From Acidimicrobiales bacterium (GTDB lineage: Bacteria > Actinomycetota > Acidimicrobiia > Acidimicrobiales > Aldehydirespiratoraceae), in contig JAQWLJ010000059.1 in the NCBI GenBank assembly GCA_029247365.1, forward strand, positions 1 through 51,128: 51,128 nt of DNA, given 5' to 3'. A program made the translations under genes and the position numbers. Below the pieces are notes generated by a model, which saw only the letters and a program-made list of their open reading frames with translations, was not told the DNA's origin and made no database searches. Numbering within the stretch: the stretch's first letter is position 1; every line of letters begins with the position of its first letter. Of this stretch, positions 1-51,128 are shown in pieces.

Positions 1-102
1 GCGGTACCGATCGGCTAGCTCTTCGGAGGTCAGCGACGAGCATGCGGTCGCCAAAAGCGCAGCCGTCGCCACCGTCGAGAGAAGGGCTCGAGGCACGAGC
101 AT
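1..102 (-). CDS. Lipoprotein, N-terminal part only
   Basis: The first 34 codons of a minus-strand gene run off the left edge of the window. The protein opens with a short basic n-region (MLVPR), a hydrophobic stretch, and a lipobox reading LATAC followed by SS, so the mature protein should begin with a lipidated cysteine at residue 21 and be anchored on the outer face of the membrane. The ATG at 102 is divergent from typA, whose start is 44 bases away. Only the signal region is visible, so the function cannot be assigned; solute-binding proteins and secreted enzymes are common in this class. The signal peptide itself is a clear call. Confidence 0.7.
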   Translation of the reverse strand, partial: MLVPRALLSTVATAALLATACSSLTSEELADRYR

Positions 103-133
103 CACACTACGAGGGGGCGTCGGCATAGATCGG

Positions 134-139
134 TACCCT
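134..139 (+). promoter_or_regulatory. -10 element of a leaderless promoter for typA
   Basis: TACCCT lies 7 bases before the GTG start of typA. A -10 of the form TANNNT at this distance puts the transcription start at or next to the start codon. No Shine-Dalgarno sequence is visible, which agrees with a leaderless mRNA. Confidence 0.55.
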
Positions 140-146
140 TCCGCTC

Positions 147-1979
147 GTGATCGATCGCGACGACCTTCGGAACGTGGCGATGATCGCCCACGTCGACCAT
201 GGCAAGACCACCCTGGTGGATGCTCTCCTGCGTCAGGCCGGCGCGTTTCGCGAGGGCGCGGAGCTCACTGACCGGGTCATGGACTCGACAGATCTCGAAC
301 GCGAGAAAGGCATCACGATCCTCGCCAAGAACACCGCCGTGCGGTACGGCGATGTGAAGATCAATATCGTCGACACGCCGGGTCACGCCGACTTCGGTGG
401 TGAGGTCGAGCGGGCACTCACCATGGTCGACGCCGTGGTGTTGCTCGTCGACGCAAGCGAAGGCCCACTTCCGCAGACCCGTTTCGTTCTGCGGAAGGCC
501 TTGGCACTCGAGCTGCCTGTCGTTCTGGTCATCAACAAGATCGATCGGCCCGACGCGCGGATCGACGAAGTTGTCGACGAGGTCTACGAACTCTTCCTCG
601 ATCTCGACGCGGAGGAAGGCCAGATCGACTTCCCGATCGTCTATACGATTGCTCGCGAGGGACAGGCCACGCTCGACCCAGCAGTGCCCGGAACCGACAT
701 GGAGCCGTTGCTCCAGACCTTGCTTAAGACGGTGCCGGCGCCCCAACACGATCCCGACCATCCGATGCGGGCGTGGGTCACTAACCTCGACGCGTCGCCC
801 TATGTCGGCCGTCTCGCCATCTGTCGCGTCGAGCACGGCACGATCCGCAAGGGTCAGGCCATTGCGTGGTGCCGCGACGACGGCTCGATCGAGTCGGCAC
901 GGGTCGGCACGCTCACCGTCACCGAGGCGCTCGACCAGGTCGACGTCGACGAGGCCGGGCCTGGTGAACTCATCGGTGTGTCTGGTATCGAGGACGTCAC
1001 CATCGGCGACACGCTCGCCGACCGGGAGGACCCTCGTCCGTTCCCTGCGATCACCGTCGACGAACCGACCCTGTCGATGACGATCGGTGTCAACACGTCG
1101 CCGGTGGCCGGCCAGGAAGGTCAGAAGCTGACCGCTCGGCTTATCAAGGGTCGCCTCGATGCCGAGTTGATCGGCAACGTCTCGCTCCGGGTGCTCCCGA
1201 CCGAGCGTCCCGACACGTGGGAAGTCCAGGGGCGAGGTGAGCTCCAGCTTGCGGTGCTCGTCGAGACGATGCGCCGCGAAGGCTACGAGCTCAACGTGGG
1301 GAAACCTGAGGTCCTTACCCAGGAGATCGACGGCACCCTTCACGAGCCGACCGAGCGGCTCACGATCGACGTTCCCGAAGAGCACGTCGGCGCAGTCACG
1401 CAGCTGCTCGGAGCCCGCAAGGCCACGATGGAAAATATGTCGAACCACGGCACCGGCTGGGTCCGACTCGACTACGTCGTGCCCGCTCGCGCGCTCATCG
1501 GTTTCCGTACCGAGTTCCTCACCGAGACCCGCGGTACCGGCATGCTCCACCACGTCTTCGAGGGGTGGATGCCGTGGGCTGGCGAGATCCGCATGCGTGA
1601 GCGCGGCAGTGTCGTCGCCGACCGCACCGGACAATCCACCGGCTATGCGATCCAGTCGCTCCAGGAACGCACCTCGCTGTATGTCGGCCCGGGAGCGCAG
1701 GTTTACGAGGGCATGGTGATCGGCGAGAATTCTCGTAACGAGGACATGGACGTCAACGTCTGCCGAGAGAAGGCGAAGACCAACATTCGTACGCAGTCGT
1801 CCGACGACACGATCCGTCTCACCCCGCCGAAGCTGTTCTCACTCGAACAGGCACTCGAGTCGATCGCCGATGACGAGTGCGTGGAGGTCACGCCGCAGTC
1901 TGTGCGCATCCGCAAGACCGTGCTCAATGCCGGTGAACGGGCTCGCATCCTCAAGAAGCAGAGGCCCCCTCGCGACTAG
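147..1979 (+). CDS. typA: GTP-binding protein TypA/BipA
   Basis: A ribosome-associated translational GTPase of the EF-G-like family that acts in 50S assembly and in stress and cold adaptation. At 610 residues it has the family's usual length. The G1 motif AHVDHGKT is at residues 14-21, the switch II motif DTPGH near residue 76, and NKID near residue 131. The EF-G-like domains and the TypA-specific C-terminal domain follow, ending in a basic tail. The GTG start is chosen because it sits just before the conserved [15 protein letters not shown] opening and 7 bases after a -10 hexamer. The gene stands alone: the next gene converges on it 133 bases downstream. No anomalies were seen. Confidence 0.97.
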
Positions 1980-2112
1980 TGGCTTCAGCCGGTGGCGTTG
2001 ATTCCCGATCCGGCGACGTCCTCGATTTCTTTGCTTGCAGGGTGTTGAGTCCTGCGCCTGTGCAGTGCCACCGGGGACGCGGCGGCGAGTTGGGGTCACG
2101 ACCGCCCCCGGC

Positions 2113-3306
2113 TCACGCCGTTTGGACCGGCAGCGTCTTCAGGCTGTTGTTGAGGTTGCTGCGTTGTCGGGTCGGCGTACCGACCAGTTCCAGGGCGGGC
2201 CATCGCCGCAGGACTTCCTCGAAGAAGACCCTTCCTTCGAGGCGAGCAAGGTGCACACCGAGACAGAAGTGGGTAGCGATACCGAACGAGAGGTGTGGGT
2301 TGGGACTGCGCGTGGTGTCGAACTCGTGGGGTCGGCTGAACACCTCAGGGTCGCGGTTGGCTGCGGTATAGAGCATCGTGACCTTGTCGCCGACGGCGAT
2401 GTCGACGTCGGCGAGGCGGGTGGCGACGACGGCCGTGCGCCGGAAGTAGTGGAGTGGGTTTGCCCAGCGCAGGACCTCTTCAACGGCAGCCGGAATGCCG
2501 GAGGGACTCGCCCGTAGCGCAGCCAACTGCTCGGGGTGCTGCAGCAGCGCCAACGTGCCAGAAGACAGCATCGTGCGGGTCGTGTCGTTGCCAGCGGTAA
2601 CGAGCTGAACGAAGAATCGGGCGAAGTCGACATCGCTCATCAGGTGGCCGTCGAACTTGTCGCCGAGCAGCACGTCGGTGAGGTCGCCCTGCGGCCCGGC
2701 CTCACGTCGCGCCGCCGCGAACTGCATGGCGTACATCGCCATCTCAACCGCAGCCGAGCCGCGCTTTTGCCCGTCGGCAACGTCGGGGTCTTGGCTACCG
2801 CTGTTTCGCTCGGCCATCGCATGGACCAACGGCCAGTCGTCGGCCGGCAGCCCCATCAACTCGCCGAGGATCTGGCTCGGCAGATGGGCGCACACATCGT
2901 GGACGAACTCAAGCTCAGGGCCTTGTTCGTCGGCGCGGTCGAGGATCGTGGTGACGACCTCGCGCACTCGACCCTCGAGTTCAGCGATGACGCGGGCCTT
3001 GAACTCTGCAGCGACCGGTTTGCGATACGCGGTATGCCTCGGCGGGTCCATCGCCAACAGCATGTCGCGCATGTTCTCGAGAGCGATCGGATCCAGGTTT
3101 TCGACGACCACTCCACCCTTGGTCGCACTGAACACGTCGCTGTGCTTTGAGACGTGGACGACGTCGGCGTGTCGGAGCACGGCCCAGTAGCCAGGCTCAC
3201 CGTCCATGTCGACCCATGAGACCGGCTCGCTGGCTCGGAGCGCGTCGAACCGCTCGTGTGGCGGCCCATCAATGTAGGTGTCCGGGTCGGCGATGAACCC
3301 AACCAT
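2113..3306 (-). CDS. Cytochrome P450
   Basis: A soluble bacterial class I P450 of 397 residues, normal for the family. The I-helix oxygen-binding motif AGNDTT is at residues 238-243, ExxR (EVLR) at 277-280, and the heme-thiolate loop FGIATHFCLG at 341-350 with Cys348 as the iron ligand. It should hydroxylate a small lipophilic substrate using electrons from a ferredoxin; no ferredoxin or reductase gene is adjacent. The open frame extends further upstream, but the start at MVGFIADPD fits the family and lies 9 bases after the stop of the FKBP gene, so both are probably one transcript. The sequence recalls steroid and terpene hydroxylases (CYP125/142-like), but the substrate is not deducible here. 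Confidence 0.93.
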   Translation of the reverse strand: MVGFIADPDTYIDGPPHERFDALRASEPVSWVDMDGEPGYWAVLRHADVVHVSKHSDVFSATKGGVVVENLDPIALENMRDMLLAMDPPRHTAYRKPVAAEFKARVIAELEGRVREVVTTILDRADEQGPELEFVHDVCAHLPSQILGELMGLPADDWPLVHAMAERNSGSQDPDVADGQKRGSAAVEMAMYAMQFAAARREAGPQGDLTDVLLGDKFDGHLMSDVDFARFFVQLVTAGNDTTRTMLSSGTLALLQHPEQLAALRASPSGIPAAVEEVLRWANPLHYFRRTAVVATRLADVDIAVGDKVTMLYTAANRDPEVFSRPHEFDTTRSPNPHLSFGIATHFCLGVHLARLEGRVFFEEVLRRWPALELVGTPTRQRSNLNNSLKTLPVQTA

Positions 3307-3314
3307 CGGGGTGG

Positions 3315-3692
3315 TCAGCCGACGCCGCGCAGGTCGCAGACGAAGATCAAGGTTTCGTTTGGGCCGATGACGCCGCCCGCTCCTTGCTGGCCGTAGGCCA
3401 TGTCGGGCGGGATGGTGAGTTTGCGGCGGCCACCGACCCGCATGCCCTGTACCCCCTGGTCCCACCCGGCGATGACCTGCCCGACGCCAAGGCCAAAGGT
3501 GAGCGGCTCACCCCGGTTCCATGAGGCATCGAATTCGTTACCAGTCGACCACGCGACACCCACGTAGTCGACGCTCACCTGCACACCCGCCGTCGCCTCG
3601 GGGCCATCGCCGATCACGAGATCTTCCATCACGAGTTCGGTGGGCGGTTCGCCGTCGGGGACGGTGACCTCGGGCTTGGTGTGGATGTCCAT
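3315..3692 (-). CDS. FKBP-type peptidyl-prolyl cis-trans isomerase
   Basis: A 125-residue cytoplasmic single-domain FKBP that catalyses proline isomerisation during folding. The FKBP fold fills residues 20-124: the VSVDYVG strand, FDASWNRGEPLTFGLG, the V-I-x-G-W-D-x-G-V-x-G-M signature, and the MAYGQQGAGGVIGPN loop leading into the last strand, TLIFVCDL. There is no signal peptide or transmembrane segment. It is the first gene of a unit with the P450. The ATG start is supported by TAGGTT 6 bases upstream, giving a leaderless mRNA. Confidence 0.95.
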   Translation of the reverse strand: MDIHTKPEVTVPDGEPPTELVMEDLVIGDGPEATAGVQVSVDYVGVAWSTGNEFDASWNRGEPLTFGLGVGQVIAGWDQGVQGMRVGGRRKLTIPPDMAYGQQGAGGVIGPNETLIFVCDLRGVG

Positions 3693-3698
3693 GCCTGG

Positions 3699-3704
3699 AA
3701 CCTA
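3699..3704 (-). promoter_or_regulatory. -10 element of a leaderless promoter for the FKBP-P450 unit
   Basis: Read on the minus strand this is TAGGTT, followed by 6 bases and then the ATG at 3692. No ribosome-binding site is present between them. Confidence 0.6.
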
Positions 3705-3822
3705 GCTGGCGAGGTGGACCGGCAAGGCACCAGGTCGGCTTGCGAGTCGGCACCAACGTCGCCTTCGAGTCGAACGAGGCGATGACGGCTGTTTGCCTCG
3801 AGTTGTGCTCGCTGTGCCAAGC

Positions 3823-3837
3823 GCCACGTGACGTGGC
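3823..3837. promoter_or_regulatory. Perfect 15-base palindrome, possible operator
   Basis: GCCACGT-g-ACGTGGC is a perfect inverted repeat of 7 bases around one central base. It lies in the 219-base space between the divergent FKBP gene and the small protein at 3912, about 75-90 bases before that gene's start. A dimeric repressor or activator site is the simplest reading. The regulator is unknown. Confidence 0.45.
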
Positions 3838-3855
3838 AAAGCCGCGCTGAACCTA

Positions 3856-3911
3856 TACGGTCAAAAGCTGGTCAGGTCAGCTGATCGGACGTTCGTTCAC
3901 GAGGAGGCACC
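3856..3911 (+). promoter_or_regulatory. Promoter -10 and ribosome-binding site of the small protein gene
   Basis: TACGGT at 3856-3861 is a candidate -10 element. GAGGAGG at 3901-3907 is a strong Shine-Dalgarno sequence 4 bases from the ATG at 3912. Unlike many neighbours, this gene has a true 5' leader of roughly 45 bases. Confidence 0.5.
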
Positions 3912-4187
3912 ATGGCTACCGGTCGATCCAGCTTTGCAAAGCGTCAGCGTGACATGGCCAAGAAGGCGAAGGCCGCGGCCAAGCGGGAGCGCAAGCTCGA
4001 GAAGGGCGACGAGTTCGACGAGCTTGACGATGAACTCCTCGAGGAAGACTCCGGGCCCAAGCTCTCTAACGAAGAGATCATGGAGCGCGTTGCCGAGCTG
4101 CACCGTCGCTATGACGACGGCCAGATGGACCTCGACACCTTTGACGAGCTCAGGGCCGACCTTATGGGCCAGATGGTGATCGACTGA
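3912..4187 (+). CDS. Small highly charged protein with SHOCT-like C-terminus
   Basis: A 91-residue soluble protein of unknown function. Residues 1-30 are very basic, rich in Lys, Arg and Ala (SSFAKRQRDMAKKAKAAAKR), and look like a nucleic-acid- or ribosome-binding tail. Residues 31-48 are acidic (EFDELDDELLEEDSG). Residues 51-91 resemble the short C-terminal SHOCT-type oligomerisation module, with the pattern EEIMERVAELHRRYDDGQMDLDTFDELRADLM. A strong ribosome-binding site and good codon bias indicate it is expressed. Similar small proteins with a KRQRD/AKKAKAAAKR start are widespread in bacteria without a defined role. Confidence 0.8.
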   Translation: MATGRSSFAKRQRDMAKKAKAAAKRERKLEKGDEFDELDDELLEEDSGPKLSNEEIMERVAELHRRYDDGQMDLDTFDELRADLMGQMVID

Positions 4188-4194
4188 TCGCCAC

Positions 4195-4214
4195 CCCTGA
4201 TCGGCAGATCAGGG
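4195..4214. terminator. Bidirectional hairpin terminator
   Basis: CCCTGATC-GGCA-GATCAGGG is a perfect 8-base-pair stem with a four-base loop. It lies in the gap between two convergent genes and includes the stop codon of the aldo/keto reductase. There is no T-run, as is common for terminators in high-GC actinobacteria. Confidence 0.7.
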
Positions 4215-5099
4215 CCTGACCGCTTCGAAGCGGCCGCCATCGAAGAGCGGCACGATACCGAGTTCGGCGCGGTCGTTGGCGAGTTGAGCCGGGTCGGGCA
4301 TGGCGCCATCGAACGTGGCGGCCGCCTGGAACACCTCGGCAAGGAGACGGGCGTCGCTGGTGGAGTTGAGGAACGCGCCCGGCGTGGCCAGGACGAAGTC
4401 GACGGCCCGTTGGAGCGGCTCGGGGTCCTCGATGGGCTCGTACCAGGAAAAGTGGGGGCTGTCGGGGTCGGGCCATCGGCGCCGCGCGATGGACTTGATC
4501 GTCTGCATCGCGACCCCACTGGCGCGACAGGCCACTTCGAGGTCGGCGACGTCGGTGGCGTAGGTGTCGAGTGCCGCGAGGTTGTGATTCCACGGGTACA
4601 GCACCGCCGCAAACGGTGCTTCAGCGAGGCTGCGCAGGTGCATGCGTGGGATACGTAAGCCGTGGCCGGTGACCCCGACGAAGCGGCACAGGCCTTCTTC
4701 GCAGGCGGTGAATAAGGCTTCGACCGCGCCACCGGGGCTATGCGCTTCCCGCCATTCGTCTTCCTCGACCAGGTTGTGGAGCTGGATCATGTCGACCGAG
4801 TCGACCCCCATTCGCTCGAGGCTCTGTTCGAGCGACGCCCGTGCAGCCGAAGCGCTGCGACCGCCGGTTTTGGTCGCGAGGAAAATGTCGTCTCGGTGAT
4901 CCTGAAGGTAGTCGTGGAGGTGGTCTTCGCTGGCTCCGTAGCTGGCCGCCGTGTCGAAATGGTTTATGCCGGCGGCGCGGACCTGCTCGATTGTGGTGTC
5001 AGCTCGTTCCTGGCGCATTCCACCGAGCGCCGCCGCGCCAAAGATGATTCGACTGCTGTCGTGACCAGTTGAACCGAAGGGGGCAAGAGGCAGCATCAT
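4209..5099 (-). CDS. Aldo/keto reductase
   Basis: A 296-residue NADP(H)-dependent oxidoreductase with an (alpha/beta)8 barrel. The catalytic tetrad is visible: Asp and Tyr in DTAASYG, Lys in ATKTGG and His in MIQLHN. The N-terminus FGSTGHDSSRIIFGAAALGG is typical of the YhdN/general stress AKR branch. The physiological substrate is unknown. Its ATG overlaps the TGA of engB by the ATGA arrangement (5096-5099), so translation is coupled to engB. A second ATG three bases downstream could also serve as start. Confidence 0.9.
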   Translation of the reverse strand: MMLPLAPFGSTGHDSSRIIFGAAALGGMRQERADTTIEQVRAAGINHFDTAASYGASEDHLHDYLQDHRDDIFLATKTGGRSASAARASLEQSLERMGVDSVDMIQLHNLVEEDEWREAHSPGGAVEALFTACEEGLCRFVGVTGHGLRIPRMHLRSLAEAPFAAVLYPWNHNLAALDTYATDVADLEVACRASGVAMQTIKSIARRRWPDPDSPHFSWYEPIEDPEPLQRAVDFVLATPGAFLNSTSDARLLAEVFQAAATFDGAMPDPAQLANDRAELGIVPLFDGGRFEAVRP

Positions 5100-5692
5100 G
5101 ATGCTCCGAGAAGGGTACGGATTTTTGATCGCAGCTCGGGAATGCCGGTGCCCTTCTCGGCGCTCACCCAGGTGACATCCGAACGCTGCACTGCCAGCTT
5201 TTCGGTCAGTTCGGTTCGGCGCTTTTTGGACCTCGACGGTTTGACCTTGTCGGCCTTCGTTGCGACGTACGTGATCGGCCGGCCGAGTGACTCGAGCCAT
5301 TCGACGGTCTGGAGATCGAGTGCGGTCGGGCCGACCGCTCCGTCGATCAACAAGATGACCGACACGAGGTTCTCGCGTTCCTCGATGTAGGTGCTGAGCA
5401 TCGTCGCCCATTTTGCCTGCTCGGCCTTGGAGACCTTGGCGAAGCCGTAGCCGGGGAGGTCCATCACCCAGCGGCCGGAGTCCTCGGGCGCCAGTTCGAA
5501 CGCGTTCATCAGACGCGTCGCACCCGGCGTCTTCGAGGTCTTGGCGAGGTTTTTGTGCTGAGCGAGCGCATTGAGCAGCGATGACTTGCCGACGTTGCTG
5601 CGGCCGACGAGCGCCACCTCGGCATTGACATAGAGCAGGTCGTCGATGTCGACGTACGAACGAACGAAGCGAAGATCGAGGGGACCGGCCAC
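5096..5692 (-). CDS. engB: Ribosome biogenesis GTP-binding protein EngB/YsxC
   Basis: A 198-residue GTPase required for large-subunit ribosome assembly. The G1 motif GRSNVGKSS, the G3 motif DLPGYG, the G4 motif TKAD and the G5-like SAEKGTG are all present and in order. A longer frame runs upstream, but its extra 80 residues are non-conserved and overlap the divergent SDR. The GTG at 5692 gives the family's normal length and start (LRFVRSY) and is preceded by TACCGT at a distance of 6 bases. The gene is the head of an engB-AKR unit. Confidence 0.95.
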   Translation of the reverse strand: MAGPLDLRFVRSYVDIDDLLYVNAEVALVGRSNVGKSSLLNALAQHKNLAKTSKTPGATRLMNAFELAPEDSGRWVMDLPGYGFAKVSKAEQAKWATMLSTYIEERENLVSVILLIDGAVGPTALDLQTVEWLESLGRPITYVATKADKVKPSRSKKRRTELTEKLAVQRSDVTWVSAEKGTGIPELRSKIRTLLGAS

Positions 5693-5698
5693 ACGGCG

Positions 5699-5704
5699 AC
5701 GGTA
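5699..5704 (-). promoter_or_regulatory. -10 element of a leaderless promoter for engB
   Basis: Minus-strand TACCGT lies 6 bases before the GTG at 5692. It fixes the engB start and lies only about 45 bases from the opposing promoter of the SDR gene. Confidence 0.6.
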
Positions 5705-5746
5705 CCGCCTCGTGGACCTTGCGATGTGCCTGGGAAGGAGGGCCCC

Positions 5747-5752
5747 TACGAT
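5747..5752 (+). promoter_or_regulatory. -10 element of a leaderless promoter for the SDR gene
   Basis: TACGAT lies 6 bases before the ATG at 5759. A GGAAGGAGG run at 5733-5741 is too far (17 bases) to act as a ribosome-binding site, which favours the leaderless reading. Confidence 0.55.
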
Positions 5753-5758
5753 CCGGCC

Positions 5759-6520
5759 ATGACGGATCTCAGTGGACGGACAGTGCTCATCACCGGCGGC
5801 AATGGCGGTATCGGCCTCGGGATTGGTACGGCTTGTGCTGCGGCAGGGGCGAACATCGTCGCCTGGGGTCGCAGCCCAGAGAAGAACGCGGCGGCGCAGG
5901 CGAAGCTGCGAGCGCTCGGCGTTGACGCCCATGTGCTCAAGGTTGACGCGTCGGATGAAGCCGCAATCGATTCAGGCTTCGCTGAATCGGTTGACCGTGC
6001 GGGAGGTCGCATTGATTCCGTGTTCGCCAACGCGGGGGTCGGTGGCAGCGGCGCCCGCTTTCCCGACGTCACTCTCGAGGAGTGGCGACGGGTGATGACA
6101 ACCAACCTCGACGGCGTGTTCCTGCTCTTTCGGGCTGCGGCCCATCACATGATCGAGCATGAGCATGGTGGAGCTCTGGTCGCTACGTCGTCCACGTCGG
6201 CCATCCACGGCGCAGCCGGCAACGAGGCCTACGGCACTTCGAAGACGGCGCTCCTCGGTTTTTGCCGGGCCTTGGCGGTGAACCTCGCCCGGCATCAGAT
6301 TCGAGTCAACGCGCTCTTGCCGGGTTGGACGGTCACCGAACTTGCATCGTTCGGCTACGCGAACGACAAATTCCGTGACGCCACGCTCAAGCGCACGCCG
6401 GTACGTCGGTGGGCGGATCCCAACGAGATGGGAGCCGCTGGCGTGTTCCTCGCCGATCCAACGGCGACGTACCACACCGGCGACTCCATCGTCGTCGACG
6501 GCGGCTACACGATCTTCTAA
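5759..6520 (+). CDS. SDR-family oxidoreductase
   Basis: A 253-residue classical short-chain dehydrogenase/reductase. The cofactor loop TGGNGGIGLG is near residue 12, the NAG motif (ANAGVGG) near residue 90, the catalytic Ser in ATSSTSAI, and the YxxxK pair in AYGTSK. The C-terminal PGWTVTEL and DGGYTIF segments are typical. It reduces a ketone or oxidises an alcohol with NAD(P); the substrate is unknown. The ATG at 5759 is preferred over an in-frame GTG at 5726 because of the -10 hexamer and the MTDLSGRTVLITGG alignment. It is divergent from engB. Confidence 0.92.
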   Translation: MTDLSGRTVLITGGNGGIGLGIGTACAAAGANIVAWGRSPEKNAAAQAKLRALGVDAHVLKVDASDEAAIDSGFAESVDRAGGRIDSVFANAGVGGSGARFPDVTLEEWRRVMTTNLDGVFLLFRAAAHHMIEHEHGGALVATSSTSAIHGAAGNEAYGTSKTALLGFCRALAVNLARHQIRVNALLPGWTVTELASFGYANDKFRDATLKRTPVRRWADPNEMGAAGVFLADPTATYHTGDSIVVDGGYTIF

Positions 6521-6528
6521 GTGAAGGA

Positions 6529-6580
6529 GGGGCTCTGCTGCGTCGGAACTCCATCGTTGGTGTGGACGCCAGAGAGCCCC
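6529..6580. terminator. Large hairpin after the SDR gene
   Basis: GGGGCTCT (6529-6536) pairs with AGAGCCCC (6573-6580). After a small internal loop, GCGTC (6540-6544) pairs with GACGC (6565-6569), giving 13 base pairs in all, with a further CCA/TGG pairing in the loop. It starts 9 bases after the SDR stop, so a terminator or 3'-end stabiliser is likely. The rest of the 166-base space to the next gene shows nothing else. Confidence 0.45.
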
Positions 6581-6674
6581 GGCTTCGGTGGACGTACCGC
6601 AACCAGGAGTCTGTGTAGCGGCGGGCCCAGAAGATCTCTGAGCTCGATGTTGCCCGTCGACTCACGACACGGTG

Positions 6675-6680
6675 CAGGAT
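6675..6680 (+). promoter_or_regulatory. Possible -10 element for the GH3-like gene
   Basis: CAGGAT lies 6 bases before the ATG at 6687. It departs from TANNNT at the first base, so the call is weaker than for the other leaderless promoters. Confidence 0.3.
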
Positions 6681-6686
6681 GGGCCG

Positions 6687-7982
6687 ATGTCCAGGACGAG
6701 GGTCTACGTGGTCTGTGCAGTGGTGGTCGCCCTGAGCGCCGTCGCAATCCTGGCGACCGATTCAAGCGGGGATGGGGGCGTCGCCGAGCCGGCGACGACC
6801 ACAACCAGCACACTGACACCCGCTACCACGACAACGACCACCACCTCACCGACGACAACAACAACGACTACAACGACGGTTGCGCCCGATGTCGTTCGGA
6901 TCGCAGAGGAGCTTGCGCTCCTGGGGATTGAAGGGCAGGCCCGCCAGGTGGTGATGCTCGGGACTCGTGGCGACATCGTTGAGGGTCTGGTCGCTGGACT
7001 TGGCGACACCTGCATCGGTGGCATCTTCGTGGCCAGCAACGCCGGAAACTGGGAGCCGGGTGACTCAATCGACGCAGCAGGTGCTGCGATTGAGGAGGTC
7101 GTGTCTGCTTCGGGTTCTTGCGCGGCCTATCCACTGATCGCGACCGATGCCGAACCCGGCACCCGGGTACTCAAGGTGCCGGTGGCGCCGCTGCCTGACC
7201 CTGCGACGCTTGCGTCGAACCACCGGGCTGATCCCGCGACCACGAGCGAGGGGCTCGCCCCGGCCGCCGAAGCATTCGCCCGCGAACTCGCCGAGGCCGG
7301 CGTGCACGTCAACTTTGGCATTGTCGCCGACGTCGATGTCGGTGTGGGGTACTACATGGATCGCCAGCGGCGGTCGTTCGGCGGTGACCCTTCAACGGTC
7401 ACCGCCATCACCGAAGCAATGGTCGAAGGTCATTGTCGGGCGGGCGTTGCGGCGACACTCAAACACTTCCCCAACCAGGGCTCGACGGTCGAAGACCCCC
7501 ATGAGCTCGACTCGTTCTCGACGAACACCCCTGACGACTGGGCCGAGTTCGGTTCGCAGCCTTACTCCGACACCGTTGCGCCGCTGGTGATGACGGGACA
7601 CATCCGCTACGACAGCGTCGACGACGAGACGCCAGCGACGCTGTCGTCTGAGATCATGTCGTGGTTGCGCGACGACCTGGGATACGAGGGCGTGATCGTC
7701 ACCGATGACATGCACGTCATGCGTGGTATCGGAGCTGATCTCCTGCCCGGCGAGCGAGCCGTCGCGGCGCTGCGAGCTGGGGCCGACCTCGCCCTGTTCG
7801 TCGGCGCGGCCAACGGCGTAGAGATCGTCGACGCGATCATCGCCGAGGCAGAGGCCGACCCGGTGTTCGCGGCCCACCTCGAAGAGTCGGCAGAGCGGAT
7901 CCTGCGCCTCAAGGGTGCGCTGGGGTTGATCCCGGGGACGGACACCGAATGGTTTGAGTGGTGCGGGGCCTCAGCCGAGTGA
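6687..7982 (+). CDS. Secreted glycoside hydrolase family 3-like protein
   Basis: A 431-residue exported protein. Residues 1-23 form a signal peptide or N-terminal anchor. Residues 35-65 are a threonine-rich linker, and the rest resembles the NagZ-type TIM barrel of GH3 beta-N-acetylhexosaminidases. The segment KHFPNQGST followed by VEDPHELDS corresponds to the KHFPGHG...DxH region that supplies the His/Asp pair. VTDDMHVMRGI carries the expected nucleophile Asp, and GADLALFVG follows. A role in trimming cell-wall amino sugars outside the cell is inferred. The altered FPNQG in place of FPGHG is unusual and may change specificity. The in-frame GTG at 6672 is an alternative start. Confidence 0.82.
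   Translation: MSRTRVYVVCAVVVALSAVAILATDSSGDGGVAEPATTTTSTLTPATTTTTTTSPTTTTTTTTTVAPDVVRIAEELALLGIEGQARQVVMLGTRGDIVEGLVAGLGDTCIGGIFVASNAGNWEPGDSIDAAGAAIEEVVSASGSCAAYPLIATDAEPGTRVLKVPVAPLPDPATLASNHRADPATTSEGLAPAAEAFARELAEAGVHVNFGIVADVDVGVGYYMDRQRRSFGGDPSTVTAITEAMVEGHCRAGVAATLKHFPNQGSTVEDPHELDSFSTNTPDDWAEFGSQPYSDTVAPLVMTGHIRYDSVDDETPATLSSEIMSWLRDDLGYEGVIVTDDMHVMRGIGADLLPGERAVAALRAGADLALFVGAANGVEIVDAIIAEAEADPVFAAHLEESAERILRLKGALGLIPGTDTEWFEWCGASAE
6796..6891 (+). repeat. ACN-codon low-complexity tract
   Basis: A run of ACC/ACA/ACG/ACT codons encodes the threonine-rich linker of the GH3-like protein. Such linkers tether secreted domains away from the membrane and are often O-glycosylated in actinobacteria. 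It is a compositional repeat, not a tandem array of fixed unit. Confidence 0.8.
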
Positions 7983-8066
7983 GTTGTCGCGACATGAGGC
8001 AGCTTCGCGATCGTTTTTCGGTTGCGGCTACGGTTCGCTGACGTCGAACAGGACTCGGAGGGTGAC

Positions 8067-8801
8067 ATGGGAGAATTGGATGGCAAGGTTGCGTTGGTGA
8101 CGGGCTCGTCGAGTGGTATCGGCGAGGCGTCGGCGCGGATGCTTGCTGCAGCCGGAGCAAATGTGATGGTGAACTCGTCGTCGTCGGTCGAAGCCGGCAC
8201 CGCGATCGCTGAGCAACTTGCCACAGAGTGTGACTACCTGCAGGGTGACATCTCCGACCAGGCGCAGTGCGAGGCGCTCGTTGCCGGCACTATCGAGCGG
8301 TTCGGCAAGCTCGACATCCTGGTCAACAACGCGGGCTGGACGACCCGCCTCGATCATGCCGACCTGTCGCTCATGACCAACGAAGTCCTCTTCAAGACCA
8401 TCGAGGTCAACGTCTACGGCACCTGGTGGATGAGCAAGGCTGCAATGCCGCACCTGAAGGAGACCGCGGGCACGATCGTGAACGTCACCTCGATCGCCGG
8501 GCTTCGGCCGCTCGGCTCGTCGCTCGCCTACGGAATGGCGAAGGCCGCACTCAATTCGCTCACTGAAGACATGGCGAAGTTCCAGAAGCCCGTCCGGGTC
8601 AACGCGGTGGCACCGGGTTTGGTGGCCACACCGTGGACATCGGACTGGGACGACCTGCATGCCGGGATCGCTGCGATGGTGCCGTGCGGCCGATCAGCTA
8701 CGCCTGAGGATTGCGCCCAGGCGGTGATGACGTGCATCACCAACACCTATATGAACGGCACGATCCTCAAGGTCGACGGCGGAACGACGCTGGCACTGTA
8801 G
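8067..8801 (+). CDS. SDR-family oxidoreductase (FabG-like)
   Basis: A 244-residue short-chain dehydrogenase. TGSSSGIG forms the cofactor loop, NNAG follows, the catalytic Ser is in VNVTSIAGL, and the Tyr/Lys pair is in AYGMAK. The C-terminus reads KVDGGTTLAL. It resembles 3-oxoacyl-ACP reductase-type enzymes, but its substrate is unknown. The ATG at 8067 has a good ribosome-binding site (GGAGGGTGAC), so this gene, unlike many here, has a leader. Its TAG is directly followed by the stop of the convergent SRPBCC gene with no space between. Confidence 0.92.
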   Translation: MGELDGKVALVTGSSSGIGEASARMLAAAGANVMVNSSSSVEAGTAIAEQLATECDYLQGDISDQAQCEALVAGTIERFGKLDILVNNAGWTTRLDHADLSLMTNEVLFKTIEVNVYGTWWMSKAAMPHLKETAGTIVNVTSIAGLRPLGSSLAYGMAKAALNSLTEDMAKFQKPVRVNAVAPGLVATPWTSDWDDLHAGIAAMVPCGRSATPEDCAQAVMTCITNTYMNGTILKVDGGTTLAL

Positions 8802-9272
8802 TCAGCACTCAAGTGCGGCCGCGAGGCGTTCGAGCGTGGTGGACGCGGTCTCGTTGTTGTGAACGCTGCGGTCGCCGACACCGGAGACCTCCTGTGATCG
8901 TTCGAGAGCCTCCTCGGGCCGGAGGTCGTCCCAGCTTTCGGTGACGCGGGTACCGCCGTCGATCGCTTCGAGGTCATAGCGCCAGTTGGCGAAGTGGAAG
9001 TCGCTGCGGCCGATCATGGCCTTGAAGTGGAATGCTACGCCGGGCTCGCATTTGTCGATCTCGGCGTGGGTGCTCCACTCCTTGTCGCCGTTGCGGTTGT
9101 GGCCGTCGAAGCGGGCACCGACGGTTGGGCCGTCGTGGCCCTCCTGCCATTCGCAGGTGTGGCATTCCGGCGACCACTCACCCATACGCGTGATGTCGGA
9201 GACTGCGCTCCACACGGTCATCGGGTCGGTGGCGATGTCGCGGGTGACGGATCCGGTTCGATCGTGTCCCAT
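8802..9272 (-). CDS. SRPBCC-family protein
   Basis: A 156-residue START/Bet v1-like protein. The features are the opening SVTRDIATDPMTVWSAVSDI, a central strand pattern ending in W-R-Y-D-L-E-A, and TRVTESWDDL. Members of this family bind lipids, polyketides or other hydrophobic ligands, or act as cyclases and aromatases; no specific ligand can be inferred. The ATG is preceded by TACGGT at 7 bases. It is a single-gene unit that converges with the SDR upstream and lies 32 bases before the end of the helicase gene. Confidence 0.88.
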   Translation of the reverse strand: MGHDRTGSVTRDIATDPMTVWSAVSDITRMGEWSPECHTCEWQEGHDGPTVGARFDGHNRNGDKEWSTHAEIDKCEPGVAFHFKAMIGRSDFHFANWRYDLEAIDGGTRVTESWDDLRPEEALERSQEVSGVGDRSVHNNETASTTLERLAAALEC

Positions 9273-9279
9273 GGCAGTG

Positions 9280-9285
9280 ACCGTA
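9280..9285 (-). promoter_or_regulatory. -10 element of a leaderless promoter for the SRPBCC gene
   Basis: Minus-strand TACGGT lies 7 bases before the ATG at 9272. No Shine-Dalgarno sequence is present. Confidence 0.6.
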
Positions 9286-9304
9286 GCGGTCGCTGGTGCG
9301 GAGG

Positions 9305-11323
9305 TCAGTCCCAGAGCGCGGCTAAACCTGCGTCAACGTCGTTGGCGATACCGGCACTGGCAAGGTCGAGAACCGGATCGAGATCGGCAAGGTCGGTCTT
9401 CGGTTCGTTGAAGAGGTCGCGGATCGGTTCGAGGAAACGGCTCATCTGGGCGTAGACGTGTCGGTCATCGGTCGCATATCGGTTGACGTGGAACCGCAGC
9501 GGGAAGTGGACGGTGAGCTGGTCCTTGGCCCGCGTGATCGCTACATACATGAGGCGGAGTTCCTCAGCGAGGCCAGTCTCGTCGCCGAGCGACATCTCCG
9601 ACGGCATGTTGCCGTCGGCTGCATGCAACAGGTGCACGCTGCGCCACTCGAGCCCCTTCGCTGAGTGGATCGTTGACAGAGTGAGCCAGTCGTCGTCGAG
9701 GAACGGTGGGCCGGCCTGATCGCTCGTTTTCGAGGGTGGATCAAGGACAAGCTCAGTGAGAAACCTGCTTCGGCTTTGGTACTGGCCGGCCCCGGCCGCA
9801 AGCTTGTCGATATCGGCGAGACGGGCCGCAGCATTGTCGTAGCGGGTCGGGAAGACCATTGAGCAGAAGCCTTTCAGCCGGTCGACCTGCTCGGACGGCG
9901 TTAGCCCGTCCAGGCAGTCGGCGAGGGCGGTGCGCAGTTCGGTGACCTGCTGGTCGGCGGCTGATGGCACGCGGCCGGCCCCATCGATGAAGCGGGCGAG
10001 TGCGTCGTCGTCTTGGTCGGTCACGCCAAGTTCGACTTCGAGCCGGCGGACAGTGGCCGGGCCGACGCCTTCCATCGTGACCAGAACCCGGTGCCACGCG
10101 AGTTGATCGGCTGGGTTGTCGAGGATTCGCATCAGCGCTAGGAGGTCTTTCACATGGGCGGACTCGAGGTACTTGAGGCCGCCGTACTTCACGTAGGGAA
10201 TGTCGCGCCGGGTGAGTTCGACTTCGAGCCCGTCGCTGTGGTGGCCGTTGCGGAACAGCACCGCCTGGTCACGCAGATCGATGCCGCGTTCGCGGGCATC
10301 GAGGATCGACTCACAGACGGACTGAGACTGTGCTCCTTCGTCGTGATGCGTGCAAAGCGACGGCTTCAGCCCGTCAGGTCGGTGCGACCACAGTTCCTTG
10401 TCGAAGTGGTCGTTGGACTGCCGCAGCACACCGTTGGCGACCGAAAGAATCGGCTTGGTGGATCGGTAGTTCTGTTCGAGCGTGATTCGGGCTGCGCCGG
10501 GGAAGTGGTCGGTGAAGTTCCACATATTCTCGACGGTGGCGGCCCGGAAGCCGTATATCGCCTGGGCGTCGTCGCCGACTGCCGCAAGGTCGGTGTCGGG
10601 GCGGCACATGCCGCGGATGATGTCGGCCTGGATCGGATTGGTGTCCTGGTACTCGTCGATCAAGATGTGGTCGAACAACTCACGCAGCGCCCCGCCCACC
10701 GGGCCAGCCGTCAGCGCTCGCCAGAACAGCAGCAGGTCGTCGTAGTCGAGGACGTCGTTGGCCCGCTTCTTGGCGGTGTACGCGGTGAAGACGGTCTTGA
10801 GATCGTCGATGTGGTCTGCACACCAGGGGTAGTCGGTCTCAAGTACCGCGCCGAGCTTGGCCTGGGAGCTGACCATCCGGGAGTAGATGCCGCTGATTGT
10901 CTCCTTGCGCGGGAAACGTTTGGCCCGCTCACCAAAGCCCTCTTCTGTGCGGACCATACCCATCAGATCGGTGGCGTCGCCGTAGTCGAGCACCGTGAAA
11001 CCGGGCGAGACACCAGCGCTCTGGCCGAAGTTGCGAAGGATGCGGTTCGCGGTGGAGTGAAACGTGCCGCCCCAGACCCGGGAGGCGGACCGACATGTTC
11101 CTGCTGCAGTGACCCGCTGCAGCATCTCTGCCGCAGCCCGGCGGGTAAAGGTGAGGAGGAGAACGCGGCTCGGATCGGCGCCGTGGTCAAGGATGCGGCC
11201 AACCCGGCTGGCAAGTGTCTTCGTCTTTCCGGTGCCGGCACCGGCAACGATCAGAAGCGGTGAACCGGTGTGGTCCACGACTGCCTGCTGTTGAGGATTG
11301 AGATCGTCTGCAGGATCGAACAC
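9305..11323 (-). CDS. UvrD/PcrA-type ATP-dependent DNA helicase
   Basis: A 672-residue superfamily 1A 3'-5' helicase for repair or replication restart. The motifs run in order: a Q-motif near NPQQQAVV, Walker A AGAGTGKT, motif Ia TFTRRAAAEM, motif II DEYQDTN, motif III GDDAQAIYGFRAA, motif IV LEQNYRST, motif V STIHSAKGLEW and motif VI YVAITRAKD. It is shorter than UvrD (about 720) and lacks the extended C-terminal tail of PcrA. The start is a GTG (FDPADDLNPQQ follows), 7 bases downstream of TAGGAT; the upstream reading frame is non-conserved. It stands in its own transcription unit. Confidence 0.95.
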   Translation of the reverse strand: MFDPADDLNPQQQAVVDHTGSPLLIVAGAGTGKTKTLASRVGRILDHGADPSRVLLLTFTRRAAAEMLQRVTAAGTCRSASRVWGGTFHSTANRILRNFGQSAGVSPGFTVLDYGDATDLMGMVRTEEGFGERAKRFPRKETISGIYSRMVSSQAKLGAVLETDYPWCADHIDDLKTVFTAYTAKKRANDVLDYDDLLLFWRALTAGPVGGALRELFDHILIDEYQDTNPIQADIIRGMCRPDTDLAAVGDDAQAIYGFRAATVENMWNFTDHFPGAARITLEQNYRSTKPILSVANGVLRQSNDHFDKELWSHRPDGLKPSLCTHHDEGAQSQSVCESILDARERGIDLRDQAVLFRNGHHSDGLEVELTRRDIPYVKYGGLKYLESAHVKDLLALMRILDNPADQLAWHRVLVTMEGVGPATVRRLEVELGVTDQDDDALARFIDGAGRVPSAADQQVTELRTALADCLDGLTPSEQVDRLKGFCSMVFPTRYDNAAARLADIDKLAAGAGQYQSRSRFLTELVLDPPSKTSDQAGPPFLDDDWLTLSTIHSAKGLEWRSVHLLHAADGNMPSEMSLGDETGLAEELRLMYVAITRAKDQLTVHFPLRFHVNRYATDDRHVYAQMSRFLEPIRDLFNEPKTDLADLDPVLDLASAGIANDVDAGLAALWD

Positions 11324-11330
11324 ACGTTCG

Positions 11331-11336
11331 ATCCTA
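11331..11336 (-). promoter_or_regulatory. -10 element of a leaderless promoter for the helicase
   Basis: Minus-strand TAGGAT lies 7 bases before the GTG at 11323 and decides the start codon. Confidence 0.6.
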
Positions 11337-11360
11337 GTCGCGTTTTTCACGAAGGATCGA

Positions 11361-11392
11361 GAGACGGGAGGAACTGAAGCCACTCCCGTCTC
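11361..11392 (-). terminator. Hairpin terminator behind GAPDH
   Basis: GAGACGGGAG (11361-11370) and CTCCCGTCTC (11383-11392) form a perfect 10-base-pair stem with a 12-base loop. It lies about 150 bases beyond the GAPDH stop, in the direction of that gene's transcription and just before the helicase promoter. The space between, 11393-11544, shows no convincing gene. Confidence 0.6.
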
Positions 11393-11544
11393 CACGGGGC
11401 ATGGGCGGTCTACCGCGGATCCGATCAGGCAAGGACGAAGTTGCCGTCGATCACCGGGTCAAGCCAAGCGCAGATCCGAGGTGGTTGGCAGCGAAGCGGG
11501 GTCGTCCGGGCCGATTTCGGTGAGGAGGCCGGTGCGGGAGTCGG

Positions 11545-12978
11545 CTAGGGAACGCGGGGGTAGGCGAGTCCGGCGATCTCCTGGACAAGGCGAACAACCT
11601 GGTAGCTGTAGCCGGCCTCGTTGTCGTACCAGACGTAAAGCACACAGCGGTTCGAGTCGGCGATCGTGGCCTGCGAATCGACGATGCTGGTGCGTTCGGC
11701 GCCGACAAGGTCCGACGACACGACTTCGGTCGACGTCGTGTAGTCGATCTGCTCGCCGAGGTCGACGCTCATCGAGGCGTCGCGAAGTACGGCGTTCACG
11801 TCTTCGGGGCTTGCATCGCGGTCGAGCGTCAGGTTGAGGATTGCGAGCGAGACATTCGGTACCGGTACTCGGATCGCGTTACCGGTGAGCTTGCCGGCCA
11901 GTTCGGGGAGTGCCTTTACGACCGCCGATGCCGCGCCGGTCTCGGTGATCACCATGTTGAGCGGTGCCGACCGGCCCCGGCGTTCCTTGTTGTGAAAGTT
12001 GTCGGTGAGGTTCTGGTCGTTCGTGTAGGCGTGGATCGTCTCGACGTGGCCGCTGACGATGCCGAACGTATCGTTCATCACCTTCAGCGGCGGCACGATT
12101 GCGTTTGTAGTGCACGACGCTGCCGAGAGGACCATGTCGTTGTCGGTGAGCACCTCGTGGTTGACGCCATAGATGACGTTCTTCACCTCGCCCTTCCCCG
12201 GTGCGGTGAGCACGGCACGTGCTGCACCGTTGGCCTTCAGGTGACGGCTGAGGCCGTCCATGTCGCGCCAGGCCCCCGTGTTGTCAATGACAATTGCGTT
12301 TTTGATGCCATAGGACTCGTAGTCGATGTCTTCAGGCTGTGCGGCGTAGATAAACCTGATCGGGTTGCCGTTCGCGATGATCTGATCGTTGTCTGGGTCG
12401 GCGATGACGCTGCCGGCGAACGGGCCATGGATCGAGTCGCGGCGAAGTAGACTGGCCCGCTTCTCGATGTCGTTGGCCTTCTGTGGTCGCAGCACAATTG
12501 CCCGGAGCCGCAGTTTGGCACCCGACCCGGCTCGCTCGATCAGGATGCGGGCCAGCAGCCGGCCGATACGACCGAAGCCGTAGAGCACAACGTCGGTGGG
12601 TTCTTCGAGCAGTTGCCCTTGCCCGGTGGTGACCGACGCGAGTTCGCGGTCGAGGTAGGCCCGAAGATCGGCCTCACCGGAGCCGAGCCAGCCGTTGGTG
12701 AGCTTGCCGAGGTTGATCTTCGCCGAGTCGAGGTCCATGTCGGCTAACGCTTCGAGCACGGGGAGGGTCTGTTGGACCGAAAGTTCCGCCCCAGTGAAGT
12801 TCCGGGCATACCGGTGTGCCTTGATGATCCCGATCGGCGTGCGCTCGAGCTTGCGCCCGTAGATGTAGAAGATGACGTCCTTCTCGCGGTAGAGGCGGCC
12901 CAGGATCGGGATCATCGCCTCTGCGGTCGCTTCGTCCTCCTGCCAGCGTTCGAAGTGGTCAGTGCCGGAATCGGTCAT
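11545..12978 (-). CDS. Glyceraldehyde-3-phosphate dehydrogenase, N-terminally extended class
   Basis: A 477-residue GAPDH. The canonical enzyme occupies roughly residues 128-477: the NAD-binding VLYGFGRIGR at 131-140, the catalytic SCTTN with Cys289, and the C-terminal WYDNEAGYSYQVVRL. About 125 extra N-terminal residues (helical, charged) precede it; a subset of bacterial GAPDHs has such an extension. The enzyme interconverts glyceraldehyde 3-phosphate and 1,3-bisphosphoglycerate. Whether this long form works in glycolysis or gluconeogenesis cannot be told. The ATG has a GAGAGAG ribosome-binding site. It is a single-gene unit. Confidence 0.93.
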   Translation of the reverse strand: MTDSGTDHFERWQEDEATAEAMIPILGRLYREKDVIFYIYGRKLERTPIGIIKAHRYARNFTGAELSVQQTLPVLEALADMDLDSAKINLGKLTNGWLGSGEADLRAYLDRELASVTTGQGQLLEEPTDVVLYGFGRIGRLLARILIERAGSGAKLRLRAIVLRPQKANDIEKRASLLRRDSIHGPFAGSVIADPDNDQIIANGNPIRFIYAAQPEDIDYESYGIKNAIVIDNTGAWRDMDGLSRHLKANGAARAVLTAPGKGEVKNVIYGVNHEVLTDNDMVLSAASCTTNAIVPPLKVMNDTFGIVSGHVETIHAYTNDQNLTDNFHNKERRGRSAPLNMVITETGAASAVVKALPELAGKLTGNAIRVPVPNVSLAILNLTLDRDASPEDVNAVLRDASMSVDLGEQIDYTTSTEVVSSDLVGAERTSIVDSQATIADSNRCVLYVWYDNEAGYSYQVVRLVQEIAGLAYPRVP

Positions 12979-13085
12979 GGCTCTCTCGTCGTCCGCGCCA
13001 TTGGCGTCTTGATCAGAACGGCTTCCAAACTACCGCCGCTGGAGACCCGCGACCGGGTTGCTCCTCGGTAAAGAACCTTCGGCGT

Positions 13086-14663
13086 TCAGCCGAGTGATGC
13101 AATCGCTTGCTCGCGCAGTTCGTACTTGAGGACCTTGCCGCTGGCGTTGAGCGGGAACGCGTCGACGAAGGCGACATGGCGGGGGCACTTGTAGTTGGCC
13201 ATCTCACCACGACACCACGCGATGAGCCCGTCTGCGCTGGGTGAGCTACCCGTAACAGGGATGATGAAGGCGTAGCCGACCTCGCCGACGCGCTCGTTCG
13301 GCACGCCCACCACGGCGACCGAAGCGACATCGGAATGGTTCATCATCAGGTTCTCGATCTCGGCCGGGTACGCGTTGAAACCGCCGTTGATGAACATGTC
13401 TTTCACCCGGTCGGTGATGTCGATGTTGCCGCCGTTATCCATCACGCCGATGTCGCCGGTGTGGAGCCAACCGTCGGCATCGATTGTCTCGGCCGTCTTC
13501 TCCGGGGCGTCGAGGTAGCCGACCATGATGTTGTAGCCGCGCACAACAATCTCGCCCGGCTCACCCCGAGGCACCTCGTTGCCATCAGAATCGATCACCT
13601 GCACCTCGACATCGGGGATCGCCCGGCCTGACGTGTTGGCAATGATCTCGGGGTCGTCGTCGTGGCGGCACATGGTGGCGATACCCGTCGATTCGGTGAG
13701 CCCGTAGCCGGTGACAACCTTCTCGAAGCCAAGCCGCTCGCGCATCTGCACAATCATCTCGACCGGAATTGCGGCTGCACCCGTGACGGCAAGCCGCAAC
13801 GACGAGATGTCGAACGAGTCAAGGTCGGGGTGGTTGAGGATCGTCTGGTAGATGGCGGGCGGACCGGGGAGCATGGAGATCCGTTCCTGAGGCACCCGCT
13901 CCATCACCTGAGCCACGTCGAACACCGGGTGGGGGATGATCGTCGACCCGGTCATGAGGCAGGCGAGGATGCCTGCGTTCAGGCCGAACGAGTGGAAGAA
14001 CGGGTTGATGATCAAGTAGCGGTCTTGGTGGAGGCCAATCACGTCGGACCACGACTTGAACGCTCGGCAGGTGGCCTCGTGGGTCAGCATGGCGCCCTTG
14101 GGAGACCCGGTGGTACCCGACGTGAACATGATGTTGCACAGGTCGTCAGGTTGGATCGAAGCGGTGCGCGCAGCGACGGCGTCGTCGGTAACCCCTGTGC
14201 CCCGGTCGACCATGTCGGCGAATGCGGTTGCGGCGTCGGGCACGGTGCCGCGCAGGACCACGATCTCGTCGAGCGCGGCCGGCACGCCGCTCTCGGTCAA
14301 CAGCGCGACATAGTCCGTGTCGAGGAAGTCCGTGACGGTGAAAAGGATGCGAGCCTTGCTCGCTTCGATCACGTACGCCGCCTCGCGGCCCTTGAAGCGG
14401 GTGTTGATCGGGACGACAATCCCACCGACGACATGGACGCTGAGGGCGGTGACCGCCCACTCCCAGCAGTTCGGCGCCCACACTGCGATGCGGTCGCCGC
14501 GTTCGATACCACTCGCCATCAGTGCCGCGGCCGCTCGTCGGATCTCGGTGCGGAACTCGACGAAGTTCCAACGAACGTCGCCGTCGACCATGGCCTCGTT
14601 CGATGCGAACCGCTCGGCCGCGTCGTCGATCAGATCGGGAATGGTGCTCCAGGGTGCGGTCAT
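13086..14663 (-). CDS. Acyl-CoA synthetase (FadD3-like AMP-dependent ligase)
   Basis: A 525-residue ANL-superfamily enzyme that activates a carboxylic acid with ATP and couples it to CoA. The phosphate-binding loop reads FTSGTTGSPKG, followed by GYGLTEST, then the hinge region GWLHTGDIG...DRVKDMFINGG, and the C-terminal lysine motif SGKVLKYEL. The length is normal. FadD3, which activates a steroid ring-degradation intermediate in mycobacteria, is the nearest recalled type, but medium-chain or aromatic acids are also possible. It is the last gene of a four-gene operon and starts one base after the stop of the SnoaL-like gene. Confidence 0.9.
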   Translation of the reverse strand: MTAPWSTIPDLIDDAAERFASNEAMVDGDVRWNFVEFRTEIRRAAAALMASGIERGDRIAVWAPNCWEWAVTALSVHVVGGIVVPINTRFKGREAAYVIEASKARILFTVTDFLDTDYVALLTESGVPAALDEIVVLRGTVPDAATAFADMVDRGTGVTDDAVAARTASIQPDDLCNIMFTSGTTGSPKGAMLTHEATCRAFKSWSDVIGLHQDRYLIINPFFHSFGLNAGILACLMTGSTIIPHPVFDVAQVMERVPQERISMLPGPPAIYQTILNHPDLDSFDISSLRLAVTGAAAIPVEMIVQMRERLGFEKVVTGYGLTESTGIATMCRHDDDPEIIANTSGRAIPDVEVQVIDSDGNEVPRGEPGEIVVRGYNIMVGYLDAPEKTAETIDADGWLHTGDIGVMDNGGNIDITDRVKDMFINGGFNAYPAEIENLMMNHSDVASVAVVGVPNERVGEVGYAFIIPVTGSSPSADGLIAWCRGEMANYKCPRHVAFVDAFPLNASGKVLKYELREQAIASLG

Positions 14664-14664
14664 G

Positions 14665-15090
14665 TCACTTCCCCAACGTGGTCCAGGAGAAGTCCTCCCA
14701 AAGTCGAGCGCTTCGCCAGTCGTCGCCCTGGCGGACGAGTTCGTGGTTGTACCAGCCACCGCATTCAAAGCATGGGGCATCGTCACCGGCGAAGTGCATC
14801 GGGTTGAAGAACATTGCCCGCACGGTTGCGGTGTCACCGTCGATCGTGACCATCTCATTGCTTACGAGGTGCTGGGTGGCGGAGAACATCTCCATCGTGG
14901 TGCTCAGCCACGCAGCGACCTCGTCAACCGTTCCTGCGATGCCGCCGGCGGCGGTGTAGTCGATGTGCGCGTCGGTGGTGAAGAGGGTGCGGTAGAGGTC
15001 CCAGTCCCTGGTGTCGACTGCGTGGGCGTATGTCGTCAGGAAGTCCGAGATGGCGATCCGGTCGAGGAGGTACTGCTGATCCACGGTCAC
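14665..15090 (-). CDS. SnoaL-like/NTF2-fold protein
   Basis: A 141-residue protein with the cone-shaped SnoaL/NTF2 fold typical of nuclear-transport-factor-like hydroxylases, dehydratases and isomerases. Visible features are DRIAISDFLTTYAHAVDTRD, LFTTDAHIDYTAAGG and GGWYNHELVRQGDDWR, the usual order for this fold. The function is unknown; relatives often sit beside acyl-CoA and steroid or aromatic degradation genes, as here. Its GTG start overlaps the stop of the AhpD-like gene by the GTGA arrangement, so expression is coupled to read-through of that gene. Confidence 0.85.
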   Translation of the reverse strand: MTVDQQYLLDRIAISDFLTTYAHAVDTRDWDLYRTLFTTDAHIDYTAAGGIAGTVDEVAAWLSTTMEMFSATQHLVSNEMVTIDGDTATVRAMFFNPMHFAGDDAPCFECGGWYNHELVRQGDDWRSARLWEDFSWTTLGK

Positions 15091-16046
15091 GGTTGGAGAT
15101 GATCGGGGATGGCGAGTCCCATTTCGGTGGCGAGGTCGGCGGTGGCTGCCATCACCGGCACACCGATGGCATCCAACAGTCGGTTCATCATTTCGAAGTT
15201 GGCGGCAACCATCGCGATGCGATCGGCAGTGTCACGACCGAGCCGAAGTTCGGCGCGAACTCGGGCATCGGGGTACTCGTCAACGTCGCGAAAGACGCAG
15301 GCGTCGACGAGCGCGCGGATGTCGTCACCGGCGGGAACGCCGCAGCTGCCGCACCCTTCGACGATCACGCGCGGATGGAGGTCTCGGTCCGTCTTGTGGA
15401 GGCTCGCACGGAGCATCCCTGCGTGGGACAGCAGTCAAAAAAAGCACTCGTTGAGATACGACGTGCGGGCCGCGGCCAACTCGATCTGGGCCCGGGTGGC
15501 GCCGTTACGCTCGATGAGTGGGTCACCCATCTCCTCAATCGACAGGTAGAGGGTGTTGTGGATGTCGAACTGCAGGTCGACGCCACCGGGGACGGCGGTG
15601 AGGGCGGTGAGTGGGTGCGCAGTGCCCACCGTTGGCACCCATCCCTGATCGATCGCTGCGTCGGTGATGACCGTCTGGGTCGGCGTGCCCGCCACCGGTT
15701 GCGGCAGGACCGGGTCGTTGAGTCCGAGACCGAACGCTGCCGTGTCGATGGCGGTAAGGCGGGCGACGATTGACGCGATCTCGACGTAGGCCTCGGCTCG
15801 GAGGCCGGTTTCGGCCCACGCCGCAATGTCGGGAGGTCGGATCGTCCAGGCTTCTATTGCGATGCGGCGGCTCGCATCGGTCATGGCGGTCGGCAGCTCA
15901 CCGGTGGGAAGGTGACCGGCGCGGGCGTTGCGGGCCTCGTTCGCGATCGCAATCTGTTCCTGACCGGTGAACCAGGTCCCGGGCGCAGCCAGCGCTTTCC
16001 ACTGGCGAGCGACGAGAGCATCGAAGTCATCGAGAAGAGGTGTCAC
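15087..16046 (-). CDS. AhpD-like selenoprotein (CxxU), in-frame TGA at 15435-15437
   Basis: Read through one TGA, this is a single 319-residue protein with selenocysteine at position 204. The active-site segment is NECFF-U-LLSHAG, which matches the AhpD motif E-C-x-x-C-x-x-x-H exactly, with Cys201, Sec204 and His208. In AhpD the second cysteine is the peroxide-reactive one. After the TGA the same frame stays open for 115 codons and carries another CxxC (Cys232, Cys235) and a helical C-terminus. Residues 1-100 resemble a degenerate first CMD/AhpD repeat. The GTG start has GGGAGG 8 bases upstream and lies 4 bases behind the quinone oxidoreductase stop. An automated caller would split it into 15435-16046 and 15087-15416; the second piece has no spaced ribosome-binding site. 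A likely role is reduction of hydroperoxides or disulfides. Confidence 0.85.
15404..15428 (-). promoter_or_regulatory. Candidate bacterial SECIS hairpin of the AhpD-like gene
   Basis: Starting 7 bases after the TGA, the RNA can pair as UC/GA, CACG/CGUG and AG/CU, with single C-C mismatches between, leaving the five-base loop GGAUG at 17-21 bases from the TGA. Bacterial SECIS elements sit inside the coding region just after UGA and usually have G at the start of the apical loop. The pairing was done by eye. Confidence 0.5.
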
Positions 16047-16050
16047 GGTG

Positions 16051-17028
16051 TCAGCCTCCCTCAGTGAGCAGCAGTTTGCCGGTAGTGGCCCGAGATTCGA
16101 GCGCCGTGTGAGCAACCCCGGCGTCGGCGAGTGACCACGTGTGGCCCACGCGGATCTCGAGTTCACCGGCCTGCACCCAACTGATGATCTCGTTCCAGCG
16201 GGCGACCCGCTCCTCGGCGGTGAGCATGTGACTGAACAGGCTGGGTCGGGCGAGGAACAGTGACTTGGGCATGAGTGCAAGCGGACTGACGGGGGGGACG
16301 GCGCCCGAGGCGTTGCCGAACGTGGCCATGACGCCGCGGGGCCGCAGGACGGCGAGGCCGGCGTCAAACGTCGCTGCACCGACACCGTCGTACACGGCAT
16401 CGATGGCGTCCTTGCCGACGGCGGCTTCAACAGCTTCGACAATGTTGGACTCGCGATAGTTGATCGCGTGGTCGGCTCCACCGTTACGTGCGATCTCGAG
16501 CTTCTCTTCGGAGCCGGCAGTGGCGACGACCTGGGCACCGCGCAACTTGGCCATCTGAACAATCAGCCGACCGGTGCCACCGGCGGCAGCGTGGACAAGG
16601 CAAGTGTCACCGGGGCCAAGCGGATAGGTGTCGCTGATGAGGTAGTGCGCAGTCATCGCCTGCAGCGGAATCGCCGCAGCGACACCGAGTTCGATGTCGT
16701 CGGGAACGTTCATCAACATTCCTGCGTTGGCAACAACGCGTGTCGCATAGCTTCCCGCCACGCCAACCCAGGCGACTCGATCGCCGACTGCCACCTCGTT
16801 GACGTCGGAACCGACTGCGGTGACGACGCCAGCGCCCTCCGAACCCGGCGTGAACGGAAGGGGCACCTCGTAGAGGCCCGATCGGTGGTACGTGTCGATG
16901 AAGTTCACGCCGCTCGCGTACACCTCGACGACCGCTTCGCCGGGCCTCGGGTCAGGCACGTCGATCGCCGCGTACTCGAGAACCTCCGGTCCTCCTGTGG
17001 TCGTCATACGAATGGCGTGCGCGGTCAT
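16051..17028 (-). CDS. NADPH:quinone oxidoreductase, zinc-independent MDR family
   Basis: A 325-residue medium-chain dehydrogenase/reductase of the quinone reductase (Qor) branch. The N-terminus ending in GVNFIDTYHRSGLY, the GSEGAGVV motif, and the nucleotide-binding VHAAAGGTGRLIVQMAK are diagnostic. Zinc-binding cysteines are absent, as expected for Qor. It reduces quinones or enone-like substrates with NADPH. The ATG has GGAGGA upstream and overlaps the stop of a 20-codon ORF. It is the first full gene of the operon Qor-AhpD(Sec)-SnoaL-acyl-CoA synthetase. Confidence 0.94.
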   Translation of the reverse strand: MTAHAIRMTTTGGPEVLEYAAIDVPDPRPGEAVVEVYASGVNFIDTYHRSGLYEVPLPFTPGSEGAGVVTAVGSDVNEVAVGDRVAWVGVAGSYATRVVANAGMLMNVPDDIELGVAAAIPLQAMTAHYLISDTYPLGPGDTCLVHAAAGGTGRLIVQMAKLRGAQVVATAGSEEKLEIARNGGADHAINYRESNIVEAVEAAVGKDAIDAVYDGVGAATFDAGLAVLRPRGVMATFGNASGAVPPVSPLALMPKSLFLARPSLFSHMLTAEERVARWNEIISWVQAGELEIRVGHTWSLADAGVAHTALESRATTGKLLLTEGG

Positions 17029-17087
17029 CTCGTCCTCCGTCGCGTGGGAGCCCATCCTGGCGGATCGACAGAACGATCTCGCGTCAT
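17025..17087 (-). CDS. Short upstream ORF before the quinone oxidoreductase
   Basis: ATG at 17087, 20 codons (MTRDRSVDPPGWAPTRRRTR), with its TGA overlapping the ATG of the oxidoreductase as ATGA. A TACGCT hexamer lies 5 bases before the ATG, so transcription would begin at or near this ORF. It may be a leader that couples translation into the operon. It has no recognisable homology and could be fortuitous. Confidence 0.35.
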   Translation of the reverse strand: MTRDRSVDPPGWAPTRRRTR

Positions 17088-17092
17088 TCGAC

Positions 17093-17098
17093 AGCGTA
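17093..17098 (-). promoter_or_regulatory. -10 element upstream of the Qor-AhpD operon
   Basis: Minus-strand TACGCT lies 5 bases before the short ORF ATG at 17087 and about 65 bases before the oxidoreductase. It faces away from the aroK-side promoter. Confidence 0.45.
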
Positions 17099-17155
17099 CG
17101 CCACCGCTGTTTTCTCCAGCCCAAAACGCCAACCCTGAGCCCCGGAATGCGGTGG

Positions 17156-17161
17156 TACCGT
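17156..17161 (+). promoter_or_regulatory. -10 element upstream of aroK
   Basis: TACCGT lies 8 bases before the ATG of a short ORF at 17170 that overlaps the aroK start. The spacing is one base longer than in the other leaderless cases. Confidence 0.4.
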
Positions 17162-17169
17162 CGAGGGTC

Positions 17170-17286
17170 ATGGGTTCCCGGATCAGGCCGTTCGCCGCCC
17201 GACCGCGCGACATGTCGACGCAGGCCCGGCTGCCACTCCCGTTTCTGTCACGCTCTGCCCAAGCGAGTGCGCCGTGGAAGCCGTAG
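17170..17286 (+). CDS. Short upstream ORF overlapping the aroK start
   Basis: A 38-codon ORF starting MGSRIRPFAARPRD and ending at TAG 17284-17286, 13 bases inside aroK in another frame. It lies just behind a -10 hexamer, while aroK itself has no ribosome-binding site. Reinitiation from this ORF could deliver ribosomes to the aroK GTG. There is no homology; it may be chance. Confidence 0.3.
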   Translation: MGSRIRPFAARPRDMSTQARLPLPFLSRSAQASAPWKP

Positions 17287-17795
17287 CCGGCGCGCCGAAC
17301 GTCGTGCTCACCGGTTTCATGGGCACCGGCAAGACCGTTGTTGGCCGGGCCCTTGCGGCGGTACTTGGGCGCGAGTTCGTCGACACCGACGAGTGCCTCG
17401 TCGAGGCCCACGGGCCGATCCCTGACATCTTCGCCGCGGCAGGTGAGGATGGATTCCGTGCGCTGGAGCGAGCGGTCGCCGAGGAACTCGCTGCCCGTGC
17501 CGATCTCGTGATTGCAACGGGTGGCGGGATGCTCACCTGGGCGGCGGCACGAGACGTGCTCGCTGCGACTGGACGCATTTTCTGCCTGACCGCCGAGCCG
17601 GAAACGATTGTGGCCCGGGTGGTCGCCGACGGGGTTGACGAACGACCGCTCCTGGCTGGTGCCGATCCTGAGCAGCGGATCTTCGAGCTCCTGGCCGCTC
17701 GCGCCGATGCTTACAGGAAGTTCGAAGCGGTGCCGACCGATGGCCGAGCCGTCGCGGAGATCGTCGCCGATATCACCGCTCGCCTAGCGGCCTGA
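17274..17795 (+). CDS. aroK: Shikimate kinase
   Basis: A 173-residue kinase that phosphorylates the 3-hydroxyl of shikimate in the aromatic amino acid pathway. The Walker A motif GFMGTGKT is near residue 14, the shikimate-binding DTDE near residue 38, the GGG motif in ATGGGML, and a lid-like ADGVDERPLL. The length is typical. The GTG start is the first in-frame codon before the conserved NVVLTGFMG; it lacks a clear ribosome-binding site. Other aro genes are not adjacent. The stop is one base from the stop of the convergent FAH-family gene. Confidence 0.92.
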   Translation: MEAVAGAPNVVLTGFMGTGKTVVGRALAAVLGREFVDTDECLVEAHGPIPDIFAAAGEDGFRALERAVAEELAARADLVIATGGGMLTWAAARDVLAATGRIFCLTAEPETIVARVVADGVDERPLLAGADPEQRIFELLAARADAYRKFEAVPTDGRAVAEIVADITARLAA

Positions 17796-17796
17796 C

Positions 17797-18618
17797 TCAA
17801 CCCCGCAGGACGCAGCGGTTCTCGACCGCGCCGATGCCTTCGATCTCGCAGCGGACAACGGAACCGTTGCCGAGCCACTCGGGTGGGGTGCGGGCGGCGC
17901 CAACACCGCCCGGTGTCCCGGTGGCGATGATGTCGCCGGGCATAAGCGTGGCGATCGCGGAGAGGTCCTTCACGATGTCGACAACGGTGAAGCACAGCTG
18001 GTCGGTGTTGCTGTCCTGTTTGACCACACCGTCGACGGTCGAACGAATGGCAAGTCCGCTGCCATCGCCGAGCTCGGTCGCAGGGGTCAGCACCGGCCCG
18101 ACCGGTGTGAGCCCCTCGAACATCTTGCCGGCGAGGAACTGCTTTGTTCGGCGCTGGTAGTCGCGAACCGAACCGTCGTTCAGCACCGTGTAGCCCGCCA
18201 CGGCGGCCAAGGCTTCGGTCGCCGACGCGTGCCGAACTGCGCTCCCGATGACGATCGCAAGCTCGGCCTCCCAGTCGATGTGGGTCGACACGTCGGCAGG
18301 GGGGAGAGCCATGTCGTCGCGGGCGCCAATGAGTGAGTTGGAGAACTTGGCGAAGTAGGTCGGGGCGGACGGTGGTTCGTTGCCCATCTCACGGATGTGG
18401 TCGAGGTAGTTCTGGCCCACGCAGATGACCTTGTCAGGGGCCGTGATCAGTGGGGCGAGATCGGCGGTGGCGCGGGGAATAGCGTCGCCGGTCTCTGTTC
18501 GGTTGCCGGTCCGAAGCACCTCCCCAACATCGGCTGCATCGAGAACGACGATGTCATCACCCTCGACCCTTCCCGCGCGGGTGGTGGATCCGATTCGGAC
18601 GGTGCAGAGGTTGCTCAT
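17797..18618 (-). CDS. Fumarylacetoacetate hydrolase-family protein
   Basis: A 273-residue metal-dependent hydrolase or decarboxylase with the FAH fold. The signature residues appear in CVGQNYLDHIREMG, the metal ligands in IDWEAELAIVIG (E-x-E type), and DYQRRTKQFLAGKMFEG. The C-terminal PGDIIATGTPGGVG is diagnostic. Relatives include acylpyruvate hydrolases and 2-hydroxyhepta-2,4-diene-1,7-dioate isomerase of aromatic degradation. The ATG at 18618 overlaps the aminotransferase stop as ATGA and is preferred; an ATG three codons upstream (18627) is also possible. Confidence 0.92.
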   Translation of the reverse strand: MSNLCTVRIGSTTRAGRVEGDDIVVLDAADVGEVLRTGNRTETGDAIPRATADLAPLITAPDKVICVGQNYLDHIREMGNEPPSAPTYFAKFSNSLIGARDDMALPPADVSTHIDWEAELAIVIGSAVRHASATEALAAVAGYTVLNDGSVRDYQRRTKQFLAGKMFEGLTPVGPVLTPATELGDGSGLAIRSTVDGVVKQDSNTDQLCFTVVDIVKDLSAIATLMPGDIIATGTPGGVGAARTPPEWLGNGSVVRCEIEGIGAVENRCVLRG

Positions 18619-19769
18619 CGTCGCCATTGTGCCAAGCGCCGGCCCAGCTCGGTGATCTCGTTGGCCGCAAGGTTCGCAAAGCTGAACCGGATCATCTGCT
18701 CGTCAGTCGGCATGAAGGCGGTACCGGGGATCGTGAGCACATCGTGTTCGATCACGAGTCGTTGCACGACATCAACGGTCGGCTCGTTCCCAGGGGCGCG
18801 GACCCAGCCGAAGTACGCGCCGGCCGTTACCAACGCAAAGCCCCCGGGCTGTTCAGCCATCACGTCTTCGAACTGCGCTTGGAGGTCACGGGTGCGGTCG
18901 GCCTGTTCCTGGCGCCAGGCGGCCGCCTCGCTCAGGCCGGTGGCCGACGCGGTCTGGCCGATCGCCGCTGCCGATATCGCAATGCAGTCGAGGATTTTCA
19001 ACGCCTCGACTCGGGCGGCTTCACCGGCGATGAGCCCGCCCACGCGGTACCCGGGGATCGCGAGATCCTTCGAGAACGAGTGGAGCGTGATGACGTGGTC
19101 GCGCCAGTGCGGACGGTCGTACAGGCGATGGGCCGGCGTGGTCGTTGGGCGGAACGACCGGTAGGTCTCGTCGACGAGGAGGGCAACGCCACGCTCGACG
19201 GTCAGGTCGGCAAACGCGTCGATAAGTTCCGGAGGGTACGTCACGCCACTCGGGTTGCCAGGCGTGACCAACACGATCGCTCGGGTTCGTTCGTCGATCA
19301 GTTCGTGTGCTGCGGTTGCCGACGGGTGGAGTCGATCGTCCGTTTTCAGATAGCGGGGCTCGATTCCCTCGACCCGCAGCCACATGTCGTGGTTGAAGTA
19401 GAAGGGGAGGGCAAGCACGACATTGTCGCCTGGCCCCGCCAGTGCGCTGATCACCGTGCAGAACGCCTGATTACAGCCAGCCGTGATGAGGGTGTCATCG
19501 GGAGCGATGTCGGCGTCGTACGCCGAAGCCACGTCAGCAGCGAAGGCGGCGCGAAGCTCGGGAAGGCCCGGCTGGGGTGCATACTTCGACGTGTCGGCCT
19601 CTTCGGCCGCCTGGGCGATGCGCTCGACGACCACCGGTGCCGGTGAATACGAGGGTGCGGCTTGCGAGAGGTCGAGGAGCGGTCGATCATTCACTCGATG
19701 AGCGAGCAGCGCGTGGGCCGCACCGATCGGCGAGTGGACCAGTTCGGAGACGCGAGGCGAGAACTGCAT
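18615..19769 (-). CDS. PLP-dependent aminotransferase, class I/II
   Basis: A 384-residue fold-type I aminotransferase. The small-residue-rich SKYAPQPGLPELRAAFA, the cofactor contacts in ITAGCNQAF, the NPSG motif in VTPGNPSGVTYP, Asp in LLVDETYRSF and the Schiff-base lysine in LHSFSKDLAIPGYRVG are all seen. The substrate amino acid is not predictable. It is first in a pair with the FAH-family hydrolase. Its ATG lies 9 bases from the start of the divergent N-acetyltransferase, so each promoter must lie inside the other gene's coding sequence. Confidence 0.92.
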   Translation of the reverse strand: MQFSPRVSELVHSPIGAAHALLAHRVNDRPLLDLSQAAPSYSPAPVVVERIAQAAEEADTSKYAPQPGLPELRAAFAADVASAYDADIAPDDTLITAGCNQAFCTVISALAGPGDNVVLALPFYFNHDMWLRVEGIEPRYLKTDDRLHPSATAAHELIDERTRAIVLVTPGNPSGVTYPPELIDAFADLTVERGVALLVDETYRSFRPTTTPAHRLYDRPHWRDHVITLHSFSKDLAIPGYRVGGLIAGEAARVEALKILDCIAISAAAIGQTASATGLSEAAAWRQEQADRTRDLQAQFEDVMAEQPGGFALVTAGAYFGWVRAPGNEPTVDVVQRLVIEHDVLTIPGTAFMPTDEQMIRFSFANLAANEITELGRRLAQWRR

Positions 19770-19778
19770 AAGGTCGAA

Positions 19779-20516
19779 GTGTTGCACGCGTACCTCGAAC
19801 ACATCGGATACGCGGGCCTGACGCACCCGACGCTCGAGACGCTGACAGCGCTGCAGCACGCTCACCTCACCGCCGTTCCGTTCGAGAACCTTGACGTGGT
19901 TGCGCAGGTACCGGTCTCGACCGACACCGACACGGTTGTCGCCAAGGTGCTCAGTGGTCGAGGGGGATGGTGCTTTGAAAACAACGGCGCTTTTGCGTGG
20001 CTATTGGAGCAGCTTGGCTTCCGGGTTCGTCGACTCGGTGCAGCGGTGCTGCGCGGTGGGCCGCAGGTTGAGATCGATCACCTTGCCATCGAGGTACAGC
20101 TCGATCGGCCGTATCTCGTTGACGTCGGTTTTGGCGACTCGTTCATCGCGCCGCTGCGCCTCGATAGCGACCATCCCCAGCGAGATGACCGCGGCGAGTG
20201 GGAGCTGCTGCCCAGCCGGCAAGGCACGACGTTGGCGGAGATCGTCGACCGTGTCCCGGTCGCGCAGTACCGCTTCAAGCGGGTCGATCACCACATGCAC
20301 GACTTCGAGCCCGCCTCCCAAAAGCTGCAGGCTGACGCTGAGGGTCATTTCCGAACCAAGGCGTTCGCAACGCGGCTCCTTGGCTCAGGTGCCGACCGGG
20401 TCACGCTGCTCCACGATCGGCTCAAGCTGCGACGAGACGATGACCTGATCGAAACTCCGGTCGCAGCCGCCGACTGGAACGCAGCGTTGGCCGAATGGTT
20501 CGGGATCAGGCGTTAG
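19779..20516 (+). CDS. nat: Arylamine N-acetyltransferase
   Basis: A 245-residue acetyl-CoA-dependent N-acetyltransferase. The Cys-His-Asp triad is complete: Cys65 in GRGGWCFENNG, His101 in EIDHL and Asp115 in LVDVGFGD. The length is typical of bacterial NATs, some of which act on arylamines and hydrazides and some in secondary or cell-wall lipid metabolism. A GTG at 19779 (VLHAYLEHIGY) is chosen to match the family start; TAAGGT ends 4 bases before it. It ends 27 bases from the convergent transporter gene. Confidence 0.94.
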   Translation: MLHAYLEHIGYAGLTHPTLETLTALQHAHLTAVPFENLDVVAQVPVSTDTDTVVAKVLSGRGGWCFENNGAFAWLLEQLGFRVRRLGAAVLRGGPQVEIDHLAIEVQLDRPYLVDVGFGDSFIAPLRLDSDHPQRDDRGEWELLPSRQGTTLAEIVDRVPVAQYRFKRVDHHMHDFEPASQKLQADAEGHFRTKAFATRLLGSGADRVTLLHDRLKLRRDDDLIETPVAAADWNAALAEWFGIRR

Positions 20517-20543
20517 TGAAACGCAGGCCTCCACCGCCGCAGC

Positions 20544-21776
20544 TCAGTGGGCGTCAGGGTCGACGATGGCGAGCGAGCCACCCTGGGCCCATAGGAGGAT
20601 GCAGAGGCCGAGGCCGCAGTAGACGAGCCCGCCGACCGCCATCGGCGTGATGGTGTCCTGGATCTGTCGGTCGATCACCGATGCGAGGACGGAGCCGAGG
20701 CCGAGCGTGGCGACACCCCTGACGGCCGACGCGGTCCCGGCGATCCGCTCCATCGGCTCGAGGCTGAGCGAAATCGCGGTAGTGGACACGATCGTTCCTG
20801 CCGTCGATGCAACCGTGATGAGCCCAACCCACACTGCGAACGAAGGCACGCCGTCCGATGCCACGGTGATGACGGTGAGCGCTGCGTAGGCCGCGACGTT
20901 GAGCAGGTAGGCGAGCAACGCAACGCGTGTGGCGCCGAGTCGTTCGATGCGGCGGCTGACAACCCAGACGCTGATCCCCTGGACGGCCGAGACCAGCCCG
21001 AACGTGGCCGCAAACCACCCAGGACGCCCATAGATCTCATCGACGATCGGCTGGGAGCTCCCAAGGAAGATGAAGAACGCGCCATAGCTGAAGACCATCG
21101 ACGCGAGGTACCCGGTGGAGGCCCGATGGGTCAGGGTCGCGCGGATGGCCCGGCCGATGGCCGCTGGCTCGATCGGTCGCCGCTTCTCCGGGGGGTGTGA
21201 CTCTCCGAAGCGAGCGGACCACACTATGCCAGCGACTGCGAGCAGCACGGCCGCGCCAAAGACGGACTGCCAGGGCAGGACCGCGATCAATCCTTCGCCA
21301 ATGAGCGGCGCGATTGTTGGCCCGATCAGGAACACCGCCATGACCATCGACAGCACGCGAGCCATCTGGTCGCCCTCGTAGAGGTCTCGCGCTATGGCGT
21401 AGGAGATCACCGCAGGGCCGGATGCGCCGATTCCCCACACGAAGCGGGAGGCAAGCACGGCGCTGTAGTCGGTCGAGAGCGTCGCGCCAATCGCGCCCAG
21501 GATGTAGAGCGCCAGCGATACTTGCAGGACCGGAATGCGGCCGTAGCGGTCTGACAACGGACCGACGGGCAGTTGCCCAGCCGCCATTCCCAGGAAGTAC
21601 GCGGTGACGATGAGGCTGACTTCGCCGCTGCCGTCAGCGAGGTCGAAACGGTCCCTGATCTCGTCGAATGCGGGAAGTGCGGTATCGATCCCGAACGCAA
21701 GAAGCGCGCCGGTAAACCCGAGAAAGGCAACGACCACGGCCTCGGACCGGTCGGCCGCAGGGATACGTCGCGTCAC
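20544..21776 (-). CDS. MFS transporter, Bcr/CflA drug-resistance type
   Basis: A 410-residue integral membrane protein with about 12 hydrophobic segments. The family motif GQLPVGPLSDRYGRIPVL is in the loop after the second segment, and SYAIARDLYEGDQMARVLS follows as in Bcr/CflA multidrug exporters. It probably pumps out a toxic compound by proton antiport. Its GTG start overlaps the stop of the TetR gene as GTGA. This order (regulator first, then efflux pump) suggests the TetR protein controls it. A longer upstream frame is non-conserved. Confidence 0.92.
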   Translation of the reverse strand: MTRRIPAADRSEAVVVAFLGFTGALLAFGIDTALPAFDEIRDRFDLADGSGEVSLIVTAYFLGMAAGQLPVGPLSDRYGRIPVLQVSLALYILGAIGATLSTDYSAVLASRFVWGIGASGPAVISYAIARDLYEGDQMARVLSMVMAVFLIGPTIAPLIGEGLIAVLPWQSVFGAAVLLAVAGIVWSARFGESHPPEKRRPIEPAAIGRAIRATLTHRASTGYLASMVFSYGAFFIFLGSSQPIVDEIYGRPGWFAATFGLVSAVQGISVWVVSRRIERLGATRVALLAYLLNVAAYAALTVITVASDGVPSFAVWVGLITVASTAGTIVSTTAISLSLEPMERIAGTASAVRGVATLGLGSVLASVIDRQIQDTITPMAVGGLVYCGLGLCILLWAQGGSLAIVDPDAH

Positions 21777-22324
21777 TCGCTGGCAAGACGCATGGAGAGT
21801 GCGGACACGCGTTCGCGGAGCTCGTCGCGATCGATGCCGAACTCGGCGAGACCGGACACGATCTCTTCTTCGAACGCGCCCCAGCCGAACTGGAGCGCTG
21901 CGCACAGCGCAACCTGGGCGAGCAGGTTCGGGTCGTCGACCGCCTTGCCGGTCGCAGTCGCCTGGCCTTGCACGATCCGGTGCATGAGACCTTTCATCGG
22001 GGAAAGGGCCTCGTCGACCTCGAGCTTCGCGAACGTGCGGTAACTCGATGCCTCGTCATTGGTGTTGACCGGCAAGATTCCGTCACTGTCCCAGCGCTGC
22101 CCCATCTCTGCGGTAGCGACCTTGACAGCGTCGGCAAAGACAGCGTCTTTGCTCCCGAAGTAGTGGTGGATGAGGCCATAGTTGACCCCCGCGTGCTTCG
22201 CGAGTTCGCGCCCCGAGATCTGTCGGGGCGAGCGCATACCCATCAAATGGACCGCCGCGTCGATCAGTGATCGACGAACGGCCTCGGGGCCACGGATCTG
22301 AGCGGGCTGGCCGAAGTCGGTCAT
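21773..22324 (-). CDS. TetR-family transcriptional regulator
   Basis: A 183-residue dimeric repressor. The N-terminal helix-turn-helix is seen in residues 14-60, with LIDAAVHLM, ISGRELAKHAGVNYGLIHHYFGSKDAVF. The C-terminal ligand domain is of unknown specificity. It starts 4 bases after the ilvD stop and overlaps the efflux gene, so the order ilvD-tetR-MFS forms one unit. Regulation of the efflux gene and of its own operon is inferred; no clear operator palindrome was found at the ilvD promoter. Confidence 0.93.
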   Translation of the reverse strand: MTDFGQPAQIRGPEAVRRSLIDAAVHLMGMRSPRQISGRELAKHAGVNYGLIHHYFGSKDAVFADAVKVATAEMGQRWDSDGILPVNTNDEASSYRTFAKLEVDEALSPMKGLMHRIVQGQATATGKAVDDPNLLAQVALCAALQFGWGAFEEEIVSGLAEFGIDRDELRERVSALSMRLASE

Positions 22325-22328
22325 TGGC

Positions 22329-24185
22329 TCATTTCCGGATCTGAGAGATATCGCGTACGGCGCCCTTGTCCGCGCTGGTGGTCATGGCGGCGTAGGCCCA
22401 CAGGGCGTCCGACACCTTTCGCGGTCGTTCCTCGGCGGGCTGCCAAGCATCGGCCTCCTTCGCTTCCATCACAGCGCGGCGAGCAGCCAACTCGTCGTCG
22501 GTGATCCGCAGCGAGATGGCGCGGTTCGGGATGTCGATGTCGATCATGTCGCCCTCCTCGATGAGGCCGATGGCGCCGCCCTCGGCTGCTTCGGGTGACG
22601 CGTGGCCGATCGAGAGCCCCGACGTTCCGCCGGAGAACCGGCCATCGGTGAGTAGTGCGCACTCCTTCCCGAGGCCCCGACTCTTGATGTACGAGGTCGG
22701 ATAGAGCATCTCCTGCATGCCTGGGCCTCCCTTGGGGCCCTCGTAGCGGATGATCACGACATCGCCGGAGTTGATCCGCGACTCGTCGAGGATTCCGTCG
22801 CAGGCAGACTCCTGAGACTCGAACACGCGGGCTGGACCGGAGAACGTGAAGATCTCCTCGTCGACACCGGCCGTCTTCACGATGCAACCGCTCTCGGCGA
22901 TATTGCCAAACAGCACGGCGAGGCCACCGTCTTGGAAGTAGGCATTCTCGACGCTGCGAATGCATCCACCTTCGCGGTCGGTATCGAGGCTGTCCCAGCG
23001 GGTGCTTTGAGAGAACGCCGTCTGCGTTGGGATGCCGGCGGGCCCGGCTCGGAAGAACTCGATGACGTCGGGCGTGGGGTCGCGCATGATGTCCCACCGG
23101 TCGAGCGCGTCGGCCAACGTGTCGCTGTGGACCGTCGGGAGTGAGGTGTCGAGCAGACCTCCGCGGTCGAGTTCACCGAGGATGGCCATGATGCCACCCG
23201 CTCGGTGGACATCTTCGACGTGGTACTCGGCGGTGGCCGGAGCGACCTTGCACACCGAAGGAGCGCTGCGGCTCAGTCGGTCGATGTCGTTCATCGTGAA
23301 GTCGACTTCCGCCTCTCGGGCGGCTGCGAGAATATGCAGCACGGTGTTGGTCGAGCCGCCCATCGCGATGTCGAGGGTCATCGCGTTCTCGAACGCCGCC
23401 TTCGTGCAAATCGAGCGAGGTAGGACCGATTCGTCGTCCTTGTCGTAGAACTTCTTCGCAAGGTCGACAATCTGACGCCCGGCCTGCAGGAACAGTTGCT
23501 CGCGGTCGGCGTGGGTCGCCACCACGGTGCCGTTCCCCGGCAGCGCGAGGCCGAGGGCCTCGGCGAGGCAATTCATCGAGTTGGCGGTGAACATACCGGA
23601 GCAGGAACCGCAGGTCGGGCACGCGGAGCGCTCCATCTGCAGGACGTCCTCGTCGCTGACTGTCTTGTCGCCGGCCTTGATCATCGGGTCGATCAGGTCG
23701 AGCTTCACCTCAACGCCGGCGAGCTTGGTCTTGCCAGCTTCCATCGGGCCGCCGGTAACGAAGATCGTCGGGATGTTGAGGCGCATCGTCGCCATCAACA
23801 TGCCGGGCGTGATTTTGTCGCAGTTAGAGATGCAGACGAGGGCATCGGCGCAGTGCGCGTTGACCATGTACTCGACGGAGTCGGCGATGAGGTCGCGGCT
23901 TGGGAGGCTGTAGAGCATGCCGTCGTGGCCCATCGCAATGCCGTCATCAACGGCGATCGTGTTGAACTCCTTCGCAACACCGCCAGCGGCTTCGATCTCA
24001 CGGCACACGAGCTGCCCGAGATCCTTGAGGTGGACGTGGCCGGGTACGAACTGCGTGAACGAGTTCGACACGGCGATGATCGGCTTTTCGAAGTCTTCTT
24101 CACCCATGCCCGTGGCACGCCACAGTGCGCGAGCGCCGGCCATATTCCGGCCCTGGGTGGTGGTACGAGAACGGTACGCAGGCAT
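22329..24185 (-). CDS. ilvD: Dihydroxy-acid dehydratase
   Basis: A 618-residue iron-sulfur enzyme that dehydrates 2,3-dihydroxy acids to 2-keto acids in valine and isoleucine synthesis. It is the long E. coli-like form, starting [20 protein letters not shown]. The cluster cysteines lie in SNCDKITPG and [16 protein letters not shown], and the C-terminal [14 protein letters not shown] is diagnostic. The ATG is set by that opening and by TAACCT 7 bases upstream; the longer frame adds a non-conserved head. It shares a unit with tetR and the efflux gene, an unexpected partnership. Confidence 0.97.
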
Positions 24186-24192
24186 GCCTGGC

Positions 24193-24198
24193 AGGTTA
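24193..24198 (-). promoter_or_regulatory. -10 element of a leaderless promoter for ilvD
   Basis: Minus-strand TAACCT lies 7 bases before the ATG at 24185. It serves the ilvD-tetR-MFS unit. Confidence 0.6.
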
Positions 24199-24332
24199 GT
24201 TTGTCGCGCGGCTAACTCCCGCAATTCCTGCGTCGTGCCGTCCGTGAGCAACGCCCGACACCGCAAGTTGTTCAGCGTTTGCGCCTGTCCACCTTGGGCC
24301 ATCGACAGGCGGCCACGCAGAACGCCTGACGA

Positions 24333-24862
24333 TCAGGAAGTTGGGTTGATGTCGACGCCTTCTCCCAACCGCCATGAACGGGCGGTCTCGGTGAAGGGGC
24401 CACCCATGATCGCTGCGGCCTGAACGGCAGCGCCGGTGGCGACCGTCTCGTCGGCGTTGGGGACGCGGATGGGCGCCCCATGCAGGTCGGCGAGGATCTG
24501 CCGGTACGCAGGGCTCTTGGCGCCGCCACCGATCAGGTGGAGTCGACCCCCGACTGCCGCACCCACTTCTTGCAGTGCGCCGTAGCCGTAGAGCAGGCCG
24601 CGGAGCAGACCTTCGTGGGCAGCCCGCGCAAGGTCATCAGCCGAGGTGTCATTGCGGAGTCCTTCGAAGGTCCCGTCGCCGAACACATCGTTTCCCGGCC
24701 AATGGAACGAGTGCAAGTAGCAGGCCGCCATCCGCAGGTGTTCGGCATCGTCTTGTCGCCGACCATGCGATCAGCGTCGAACCAGCGAAACGCCAACGGG
24801 TTGTCGGAATCTGGTCCTTCGAATCGGATGGGCTCGGGAACGGTGGTGAAGAAGTCGGTCAT
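24333..24862 (-). pseudogene. xylA-xylB fusion remnant with frameshift
   Basis: The 5' part encodes the first 65 or so residues of a class II xylose isomerase: IRFEGPDSDNPLAFRWF, VGDKTMP, then, after a frame change at about 24742, [16 protein letters not shown] and DVFGDGTF. A single missing base (CCG-AA-CAC where CCG-GAA-CAC is expected) causes the shift. Right after GTF the sequence becomes the C-terminal quarter of xylulokinase: [38 protein letters not shown] and [14 protein letters not shown]. So a deletion of most of xylA and xylB joined the two, with the junction near 24666. Neither enzyme can work. It follows the ROK kinase by 24 bases in the same direction. Confidence 0.85.
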
Positions 24863-24886
24863 CGGGTCGCTTTGTTCGGTGCTCGG

Positions 24887-25828
24887 TCAGGCGCTGCTCT
24901 GATGGGCCCACAGCGCTGCGCCGAGGGCGCCGGCGTCGTCGCCCAACTCGGCCATCACGATGTCGACCTTGGGGCGGTATGCGCTGCCGAGGGTCAGCGT
25001 GTCCAGCCAGTCCTTGGTTCCAGCCCGGAGCGGTTCGCCGATATCGGTGAGCCCACCGCCGAGCACGATCCGTTCGGGGTCGAAGATCATGACGAGATTG
25101 GCGAGGCCGACCGCGACCTGACGACAGAAGCCATCGAAGATTCGCTCAGCTTCCTTGTCGCCGCGACTCAGCGCTTCGGCAACGGTGAAGCCCGTGATCG
25201 CCGCGACCGATCCGGCGAGGGTCAGCGCCGACGGGAAGAGTCCAATTTGGGCTTGTGAGCGCCCAATCTGGCCGAGTGCGGTTCCGGATGCGTAGAACTC
25301 CCAGGGACCTTGTTGCCCGGTGTGATGCGTAGGGCCGTTGGCGTCGACCACCATGTGGCCGCTCTCGCCAGCGAAGCCGTTGTGGCCATGGATCAGCTGC
25401 CCGTCGCACACGAACCCGCTGCCGATGCCGGTACCGAGCGTGATCAGCATGAAGTCGTCGCTCCCACGCCCCGCGCCGAGGCGCCCTTCGGCCCAGGTAG
25501 CGGCGGTGGCGTCGTTCATGACGACAACGTCGAGTCCCGTGCGGTCGGCGAGTTCGGTCCCCAGCGGGTACTCGATCAGTTCGGGGAGGTTGGGGGAGTA
25601 GTGGATGACGCCGGACCGGTGCGCCAGTCCGGCGACGCCGAGACCGATCGCCTCGAGTTGGACGTCGTTGTGCTTTTGCATCCGGTCGATCATTCGCAAG
25701 AGCGTCTCGAGCAGCACTGGTCCGGGACCAGCACTCGACTCGCGGTCGCGATCGTTGACCGCACCGGTTGCGGGATCGATGAGCAATGCTCGGGCGTTCG
25801 TTCCGCCGACGTCGAATCCGAGGATCAT
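24887..25828 (-). CDS. ROK-family sugar kinase
   Basis: A 313-residue kinase. The phosphate-binding loop DVGGTNARALL is at the N-terminus, the catalytic Asp is in VVMNDATAATWAEG, and GTGIGSGFVCDGQLIHGHNGFAGESGHM is the ROK signature region. The usual ROK zinc site GHxxxxxxxxxCxCGxxGC is replaced by GHMVVDANGPTHHTGQQG, so zinc binding is lost or changed. There is no helix-turn-helix, so it is a kinase (glucokinase-like), not a ROK repressor. It lies between two damaged sugar genes, 12 bases behind the Gfo/Idh fragment. Confidence 0.9.
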   Translation of the reverse strand: MILGFDVGGTNARALLIDPATGAVNDRDRESSAGPGPVLLETLLRMIDRMQKHNDVQLEAIGLGVAGLAHRSGVIHYSPNLPELIEYPLGTELADRTGLDVVVMNDATAATWAEGRLGAGRGSDDFMLITLGTGIGSGFVCDGQLIHGHNGFAGESGHMVVDANGPTHHTGQQGPWEFYASGTALGQIGRSQAQIGLFPSALTLAGSVAAITGFTVAEALSRGDKEAERIFDGFCRQVAVGLANLVMIFDPERIVLGGGLTDIGEPLRAGTKDWLDTLTLGSAYRPKVDIVMAELGDDAGALGAALWAHQSSA

Positions 25829-25839
25829 GGTGGCCGAGG

Positions 25840-26499
25840 CTAGACCGCGACGGCAGCGCTCTTCACCGCGGCGTCGCACAGTTGTTGGATTCGGAGTCCC
25901 TCAGCGAAGGACGGTTCGCAGGGTTGGTGGGTCTGCACGCCGCGGATGAAGTCACCGATCATCGCCCCTCCACCCCGGAAGACATCGCGATAGGTGTTGT
26001 GGACGGTGTCGCGTCGAACGCCCGCCCAGATGTCGTCTGGGATCGTCAGTTCGGCGGCTGGTCCGCGGTCGCCGGCCTTCACCCCGCGGACGTCTTGGCG
26101 TGCCTCCCAATCGCAGGTCGCGTAGAGGGTGCCGTTGGTGCCATGGGCGTCGAACTCGTGGGTCTGTCCGAACGCGGTGCCTTCCCAACACACGGCGCTC
26201 GTCTGCACGGTTGCGTACGCACCTGACTCAAAGCCGAGCGTCATGACGGCAGAGTCTTCGCCGCGCTCGTATGGGCGGCCATCGGGTCGTTCGTCTCGGG
26301 GGACGAACCAGCGCCGGGTGAGGGGCCCAAAATCGATGTTCTCCGGAGCATCGACTATCTCCGCGCCGTCGACGACCAGCTCGTGCGCGTGATGGCCGGC
26401 GGCGCCAAGCTCGACCAGCTGACCCACGAGCTCGAGAACGGCTGACCGGTGAACCGAATCCCCCACGTCCGTCGCACTATCCAGGAAACCACCCAGAGA
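25840..26499 (-). pseudogene. Gfo/Idh/MocA oxidoreductase, N-terminal domain missing
   Basis: About 200 residues match only the C-terminal substrate domain of this family: a D-x-A-V-M-T-L-G-F-E-S-G-A strand, a loop ending HGTNGTLYATCDW, and the closing FIRGVQTHQPCEPSFAEGLR then QQLCDAAVKSA. The NAD-binding Rossmann half, with its GxGxxG loop and EKP motif, is absent. The reading frame is open upstream to 26568 but has no homology and runs into the divergent iolC start at 26570. A deletion that removed the 5' half is the simplest cause. The fragment might still be transcribed with the ROK gene. Confidence 0.75.
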
Positions 26500-26569
26500 G
26501 TACGTCGCCGCGATCCCTACCCGCCTGCGGTTCGACCTCATTCCGCTGGGCGCGGGCGCTGATCGCACG

Positions 26570-27523
26570 ATGTCGTCGCTCGGTCTCCTCTCGATCGGCC
26601 GGGTGAGCGTCGACCTCTACGCCGAACAAATCGGCGTCTCGATGTCCGACGTCACGACGTTCCGAAAGTCGGTTGGTGGCACCGCTACCAACGTCGCAGT
26701 CGCGACCGCCCGCTACGGCCACCACGTGGCGCTTGCGACTCGGGTCGGCGACGACCAGTTCGGTCGTTACATCGCGCACGCGCTCGAGCACACGTTCAAC
26801 GTCGACCCACGGTTCATCACCACGCACCCAACGCTCAAGACACCGCTTGCGTTCGCCGAACTCGACCCGCCCGAGGACCCAACGATCTTCTTTTACCGCG
26901 AGCCAGCGGCCCCCGACATGGAGATCGAGACCACTGCCGAACTGCTTGCCGCCGTCGATGAGGCGCGCATCTTCTGGGTACCGGCGAGCCGTTTCGCCTT
27001 CACTCGCAGCCGGGTCACGGTCACCGGGTTACTCGAGCGTCGAGCCCGCCGAACCCATACGGTGCTCGACCTTGACTGGCGGGCGATGTTCTGGGCGTCG
27101 GAGGCCGAGGCCCACGATGCCATTTCGCCGATGCTCGACCATGTCTCGATCGCAATCGGCAACCGCAAGGAGTGTGAGGTCGCGGTCGGGACCGACGATC
27201 CCGACGAGGCGGCCGACCGCCTGCTCGAACGCGGACTCGAGGCTGTGATCGTGAAACTCGGCGGCGAGGGCGTCATGGTCGCCACCGCCGCCGGCCGAGA
27301 GCGGCTCATGCCCAACACGGTCGAGGTCGTGTGCGGGCTCGGCGCGGGCGATGCCTTCGGGGGCGCCTTCTGCCACGGGCTGCTCCAAAGCTGGTCGCTG
27401 CCCGACGCCGTTCGCTACGGGAACGCAGCAGGAGCCATCGTCGCAGCCCGGATGATGTGTGCCGACGACATGCCGACGGGCCCTGAGGTCGATGCGTTCC
27501 TCGGGGAGCGTGATCGTCGGTGA
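26570..27523 (+). CDS. iolC: 5-dehydro-2-deoxygluconokinase (PfkB family)
   Basis: A 317-residue carbohydrate kinase that phosphorylates 5-dehydro-2-deoxy-D-gluconate in myo-inositol breakdown. The opening LLSIGRVSVDLYAEQIGV is characteristic of IolC. VGGTATNVAVATARYG and the catalytic GLGAGDAFGGAFCHGLL follow, with the active Asp in the last motif. The gene heads a run of inositol genes: iolB overlaps it as GTGA. Its own promoter is weak (GCTGAT 6 bases before the ATG), perhaps because the adjoining deletion altered the region. Confidence 0.93.
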   Translation: MSSLGLLSIGRVSVDLYAEQIGVSMSDVTTFRKSVGGTATNVAVATARYGHHVALATRVGDDQFGRYIAHALEHTFNVDPRFITTHPTLKTPLAFAELDPPEDPTIFFYREPAAPDMEIETTAELLAAVDEARIFWVPASRFAFTRSRVTVTGLLERRARRTHTVLDLDWRAMFWASEAEAHDAISPMLDHVSIAIGNRKECEVAVGTDDPDEAADRLLERGLEAVIVKLGGEGVMVATAAGRERLMPNTVEVVCGLGAGDAFGGAFCHGLLQSWSLPDAVRYGNAAGAIVAARMMCADDMPTGPEVDAFLGERDRR

Positions 27524-28428
27524 CGTTGCATCGCCCTCTGGGCTCGCTCGCGTCTGGGCCCGACCCGGTTTCGCTCACCGCTGCGCAGGCCGGATGGACC
27601 TATAGCGGACTTGACGTGCTGTGCTGCGACGCCGGCGAGTCGCGCTCGATCGACACCGGCGACCGCGAAATCATGATCCTTCCCCTGTCGGCAGAGAACG
27701 TGCGGGTCTTCGTCGACGGCCAAGAGTTTGTGCTTGAAGGTCGTGAGTCCGTTTTCGCCCGGGTCAGCGACTTCCTTTATGTAGGCCGTGACTCGTCGTG
27801 CACGATCACCGTTGATCGCGGTGGCGAGATCGCACTCGCCAGTTCCCACTGCGCCGAAAAGCTTCTGCCTGCGTACGGCCCAACCGGTGGCATCGGGATC
27901 GAGGTGCGCGGTGGGGGTCAGGCCACCCGTCAGATCTCCAACTTCGGTTCGCCCGAGACGTGGAGCCACGCCGAAAAGATCATGTGCGTCGAGGTGTACA
28001 CGCCCGACGGCAACTGGTCGTCATACCCGCCCCACAAGCATGATGACAGCCCGGAGTGTGAGGTCAACAACGAGGAGATCTACTACTTCCGAATCGGCAA
28101 GGCCGGCACCGCCGAGTACACCGCCGAAGGCTTTGGGATGCACCGGACCTACACCGACGATCGGGCGATCGACGAAAACGTCGCAGTACACGACGGGGAT
28201 GTCTTTCTCATTCCTCGCGGCTACCACGGCCCGTGCATCGCTGCGCCGGGCTACGACATGTATTATCTGAACGTTCTCGCTGGCCCCGGCGGGGCCCGCT
28301 CAATGGCGTTCTGCGACGATCCGGCTCATCACTGGGTTCGCGACGAGTGGAGCACGATGCCGCTTGACCCGCGCTGCCCGATGGTTACGCCGCAAGGAAA
28401 GACCACCCCTGGAGGACACGGTGTCTGA
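27520..28428 (+). CDS. iolB: 5-deoxy-glucuronate isomerase
   Basis: A 302-residue bicupin enzyme converting 5-deoxy-D-glucuronate to 5-dehydro-2-deoxy-D-gluconate, the substrate of IolC. The metal-binding region is PPHKHDD...EEIYYFRI, followed by HDGDVFLIPRGYHGP and DMYYLNVLAGP, all family hallmarks. The GTG start overlaps the iolC stop by 4 bases, and the 3' end overlaps the next start by 8. It is therefore translationally tied into the operon. Coding quality is good and no damage is seen. Confidence 0.95.
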   Translation: MTLHRPLGSLASGPDPVSLTAAQAGWTYSGLDVLCCDAGESRSIDTGDREIMILPLSAENVRVFVDGQEFVLEGRESVFARVSDFLYVGRDSSCTITVDRGGEIALASSHCAEKLLPAYGPTGGIGIEVRGGGQATRQISNFGSPETWSHAEKIMCVEVYTPDGNWSSYPPHKHDDSPECEVNNEEIYYFRIGKAGTAEYTAEGFGMHRTYTDDRAIDENVAVHDGDVFLIPRGYHGPCIAAPGYDMYYLNVLAGPGGARSMAFCDDPAHHWVRDEWSTMPLDPRCPMVTPQGKTTPGGHGV

Positions 28429-29356
28429 TCGCATCTACATCGACCGAGAGCTCCCGCCCTACTTGGCCGAGCTCTTCGACGACTCATGGGAGGTCGCCGG
28501 TCCCGACATGGCCGAACTGCCGACGTGTCTGGGCGCGATCGCCGGGTCGTCGCGCTGGGACGCCGAGCGGATGGACGAGGCGCCCGACCTGAAAGTCATC
28601 TCCCGTTCGGGAATCGGCTTCGACACCGTCGATCTCGATGCTGCGGTGCAGCGCGGCATCGTCGTGTGCAACACGCCCGACGCACCCACGATTTCCACCG
28701 CCGAACACACGATGAGCCTGCTGATGGCGGCCACCAAGTTCACAGCGAGCAATGTCGCTCGGCTGCGCCAGGGCCGACAGGACTTTTACGCTGCACATGA
28801 GGGCATCGAGCTCAGCGGCGCCACCATCGGCGTCGTCGGTCACGGTCGCATCGGTAGCCGCGTCGCTCGCATGTGCGCAGCGATGGATATGCACGTGCTC
28901 GTGTGTGACCCCTACGTCGAGGTGACTGAGCACGAGCAGGTCGATTTCGAGACCATCCTCGCCGAGAGCCGGATCATCACCCTGCATACGCCACTCACCG
29001 ACGAGACCCGCGACCTTGTCAACGCCGACACGATCTCTCGGATGAAGGACGGTGTCGTGATCGTCAACGCCGCTCGCGGTGGCTCCATCGACACCCAGGC
29101 TCTGATCGACGCGCTCGACTCCGGGAAGATCTACGCAGCCGGCCTCGATGTCACTGCGCCCGAACCACTCGACCCCGACCACACGCTGCTGCATCGCGAC
29201 AATGTTGTGGTTACCCCGCACATTGCGTCGGCTACCGACAAGGGCCGTATCCGTATGTACGCGGGCGCCATCGCCAACGCCCGCACTGTGCTCGACGGCA
29301 ACCGTCCCGACGACGTCGTCAACCCCCACGTCTACGACGTATTGGAACAGTCGTGA
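28421..29356 (+). CDS. D-isomer-specific 2-hydroxyacid dehydrogenase
   Basis: A 311-residue NAD-dependent dehydrogenase. The cofactor loop is GVVGHGRIGSRVA, the catalytic Arg lies in VNAARGGSIDT, and the catalytic His in VVVTPHIASAT. The GTG has GGAGGA 5 bases upstream and overlaps iolB. It is a phosphoglycerate/hydroxypyruvate-type enzyme; the substrate in an inositol cluster may be a 2-keto or 2-hydroxy acid from ring cleavage, which is only inference. Confidence 0.92.
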   Translation: MSDRIYIDRELPPYLAELFDDSWEVAGPDMAELPTCLGAIAGSSRWDAERMDEAPDLKVISRSGIGFDTVDLDAAVQRGIVVCNTPDAPTISTAEHTMSLLMAATKFTASNVARLRQGRQDFYAAHEGIELSGATIGVVGHGRIGSRVARMCAAMDMHVLVCDPYVEVTEHEQVDFETILAESRIITLHTPLTDETRDLVNADTISRMKDGVVIVNAARGGSIDTQALIDALDSGKIYAAGLDVTAPEPLDPDHTLLHRDNVVVTPHIASATDKGRIRMYAGAIANARTVLDGNRPDDVVNPHVYDVLEQS

Positions 29357-29408
29357 GCCGGTCGGCGCAGCCGAAGGCCGCCAGCAGGCGAACAAGGAAT
29401 ATTTGTCC

Positions 29409-30587
29409 GTGACCGAACGAAAGAAGGTCCGAGTTGGTGTCGTCGGCTTCGGCTGGATGGGCCAAGCCCACACCCGCTCGATCCTCCGTATCCCCACCCT
29501 GTTTGCCGAGCGTGACTTCGACGCCGAACTGGTGATGATCAGTGACAACATGGCAGCGAGGGTCGATCAGGCCGTCTCTGACTTCGGATTCACCCACGGG
29601 TCGGTCGACTGGAACGACCTGGTCAGCCGCGACGACATCGACGTTGTGTGCATCTGTGCCCCCAACATGCTGCACGAGCCGATTGCGGTCGCCGCAGCCG
29701 AGTCAGGCAAGCACGTATTCTGCGAAAAGCCAGTTGGTGGCACACCTGAACAGACCGTGCGGATCGAGGCCGCCACCCGTGCGGCCGGTGTGATCACCGG
29801 CGTCGGCTACAACTACCGCTGGGCGCCGCTGGTGCAGTACGCGAAGCAGCTGATCGATTCGGGTGAGCTTGGCGAGATCACCAACTACCGTGGTCGGTTC
29901 TTCTCCATGTACGGCGCCGACCCAATGGGTTTGCTGTCGTGGCGGTTCATGCTCGACGAGGCCGGCCATGGGGTGTCGTCCGACATCCTCAGCCACTCGG
30001 TCGATCTCGCCCACATGCTTCTTGGTGGCATCGAGAAGGTTGTCGGAACGGGCCATATCCAGATTCCGGAGCGCCCGCTTCCCAAGCCAGGTGGCACCCA
30101 CTACGACGCAGGAAAGCCGGGCGATCCCACCGGGAGGGTCGAGAACGAGGACTACTTCGGCGCAATGTGCGTCTTCGAAAACGGCGCTCGTGGCGTTTTT
30201 GAGACGAGCCGTTCGATCGTTGGCCCGCAGAGCCAATGTGCCTTCGAGGTGTATGGCACCAAGGGTTCGCTGATGTGGAACCTCGAGACGATGAACGAGC
30301 TGCAGTTGTTCCTCACCAAGGACGCGGCCCGTGGCTACAGCACCGTCTACTCGGGCGACCGCTACCCGTACCACGGCAACTTCGTACCCGGTGACGCCAA
30401 CCCGATGGGCTACGAAGACCTCAAGGTCATCGAGGAGTTCGAGTTCTTGTCATCTGCGGCCAACCAGCGTCAGCATGAACCCGGGTTCGCCGAGGCAATC
30501 GACTATGTGAGCGTGCAGGACGCGATGTTGCGGTCGTGGCAGTCCGAGAAGTGGGAGACCGTCGAGCGGCTCAGCCTGCGCGACTGA
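29409..30587 (+). CDS. Gfo/Idh/MocA oxidoreductase, probable inositol dehydrogenase
   Basis: A 392-residue NAD(P)-dependent oxidoreductase, complete unlike the fragment at 25.8-26.5 kb. The Rossmann loop GVVGFGWMGQAH, the FCEKPVGG motif and the catalytic His region SSDILSHSVDLAHMLLGG are present. Between iolB/iolC and iolD, an inositol or scyllo-inositol dehydrogenase role is likely. The start is the GTG at 29409 with AAGGAA 9 bases upstream; a TTG two codons earlier is possible. A 52-base gap separates it from the previous gene. Confidence 0.9.
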   Translation: MTERKKVRVGVVGFGWMGQAHTRSILRIPTLFAERDFDAELVMISDNMAARVDQAVSDFGFTHGSVDWNDLVSRDDIDVVCICAPNMLHEPIAVAAAESGKHVFCEKPVGGTPEQTVRIEAATRAAGVITGVGYNYRWAPLVQYAKQLIDSGELGEITNYRGRFFSMYGADPMGLLSWRFMLDEAGHGVSSDILSHSVDLAHMLLGGIEKVVGTGHIQIPERPLPKPGGTHYDAGKPGDPTGRVENEDYFGAMCVFENGARGVFETSRSIVGPQSQCAFEVYGTKGSLMWNLETMNELQLFLTKDAARGYSTVYSGDRYPYHGNFVPGDANPMGYEDLKVIEEFEFLSSAANQRQHEPGFAEAIDYVSVQDAMLRSWQSEKWETVERLSLRD

Positions 30588-30600
30588 CCTGGAGGTACTG

Positions 30601-31674
30601 ATGGAAACGATCCGATTGACTACCGCCGAAGCGATCGTCAGGTACCTGATCGCGCAGAAGAGCGCGATGCTCGATGGTGTTGCTTTCGGCCGAGACAACG
30701 CCGTTGAACCGTTGTTCCCTGGCGTCTTCGCCATTTTTGGCCACGGCAACGTCACGTGCCTCGGCCACGCGCTCGAGCAGCACCAGGATGATCTCCCGAC
30801 CTGGCGCGGCCAGAACGAACAGGGCATGGCGCTTGCCGCCACCGCCTATGCGAAGACGGTGCGCAGGCGTCAGATCATGGTGGCGACGTCGTCGGTCGGC
30901 CCGGGCGCCACCAACATGGTCACCGCAGCCGGCGTGGCGCACTCCAACCGAATCCCCCTCCTGCTCATCGCAGGCGACACGTTCGCGAGTCGTCTGCCCG
31001 ATCCCGTACTGCAGCAGGTTGAGCATTTTGGCGAGCCGTCCACGACGGTGAATGACGCCTTTCGCTCGGTCACCCGCTACTGGGATCGGATCATGAAGCC
31101 CGAGCAGGTCCTCTCGTCGCTACCGCACGCCGTGCAGACGATGCTGGACCCGTCCGACTGCGGCCCGGCGTTCATCGGGCTACCGCAAGACGTCGCAGCT
31201 GAGGCCTACGACTTCCCGGTCCGCTTCTTCGATGAGCAGGTCCACACGATCGCTAGGCCGCGAGCCGACGTCGTCCAGCTCAGCTCAGCAGCCGTCGCGA
31301 TCGAGGTGGCAGAGAAACCACTGATCATCGCAGGTGGTGGCGTGCACTACTCGTTCGCGGAGACCGAACTCGCGGCGTTCGCCGAGACCCACAACATTCC
31401 GGTCGTCGAGACGGTGGCCGGCAAGGCGTCGCTGTTGGCCTTGCATCCAATGTACGCAGGACCGATCGGCGTGACCGGTTGCGAAGCCGCAAACAACCTC
31501 GCCGCGGAGGCTGACGTCGTTGTGGCAGTCGGCACCCGGCTCGAGGACTTCACCACCGGGTCGTGGACCGTCTTCAAGAACGAGAACGTGAAAATCGTCG
31601 GCGCAGTCATGAGCGCGTCGATCTCCTCGAAGCGCACCGCGAAGGAGGCGTCGCGCTCTCGGGAGCGGGTGTAG
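30601..31674 (+). pseudogene. iolD: iolD, truncated after the middle domain
   Basis: 3D-trihydroxycyclohexane-1,2-dione acylhydrolase of inositol breakdown is a thiamin-diphosphate enzyme of about 630 residues. Here only about 334 match: WRGQNEQGMALAATAYAK, TSSVGPGATNMVTAAGVAH and GTRLEDFTTGSWTVFKN are clear. The match stops near base 31602 and is followed by 23 unrelated residues and a stop. The whole C-terminal thiamin-binding domain is lost. The sequence after the break is the antisense of the opposing protease gene, so a rearrangement joined the two. GGAGGT 3-8 bases upstream of the ATG is a normal ribosome-binding site. The product should be inactive. Confidence 0.85.
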
Positions 31675-32207
31675 ATGACCCCGAGGAGTTGGCCATCGTC
31701 GTTGAACACCGGAGCTCCGGAGTCGCCTCGCGTCGTCGCAGTATCGATCTCGAACGCACGCCGTACGACCTCGGCCTCGACGAAGATGTCTTCGATCGTG
31801 ACCCGTAGCAGGCGGCCGACCTCCACCTTGGTTTTGATGAGTTGACCGTCGGGCTCCCAGACGATGAGCCGTCCAGAGTCTCCTGCGTCGACGGTTCGGG
31901 CGACGGCGACCGGGGTCAGGTTGTCGGGCGCGGTGAGCAGCGCGAGGTCAGATGCAGGGTCGAAGGCCACGAGCTCGGCCGTTTGTTCGCTCCCTGCCAC
32001 CACGGTGATGGAGCTCGCGCCGGTCACAGTGTGGGCGCTGGTGACGACGAGCGGCCCGTTCGGGCCAGCAGATACCACACCGGTGCCGATCCGGTCGACC
32101 GCCTCGCAGCCAGCGGCTCGGATACCGAGGGTTGAGCCGGCGCCGGGTGCGTCGGCGGCACAGCCCGAGAGGACGGCAGCGATGACGGCGAAGACGAGGC
32201 GGCGCAT
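31347..32207 (-). CDS. Trypsin-like serine protease lipoprotein with aberrant tail
   Basis: A 286-residue exported protein. Residues 1-16 form a signal with a perfect lipobox LSGC, so it is membrane-anchored. The triad is visible: His in VVTSAHTV, Asp in PASDLALL and Ser in TRGDSGAPVFN. The natural protein seems to end near FEEIDALM; the last 85 or so residues are read from the antisense of the truncated iolD, from about 31605 down to 31347. The triad is intact and the enzyme may work. The start is the ATG at 32207, 7 bases after TACCGT. A role in envelope protein processing is likely. Confidence 0.82.
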   Translation of the reverse strand: MRRLVFAVIAAVLSGCAADAPGAGSTLGIRAAGCEAVDRIGTGVVSAGPNGPLVVTSAHTVTGASSITVVAGSEQTAELVAFDPASDLALLTAPDNLTPVAVARTVDAGDSGRLIVWEPDGQLIKTKVEVGRLLRVTIEDIFVEAEVVRRAFEIDTATTRGDSGAPVFNDDGQLLGVIYTRSRERDASFAVRFEEIDALMTAPTIFTFSFLKTVHDPVVKSSSRVPTATTTSASAARLFAASQPVTPIGPAYIGCKANSDALPATVSTTGMLWVSANAASSVSANE

Positions 32208-32214
32208 CCATCCG

Positions 32215-32220
32215 ACGGTA
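32215..32220 (-). promoter_or_regulatory. -10 element of a leaderless promoter for the protease
   Basis: Minus-strand TACCGT lies 7 bases before the ATG at 32207. Its upstream region abuts the MarR operator, so the regulator might also touch this promoter. Confidence 0.55.
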
Positions 32221-32237
32221 AGCACGACAACATCATC

Positions 32238-32273
32238 AACTAACTTGACAGAAAGCTTTCTATCAAATTAGTT
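32238..32273. promoter_or_regulatory. 36-base palindromic operator of the MarR gene
   Basis: Two 18-base arms around the centre 32255/32256 match each other's reverse complement at all but 2 arm positions, with the core GAAAGCTTTC perfect. The palindrome covers the whole promoter of the MarR gene from its -35 to its -10. Autorepression by MarR is the natural reading. Confidence 0.75.
32245..32273 (+). promoter_or_regulatory. Leaderless promoter of the MarR-oxygenase unit
   Basis: TTGACA at 32245-32250 is a consensus -35. After 17 bases comes TTAGTT at 32268-32273 as the -10, and 6 bases later the GTG start of the MarR gene. It is the best-formed promoter in the window. Confidence 0.7.
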
Positions 32274-32279
32274 GGTGAT

Positions 32280-32768
32280 GTGGCGATCCCGGACCTCACG
32301 ACCCTTACCCTCCTGCTCGGCCGGCTCGGTCGGCTTAACGAGATGCTGGTCACCAGCATCTGTGTCGATCACGGCACGTCCCCAGCCGAACTGCGCGTGC
32401 TGCTTTTCCTGTCGCAACAGCCGAGCGGGGCGGCCAGCCCCCGCCACGTTGCCAAGTTCGTCGTCCAGACCACCGGCGGCCTCACTGCCACGCTCGGTCG
32501 GCTCGAGACAGCGGGTCTGGTTGAGCGCCAGTCCGACCCCAACGATGGCCGGGGAAAGATCGTCTCGATCACCCCCGCCGGTCGGGAAGTCCACGACCGT
32601 GCCCTCGACTCGATCGTCACCCGCACCGCGGAAGTGGTAGGCGGCGTCGATCTCGGTCAACTCGACCTCATCGTTCGATCATTGGTGGGATCGCTCGAAG
32701 AGAGCGTCGGCCTACCGTCGAGCCGCGACTTCGTGGCTGTCCCCTCCAAAGGCAGAAGCAACGCATGA
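32280..32768 (+). CDS. MarR-family transcriptional regulator
   Basis: A 162-residue winged-helix dimer. The DNA-binding core is LRVLLFLSQQPSGAASPRHV then QTTGGLTATLGRLETAGLVE, and the wing is RQSDPNDGRGKIVSIT with the conserved Asp and Arg. The GTG start lies 6 bases after the -10 and inside the reach of its own operator. Its stop overlaps the oxygenase start as ATGA, so it heads that operon and probably controls it. The inducer would be a substrate of the downstream oxygenases. Confidence 0.94.
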   Translation: MAIPDLTTLTLLLGRLGRLNEMLVTSICVDHGTSPAELRVLLFLSQQPSGAASPRHVAKFVVQTTGGLTATLGRLETAGLVERQSDPNDGRGKIVSITPAGREVHDRALDSIVTRTAEVVGGVDLGQLDLIVRSLVGSLEESVGLPSSRDFVAVPSKGRSNA

Positions 32769-33529
32769 CCACCACCCTCACCCTCACGCCACTCACGGGC
32801 CGGCACGCCGCACGGATCGACACGGCGCTCGAGGAACTGCTCGACCCGGCTAACCATCAATCGCTTCGAGATGCCTTGGTCGATCGCAAGGTGCTCGTGG
32901 TGCCGGGGGCGAACCCCACCGTCGAACAGCACATCGCGCTTGCCACCGTGTTCGGTGCTCCTGAACCGCCCCAACCCCAGAACCCGCGCCATCCTGACAA
33001 CGAGTTCGTGTGCGTGTTCGACAGCGATGAGGGTTACAAGGCCGACCGTTGGCACGCAGACGAGACCTTCAGCGACACGCCATCGTCGGGCGCCGTCCTC
33101 ACGATCCGGGTCCTGCCCCAGGTCGGTGGCGACACACTGTGGCTCGATGCCGAAGCAGCGCACGACGCCCTATCGAACGGTATGCGCACCCTGCTCTCGA
33201 CCCGGCGCGCCCGTCACGAAATTGCGCCGGGCGTTGCGGCCGAACACCCCGTGGTCCGCCATCACCCGGTGAGTGGCCGGCCGTGCCTCTTCGTCAACGA
33301 GACGTTCGTGCGGGGCATCGTCAACCTTCCGCCCGTCGAGTCCGAGGCGATCCTCGCAATGCTGTTGAAGCACCTCGCCCGGCCCGACTTCGCGTACCGC
33401 CATCGCTGGGAGGAAGGTGACGTCGTGGTCTGGGACAACCGAAGTACGCAGCACATCGCCATGGCCGACTTCGTCGGCCGCCGTGTCGTTCACCGTGTCG
33501 GTTTCGTCGCTGAAACCTTCGCGGCCTGA
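32765..33529 (+). CDS. TauD/TfdA-family 2-oxoglutarate/Fe(II) dioxygenase
   Basis: A 254-residue oxygenase. The iron ligands are HxD in RWHADETF and the distal His in STQHIAM; Arg in VVHRVGF can hold 2-oxoglutarate. It uses O2 and 2-oxoglutarate to hydroxylate or cleave a small substrate such as an aminosulfonate, aryloxyacetate or amine. It is second in the MarR operon, coupled by ATGA. The sequence does not reveal the substrate. Confidence 0.93.
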   Translation: MTTTLTLTPLTGRHAARIDTALEELLDPANHQSLRDALVDRKVLVVPGANPTVEQHIALATVFGAPEPPQPQNPRHPDNEFVCVFDSDEGYKADRWHADETFSDTPSSGAVLTIRVLPQVGGDTLWLDAEAAHDALSNGMRTLLSTRRARHEIAPGVAAEHPVVRHHPVSGRPCLFVNETFVRGIVNLPPVESEAILAMLLKHLARPDFAYRHRWEEGDVVVWDNRSTQHIAMADFVGRRVVHRVGFVAETFAA

Positions 33530-33556
33530 CCCGTCGATCCCCAGAGAGAATCAGTG

Positions 33557-35113
33557 ATGCCCACCCCGGCCCAGAACCCCTACCTCGCGGACTCGCAGAA
33601 TGCGATGGCGCACGGCCGCCCCGATCAGCAGGACAACGTGCCGTGGCGCGGTCCGACCGGCCCGACCGAGGTCCTCAGCGGCGATGATCTGCAGTACGCC
33701 TGGCTCGGCCCATGTCACTTCGGTGGCTACACGTCGAGCCCCTACCCCGACGGTAGGCGTGTGATCTGGAGCAACGGTCGTCAGACGATCGCGAAACTCG
33801 ACTACGACACGCTCGAGGTGCTGGCCGAGCTCGAGCTTCCCGCCCCTGAGGGCCGTACCCCCGTCGCTGAGCTCGAGGAGAACCTCCGAGGGCTCGACGA
33901 GAAGCAAGGCTGGGACGCGGTCGAGCACGCCATCGGCTTGTCCATGAAGTTCATGACCGGGCTCGATGGGGTGTACGCCCTCCTCGACTGCGACAACACA
34001 TTCTTCCTCGGCCGCAAGGACCACGCAGTCGCGTACGTCGACGCACTCCCCGGCGAGCGGGCGTCGGGCCTCGTTGAACGCGGTCGGTGGAACAAGCCCA
34101 ACCACATCGCGGGCTTTTTCGTGGGCATCAACATCACCCACGACGGCTGGCTGCTGATGAGCACCGACCACGGGTGGATCGTCGCCCTCAAGCGCGACTT
34201 CAGCGAGTACCACGCAGTCCAGGTCCGTGGCGGTGCCGAGGAAGCCGCGGCGTACTGCGCCAAGCGGGCCGAGGAGTTCGGGCACACCGGGTTCGGGTGG
34301 ATGCGCACCAGTGTCTGTGCCGATGATGCTGGCAACATTTTCGTGTCGTCCAATGGCCACCATCACAAGGTCGTGTGGACCGGCGAGAAGCTCAGTATCG
34401 CTGAGGCCGACGGTGCGTGGACGATCCCCTACCGCAACGGGCGCGGTATGGGCAGCGGAACCACGCCGTCATTGATGGGCTTCGGTGGCGACGAGGACAG
34501 GTTCGTTGTGATCGGTGACGGCGACGACGTCGTGAACATCACCTACATCTGGCGCGACGAGATTCCCGATGACTGGGAGCAGCTCCCCAACGCACCCCAT
34601 CGTCGAATCGCCGGCATCGGCCCGGCGAACATGGGAGACCCTCACCTCGCGGCAATCCAGACCGAACAGTCGATCACCTGCTCCGGCTACGGCGCGATGA
34701 CGGTCAACAACGAACCGGCCACGATCCCCGAAGGCATCCCGTCTCGGGGGGCGCGCATGTTCTGCTTCATGCTCGGGCATGACGCCACCTACACGCCGCA
34801 CGGTCTGCACAAGTACGTGTGGAATCCCGAGGCACGTCGACTCGAGCAAGCCTGGGTCAACAAGGAGATCTCGTCACCAAACTCGGTGCCATTCGTCGCC
34901 GAAGCTTCGGGCATCGTGTACACGTGTGGAACTCGCCATGGGAAGTGGACGATCGAAGCAGCTGACTGGGAGACCGGTGAGACCCTGTTCCACTACGTGA
35001 TGGGCGGCTCGAAGTACAACACGATCGGCGCCGGCGTCACCATCGATGAAGACGGCCGACTGCTGTTCGGCACGATGTACGGCAAGGCCCGCATCCTGCG
35101 GGGCAAGCGTTAG
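33557..35113 (+). CDS. Hypothetical beta-propeller-like protein
   Basis: A 518-residue soluble protein with no recognised catalytic motif. Repeating blocks such as RRVIWSNGRQTIAKLDYDTL, GVYALLDCDNTFF, ITHDGWLLMSTDHGWIVAL and DDAGNIFVSSNG look like blades of a beta-propeller (quinoprotein or SMP-30-like). No signal peptide is visible, so it should be cytoplasmic. It lies between two oxygenase genes 27 bases after the first, suggesting a role in the same pathway, perhaps as a lyase or hydrolase. An in-frame GTG one codon upstream (33554) could be the start. Confidence 0.82.
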   Translation: MPTPAQNPYLADSQNAMAHGRPDQQDNVPWRGPTGPTEVLSGDDLQYAWLGPCHFGGYTSSPYPDGRRVIWSNGRQTIAKLDYDTLEVLAELELPAPEGRTPVAELEENLRGLDEKQGWDAVEHAIGLSMKFMTGLDGVYALLDCDNTFFLGRKDHAVAYVDALPGERASGLVERGRWNKPNHIAGFFVGINITHDGWLLMSTDHGWIVALKRDFSEYHAVQVRGGAEEAAAYCAKRAEEFGHTGFGWMRTSVCADDAGNIFVSSNGHHHKVVWTGEKLSIAEADGAWTIPYRNGRGMGSGTTPSLMGFGGDEDRFVVIGDGDDVVNITYIWRDEIPDDWEQLPNAPHRRIAGIGPANMGDPHLAAIQTEQSITCSGYGAMTVNNEPATIPEGIPSRGARMFCFMLGHDATYTPHGLHKYVWNPEARRLEQAWVNKEISSPNSVPFVAEASGIVYTCGTRHGKWTIEAADWETGETLFHYVMGGSKYNTIGAGVTIDEDGRLLFGTMYGKARILRGKR

Positions 35114-35144
35114 CTCGGGCGAGGTCTCGTCGGCAGAATTGGGC

Positions 35145-35327
35145 GTGGGAATCGACCCCACGGGTGCCGCAGCAGTCAAAGGTCTCGACCCAACAGAGGT
35201 CGCTGGCATTGAGGTGATCTCTGCGCTCAGCAGTGCCTCGGCAGGGGAGGCCGCCGCGCGAATCTCGGGGCTCGAGCGTTTTCTGGTCCTCTACGGACCA
35301 GCGGTCGTGGTGGCGAGATCGTCGTGA
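35145..35327 (+). CDS. Possible small ORF in the spacer before the second oxygenase
   Basis: A 60-codon frame starting at a GTG (VGIDPTGAAAVKGLDPTEVA) with coding-like codon use. It lacks a clear ribosome-binding site and no homology is recognised. The remaining spacer (35328-35384) holds a possible GCCCC/GGGGC hairpin (35355-35374) and little else. Confidence 0.25.
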   Translation: MGIDPTGAAAVKGLDPTEVAGIEVISALSSASAGEAAARISGLERFLVLYGPAVVVARSS

Positions 35328-35372
35328 CCGACACCGATGTAGCCGTCTTGTCCGCCCCGGCAGGACTTGGGG

Positions 35373-35378
35373 CAGACT
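35373..35378 (+). promoter_or_regulatory. Possible -10 element for the GBBH/TMLH-like gene
   Basis: CAGACT lies 6 bases before the ATG at 35385, with TTGTCC 18 bases further upstream as a candidate -35. The first base departs from TANNNT. Confidence 0.3.
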
Positions 35379-35384
35379 TTGTAG

Positions 35385-36500
35385 ATGAGGTCTCCTTCGG
35401 TTCTGATCGACGACCGGTCCGTCGTTGTCGACGGCCATGCCATTCCTGGCCGCTGGCTACGCGACCACGGCGATGACGCGGCGAGTCTCAACCCCGAAAC
35501 CAAGCAGCGTCTGGTCGACACCTTCGCCATTCCGGCCGACATTGCGCCATTGTCGGTGTCGGTTGACGGCGTTCGTCTTGGTGTCGACTGGAGCGATGGC
35601 GCTCGCACCAGTCACTCGATTCCAGCGCTCGAGCGCCTCCTCACGAGCCGCCGTTCGCCAGAGACCCGCCCCTCCGTCGGGTTCGCGATCGAGCGTGATC
35701 TGGCGCTGTGGTCGTCGGCTCCCGACGTGTCGTGGTTCGACGTGGCGTGCTTCGACGATGACGAAGCGTGGCAGCCGGCCATCGAACACATGTACCGCCG
35801 CGGGTGGGTCGCTTTCGACGGTGCCGAACTCGGCGAGGAGGCCCCGGCACGACTTGCGGCCCGTATCGGTTACCAGCGGGCGTGCATCTTCGGCACCCTC
35901 TGGAACATGAACTCTGGTTCGTTCGAACACGCCGACTCGGCGTACGAGAGTGGCAACCTCGACGTTCATACGGACGGCACCTACAGCCACGATGCGCCGG
36001 GCACCATCATTTTCGCTCAACAGCTCAAGACCGGTGAGGGCGGCGACTCCGTGCTGGTCGACGCCTTCGCTGCGGCCCGTGACTTCCAGGCGGCCGAACC
36101 CGAAGCTGCCGACCTACTCACCCGCTATTCGTTGCGGGCGCACTACGTCGAGCCAGGCGTGCACCTCATCGCCGAGCGGCCGTCACTCCGGGTCGACGAG
36201 CACGGCGTGCTGCAGCAAGTGTCGTTTAATAACTATGACCGGTCACCACTGTTGCCGGCCGCAGGTGTGGTCGATGATGTGATCGATGCGTACAACGCGT
36301 TCCGTGCTGTTTTCTCGAACCCCGACCGGGCGCTCTACCACGAGTGGCAGCCGGGCCGGATGCTGGTCTTCGACAACTGGCGATGCTTTCACGGGCGTAC
36401 TGAGTTCACCGGTGATCGCCACTTCAAGGGCTGCTACACCAACCACGAAGATCTTGAGAGTGCCTATCGCCTAGCCGGGCTCACGCCGCCAGCGCTCTAG
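35385..36500 (+). CDS. Gamma-butyrobetaine/trimethyllysine hydroxylase-family dioxygenase
   Basis: A 371-residue 2-oxoglutarate/Fe(II) oxygenase with two domains. The N-terminal domain has the GBBH-like opening PGRWLRDHGDDAASLNPETK; the zinc-binding cysteines of eukaryotic GBBH/TMLH (WLRDNCxCxxC) are replaced by Gly, Asp and Ser, so it is a zinc-free version. The C-terminal TauD domain has iron ligands in LDVHTDGTYSH and CFHGRTEF, and ends GCYTNHEDLESAYRLAG, typical of the family. Substrates in the family are quaternary amines (gamma-butyrobetaine, trimethyllysine). Its TAG shares a CTAG with the stop of the convergent aldolase. Confidence 0.88.
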   Translation: MRSPSVLIDDRSVVVDGHAIPGRWLRDHGDDAASLNPETKQRLVDTFAIPADIAPLSVSVDGVRLGVDWSDGARTSHSIPALERLLTSRRSPETRPSVGFAIERDLALWSSAPDVSWFDVACFDDDEAWQPAIEHMYRRGWVAFDGAELGEEAPARLAARIGYQRACIFGTLWNMNSGSFEHADSAYESGNLDVHTDGTYSHDAPGTIIFAQQLKTGEGGDSVLVDAFAAARDFQAAEPEAADLLTRYSLRAHYVEPGVHLIAERPSLRVDEHGVLQQVSFNNYDRSPLLPAAGVVDDVIDAYNAFRAVFSNPDRALYHEWQPGRMLVFDNWRCFHGRTEFTGDRHFKGCYTNHEDLESAYRLAGLTPPAL

Positions 36501-37513
36501 CCGACGAGCGCTCGCAGCGAGTTGGCCACCGGCGCAACGTCGGCCTCGCTGATGTCGAGGTGAGTGACGACCCGCGTCTGAGAGCGCCCATCGCCCGCAT
36601 CGCTCCACAACATCTTTACGCCAGCAGTCTCCATACCTCCCATTAGCTCCAGTGGGTCGCCCGGAGCGGAGAGGAAGATCATGTTGGTGTTGTGGGCGGT
36701 GATCTTCACGCCGTCGATCTCGGCAAGCGTTGTCGCGAACGCGTCAGCAGTGGCGTGGTCGTTGGCGAGGCGGTCGATGTTGTTCTCCATTGCGTAGATG
36801 CCAGCTGCGGCCACGACCCCGACCTGGCGAAGGCCACCTCCGAGCATCTTTCGCCACTTGCGGGCTTCTGTGATCAGGTCGACCGGGCCGGACAAGACGG
36901 AGCCCATCGGTGTGCCGAGCCCTTTCGACAGACACAAGCTGACGGTGTCGAAGTCCTGCGTGAGTTCCGCACCGTCGATACCAAGCGACACCGCGGCGTT
37001 CCACATGCGGGCGCCGTCGAGATGGGTGCGAAGGCCGTGTTCGCGGGCGACTGACGTGGCTTCGCCCATCCGGTCGACCGACAGCACCATTCCGTCCTTT
37101 GTGTTCTCGACGCAGAAGACCTTGCTGCGGGCGAAGTGCGGATCGTCAGGCTTCACCGACCGGCCGATCAGCGTCGGGTCGGGCAAGCCGTCCTCGAGCA
37201 TGGGGATTGGCTGCGGCTGGATGCTGCCGAGCACGGCGGCCCCGCCGCCCTCCCAGCGGTAACAGTGCGCCATGTCGCCGACGATGTACTCATCGCCTCG
37301 GCCACAGTGGGCGAGAAGGCCAACGAGATTCGACTGTGTGCCGCTTGTGACGAACACGGCGGCTTCCTTGTCGAGTCGTTCCGCAACCATTGCTTCGAGG
37401 CGTTGGACGGTTGGGTCGTCATTGAAGACGTCATCGCCGACGGGAGCATCGACCATCGCCTGCAACATGGCGGTTGACGGTCGGGTGACGGTGTCAGAAC
37501 GGAGATCGATCAC
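36497..37513 (-). CDS. Low-specificity L-threonine aldolase family
   Basis: A 338-residue PLP enzyme of fold type I. The start IDLRSDTVTRPS is diagnostic. The residues around AHCYRWEGGGAAVLGS contact the cofactor, and HLDGARMWNAAVSLG carries the Asp that holds the pyridinium. The Schiff-base lysine is in SLCLSKGLGTPMGSVL. It splits beta-hydroxy-alpha-amino acids into glycine and an aldehyde. In carnitine synthesis the same family cleaves 3-hydroxy-trimethyllysine, which makes its place beside a TMLH-type oxygenase notable. GTG start, 6 bases after TAGGCT. Confidence 0.94.
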   Translation of the reverse strand: MIDLRSDTVTRPSTAMLQAMVDAPVGDDVFNDDPTVQRLEAMVAERLDKEAAVFVTSGTQSNLVGLLAHCGRGDEYIVGDMAHCYRWEGGGAAVLGSIQPQPIPMLEDGLPDPTLIGRSVKPDDPHFARSKVFCVENTKDGMVLSVDRMGEATSVAREHGLRTHLDGARMWNAAVSLGIDGAELTQDFDTVSLCLSKGLGTPMGSVLSGPVDLITEARKWRKMLGGGLRQVGVVAAAGIYAMENNIDRLANDHATADAFATTLAEIDGVKITAHNTNMIFLSAPGDPLELMGGMETAGVKMLWSDAGDGRSQTRVVTHLDISEADVAPVANSLRALVG

Positions 37514-37519
37514 CCGGTG

Positions 37520-37525
37520 AGCCTA
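37520..37525 (-). promoter_or_regulatory. -10 element of a leaderless promoter for the threonine aldolase
   Basis: Minus-strand TAGGCT lies 6 bases before the GTG at 37513. Confidence 0.6.
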
Positions 37526-37610
37526 GGTCAGGGGAACACGCCGTTGACCACTGCCGGTCACCGCCGACGGTAGGACCAGCGAAGCGGCCCGCGGCGCTCT
37601 GGGTGGGTCC

Positions 37611-38177
37611 TCAGGCCGAGCGACGGGCGATGAGATGAGCCTCGTGCCGACCGTTCGGCCGCCAGTCCTCTGAATGCTCGAGAACATCGTGGTCGCCGAT
37701 CAAGAGCGGTAGCTCGTTCGGCTCAAGGAGGAATGGAGCGCCAGGTCGCTCATGGCGTTCGAGGTTCGTCTCGGTCGCAATGATCACGGCGAGCACGCCA
37801 CCCGGCACGAGCCGCTCGACCAGCCCAGCAAACAAGTCACGCTGCAGATAATTGGCAACCGTGATGACATCCCACGGTCCGCTGGGCAGCTCCTCAGTGT
37901 CGAGGTCGACTTCGACTGTCGAGATCATGAGGTCTTCTGCCAGGCACCGCTGTCGGGCCTGGATGAGTCCGACGTCGCTGACATCGGCGACGGTCACCGC
38001 GAGACCTTTTCGGGCGAACAGCAGGGAGTCGTGCGATCCGCCTCCGGCAACGTCGAGCAGCCTGCCACTCGTCGGCAGCCATGGCTCGACGAGGTCGACC
38101 AATGCCGACCCGTGTCCGGTGCCGCCTCTTGCCTCCGCCCACTTGTTGTTCCACCGGTCACGATCGCCTGCGCCCAT
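37611..38177 (-). CDS. SAM-dependent methyltransferase, TehB-like
   Basis: A 188-residue class I methyltransferase. It opens GAGDRDRWNNKWAEARGG, the SAM loop is LLDVAGGGSHDSLLFARKG, and the acidic ribose contact is in TVADVSDVGL. The segment WDVITVANYLQRDLFAGLV is post-II. TehB- and tellurite/thiol-methyltransferase-like proteins share this plan, but the acceptor is unknown. The ATG is set by TACCCT 6 bases upstream. It lies 97 bases before the aldolase start region and 16 bases from the valS stop. Confidence 0.9.
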   Translation of the reverse strand: MGAGDRDRWNNKWAEARGGTGHGSALVDLVEPWLPTSGRLLDVAGGGSHDSLLFARKGLAVTVADVSDVGLIQARQRCLAEDLMISTVEVDLDTEELPSGPWDVITVANYLQRDLFAGLVERLVPGGVLAVIIATETNLERHERPGAPFLLEPNELPLLIGDHDVLEHSEDWRPNGRHEAHLIARRSA

Positions 38178-38183
38178 GAAGCG

Positions 38184-38189
38184 AGGGTA
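38184..38189 (-). promoter_or_regulatory. -10 element of a leaderless promoter for the methyltransferase
   Basis: Minus-strand TACCCT lies 6 bases before the ATG at 38177, overlapping the tail of the preceding valS transcript region. Confidence 0.55.
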
Positions 38190-38193
38190 CCGA

Positions 38194-40794
38194 TTAGGCG
38201 GGTTGGGCGTTTTCGGGCTCGAGTTCGACGGTGACCGTGAGTTCGCCTTCGGTGGCTGTCGATGCGCCAACTGACTTGATGACACCGGCAGCCTTGACGT
38301 CGTCGATGACCTCATCGAGCAGGGCCAACTGGCCGGCCAGACCCGAGAAGCTCGCCGACAGAACAGCGGTGCGGAGCTTGCGCTTCGCCTCGCTTTTCTC
38401 GCGACGGACGATGACGAGTGCGTTGGTGGCGACGTCGGAAGCGGCCGCGCCCGTACCAGCGGCCGGCAGGCGCAGTTCCTCGGCTGATGGCCAAGCCGAC
38501 GTGTGGATCGAGCTGTCCTGCCACCAGGCCCAAACCTCTTCGGTGACGAACGGAAGGAAGGGTGCGAACAGCCGCTGCAGTGTCGAGAGCGCCATCCGCA
38601 GGGCATGGTGCGCCGACGCGGCGCGCACAGGCCCGAAGTCGCCGTAGGCGCGGGCCTTGACGAGCTCCATGTAGTTGTCGGTGAACCACCAGAAGAACGT
38701 CTCCGTGCGCTCGAGCGAGCGTGCATAGTCGAACGCGTCGAACGCCGTGGTGGCGTCGTCGACGAGGTCGGCGAGCCGGTCGAGCATCGAACGGTCGAGG
38801 GTGTCGGTGACGAGCGACGGGTCGATACCACCCAACGGATCGCCGAAGCCGAGAACGAACTTCGAGGCATTGAGCAACTTGATACCGAGGCGCCGGCCGA
38901 TTTTCATCTGGCCTTCGTCGAACGCGGTGTCAGTTCCGGGTCGACCCGACGATGCCCAGTAGCGGACTGCGTCGGAGCCGTACTGCTCGAGCAGTTCGGT
39001 CGGAACGATGACGTTGCCCTTCGACTTCGACATCTTCTTGCGATCGGGGTCGAGGATCCAGCCGCTGAGAGCGCAGTTCTTCCACGGCACCGTGTCGGCA
39101 TCGAAGTGAGCACGGACGACGGTGGAGAACAGCCACGTTCGGATGATGTCGTGGGCCTGCGGCCGGACATCCATGGGAAAGGTCTTCGCGTAGAGGTCCT
39201 CGTCGGTTCGCCAGCCGCAGGTGATCTGCGGTGAGAGCGACGACGTAGCCCAAGTGTCCATAATGTCGGGCTCGCCGAGAAAGCCACCGGCCTGGCCGCG
39301 CTGCGACTCGTCGTACCCGAGAGGAACGTCGGTCGACGGATCGATCGGCAGTTGATCGGCGGATGGCACCAGCGGCTGATCCCAGATCGGTTCGCCAGCG
39401 GTGTCGAGCGGATACCAGAGGGGGATCGGCACACCGAAGAATCGCTGACGAGAGACCAGCCAGTCACCGTTGAGGCCATCAATCCACGACGCGTAGCGGG
39501 TCTGCATGTAGCCGGGGACCCAGTTCATCTGGTCGCCGCGATCGATGAGTGCCTGGTTGAGGTCGGCATCGCGGCCGCCATTGCGGATGTACCACTGACG
39601 GGAGCTGACGATCTCGAGTGGCTTGTCGCCCTTCTCGAAGAACTTCACCGGATGGGTGATGGGGCGAGGCTCGCCGTCCATTTCGCCGGCTTCAGTGAGC
39701 ATCGTGGCGATCTCGGCCTGGGCGTTCTTCGAGCGCAGCCCAGCGAGGCGTTGGTAGGCCTCAGCCGCGTCGCCGGCCGCGATCCACTCGGGAGTCTCGG
39801 CGGCAAACTTGCCGTCGCGCTGAATGACCGTGCGGACCGGTAGGTCGAGCTCACGCCACCAAGTGACGTCGGTGGTGTCGCCGAAGGTGCAGATCATGGC
39901 GATGCCGGTGCCCTTGTCAGGCTGGGCAAGTTCGTGGGCCACGACGGGAACTTCGACCCCGAACAGCGGTGACGTGACCGTACCCCCGAAGGAGGGCTGG
40001 TAGCGCTCGTCGTCGGGGTGGGCAACGAGGGCGACGCAGGCGGGCACGAGTTCGGGGCGGGTGGTGTCGATCCAGATATCGGGCGTATCGCCGACGCCGG
40101 CGAACCGGAGCTTGTGATAGGCGCCCGGCATCTCTTTGTCCTCCAGTTCGGCCTGGGCGACCGCGGTCTGGAAGGTGACATCCCACAGCGACGGCGCTTC
40201 GATTTGGTAGGCCTGGCCGGCGGTCAGATTGTCGATGAAGGCGAGCTGGGAGATACGGCGACAGTGATCGTTGATCGTCTCGTAGGTTCGGGTCCAGTCG
40301 ACCGAGAGGCCGAGTCGGCGGAACAAACTTTCGAAGGCCTTTTCATCCTCGACTGTGAGCTGGATACACAGCTCGATGAAGTTGGGTCTACTGATGGAGA
40401 TGGTCGGGCGCTTGCCTACCGCCTTCTCGTCACCGGCGTCGGCGGGGGCAGTGAAGCTGGGATCGTAGTGGAGCGACGGGTCGCACCGGACCCCGAAGTA
40501 GTTCTGGACGCGCCGCTCGGTTGGCAGGCCGTTGTCGTCCCACCCCATTGGGTAGAAGACGTTCTTGCCGGCCATGCGCTGGTAGCGGGCGACGGTGTCG
40601 GTATGGGTGTAGCTGAAGACATGGCCGACGTGCAGGGAGCCGGAGACGGTGGGCGGTGGCGTGTCGATCGAGAAGACCTGATCGCGGGTCGTGTCGGTGC
40701 GAAAGTGGTAGATGCCTGCCGCGTCCCATACCGCGTCCCACTTGTCCTCGAGGCCGGCGAGGTCGGGCTTGTCGGGGATGTGGGACGTGGTCAT
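38194..40794 (-). CDS. valS: Valyl-tRNA synthetase
   Basis: An 866-residue class I aminoacyl-tRNA synthetase that loads valine on tRNA-Val and edits threonine. HIGH appears as HVGH in SGSLHVGHVFSY, KMSKS as KKMSKSKGN, and GWDDNGLPTERRVQNYFGV marks the short, actinobacterial/archaeal-like subtype. The C-terminal anticodon and coiled-coil domains are present. The ATG at 40794 is preferred; TATCCT lies 9 bases upstream, so a leader of two or three bases is possible. It is divergent from the permease gene. Confidence 0.97.
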   Translation of the reverse strand: MTTSHIPDKPDLAGLEDKWDAVWDAAGIYHFRTDTTRDQVFSIDTPPPTVSGSLHVGHVFSYTHTDTVARYQRMAGKNVFYPMGWDDNGLPTERRVQNYFGVRCDPSLHYDPSFTAPADAGDEKAVGKRPTISISRPNFIELCIQLTVEDEKAFESLFRRLGLSVDWTRTYETINDHCRRISQLAFIDNLTAGQAYQIEAPSLWDVTFQTAVAQAELEDKEMPGAYHKLRFAGVGDTPDIWIDTTRPELVPACVALVAHPDDERYQPSFGGTVTSPLFGVEVPVVAHELAQPDKGTGIAMICTFGDTTDVTWWRELDLPVRTVIQRDGKFAAETPEWIAAGDAAEAYQRLAGLRSKNAQAEIATMLTEAGEMDGEPRPITHPVKFFEKGDKPLEIVSSRQWYIRNGGRDADLNQALIDRGDQMNWVPGYMQTRYASWIDGLNGDWLVSRQRFFGVPIPLWYPLDTAGEPIWDQPLVPSADQLPIDPSTDVPLGYDESQRGQAGGFLGEPDIMDTWATSSLSPQITCGWRTDEDLYAKTFPMDVRPQAHDIIRTWLFSTVVRAHFDADTVPWKNCALSGWILDPDRKKMSKSKGNVIVPTELLEQYGSDAVRYWASSGRPGTDTAFDEGQMKIGRRLGIKLLNASKFVLGFGDPLGGIDPSLVTDTLDRSMLDRLADLVDDATTAFDAFDYARSLERTETFFWWFTDNYMELVKARAYGDFGPVRAASAHHALRMALSTLQRLFAPFLPFVTEEVWAWWQDSSIHTSAWPSAEELRLPAAGTGAAASDVATNALVIVRREKSEAKRKLRTAVLSASFSGLAGQLALLDEVIDDVKAAGVIKSVGASTATEGELTVTVELEPENAQPA

Positions 40795-40907
40795 AGGACT
40801 GCGAGGATACCGGCCTCCCTCGGGTGCGAGTGTGGCAGCAAGCCCGCCATGAACCCCGACCATCACGGCTGCTCATCGGTTAGGGCACGAATGCGCAGCT
40901 ACAACCA

Positions 40908-41642
40908 ATGACCGGACTAGAGATTGTCGTCGTTGGCGTCGCTGCGCTGGTTACCGCTGCCCTCACCACCGTTGCCGGCGCGGGCGGTGGGATGATCCTG
41001 CTGATCGTGATGCTGCAGTTCGTCGATCCGCTTGTCGCTATCCCAGCGCACGGCGTCATCCAGCTTTTCAGCAACGGGACTCGGGCCGTAACCCTGCGCC
41101 GAGACGTCGACTGGCGTTTGATCGTTCCGTTCGTCGTTCCGCTGCTTCCGGCGACGGCGATCGGCTATCTCATCGCCGAATCGATCCCGCGTTCCAGTGG
41201 ACGGGCGGTCATCGGGCTCTTTGCTCTCCTCGCCGTCTGGTGGCCAGCCGCCACCGCATGGCTCGCGCCCAAGCCGGGGCGGGGTTCGCGTTTCGGAATC
41301 GTGGGTGCCGTCGCTGGACTGCTCAATCCGACCATCGGGGCCGTTGGGCCAGTGTTGGCGCCGGCATTTCGTGCGGCCACCGCGGATCACGTGAGCATGG
41401 TCGCCACCGCTGCGGTTGCCCAGGCACTCGGCCATGTCACCAAGGTCACGGCATTCGCAATCGTCGGCTATGCGTGGTCCGACCACCTCGCCATGATGAT
41501 CGTCGGCACAGTGGGGGTGGTCGTTGGGACGAGGGCGGGTGCCCACTGGCTCCGTCGCCTCGATGCGGTGAAGCTGACCTGGCTGTTCAGGGTGGCCGTG
41601 AGCGCCGGCGCGGCCCGCCTGTTGAGCGCGTGGGCATGGTGA
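40908..41642 (+). CDS. TauE/SafE-family membrane permease
   Basis: A 244-residue membrane protein with about seven or eight hydrophobic segments. The first repeat GVAALVTAALTTVAGAGGGM and the loop HGVIQLFSNGTRAV are typical of sulfite/organosulfonate exporters of the TauE family. A role in exporting sulfite or an organic anion is inferred from the family only. The ATG follows the -10-poor sequence ACAACCA; no ribosome-binding site was found. It is divergent from valS. Confidence 0.85.
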   Translation: MTGLEIVVVGVAALVTAALTTVAGAGGGMILLIVMLQFVDPLVAIPAHGVIQLFSNGTRAVTLRRDVDWRLIVPFVVPLLPATAIGYLIAESIPRSSGRAVIGLFALLAVWWPAATAWLAPKPGRGSRFGIVGAVAGLLNPTIGAVGPVLAPAFRAATADHVSMVATAAVAQALGHVTKVTAFAIVGYAWSDHLAMMIVGTVGVVVGTRAGAHWLRRLDAVKLTWLFRVAVSAGAARLLSAWAW

Positions 41643-41701
41643 GACACCGGGCGGTCATCGATGGCCGCATCGGCGTATGTGGAAGCCAACACGGCGATGG
41701 A

Positions 41702-41707
41702 TAATGT
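41702..41707 (+). promoter_or_regulatory. Candidate -10 of the acyl-CoA dehydrogenase gene
   Basis: TAATGT fits TANNNT and lies just before a palindromic operator. The gene has a leader of about 40 bases and an AGGAG ribosome-binding site at 41746-41750. Confidence 0.4.
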
Positions 41708-41715
41708 ACGGTCTT

Positions 41716-41731
41716 GTTACCCATGAGTAAC
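41716..41731. promoter_or_regulatory. 16-base palindromic operator before the acyl-CoA dehydrogenase
   Basis: GTTACCCATGAGTAAC matches its reverse complement at 14 of 16 positions (GTTAC-n-CATG-n-GTAAC). It lies just after the predicted transcription start, where a bound repressor would block elongation. A TetR-type acyl-CoA-responsive repressor is a reasonable guess. Confidence 0.6.
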
Positions 41732-41756
41732 CATTCATGCCTGCCAGGAGACTGAC

Positions 41757-42971
41757 ATGTCCGAATTCTCACTCGCGTTGAGCGAAGACCAGGTCACGCT
41801 TCAGAAGTGGATCCACGAGTTCGCCGTCGACGTGATCCGACCGAACGCAGAGGAATGGGACGAGGCGGAAGCTTTCCCGTGGCCGGTGGTGAAGCAGGCG
41901 GCTGAGATCGGCCTGTACGGCTGGGAGTTCATGGCCGAGATCATGATGAACGACCCGACCGGCATCACGACCGTTATGGCGATCGAGGAAATCTTCTGGG
42001 GTGACGCCGGCATCGGCATGGCCCTGATGGGTTCCGGCCTTGCCGCGGCGGGCATCGCTGCATCCGGTACCCCTGAGCAACTCATGGAGTGGGTGCCGCA
42101 GTGCTACGGCACGGCCGACGACGTGCTGGTAGGCGCGTTCTGCGCTTCGGAACCCGACGCCGGCTCCGATGTGAACGGCTACCGCACCTCTGCCCGCTAC
42201 GACGAGGCGACCGACGAGTGGGTGCTCAACGGGACCAAGGCGTGGATCACCAACGGTGGTATCGCCAACATCCACGTGGTGGTCGGGGTCGTCGCCCCCG
42301 AGTTCGGCTCGAAGGGTCACGCGTCGTTCATTGTCCCGCCCAACACCCCCGGCCTCTCGATGGGCCAGAAGTACAAGAAGCACGGCATCCGGGCATCGCA
42401 CACCGCCGAGGTCGTCCTCGATGATGTGCGAGTCCCCGGTCACTGTCTTCTCGGCGGGAAGGAAAAGCTCGACGAGCGACTCGCCCGCGTGCGCGAAGGC
42501 AAGCCCGGTAACGCCCAGGCCGCCATGCAAACCTTCGAGGCCACCCGGCCAGCAGTCGGCGCGCAGGCACTCGGCATTGCCCGCGCCGCCACCGAGTACG
42601 CAACCGAGTACGCGAAGGAACGCCACGCCTTTGGCAAGCCGATCATTATGAATCAGGGAATTGCGTTCATACTCGCCGACATGGCCACCGAGGTGGAGGC
42701 CGCCCGGGCCCTCATCTGGAAGGCCGCCTGGCTCGGCAAGCAGCAGGCGTTCAAGAACGCCGAAGGTTCGATGGCCAAGCTCAAGGCCGGACGGGTCGCC
42801 ACGTGGACGACTGAGCGCGCCATCCAGGTGCTCGGCGGTTACGGCTACACCCGTGAGTACCCCGTCGAGCGCTGGCATCGCGATGCCAAGATCCACGACA
42901 TCTTCGAAGGCACCGAACAGATCCAGCAGCTGGTGATCAGTCGGGCCCTGTCGGGGATGCGGATCGAGTAG
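41757..42971 (+). CDS. Acyl-CoA dehydrogenase
   Basis: A 404-residue FAD enzyme that makes the first double bond of acyl-CoA. Motifs are CASEPDAGSDVNGYRTSA, TKAWITNGG, the FAD-binding QVLGGYGYTREYPVERWHRD and the catalytic Glu in DIFEGTEQIQQ. It is probably cytoplasmic and passes electrons to ETF. The substrate chain length is not clear. The gene ends directly at the convergent aldo/keto reductase stop. Confidence 0.96.
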   Translation: MSEFSLALSEDQVTLQKWIHEFAVDVIRPNAEEWDEAEAFPWPVVKQAAEIGLYGWEFMAEIMMNDPTGITTVMAIEEIFWGDAGIGMALMGSGLAAAGIAASGTPEQLMEWVPQCYGTADDVLVGAFCASEPDAGSDVNGYRTSARYDEATDEWVLNGTKAWITNGGIANIHVVVGVVAPEFGSKGHASFIVPPNTPGLSMGQKYKKHGIRASHTAEVVLDDVRVPGHCLLGGKEKLDERLARVREGKPGNAQAAMQTFEATRPAVGAQALGIARAATEYATEYAKERHAFGKPIIMNQGIAFILADMATEVEAARALIWKAAWLGKQQAFKNAEGSMAKLKAGRVATWTTERAIQVLGGYGYTREYPVERWHRDAKIHDIFEGTEQIQQLVISRALSGMRIE

Positions 42972-43946
42972 CTAGTCGATCCGCAGCTCGAGTTCGTCGA
43001 TTCGCTCCCGGATATCTTCCGGTAGTGGGCCAGCGGCCTCGGCAGCGATGCATTCTCCGAGCTCGGTTCGATTTTTTACGCCGAGCACGACGGAGTCGAC
43101 GCCGGTCATGTCGAGGGCGTAGCGGTGCGCGGTGGCGGCGGCCGAGAGACCGAGTCGGGCGCAAAGTTCACGGTAGGGCGCCGCAGCGCGGAAGTCCGTC
43201 GCCTCGGGATGGTTGTCGGACATGGTGCGGTCGATCGCGTCGGTCAGTGCGCCGGCTTGGACGGCGCGAATTCCCATCACGCCAATGTCGAGCGCCGTTG
43301 CCGTAGCAATGATCTCTCGCGGCTGGGCCCGACCGGCATAGCGGCGCATCCCACCCGGTGAGTCCATGAGGTTCGCGACCGCCTGTACGACGTCAGGTTT
43401 GGTCTCGTGGTTGAGCGCCTTGAGGATCGTGGCCGGGACACCGGTCCCGGTGAGCGCCCAACCTCCGATCGTCTGGTCGGTCGTCAACGCTTCGAAGGCG
43501 GGAATGACCTCGTCGAGGTACTGCGACCAGGGTGTGGCAAATGCCGCTCGGTGCTGGTTGCCATGGGCATAGTCGTAGTCGTCCTCGCAGATGTTCGAGT
43601 GCAGGAAGAGGAGGTCGACCCGGTCGAGTTTCATCGCTTCGAGGCTGGCCTCGAGCGTGGCTCGAATTTTTGCGTCTGCCTCGCCAACCGGCTGCTCGCC
43701 GAGCATGACCTTTGTGGTGATCCGCACCCCGGCGGGCAGGTCACCTGCGAACGCATCGGCGATGACGTTCTCGAAATCGCCGTAGATCGGTGCTGCATCG
43801 AGCAGGTTGATGCCAGCATCGATCGCAGCGTGCATCGTTTCGACGGCCTCGCCGCGGGTCGTCTCACCCCAGACCTGGCCGAGCCCGCCCCCTCCAAGAG
43901 CGAGTCGAGAAATCTGTTCAAGGGGGCCGAGTGACGTGAAGCGCAT
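42972..43946 (-). CDS. Aldo/keto reductase
   Basis: A 324-residue NADPH-dependent reductase. The Asp and Tyr are in LLDAAPIYGDFEN, the Lys in ITTKVMLG and the His in LFLHSN. The opening TSLGPLEQISRLALGGGGLGQVWG fits the AKR11/13-type branch. The substrate is unknown. The ATG lies 107 bases beyond the end of the FAD oxidase gene, and no -10 was found near it, so it may be read from the upstream sulfurtransferase-oxidase unit. Confidence 0.9.
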   Translation of the reverse strand: MRFTSLGPLEQISRLALGGGGLGQVWGETTRGEAVETMHAAIDAGINLLDAAPIYGDFENVIADAFAGDLPAGVRITTKVMLGEQPVGEADAKIRATLEASLEAMKLDRVDLLFLHSNICEDDYDYAHGNQHRAAFATPWSQYLDEVIPAFEALTTDQTIGGWALTGTGVPATILKALNHETKPDVVQAVANLMDSPGGMRRYAGRAQPREIIATATALDIGVMGIRAVQAGALTDAIDRTMSDNHPEATDFRAAAPYRELCARLGLSAAATAHRYALDMTGVDSVVLGVKNRTELGECIAAEAAGPLPEDIRERIDELELRID

Positions 43947-44053
43947 GAGGATCGCAGCTTTGCACGCTGGTCGGCTGACATGCGTTCGTCACCGTCGGCT
44001 GGTGGTTCGTGCCCTGCGGTGAGCCACCAGCTCAAGGTCGAACTCGACGATGT

Positions 44054-45199
44054 CTAGCGGCCGAGTACGAGTTCGGCGGCTGCGGCTCCCCAGGCATCGG
44101 AGCCCTTCGCGCCTTGCCCGTTGCCGGCGACCGCAACGATCAGTCCTGATTCGACCGCTTCGATCAACGGAAAACGATCGGGCGTGTAGCTCACGATGCA
44201 CGGCTTCGTCCGCAGCGATAGGAACTCGACGTCGGGCCAGAGCGACTTGAGCGCTGGCTGAAGCAGTGGCAGGTAGTCCGGGTCGGTGTTTGATCGGAAC
44301 CACCGCTGGATCTCGGCCAGCTCGGTGGGCCAGGTGTCGAACGTCGAGTTGGCACCGAGCTTGATGCAGTACCGCCCGTCGGGGAACTGCAGCGGCGGCG
44401 TCATGTAGATGTCATCGATCCCGTCGGGGTCGATCTGATGAAGGACGGTCGGGTAGTTACTGAGCTCGACAGCATCGGCTTGCGACACTTCGCCGAGGAT
44501 GATGATTTCGGTCTTGACCGTGGTGTTGACCGGTCTGGGCATCACATCGAGGGCGTTGACGAACGCGCCGGTGGCAACCACGACTTGCTCGGCGTCGTAG
44601 GTCGAGCCTCCGAACGTTTCGATCTGGTAGCCCCCGCCGGTTCGGGGCTTCAGGGTGGTTGCGACGTCGTCGACGAGCTGTCCTCCGGCACGCTGGGTCA
44701 GCACTTCCTGGGCGGCGATCAGCCGCTTTGGGCGGATATAACCGGCTGGCGCCGGGTCGAGCGCAACCTCATGCGTTGTCGGGAAGTCGATTCGCGGCCA
44801 CCACTGCTTCCAGCCGACGTCGCCGGGCGACCAGTAGTTTTCGGGCTGGCCGTGGTCGCGCAGGAACGCCATCGAAACACCGTGCTTGCCGTCGAGTTCG
44901 GGTCGGGAAGCGAAGAGTGCCCCGACGGGCCGGTAGAACCCGATCCCGCTCCGTTCCTCGATCGACCGGTATGCGTCGACGGCCCGAGCGGTGAATGGGG
45001 CCCACCGTTCGTCCCGGTCGAGCCGGCGGGTCAGTCGGGCTTCGTCATCGTGGCTCGAGTAAATGCCAGCATCGCCGCCGGGGGCGGTAGGTCCGATCGC
45101 GACGATCGAACAGCCGGCCTCGGCGAGGTGGCGGGCTGCTGCCGAGCCGAACAGCCCGCGTCCGATCACGGCGACGTCGAAGGTGTCTACGGTGCTCAC
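44054..45199 (-). CDS. FAD-dependent oxidoreductase, DAO/sarcosine oxidase family
   Basis: A 381-residue flavoprotein. The dinucleotide loop is VAVIGRGLFGSAAARHLAEAG, the second fold element is VVVATGAFVNAL, and the C-terminal VAVAGNGQGAKGSDAWGAAAA closes the FAD site. It is related to monomeric sarcosine oxidase and N-methyltryptophan oxidase, which oxidise secondary or tertiary amines with release of peroxide. Its GTG start overlaps the stop of the selenocysteine sulfurtransferase as GTGA, so it is translated only if ribosomes read through the UGA at 45322 or reinitiate. Confidence 0.9.
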   Translation of the reverse strand: MSTVDTFDVAVIGRGLFGSAAARHLAEAGCSIVAIGPTAPGGDAGIYSSHDDEARLTRRLDRDERWAPFTARAVDAYRSIEERSGIGFYRPVGALFASRPELDGKHGVSMAFLRDHGQPENYWSPGDVGWKQWWPRIDFPTTHEVALDPAPAGYIRPKRLIAAQEVLTQRAGGQLVDDVATTLKPRTGGGYQIETFGGSTYDAEQVVVATGAFVNALDVMPRPVNTTVKTEIIILGEVSQADAVELSNYPTVLHQIDPDGIDDIYMTPPLQFPDGRYCIKLGANSTFDTWPTELAEIQRWFRSNTDPDYLPLLQPALKSLWPDVEFLSLRTKPCIVSYTPDRFPLIEAVESGLIVAVAGNGQGAKGSDAWGAAAAELVLGR

Positions 45200-46038
45200 G
45201 TGACCAGTGGTGCCTCTGGGTCGCGGACCCACTCCTGCAGACTTGCGATGTAGACGGCAGGGTCGCGATAGCCGAGACGGATCATGGTGAAGACGTCGAC
45301 CGACGCTGCGATGCCGCCGCCTCAATAGGCGACGACCCGGGCTTCGTGGCGCTCTGGGAAGTGATGGCGAACGTCGTTGAGGGGCCGGAACCGCCCGGTG
45401 TCCTGATCGATCAGACCGGCGGCGGACACGTTGATTGCGCTCGGAATGTGGCCGGGCCGACCGTAGGGGGCGACCTCGCCGGCAAAAACCGGTGCTGGAA
45501 GCGCGTCGATCAGGCAGGTTGCTCCGTCGGCCATGGCCGTCATGACCTCGTCCTTGTCGGCGACGAGGCGGGGCCGCAGCGAAACCGTCAGTGATCCCGT
45601 GCTGTCGGCGCCGTCGGTGTCGCCGGCCTCGGTTGGACGGCCCTCATCGCGCCACGCTCGCATGCCTCCATCGAGGATTGCGGCGTTGTCGAATCCCAGC
45701 CACCGGAGCATGAACCAGACCCGCGCCGCCCACATCGACCCGTTGTCGTCATAGAGCACGACCCGCGAACCGTCATTCACTCCGAGCCGCTCGAAGGCGG
45801 CGGCCAGGTCGTCGGGTGCCGGCAGGGCGAATCGATTGTGTGAGTCGACGTCGCAGAGGTCACCGGTGAGATCGCCGAACCGGGCACCCGGGATGTGGGC
45901 CTCGACGAACGCTGCCCGCCCGCTCTCGGACTCGTACCCGTTCGGCCCCATCGTCAGGTACACGGTCGCGTCGATGACGACCAGGTCGCCGCCTCCGAGT
46001 TCGCCAGCCAGCCATTCACTCGTCACCAAGAGATCCAT
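45196..46038 (-). CDS. Rhodanese/3-mercaptopyruvate sulfurtransferase selenoprotein, in-frame TGA at 45322-45324
   Basis: Read through TGA, this is a 280-residue tandem-rhodanese sulfurtransferase with selenocysteine at position 239. In E. coli SseA (281 residues) the catalytic Cys is at 238. The first domain holds VIDATVYLTM, AHIPGARFGDL and VVLYDDNGSMWAARVWFMLR. The second holds PGHIPSAINVS and the active loop VVAY-U-GGGIAAS, where Cys is expected as the first residue of CGGGI. After the TGA come VDVFTMIRLGYRDPAVYIAS and LQEWVRDPEAP, the normal end of this family. The start ATG lies 6 bases after TACTGT. The enzyme moves a sulfur (or selenium) atom from a donor to a thiol. A caller would wrongly end it at 45322. 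Confidence 0.9.
45293..45306 (-). promoter_or_regulatory. Candidate bacterial SECIS hairpin of the sulfurtransferase gene
   Basis: GCGUC-GGUC-GACGU: a 5-base-pair stem with a GGUC tetraloop, the loop starting 20 bases after the UGA. The GGUC loop is the one bound by SelB in E. coli fdhF mRNA, where it starts 18 bases after the UGA. The pairing was done by eye. Confidence 0.6.
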
Positions 46039-46044
46039 AGCCCA

Positions 46045-46050
46045 ACAGTA
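46045..46050 (-). promoter_or_regulatory. -10 element of a leaderless promoter for the Sec sulfurtransferase
   Basis: Minus-strand TACTGT lies 6 bases before the ATG at 46038. It drives the sulfurtransferase-FAD oxidase unit. Confidence 0.6.
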
Positions 46051-46122
46051 GGCCACGAGATCGAGCGAGTTAGCGGGCAGCAGATCCTGCCCCAGCCCTT
46101 TCTCGCGTCCGGGCGAGCGCCC

Positions 46123-46128
46123 TAGGGT
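46123..46128 (+). promoter_or_regulatory. -10 element of a leaderless promoter for the CMD unit
   Basis: TAGGGT lies 6 bases before the ATG of an 18-codon ORF at 46135 that precedes the CMD gene. Confidence 0.55.
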
Positions 46129-46134
46129 CCACCC

Positions 46135-46191
46135 ATGCCACGACGCAGCGGATGGATCGTGAACCTCATCAAACAACGCGGGTTGGGCTGA
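46135..46191 (+). CDS. Leaderless 18-codon ORF before the CMD gene
   Basis: MPRRSGWIVNLIKQRGLG, with its TGA 2 bases before the CMD ATG. A -10 hexamer lies at exactly the leaderless distance (6 bases), so this ORF would be the first thing translated from the mRNA, and reinitiation would carry ribosomes to the CMD gene. The peptide is basic and has no recognised relatives. Confidence 0.45.
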   Translation: MPRRSGWIVNLIKQRGLG

Positions 46192-46193
46192 CC

Positions 46194-46769
46194 ATGCGAC
46201 TCTCCCGTCCCCGCATCCCGGCCCTGGCCGACCACGAACTCAATGACGAACAGCGCAAGGCCCTTGAGCCATATCGAGGCGGTGAGTATGGCGTGTTCAA
46301 TATCTTCCGGACGTTCGCCCATGCCCCCCGTCCGCTGCGCCGGTTCGGGTTCTGGGCCGGGTACATCCTCGGTCGCCACAACTCGTTGCCGCCCCGCGAA
46401 CGAGAGCTTGTAATCCTCCGAGTCGGTGTCGTCTGTCGCGCAGGCTACGAGTGGGCCCAGCACGTCGTGATCGGACGCGATGCCGGTCTGACCGACGAAG
46501 AGATCGAGCGGATCAAGGCCGGCGCTGATGCCCAGGGGTGGTCAGCGGCCGATTCCATACTGCTTCGCGCAGTCGATGAGCTCGTCGGTGATCACTTCAT
46601 CACTGACGCCACGTGGGCGTCGCTCGCCGATGACGCCGGGCTCGACGACCGACAACGTATGGATGTCGTTTTTACGACGGGGCAGTACACGCAGGTATCG
46701 ATGATGCTGAACACCTTCGGTGTCCAGCTCGACGAGTTCCTCGTCGCCGACCCCGACCTCACGACGTGA
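46194..46769 (+). CDS. Carboxymuconolactone decarboxylase-family protein
   Basis: A 191-residue CMD/AhpD-fold protein. The start RLSRPRIPALADHELNDEQR, the helix RERELVILRVGVVCRAGYEWAQHV and the C-terminal VVFTTGQYTQVSMMLNTFGV fit the family of about 190 residues found in actinobacteria. Only one cysteine is present in the active-site region (CRAGYEWAQH, with Glu and His), so it lacks the CxxC pair of true peroxidases; a role in acyl or lactone chemistry is possible. It may be translated by coupling from the preceding 18-codon ORF. Confidence 0.9.
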   Translation: MRLSRPRIPALADHELNDEQRKALEPYRGGEYGVFNIFRTFAHAPRPLRRFGFWAGYILGRHNSLPPRERELVILRVGVVCRAGYEWAQHVVIGRDAGLTDEEIERIKAGADAQGWSAADSILLRAVDELVGDHFITDATWASLADDAGLDDRQRMDVVFTTGQYTQVSMMLNTFGVQLDEFLVADPDLTT

Positions 46770-46954
46770 GCGCAAGTCGGCTCACCGTGACGAGGGCGAT
46801 CGCAGGGATAACGCGGTGCGACGCGCAGGTCCCGCTCAGGCGACGAATGGGCGCTGTGATGGACGCTGCGAACGCGACGCTCTTCATCGCATTGGACGAG
46901 GCTCGGTGCCTGACCGGTGTGCTCCTACTCGTGACCGGCGGATTGGTGTCGTGA
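46766..46954 (+). pseudogene. C-terminal remnant of an SDR gene
   Basis: The frame from the GTG at 46766 (overlapping the CMD stop) encodes 62 residues. The last 35, AANATLFIALDEARCLTGVL then LVTGGLVS, match the end of FabG-type SDRs (ANAALFLASDEARYxTGVxLPVDGG) with changes at conserved places, such as VTGG for VDGG. The rest of the SDR is absent. It overlaps the start of the next gene by one base. This looks like a decaying leftover. Confidence 0.6.
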
Positions 46955-48009
46955 TGGCCGTCGACCTCGAGACTCGGATCCGAAACGCCTGGCTCGGCCG
47001 GGTCAGCGGCTGCATGCTCGGCAAGCCCGTCGAAATCCTGTCGATGCGGCAGGGGCATGATGCGCTCAGTAACTATCTGTCGACCGCCGGCGCGGTGGAA
47101 CTTCGCGACTACGTGCCACTGGTCCCCGACACGATGGTTGCGTCGCTCTTTCCCGAGACCTGCCGCGGGCATCTCGAGGTCGCAATCCCCGATGACGACA
47201 TTAACTACACAGTGCTCGCCCTCATGTTGATCGAGCAGTACGGGCTTGACTTCACCACCGAGGACGTGGGCCGGGCCTGGCTCTCGTGGCTGCCGGGTGG
47301 CATGACGTTTACCGCCGAGCGCGAGGCGTACGTCCACCTACTCGAGAAGGCGGGCATGGGGTTCACGTTTGGTGTCCCGGCCGAGTTCGACGTCGCTGAA
47401 TGTGCGGACAACGAGTTCAACGACTGGATCGGTGCCCAAATTCGGGCCGACCTCTACGGTTGGATCGCGCCGGGTCAGCCCCAGCTCGCGGCCGAACTCG
47501 CCCGCCGCGACGCTGCGCTCTCTCACGCGGCGGAGGGTGTGTACGGTGCCCAGTTCGTCGCCGCGGCCGGAGCCGGGCTCGTTGGAGGTGCATCGATTCC
47601 CGATGCGGTCGATGCTGCTGCCGCAACCATCCCCGCCGAGAGCGAGTGTGCGGCCGCAATCGACCTCGCCCGGCGGGTTGCGTCTCGCGGGGATGGCCCG
47701 GCCGAGATCCATGCGACGTACGCCGACCTCTCGCCCGTTCACACCATCAACAACCTTGCGCTCGTCGTGTGGGGTCTGACCCGAGGTGCCGACGACTTCT
47801 CGGTCGCGATCGGCGACACGGTGGCAGCAGGATGGGACACCGACTGCAACGGAGCGACCGTTGGCGCGCTCTGGGGTCTCACCGGTCGTCCGATTCCAGC
47901 TCACTGGTCTGACCCGTGGCAGGGACGGATTCAGACGTCGCTGGCCGGTGTCGGCGAGCTGCATGTCGACGACCTGATCGCGCGCACGGTCGCTATCTGC
48001 CAACGTTGA
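46954..48009 (+). CDS. ADP-ribosylglycohydrolase-family protein
   Basis: A 351-residue helical protein of the DraG/ARH family. The start RNAWLGRVSGCMLGKPVEI matches, the first metal cluster is IPDDDINYTVLAL (usually TDDT), and the second is AGWDTDCNGATVGALWGL. Members remove ADP-ribose from proteins, DNA or small molecules, and many in clusters act on nucleoside-like substrates. The atypical DDDIN suggests a non-protein substrate. The ATG lies one codon after an in-frame GTG. It is followed by the CoA-transferase after 16 bases. Confidence 0.88.
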   Translation: MAVDLETRIRNAWLGRVSGCMLGKPVEILSMRQGHDALSNYLSTAGAVELRDYVPLVPDTMVASLFPETCRGHLEVAIPDDDINYTVLALMLIEQYGLDFTTEDVGRAWLSWLPGGMTFTAEREAYVHLLEKAGMGFTFGVPAEFDVAECADNEFNDWIGAQIRADLYGWIAPGQPQLAAELARRDAALSHAAEGVYGAQFVAAAGAGLVGGASIPDAVDAAAATIPAESECAAAIDLARRVASRGDGPAEIHATYADLSPVHTINNLALVVWGLTRGADDFSVAIGDTVAAGWDTDCNGATVGALWGLTGRPIPAHWSDPWQGRIQTSLAGVGELHVDDLIARTVAICQR

Positions 48010-48025
48010 CGTCAGGGAGGCACCG

Positions 48026-49267
48026 ATGACCGAAGCACGACCAGGCCCACTCAGCGGGTTCCGGGTCCTCGAACTGACCACTACCGTTTCCGGACCGATG
48101 TGCGGAATGACCCTCGCAGATCAGGGAGCCGAGGTCATCAAGGTGGAGCCGCCGATGACCGGTGACACCGCCCGTTACCTCGGCCCGGAGCGAGGCGGCT
48201 TCACGTCGCTGTTCTCCACCCTCAACCGAAACAAGAAGTCCGTTGCCCTCGACCTGAAGGACGCCGAGCAGCAGGCGATCTTCCTGAAGCTTGTCGAGTC
48301 GGCTGACGTCATCCTCGAGAACTACCGACCGGGGGTGCTCGACCGCCTCGGCATCGGCTACGAGGCGCTGTCGAAGATCAACCCGCAGATCGTGTACGCG
48401 TCGATCACCGGTTACGCCGACGGGCCATACGAGAACCGACGGGTCTTCGATCCACTGATCCAGGCCACCAGCGGCACGGCGTGGGCCCAGGGTGAGGGCG
48501 ATCCCGAAAACATCAAGACAATCATCTTCGACAAGGTCACTGCGCTCACCACCGCACAGGGGATAACGGCCGCACTGCTCGAACGAGAGCGAACCGGGGA
48601 GGGCCAGTTCCTCCCCGTGACCATGCTCGAGTCGGCACTGAGCTACCAGTGGAATGACGTGTTTTGGTCGCGCGCGTGGGTCGGTGACGGTGTCACCGAG
48701 GCACCCGGCGAACTGGCTGAGTGGTTCCCGATGTTCCAGGCCAAGGACGGGCCGGTGATGATGATCCTGCTCAACAACGCGCTGATTGAGCTGCTGTCGG
48801 TTTGGCGCGGCTCGGAGCTGCACCTCGATCCGCGTTTCTCATCGATCCAGGCGCGCTATAAGAACCGGGATGCCTTTGTTGTTGCCGTCAACGAACTGAT
48901 CGCTGACGTCGAGGTCGATGAGGTCTGCGAGACGCTTGATGCATTCGGTGTTCCCGTCGCTCGTGTCAACTCGCTTGACGAGGTCATGGACGATCCGCAG
49001 GTACAACATCTCGGTTCGATCATCGAGACCGAACATCCCCATGGTGGAGTGATACGTCTCGCTCGGCCGCCGGTGCCGTTCCACGGTCATCGGGAGACCG
49101 CCGAGACGTTCCCGCGCAACCACGCGCCGACTGTCGGACAGAACAGCGTTGAGATTCTGACGGCGGTGGGCATCGACCCGGCGACCATCGCCGAGCTCCA
49201 GGCCCGTGACGAGGCCAACGGTGAAATTCTCCGGGCAATGCTCGAAGCCGCGAGGGCAGGAAGCTGA
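48026..49267 (+). CDS. Family III CoA-transferase (CaiB/BaiF)
   Basis: A 413-residue CoA-transferase. The start SGFRVLELTTTVSGPMCGM, ADQGAEVIKVEPP, NRNKKSVALDL, and the catalytic Asp in VFDPLIQATSG are all seen; the Asp carries the CoA intermediate. Members move CoA between carnitine, oxalate, bile or aromatic acids. CaiB uses carnitine, but this sequence does not allow assigning the substrate. GGGAGG lies 5 bases before the ATG. The gene is probably cotranscribed with the ADP-ribosylglycohydrolase. Confidence 0.94.
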   Translation: MTEARPGPLSGFRVLELTTTVSGPMCGMTLADQGAEVIKVEPPMTGDTARYLGPERGGFTSLFSTLNRNKKSVALDLKDAEQQAIFLKLVESADVILENYRPGVLDRLGIGYEALSKINPQIVYASITGYADGPYENRRVFDPLIQATSGTAWAQGEGDPENIKTIIFDKVTALTTAQGITAALLERERTGEGQFLPVTMLESALSYQWNDVFWSRAWVGDGVTEAPGELAEWFPMFQAKDGPVMMILLNNALIELLSVWRGSELHLDPRFSSIQARYKNRDAFVVAVNELIADVEVDEVCETLDAFGVPVARVNSLDEVMDDPQVQHLGSIIETEHPHGGVIRLARPPVPFHGHRETAETFPRNHAPTVGQNSVEILTAVGIDPATIAELQARDEANGEILRAMLEAARAGS

Positions 49268-49271
49268 CCCG

Positions 49272-49388
49272 ATGTCCAATCGGCTCCAGCTCGTGGTTGT
49301 CGTTCCCGAAGTCGAAGGATCGATGCGATGTCCGTGTGAGGTGATCGAACTCAAATCCGGCAGCGGCCGCAACGAGTGCAAGCATTGA
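49272..49388 (+). CDS. Short ORF after the CoA-transferase
   Basis: A 38-codon frame, MSNRLQLVVVVPEVEGS followed by a CPC pair and one more Cys, starting 4 bases after the CoA-transferase stop. It has no ribosome-binding site and no recognised relative. It may be a remnant or noise. It lies in a 321-base space that otherwise holds only the hairpin at 49431-49459 and a promoter. Confidence 0.25.
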   Translation: MSNRLQLVVVVPEVEGSMRCPCEVIELKSGSGRNECKH

Positions 49389-49430
49389 TCGCGTGACAGC
49401 GAGACCGTGCCAAGCGGAATCACAGCGGTG

Positions 49431-49459
49431 CTGCGATCTCGTGGCTCGAGGTCGCAGCT
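49431..49459 (+). terminator. Hairpin terminator behind the CoA-transferase
   Basis: GCTGCGA-t-CTCG-tggct-CGAG-g-TCGCAGC: 11 base pairs with one mismatch and a five-base loop. No T-run follows. It separates the CoA-transferase unit from the next promoter. Confidence 0.6.
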
Positions 49460-49576
49460 GTCGACGCTGCATGCGAGTTGGTTCGAGTCTCGGGCAGACG
49501 CAGCGAGGGCGGTGACCCCGGCAGCTGCTACGTCGTGATGCGCGGTCTACTGCGGTACCGGCCTGGTTGGGGCGGG

Positions 49577-49582
49577 TAGGGT
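49577..49582 (+). promoter_or_regulatory. -10 element of a leaderless promoter for the MFS gene
   Basis: TAGGGT lies 6 bases before the ATG at 49589. The same hexamer and spacing occur at the CMD unit (46123). Confidence 0.6.
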
Positions 49583-49588
49583 CGACCG

Positions 49589-50716
49589 ATGCAGGCCCCG
49601 TTCAGACTTCTCCAGACGCTTCGGGGGACAGTGGAACTCGGTCTGCTGCTCGCCACTGGCGTGGCGACTGCGACATTCGTGGCAACCCCGCTGATTCTCC
49701 CGGCGGTCGCAGCGCGCTTCGACATTGGCACGGGTTCGGCTGGCCTGTTTTCAGCAGCACAACTCGGGCTCTTCGTTGTCGGGTCCTGGGGAGCACCCCG
49801 ATTGTTCGAGCCGAGCCGGCGTCTGTTCGTGGGTTCATTGCTGGCGCTGGCCTCGGCGAGTTGCACCAGCATCCTGGCCCCGGAGTTCTCGGTGTTGGTC
49901 GCCTCGCGAGCGCTTGCGGGCCTATCGCTCGGGGTACTCACCTGGCTCGCGTATTCGCAGGTGTTCGGAGACACCGAGCGGACCGGTGACGTTGCCGTTA
50001 TCGGCCCGCTGACGGGCGTGCTGGCCGCACCGCTCATCGGTGTTGCGTTGCAGGCCGGCGATGATCGCACCGTGTTTGCGATTCTCGCCGTTCTCGCGCT
50101 CGTGCCGCTTTCGTCGATCCCGCAGTTCTCCGTTGCCGATGTCCGCTCGACGGGTCGCAACAAGCCGGTGCCGCAGGCGCTCGTACTGATTGTTGCCCTT
50201 GCGCTGATGACGTTCGGTGGGGCGGGGGTCTTCGTGTTCCTTGGTGCCGCGGCGGTTGAGCAGTACGGGATGGACCCCTTCGTCGTATCGCTGGTCTTCT
50301 CTGCCAATGCCGCAGCCGGAATTCCGGCGGCTCGTTGGCGAGGGGCTCGCCGGTTCTCCGGTGCCTGGTTCTTTCTTCCTGCGGTGTTCGCAGTCGTACT
50401 CGGATTTGCCGACCAGCAGCCCGTGTACTGGCTCCTCGTTACGATCTGGGGCTTCTGTTTTTGGATGGCGATACCCGGCGTCTACAACCTTCTGGCCGAG
50501 CGATCGCGCTATCCGGCCGAACGTGCCGGTGACGCCCAGGCGGCGATGGCTGCGGGACGGGCCTTCGGGCCACTGGCTGGCGGTGTGGTCGTTGGGGTCG
50601 GGGGCTTCGGGGCCCTCGGCGTTGCCGGGGCCGCAGTGATGCTCGTTGCCGCAGCGGCGATGCTGACTGTTGAACGCTCCAATACCGGGGTACTCGATCA
50701 GGGGGAGCCGACGTGA
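49589..50716 (+). CDS. MFS transporter
   Basis: A 375-residue membrane protein with about 11 or 12 hydrophobic segments. Its plan (ATFVATPLILPAVAARFDIG, SAAQLGLFVVGSWGAPRLFE, RALAGLSLGVLTW) is that of the major facilitator superfamily. The usual DRxGRR loop is replaced by APRLFEPSRR. The transported compound is unknown. Its stop overlaps the methyltransferase start as GTGA, so export or uptake of a methylated compound is possible. The start is fixed by the -10 hexamer 6 bases upstream. Confidence 0.88.
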   Translation: MQAPFRLLQTLRGTVELGLLLATGVATATFVATPLILPAVAARFDIGTGSAGLFSAAQLGLFVVGSWGAPRLFEPSRRLFVGSLLALASASCTSILAPEFSVLVASRALAGLSLGVLTWLAYSQVFGDTERTGDVAVIGPLTGVLAAPLIGVALQAGDDRTVFAILAVLALVPLSSIPQFSVADVRSTGRNKPVPQALVLIVALALMTFGGAGVFVFLGAAAVEQYGMDPFVVSLVFSANAAAGIPAARWRGARRFSGAWFFLPAVFAVVLGFADQQPVYWLLVTIWGFCFWMAIPGVYNLLAERSRYPAERAGDAQAAMAAGRAFGPLAGGVVVGVGGFGALGVAGAAVMLVAAAAMLTVERSNTGVLDQGEPT

Positions 50717-51128
50717 GCAGCGCGGCCAGTCACGACCACTACGACGCCATATCGATCGCGTTCCTCGCCCACCTCTGGGGCGAGGGATTCATGTCGCCGG
50801 GCGGCCCCGACGAGGTCAGCCGCGTCGTTGGCGATTTCGACCTCGCGGGGAAGCGGGTGCTCGACATCGGATGCGGGGCCGGTGGGCCGACCATCACCCT
50901 CGCAGCTCGCCACGACGCTGGTTTGGTGATCGGGATCGACGTGGAGGAACCCGGCCGTGCGGCGGCTCAGGCGCTTGTGGATCGGCACGGCCTCGGTGAT
51001 CGAGTCGAAATCCGGCTCGTCGAGCCCGGGCCGTTTCCGTTCGCCAACGCCACGTTCGACATCGTGTTCTCGAAGGACTCGATCATCCATATCACCGACA
51101 AGGACGCCCTCGCCGCAGAGGCCTTCCG
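50713..51128 (+). CDS. SAM-dependent methyltransferase, 3' end outside the window
   Basis: The first 138 residues of a class I methyltransferase. The SAM loop is RVLDIGCGAGGPTITLA, the acidic contact is in IGIDVEEPG, and the segment FDIVFSKDSIIHITDKDALAAEAF is of the phosphoethanolamine/sarcosine-dimethylglycine N-methyltransferase type. The opening HDHYDAISIAFLAHLWGEGFMSPGG also occurs in such enzymes. N-methylation of a small amine is inferred. Its GTG start overlaps the MFS stop. The gene is cut by the window edge. Confidence 0.85.
   Translation, partial: MSSAASHDHYDAISIAFLAHLWGEGFMSPGGPDEVSRVVGDFDLAGKRVLDIGCGAGGPTITLAARHDAGLVIGIDVEEPGRAAAQALVDRHGLGDRVEIRLVEPGPFPFANATFDIVFSKDSIIHITDKDALAAEAF

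Follow-up and report, generated by a model that had tools for sequence, protein, structure and literature searches.

Does an in-frame TGA at the place of the catalytic cysteine end a rhodanese prematurely, or does it encode selenocysteine (Sec)? This question is raised by a locus in a 51,128-nt stretch of DNA (the window), which is contig 59 of a 98%-complete draft genome of 3.11 Mb from a bacterium of the order Acidimicrobiales. The features under discussion, all on the minus strand, are the following:

45196..46038 (-), CDS of a predicted Sec-containing tandem-domain rhodanese (COG2897/SseA-like), 280 residues with U239, stop codon TGA at 45196-45198
45322..45324 (-), predicted Sec codon 239, an in-frame TGA at the catalytic-Cys position, located by frame reading and alignments
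45293..45306 (-), predicted SECIS hairpin of the bacterial type, GCGUC-GGUC-GACG(C/U), whose apical loop GGUC (45298-45301) lies 20 nt after the TGA
44054..45199 (-), FAD-dependent oxidoreductase (DAO family), downstream, its start overlapping the rhodanese stop as GTGA

The rhodanese gene starts with ATG at position 46038, and the TGA at 45322-45324 is the sole interruption of its 280 codons (45199-46038), in the context RVVAY-TGA-GGGIAASVDVF. After it, 41 further codons follow in unchanged frame up to the stop codon, with which the GTG start of the next gene (45199-45197) overlaps. In the gene product, the Pfam rhodanese domain PF00581 was found in two stretches (1.3e-23), and of the PDB entries E. 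coli SseA (1urh, 5e-29) matches the sequence best; in that alignment, the Cys of CGSGVTA falls on codon 239. Pfam and structure matches together give two rhodanese domains with the catalytic residue in the second, and it is on these matches that the assignment to the tandem rhodaneses (COG2897) is based. An initial annotation of this DNA had pointed to a single TGA exactly where the catalytic cysteine belongs and to a frame that stays open for 41 codons up to the GTGA overlap; the frame reading agrees on both counts, and the 1urh alignment on the first.

At two of 11 loci compared, those of the congeners G042 and G043, the FAD oxidoreductase adjoins the rhodanese locus; at the other nine, several of which are short contigs, it does not, and an operon partnership is not claimed. 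A gene of the TauE/SafE family (sulfite exporter) at 40908-41642 on the plus strand lies about 3.5 kb from the rhodanese; a link through sulfur is possible.

Related genomes were searched for the same codon. TGA forms occur in 2 of 51 genomes of the family and in 5 of 298 and 7 of 397 genomes of the order, these sets being overlapping and each including the source genome. Altogether, seven distinct genomes carry this TGA in this gene, one per species, with conservation in at least two species as the threshold applied. Such recurrence is more than chance. In G042, from the same genus, the gene is 80% identical and likewise has TGA at this codon; in the set of 298 genomes the TGA forms are those of the source genome, G185, G216, G126 and G066, the last four being 59-65% identical. 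A DNA pattern derived from six Sec genes gave seven matches in the 397 order genomes, each with 0 mismatches where two were allowed, and the reversed pattern as a control gave none in the same genomes. The seventh gene, found by this pattern in G1008, is an orthologue of 283 residues with TGA at codon 240. No further TGA form was seen among the 17 genomes with a match in a sample of the class (395 genomes, E <= 1e-60) or among the three with a match in a sample of the phylum (396 genomes, E <= 1e-50), and the match from G014 (E 9.7e-4), which the family search flagged for an internal TGA, is weak, covers part of the gene and does not extend to codon 239. All nine nearest non-TGA orthologues that were read (G223, G282, G263, G235, G198, G089, G168, G106, G067; 50-60% identical to the window protein) have TGC at this codon. 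The closest of them, at 58-60% identity, include those of G282 and G263, two genomes that also have tRNA-Sec and SelA. The comparison of this column proposed in the initial annotation has thus separated TGA in seven genomes from TGC in nine of nine other orthologues. A sequencing error at 45322-45324 was rejected, since TGA stands at this codon in seven genomes. In one further orthologue (L067, from G247), the frame changes between residues 1-227 and residues 234-280, owing to a frameshift or an assembly error.

A stretch of 13 bases, GCGTCGGTCGACG, lies 15 bases downstream of the TGA and is invariant in the seven Sec genes, silent positions included, whereas it is missing from the nine TGC orthologues. 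Codons +6 to +9 downstream of the UGA read GCG TCG GTC GAC in all six Sec genes compared, although three of these codons have four- or six-fold degeneracy; in the nine Cys genes they vary and encode Ser/Ala, Ser/Ala and Asp/Thr/Ser in place of Ser-Val-Asp. Over the whole gene, 108 columns of the six Sec genes are invariant in amino acid and degenerate, 11 of them with one codon. Without the UGA column and codons +6 to +9, one codon is kept in 6 of 103 columns, and in six Cys orthologues in 13 of 96 such columns, with a longest run of two. At a rate of 6/103, four one-codon columns in a row have a probability of about 1e-5, assuming independence and a place chosen beforehand.

The stretch folds as CGUC-GGUC-GACG with the loop GGUC, and the same hairpin is given by the RNAalifold consensus. 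It is formed by a 63-nt stretch of the window gene and is absent from the optimum fold of its 49-nt UGA stretch, for which another fold is preferred. None of the z-scores for folding of the 49-nt UGA regions stands out: those of six Sec genes range from +0.98 to -1.14 and those of three Cys genes from +0.06 to +1.17. RNAalifold reports no pair changed on both sides; with a pair 18-33 added, which is unpaired in three of the six genes, one covarying pair results and is matched by 147 of 500 shuffles. A scan of the window at the Rfam gathering cut-offs gave no match. The case for the predicted hairpin is accordingly one of primary-sequence constraint and not of folding energy. Its position just after the UGA and its small apical loop containing G, the invariant GGUC, are those sought in a bacterial SECIS element. 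The E. coli K-12 fdhF element has the same apical loop GGUC at 18 nt after the UGA, compared with 20 nt here, but its stem sequence is different, and the hairpin described here has a weaker lower stem and is without covariation support. The GTC codon of Val247 supplies part of the GGUC loop, and Ser or Ala stands at this position in 9 of 9 Cys orthologues, which suggests that the putative RNA signal fixes an amino acid.

Regarding the machinery, the initial annotation had proposed a search of the genome for tRNA-Sec, SelA, SelB and SelD, and all four were detected above their cut-offs, in support of the Sec reading. The tRNA-Sec model matched nine times at E <= 0.001; a single match exceeds the Rfam cut-off (64 vs 47 bits) and is called independently by ARAGORN as tRNA-SeC with anticodon TCA. 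SelA (374.5, cut-off 267.9) and SelB (289.3, cut-off 242.25) adjoin each other on contig 51, and SelD (359.6, cut-off 125) is located on contig 4. Among 14 control genomes, the cut-offs were passed by tRNA-Sec in five, SelA in one, SelB in two and SelD in two. The selD gene of the source genome (L018, G000 contig 4, 70200-71126) itself has one in-frame TGA in the (U)GCK motif; with SelD, which is of a well-known family, at least two selenoproteins are thus predicted for this cell.

tRNA-Sec is present in nine of nine genomes of the genus. It was detected in 5 of 6 Sec-form genomes, as was SelA; neither was found in G216, a UGA-gene genome that is 83% complete and in about 520 contigs. The other genomes of the same test gave tRNA-Sec in 18 of 23 and SelA in 21 of 23 (one, G119, below the cut-off). 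G119 (L071, partial) was counted among these 23 solely because no stop was reported within its match. With similar frequencies in the Sec-form genomes and the others tested, the machinery is a necessary background that permits the Sec reading without singling it out.

Selection was compared on both sides of the UGA. Between the source genome and G042, dN/dS values are 0.131/0.765 over the 238 codons before the UGA and 0.075/0.552 over the 41 codons after it; across the eight Sec-Sec pairs for which it was calculated, the ratio lies between 0.09 and 0.34 both before and after the UGA. Judged from these ratios, the codons after the TGA are under purifying selection.

The gene tree comprises 53 rows from 56 hand-chosen loci, with a root for drawing only. 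A motif filter removed three loci that have Cys (L113, CGIGAMA; L115, CGAGIAA; L021, CGHGVAA), the loci L035, L037-L039, L048-L051, L071, L020 (same contig as L057), L123, L124 and L128 stand outside the tree, and the frame-broken L067 is included, on a branch of great length. All six Sec rows group in a single clade (support 100/98) among Cys forms, to which three Cys rows, from two of the families also represented in it, attach next (99/97). The Cys/Sec label requires one change on this tree, for which a single switch from Cys to Sec would be the simplest reading. Families f17 and f28 and genera g26 and g80 each hold both Sec and Cys rows, and transfer between lineages or paralogy is therefore likely. 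In the congener G043 (L109, 6207-6580), the syntenic rhodanese is reduced to two fragments (residues 1-69 and 145-191); the catalytic end is gone and tRNA-Sec is kept, so that the Sec gene is dispensable there.

Two readings would deprive the gene of its Sec. A nonsense mutation would make it a pseudogene, or leave a functional truncation of 238 residues ending at the TGA, and remnants of the gene do exist, as the two fragments at the syntenic place in G043 illustrate. A chance mutation of this kind, which the initial annotation had already thought unexpected, is highly improbable given that seven genomes share the TGA at the same codon with the rest of the frame intact. Moreover, the 41-48 codons after the TGA are open and under purifying selection in the six genes tested, silent sites of the hairpin are fixed, and a product of 238 residues would be without the active-site loop. 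Still less probable is a decoding of UGA as something other than Sec, be it as Cys, as Trp or through general suppression. Nothing specific speaks for it apart from the Cys that homologues have at this place, and it conflicts with the tRNA-Sec of anticodon TCA, with SelA, SelB and SelD including the UGA in the latter, and with a hairpin that has an fdhF-type loop. Furthermore, the rhodanese gene and its orthologues in G066 and G1008 terminate at TGA, and UGA is therefore not a general sense codon. We are highly confident in predicting that the gene encodes a selenoprotein sulfurtransferase with Sec inserted at UGA codon 239.

Concerning the function of this predicted selenoprotein, a structure model computed with Cys for Sec shows a rhodanese fold (pLDDT 93, pTM 0.92). 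Its best structural matches, which extend over almost the whole model, are human MST, E. coli SseA and bovine and mycobacterial TST. The label 3-mercaptopyruvate sulfurtransferase was rejected: the product scores 136.7 bits with the NCBIfam MST equivalog PRK11493 (cut-off 250), and it has UGGG for CGSG and DAL for DAR/DSR, that is, it is without the Ser of CGSG and the Arg of DAR/DSR, which we take to be MST active-site residues. The nine Cys orthologues likewise have Gly at the serine place and Leu or Met at the arginine place. With the score below the MST cut-off and both residues replaced, the subfamily probably prefers a donor other than 3-mercaptopyruvate; thiosulfate or persulfides seem more likely, although this is a guess. 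The positions that separate six Sec from nine Cys forms include E83, R230, E232 and V247. The last of these is explained by the predicted RNA loop. Arg230 and Glu232 (45343-45351, minus strand) are fixed in the six Sec forms, whereas the nine Cys forms have Asp in place of the former and differ among themselves at position 232; both residues precede the Sec strand, and the hairpin, being downstream, does not explain them. Another rhodanese, a distant one with Cys, is encoded on contig 47 of the same genome (38% identity), and sulfur transfer as such need therefore not depend on the Sec rhodanese gene.

The rhodanese scaffold might also carry a Sec protein whose real role is redox chemistry, such as peroxide or arsenate reduction, or selenium delivery. 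A passage in a review places nearly all selenoproteins of known function in antioxidant defence, and such a role would suit the absence of the MST Arg (DAL here) and Ser (Gly here) and a Cys175 that all 15 aligned sequences share. These features are also found in the aligned Cys orthologues and hence are not tied to Sec, and both the fold and the position of the active-site loop are those of sulfurtransferases. We consider a redox or selenium-delivering role possible but doubtful. That Sec239 would hold selenium as an enzyme-bound diselenide or perselenide and hand it on to the cell's own SelD, itself predicted to contain Sec, appears improbable; if true, Sec would have been adopted because the enzyme handles selenium, and a selenoprotein would feed selenoprotein synthesis in a closed loop.

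The product is very probably a sulfur-handling enzyme whose catalytic Cys is replaced by Sec, as far as can be judged from sequence. In the proposed mechanism, SelB with Sec-tRNA(Sec) would recognise the GGUC-loop hairpin just 3' of the UGA, resulting in the insertion of Sec. Sec239 belongs to the loop UGGGIAA in the second, C-terminal rhodanese domain. Its selenolate would attack a sulfane-sulfur donor, leaving the enzyme as a selenosulfide (Se-S), from which the sulfur would be passed to a thiol acceptor or to thioredoxin.

Rhodaneses with Sec have been predicted before. A Sargasso Sea study of 2005 counted the COG2897 rhodanese with Sec, represented by three sequences with a predicted SECIS, among 15 new families (PMC1088965), and the GOS study of 2008 gave eight Sec sequences under cd01449 and one under COG2897 (PMC2398784). 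Review tables dating from 2022 and 2026 list a Sec rhodanese in the part headed 'Predicted' (PMC9312934) and a 'rhodanese-like form 4' with the motif UxxG (PMC13188914). The main text of the deep-Sep paper does not mention rhodanese. Among the literature matches listed, no title describes a purified Sec rhodanese, which is weak evidence of absence, and a literature search joining selenocysteine or selenoprotein with Acidimicrobi- found no paper. Because Sec-COG2897 rhodaneses were reported in 2005 and 2008, the novelty implied by the initial annotation was overstated, and the gene is a well-supported new example of an already predicted group and not a new kind. What is new is an actinobacterial clade resolved to genomes, a switch that apparently happened once and a valine that the RNA signal appears to impose. 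Such a clade provides a clean natural experiment with one Cys/Sec switch and near Cys orthologues at hand, and matched Sec/Cys pairs could measure what selenium buys a sulfurtransferase.

In comparison with known systems, the product resembles E. coli SseA (1urh) as a two-domain rhodanese of similar length with an aligned catalytic residue, and differs from it in Sec for Cys, UGGG for CGSG and DAL for DAR. With the published Sec-COG2897 form, as far as it is described in the sources, it shares the COG, the predicted replacement of Cys by Sec, a UxxG motif that is fitted by UGGG and a SECIS predicted downstream. The sequences of 2005 and 2008, with which the comparison is by description only, derive from marine metagenomes, whereas the present form comes from known host genomes with their machinery, seven in all within a single actinobacterial order, and its switch has been located on a tree.
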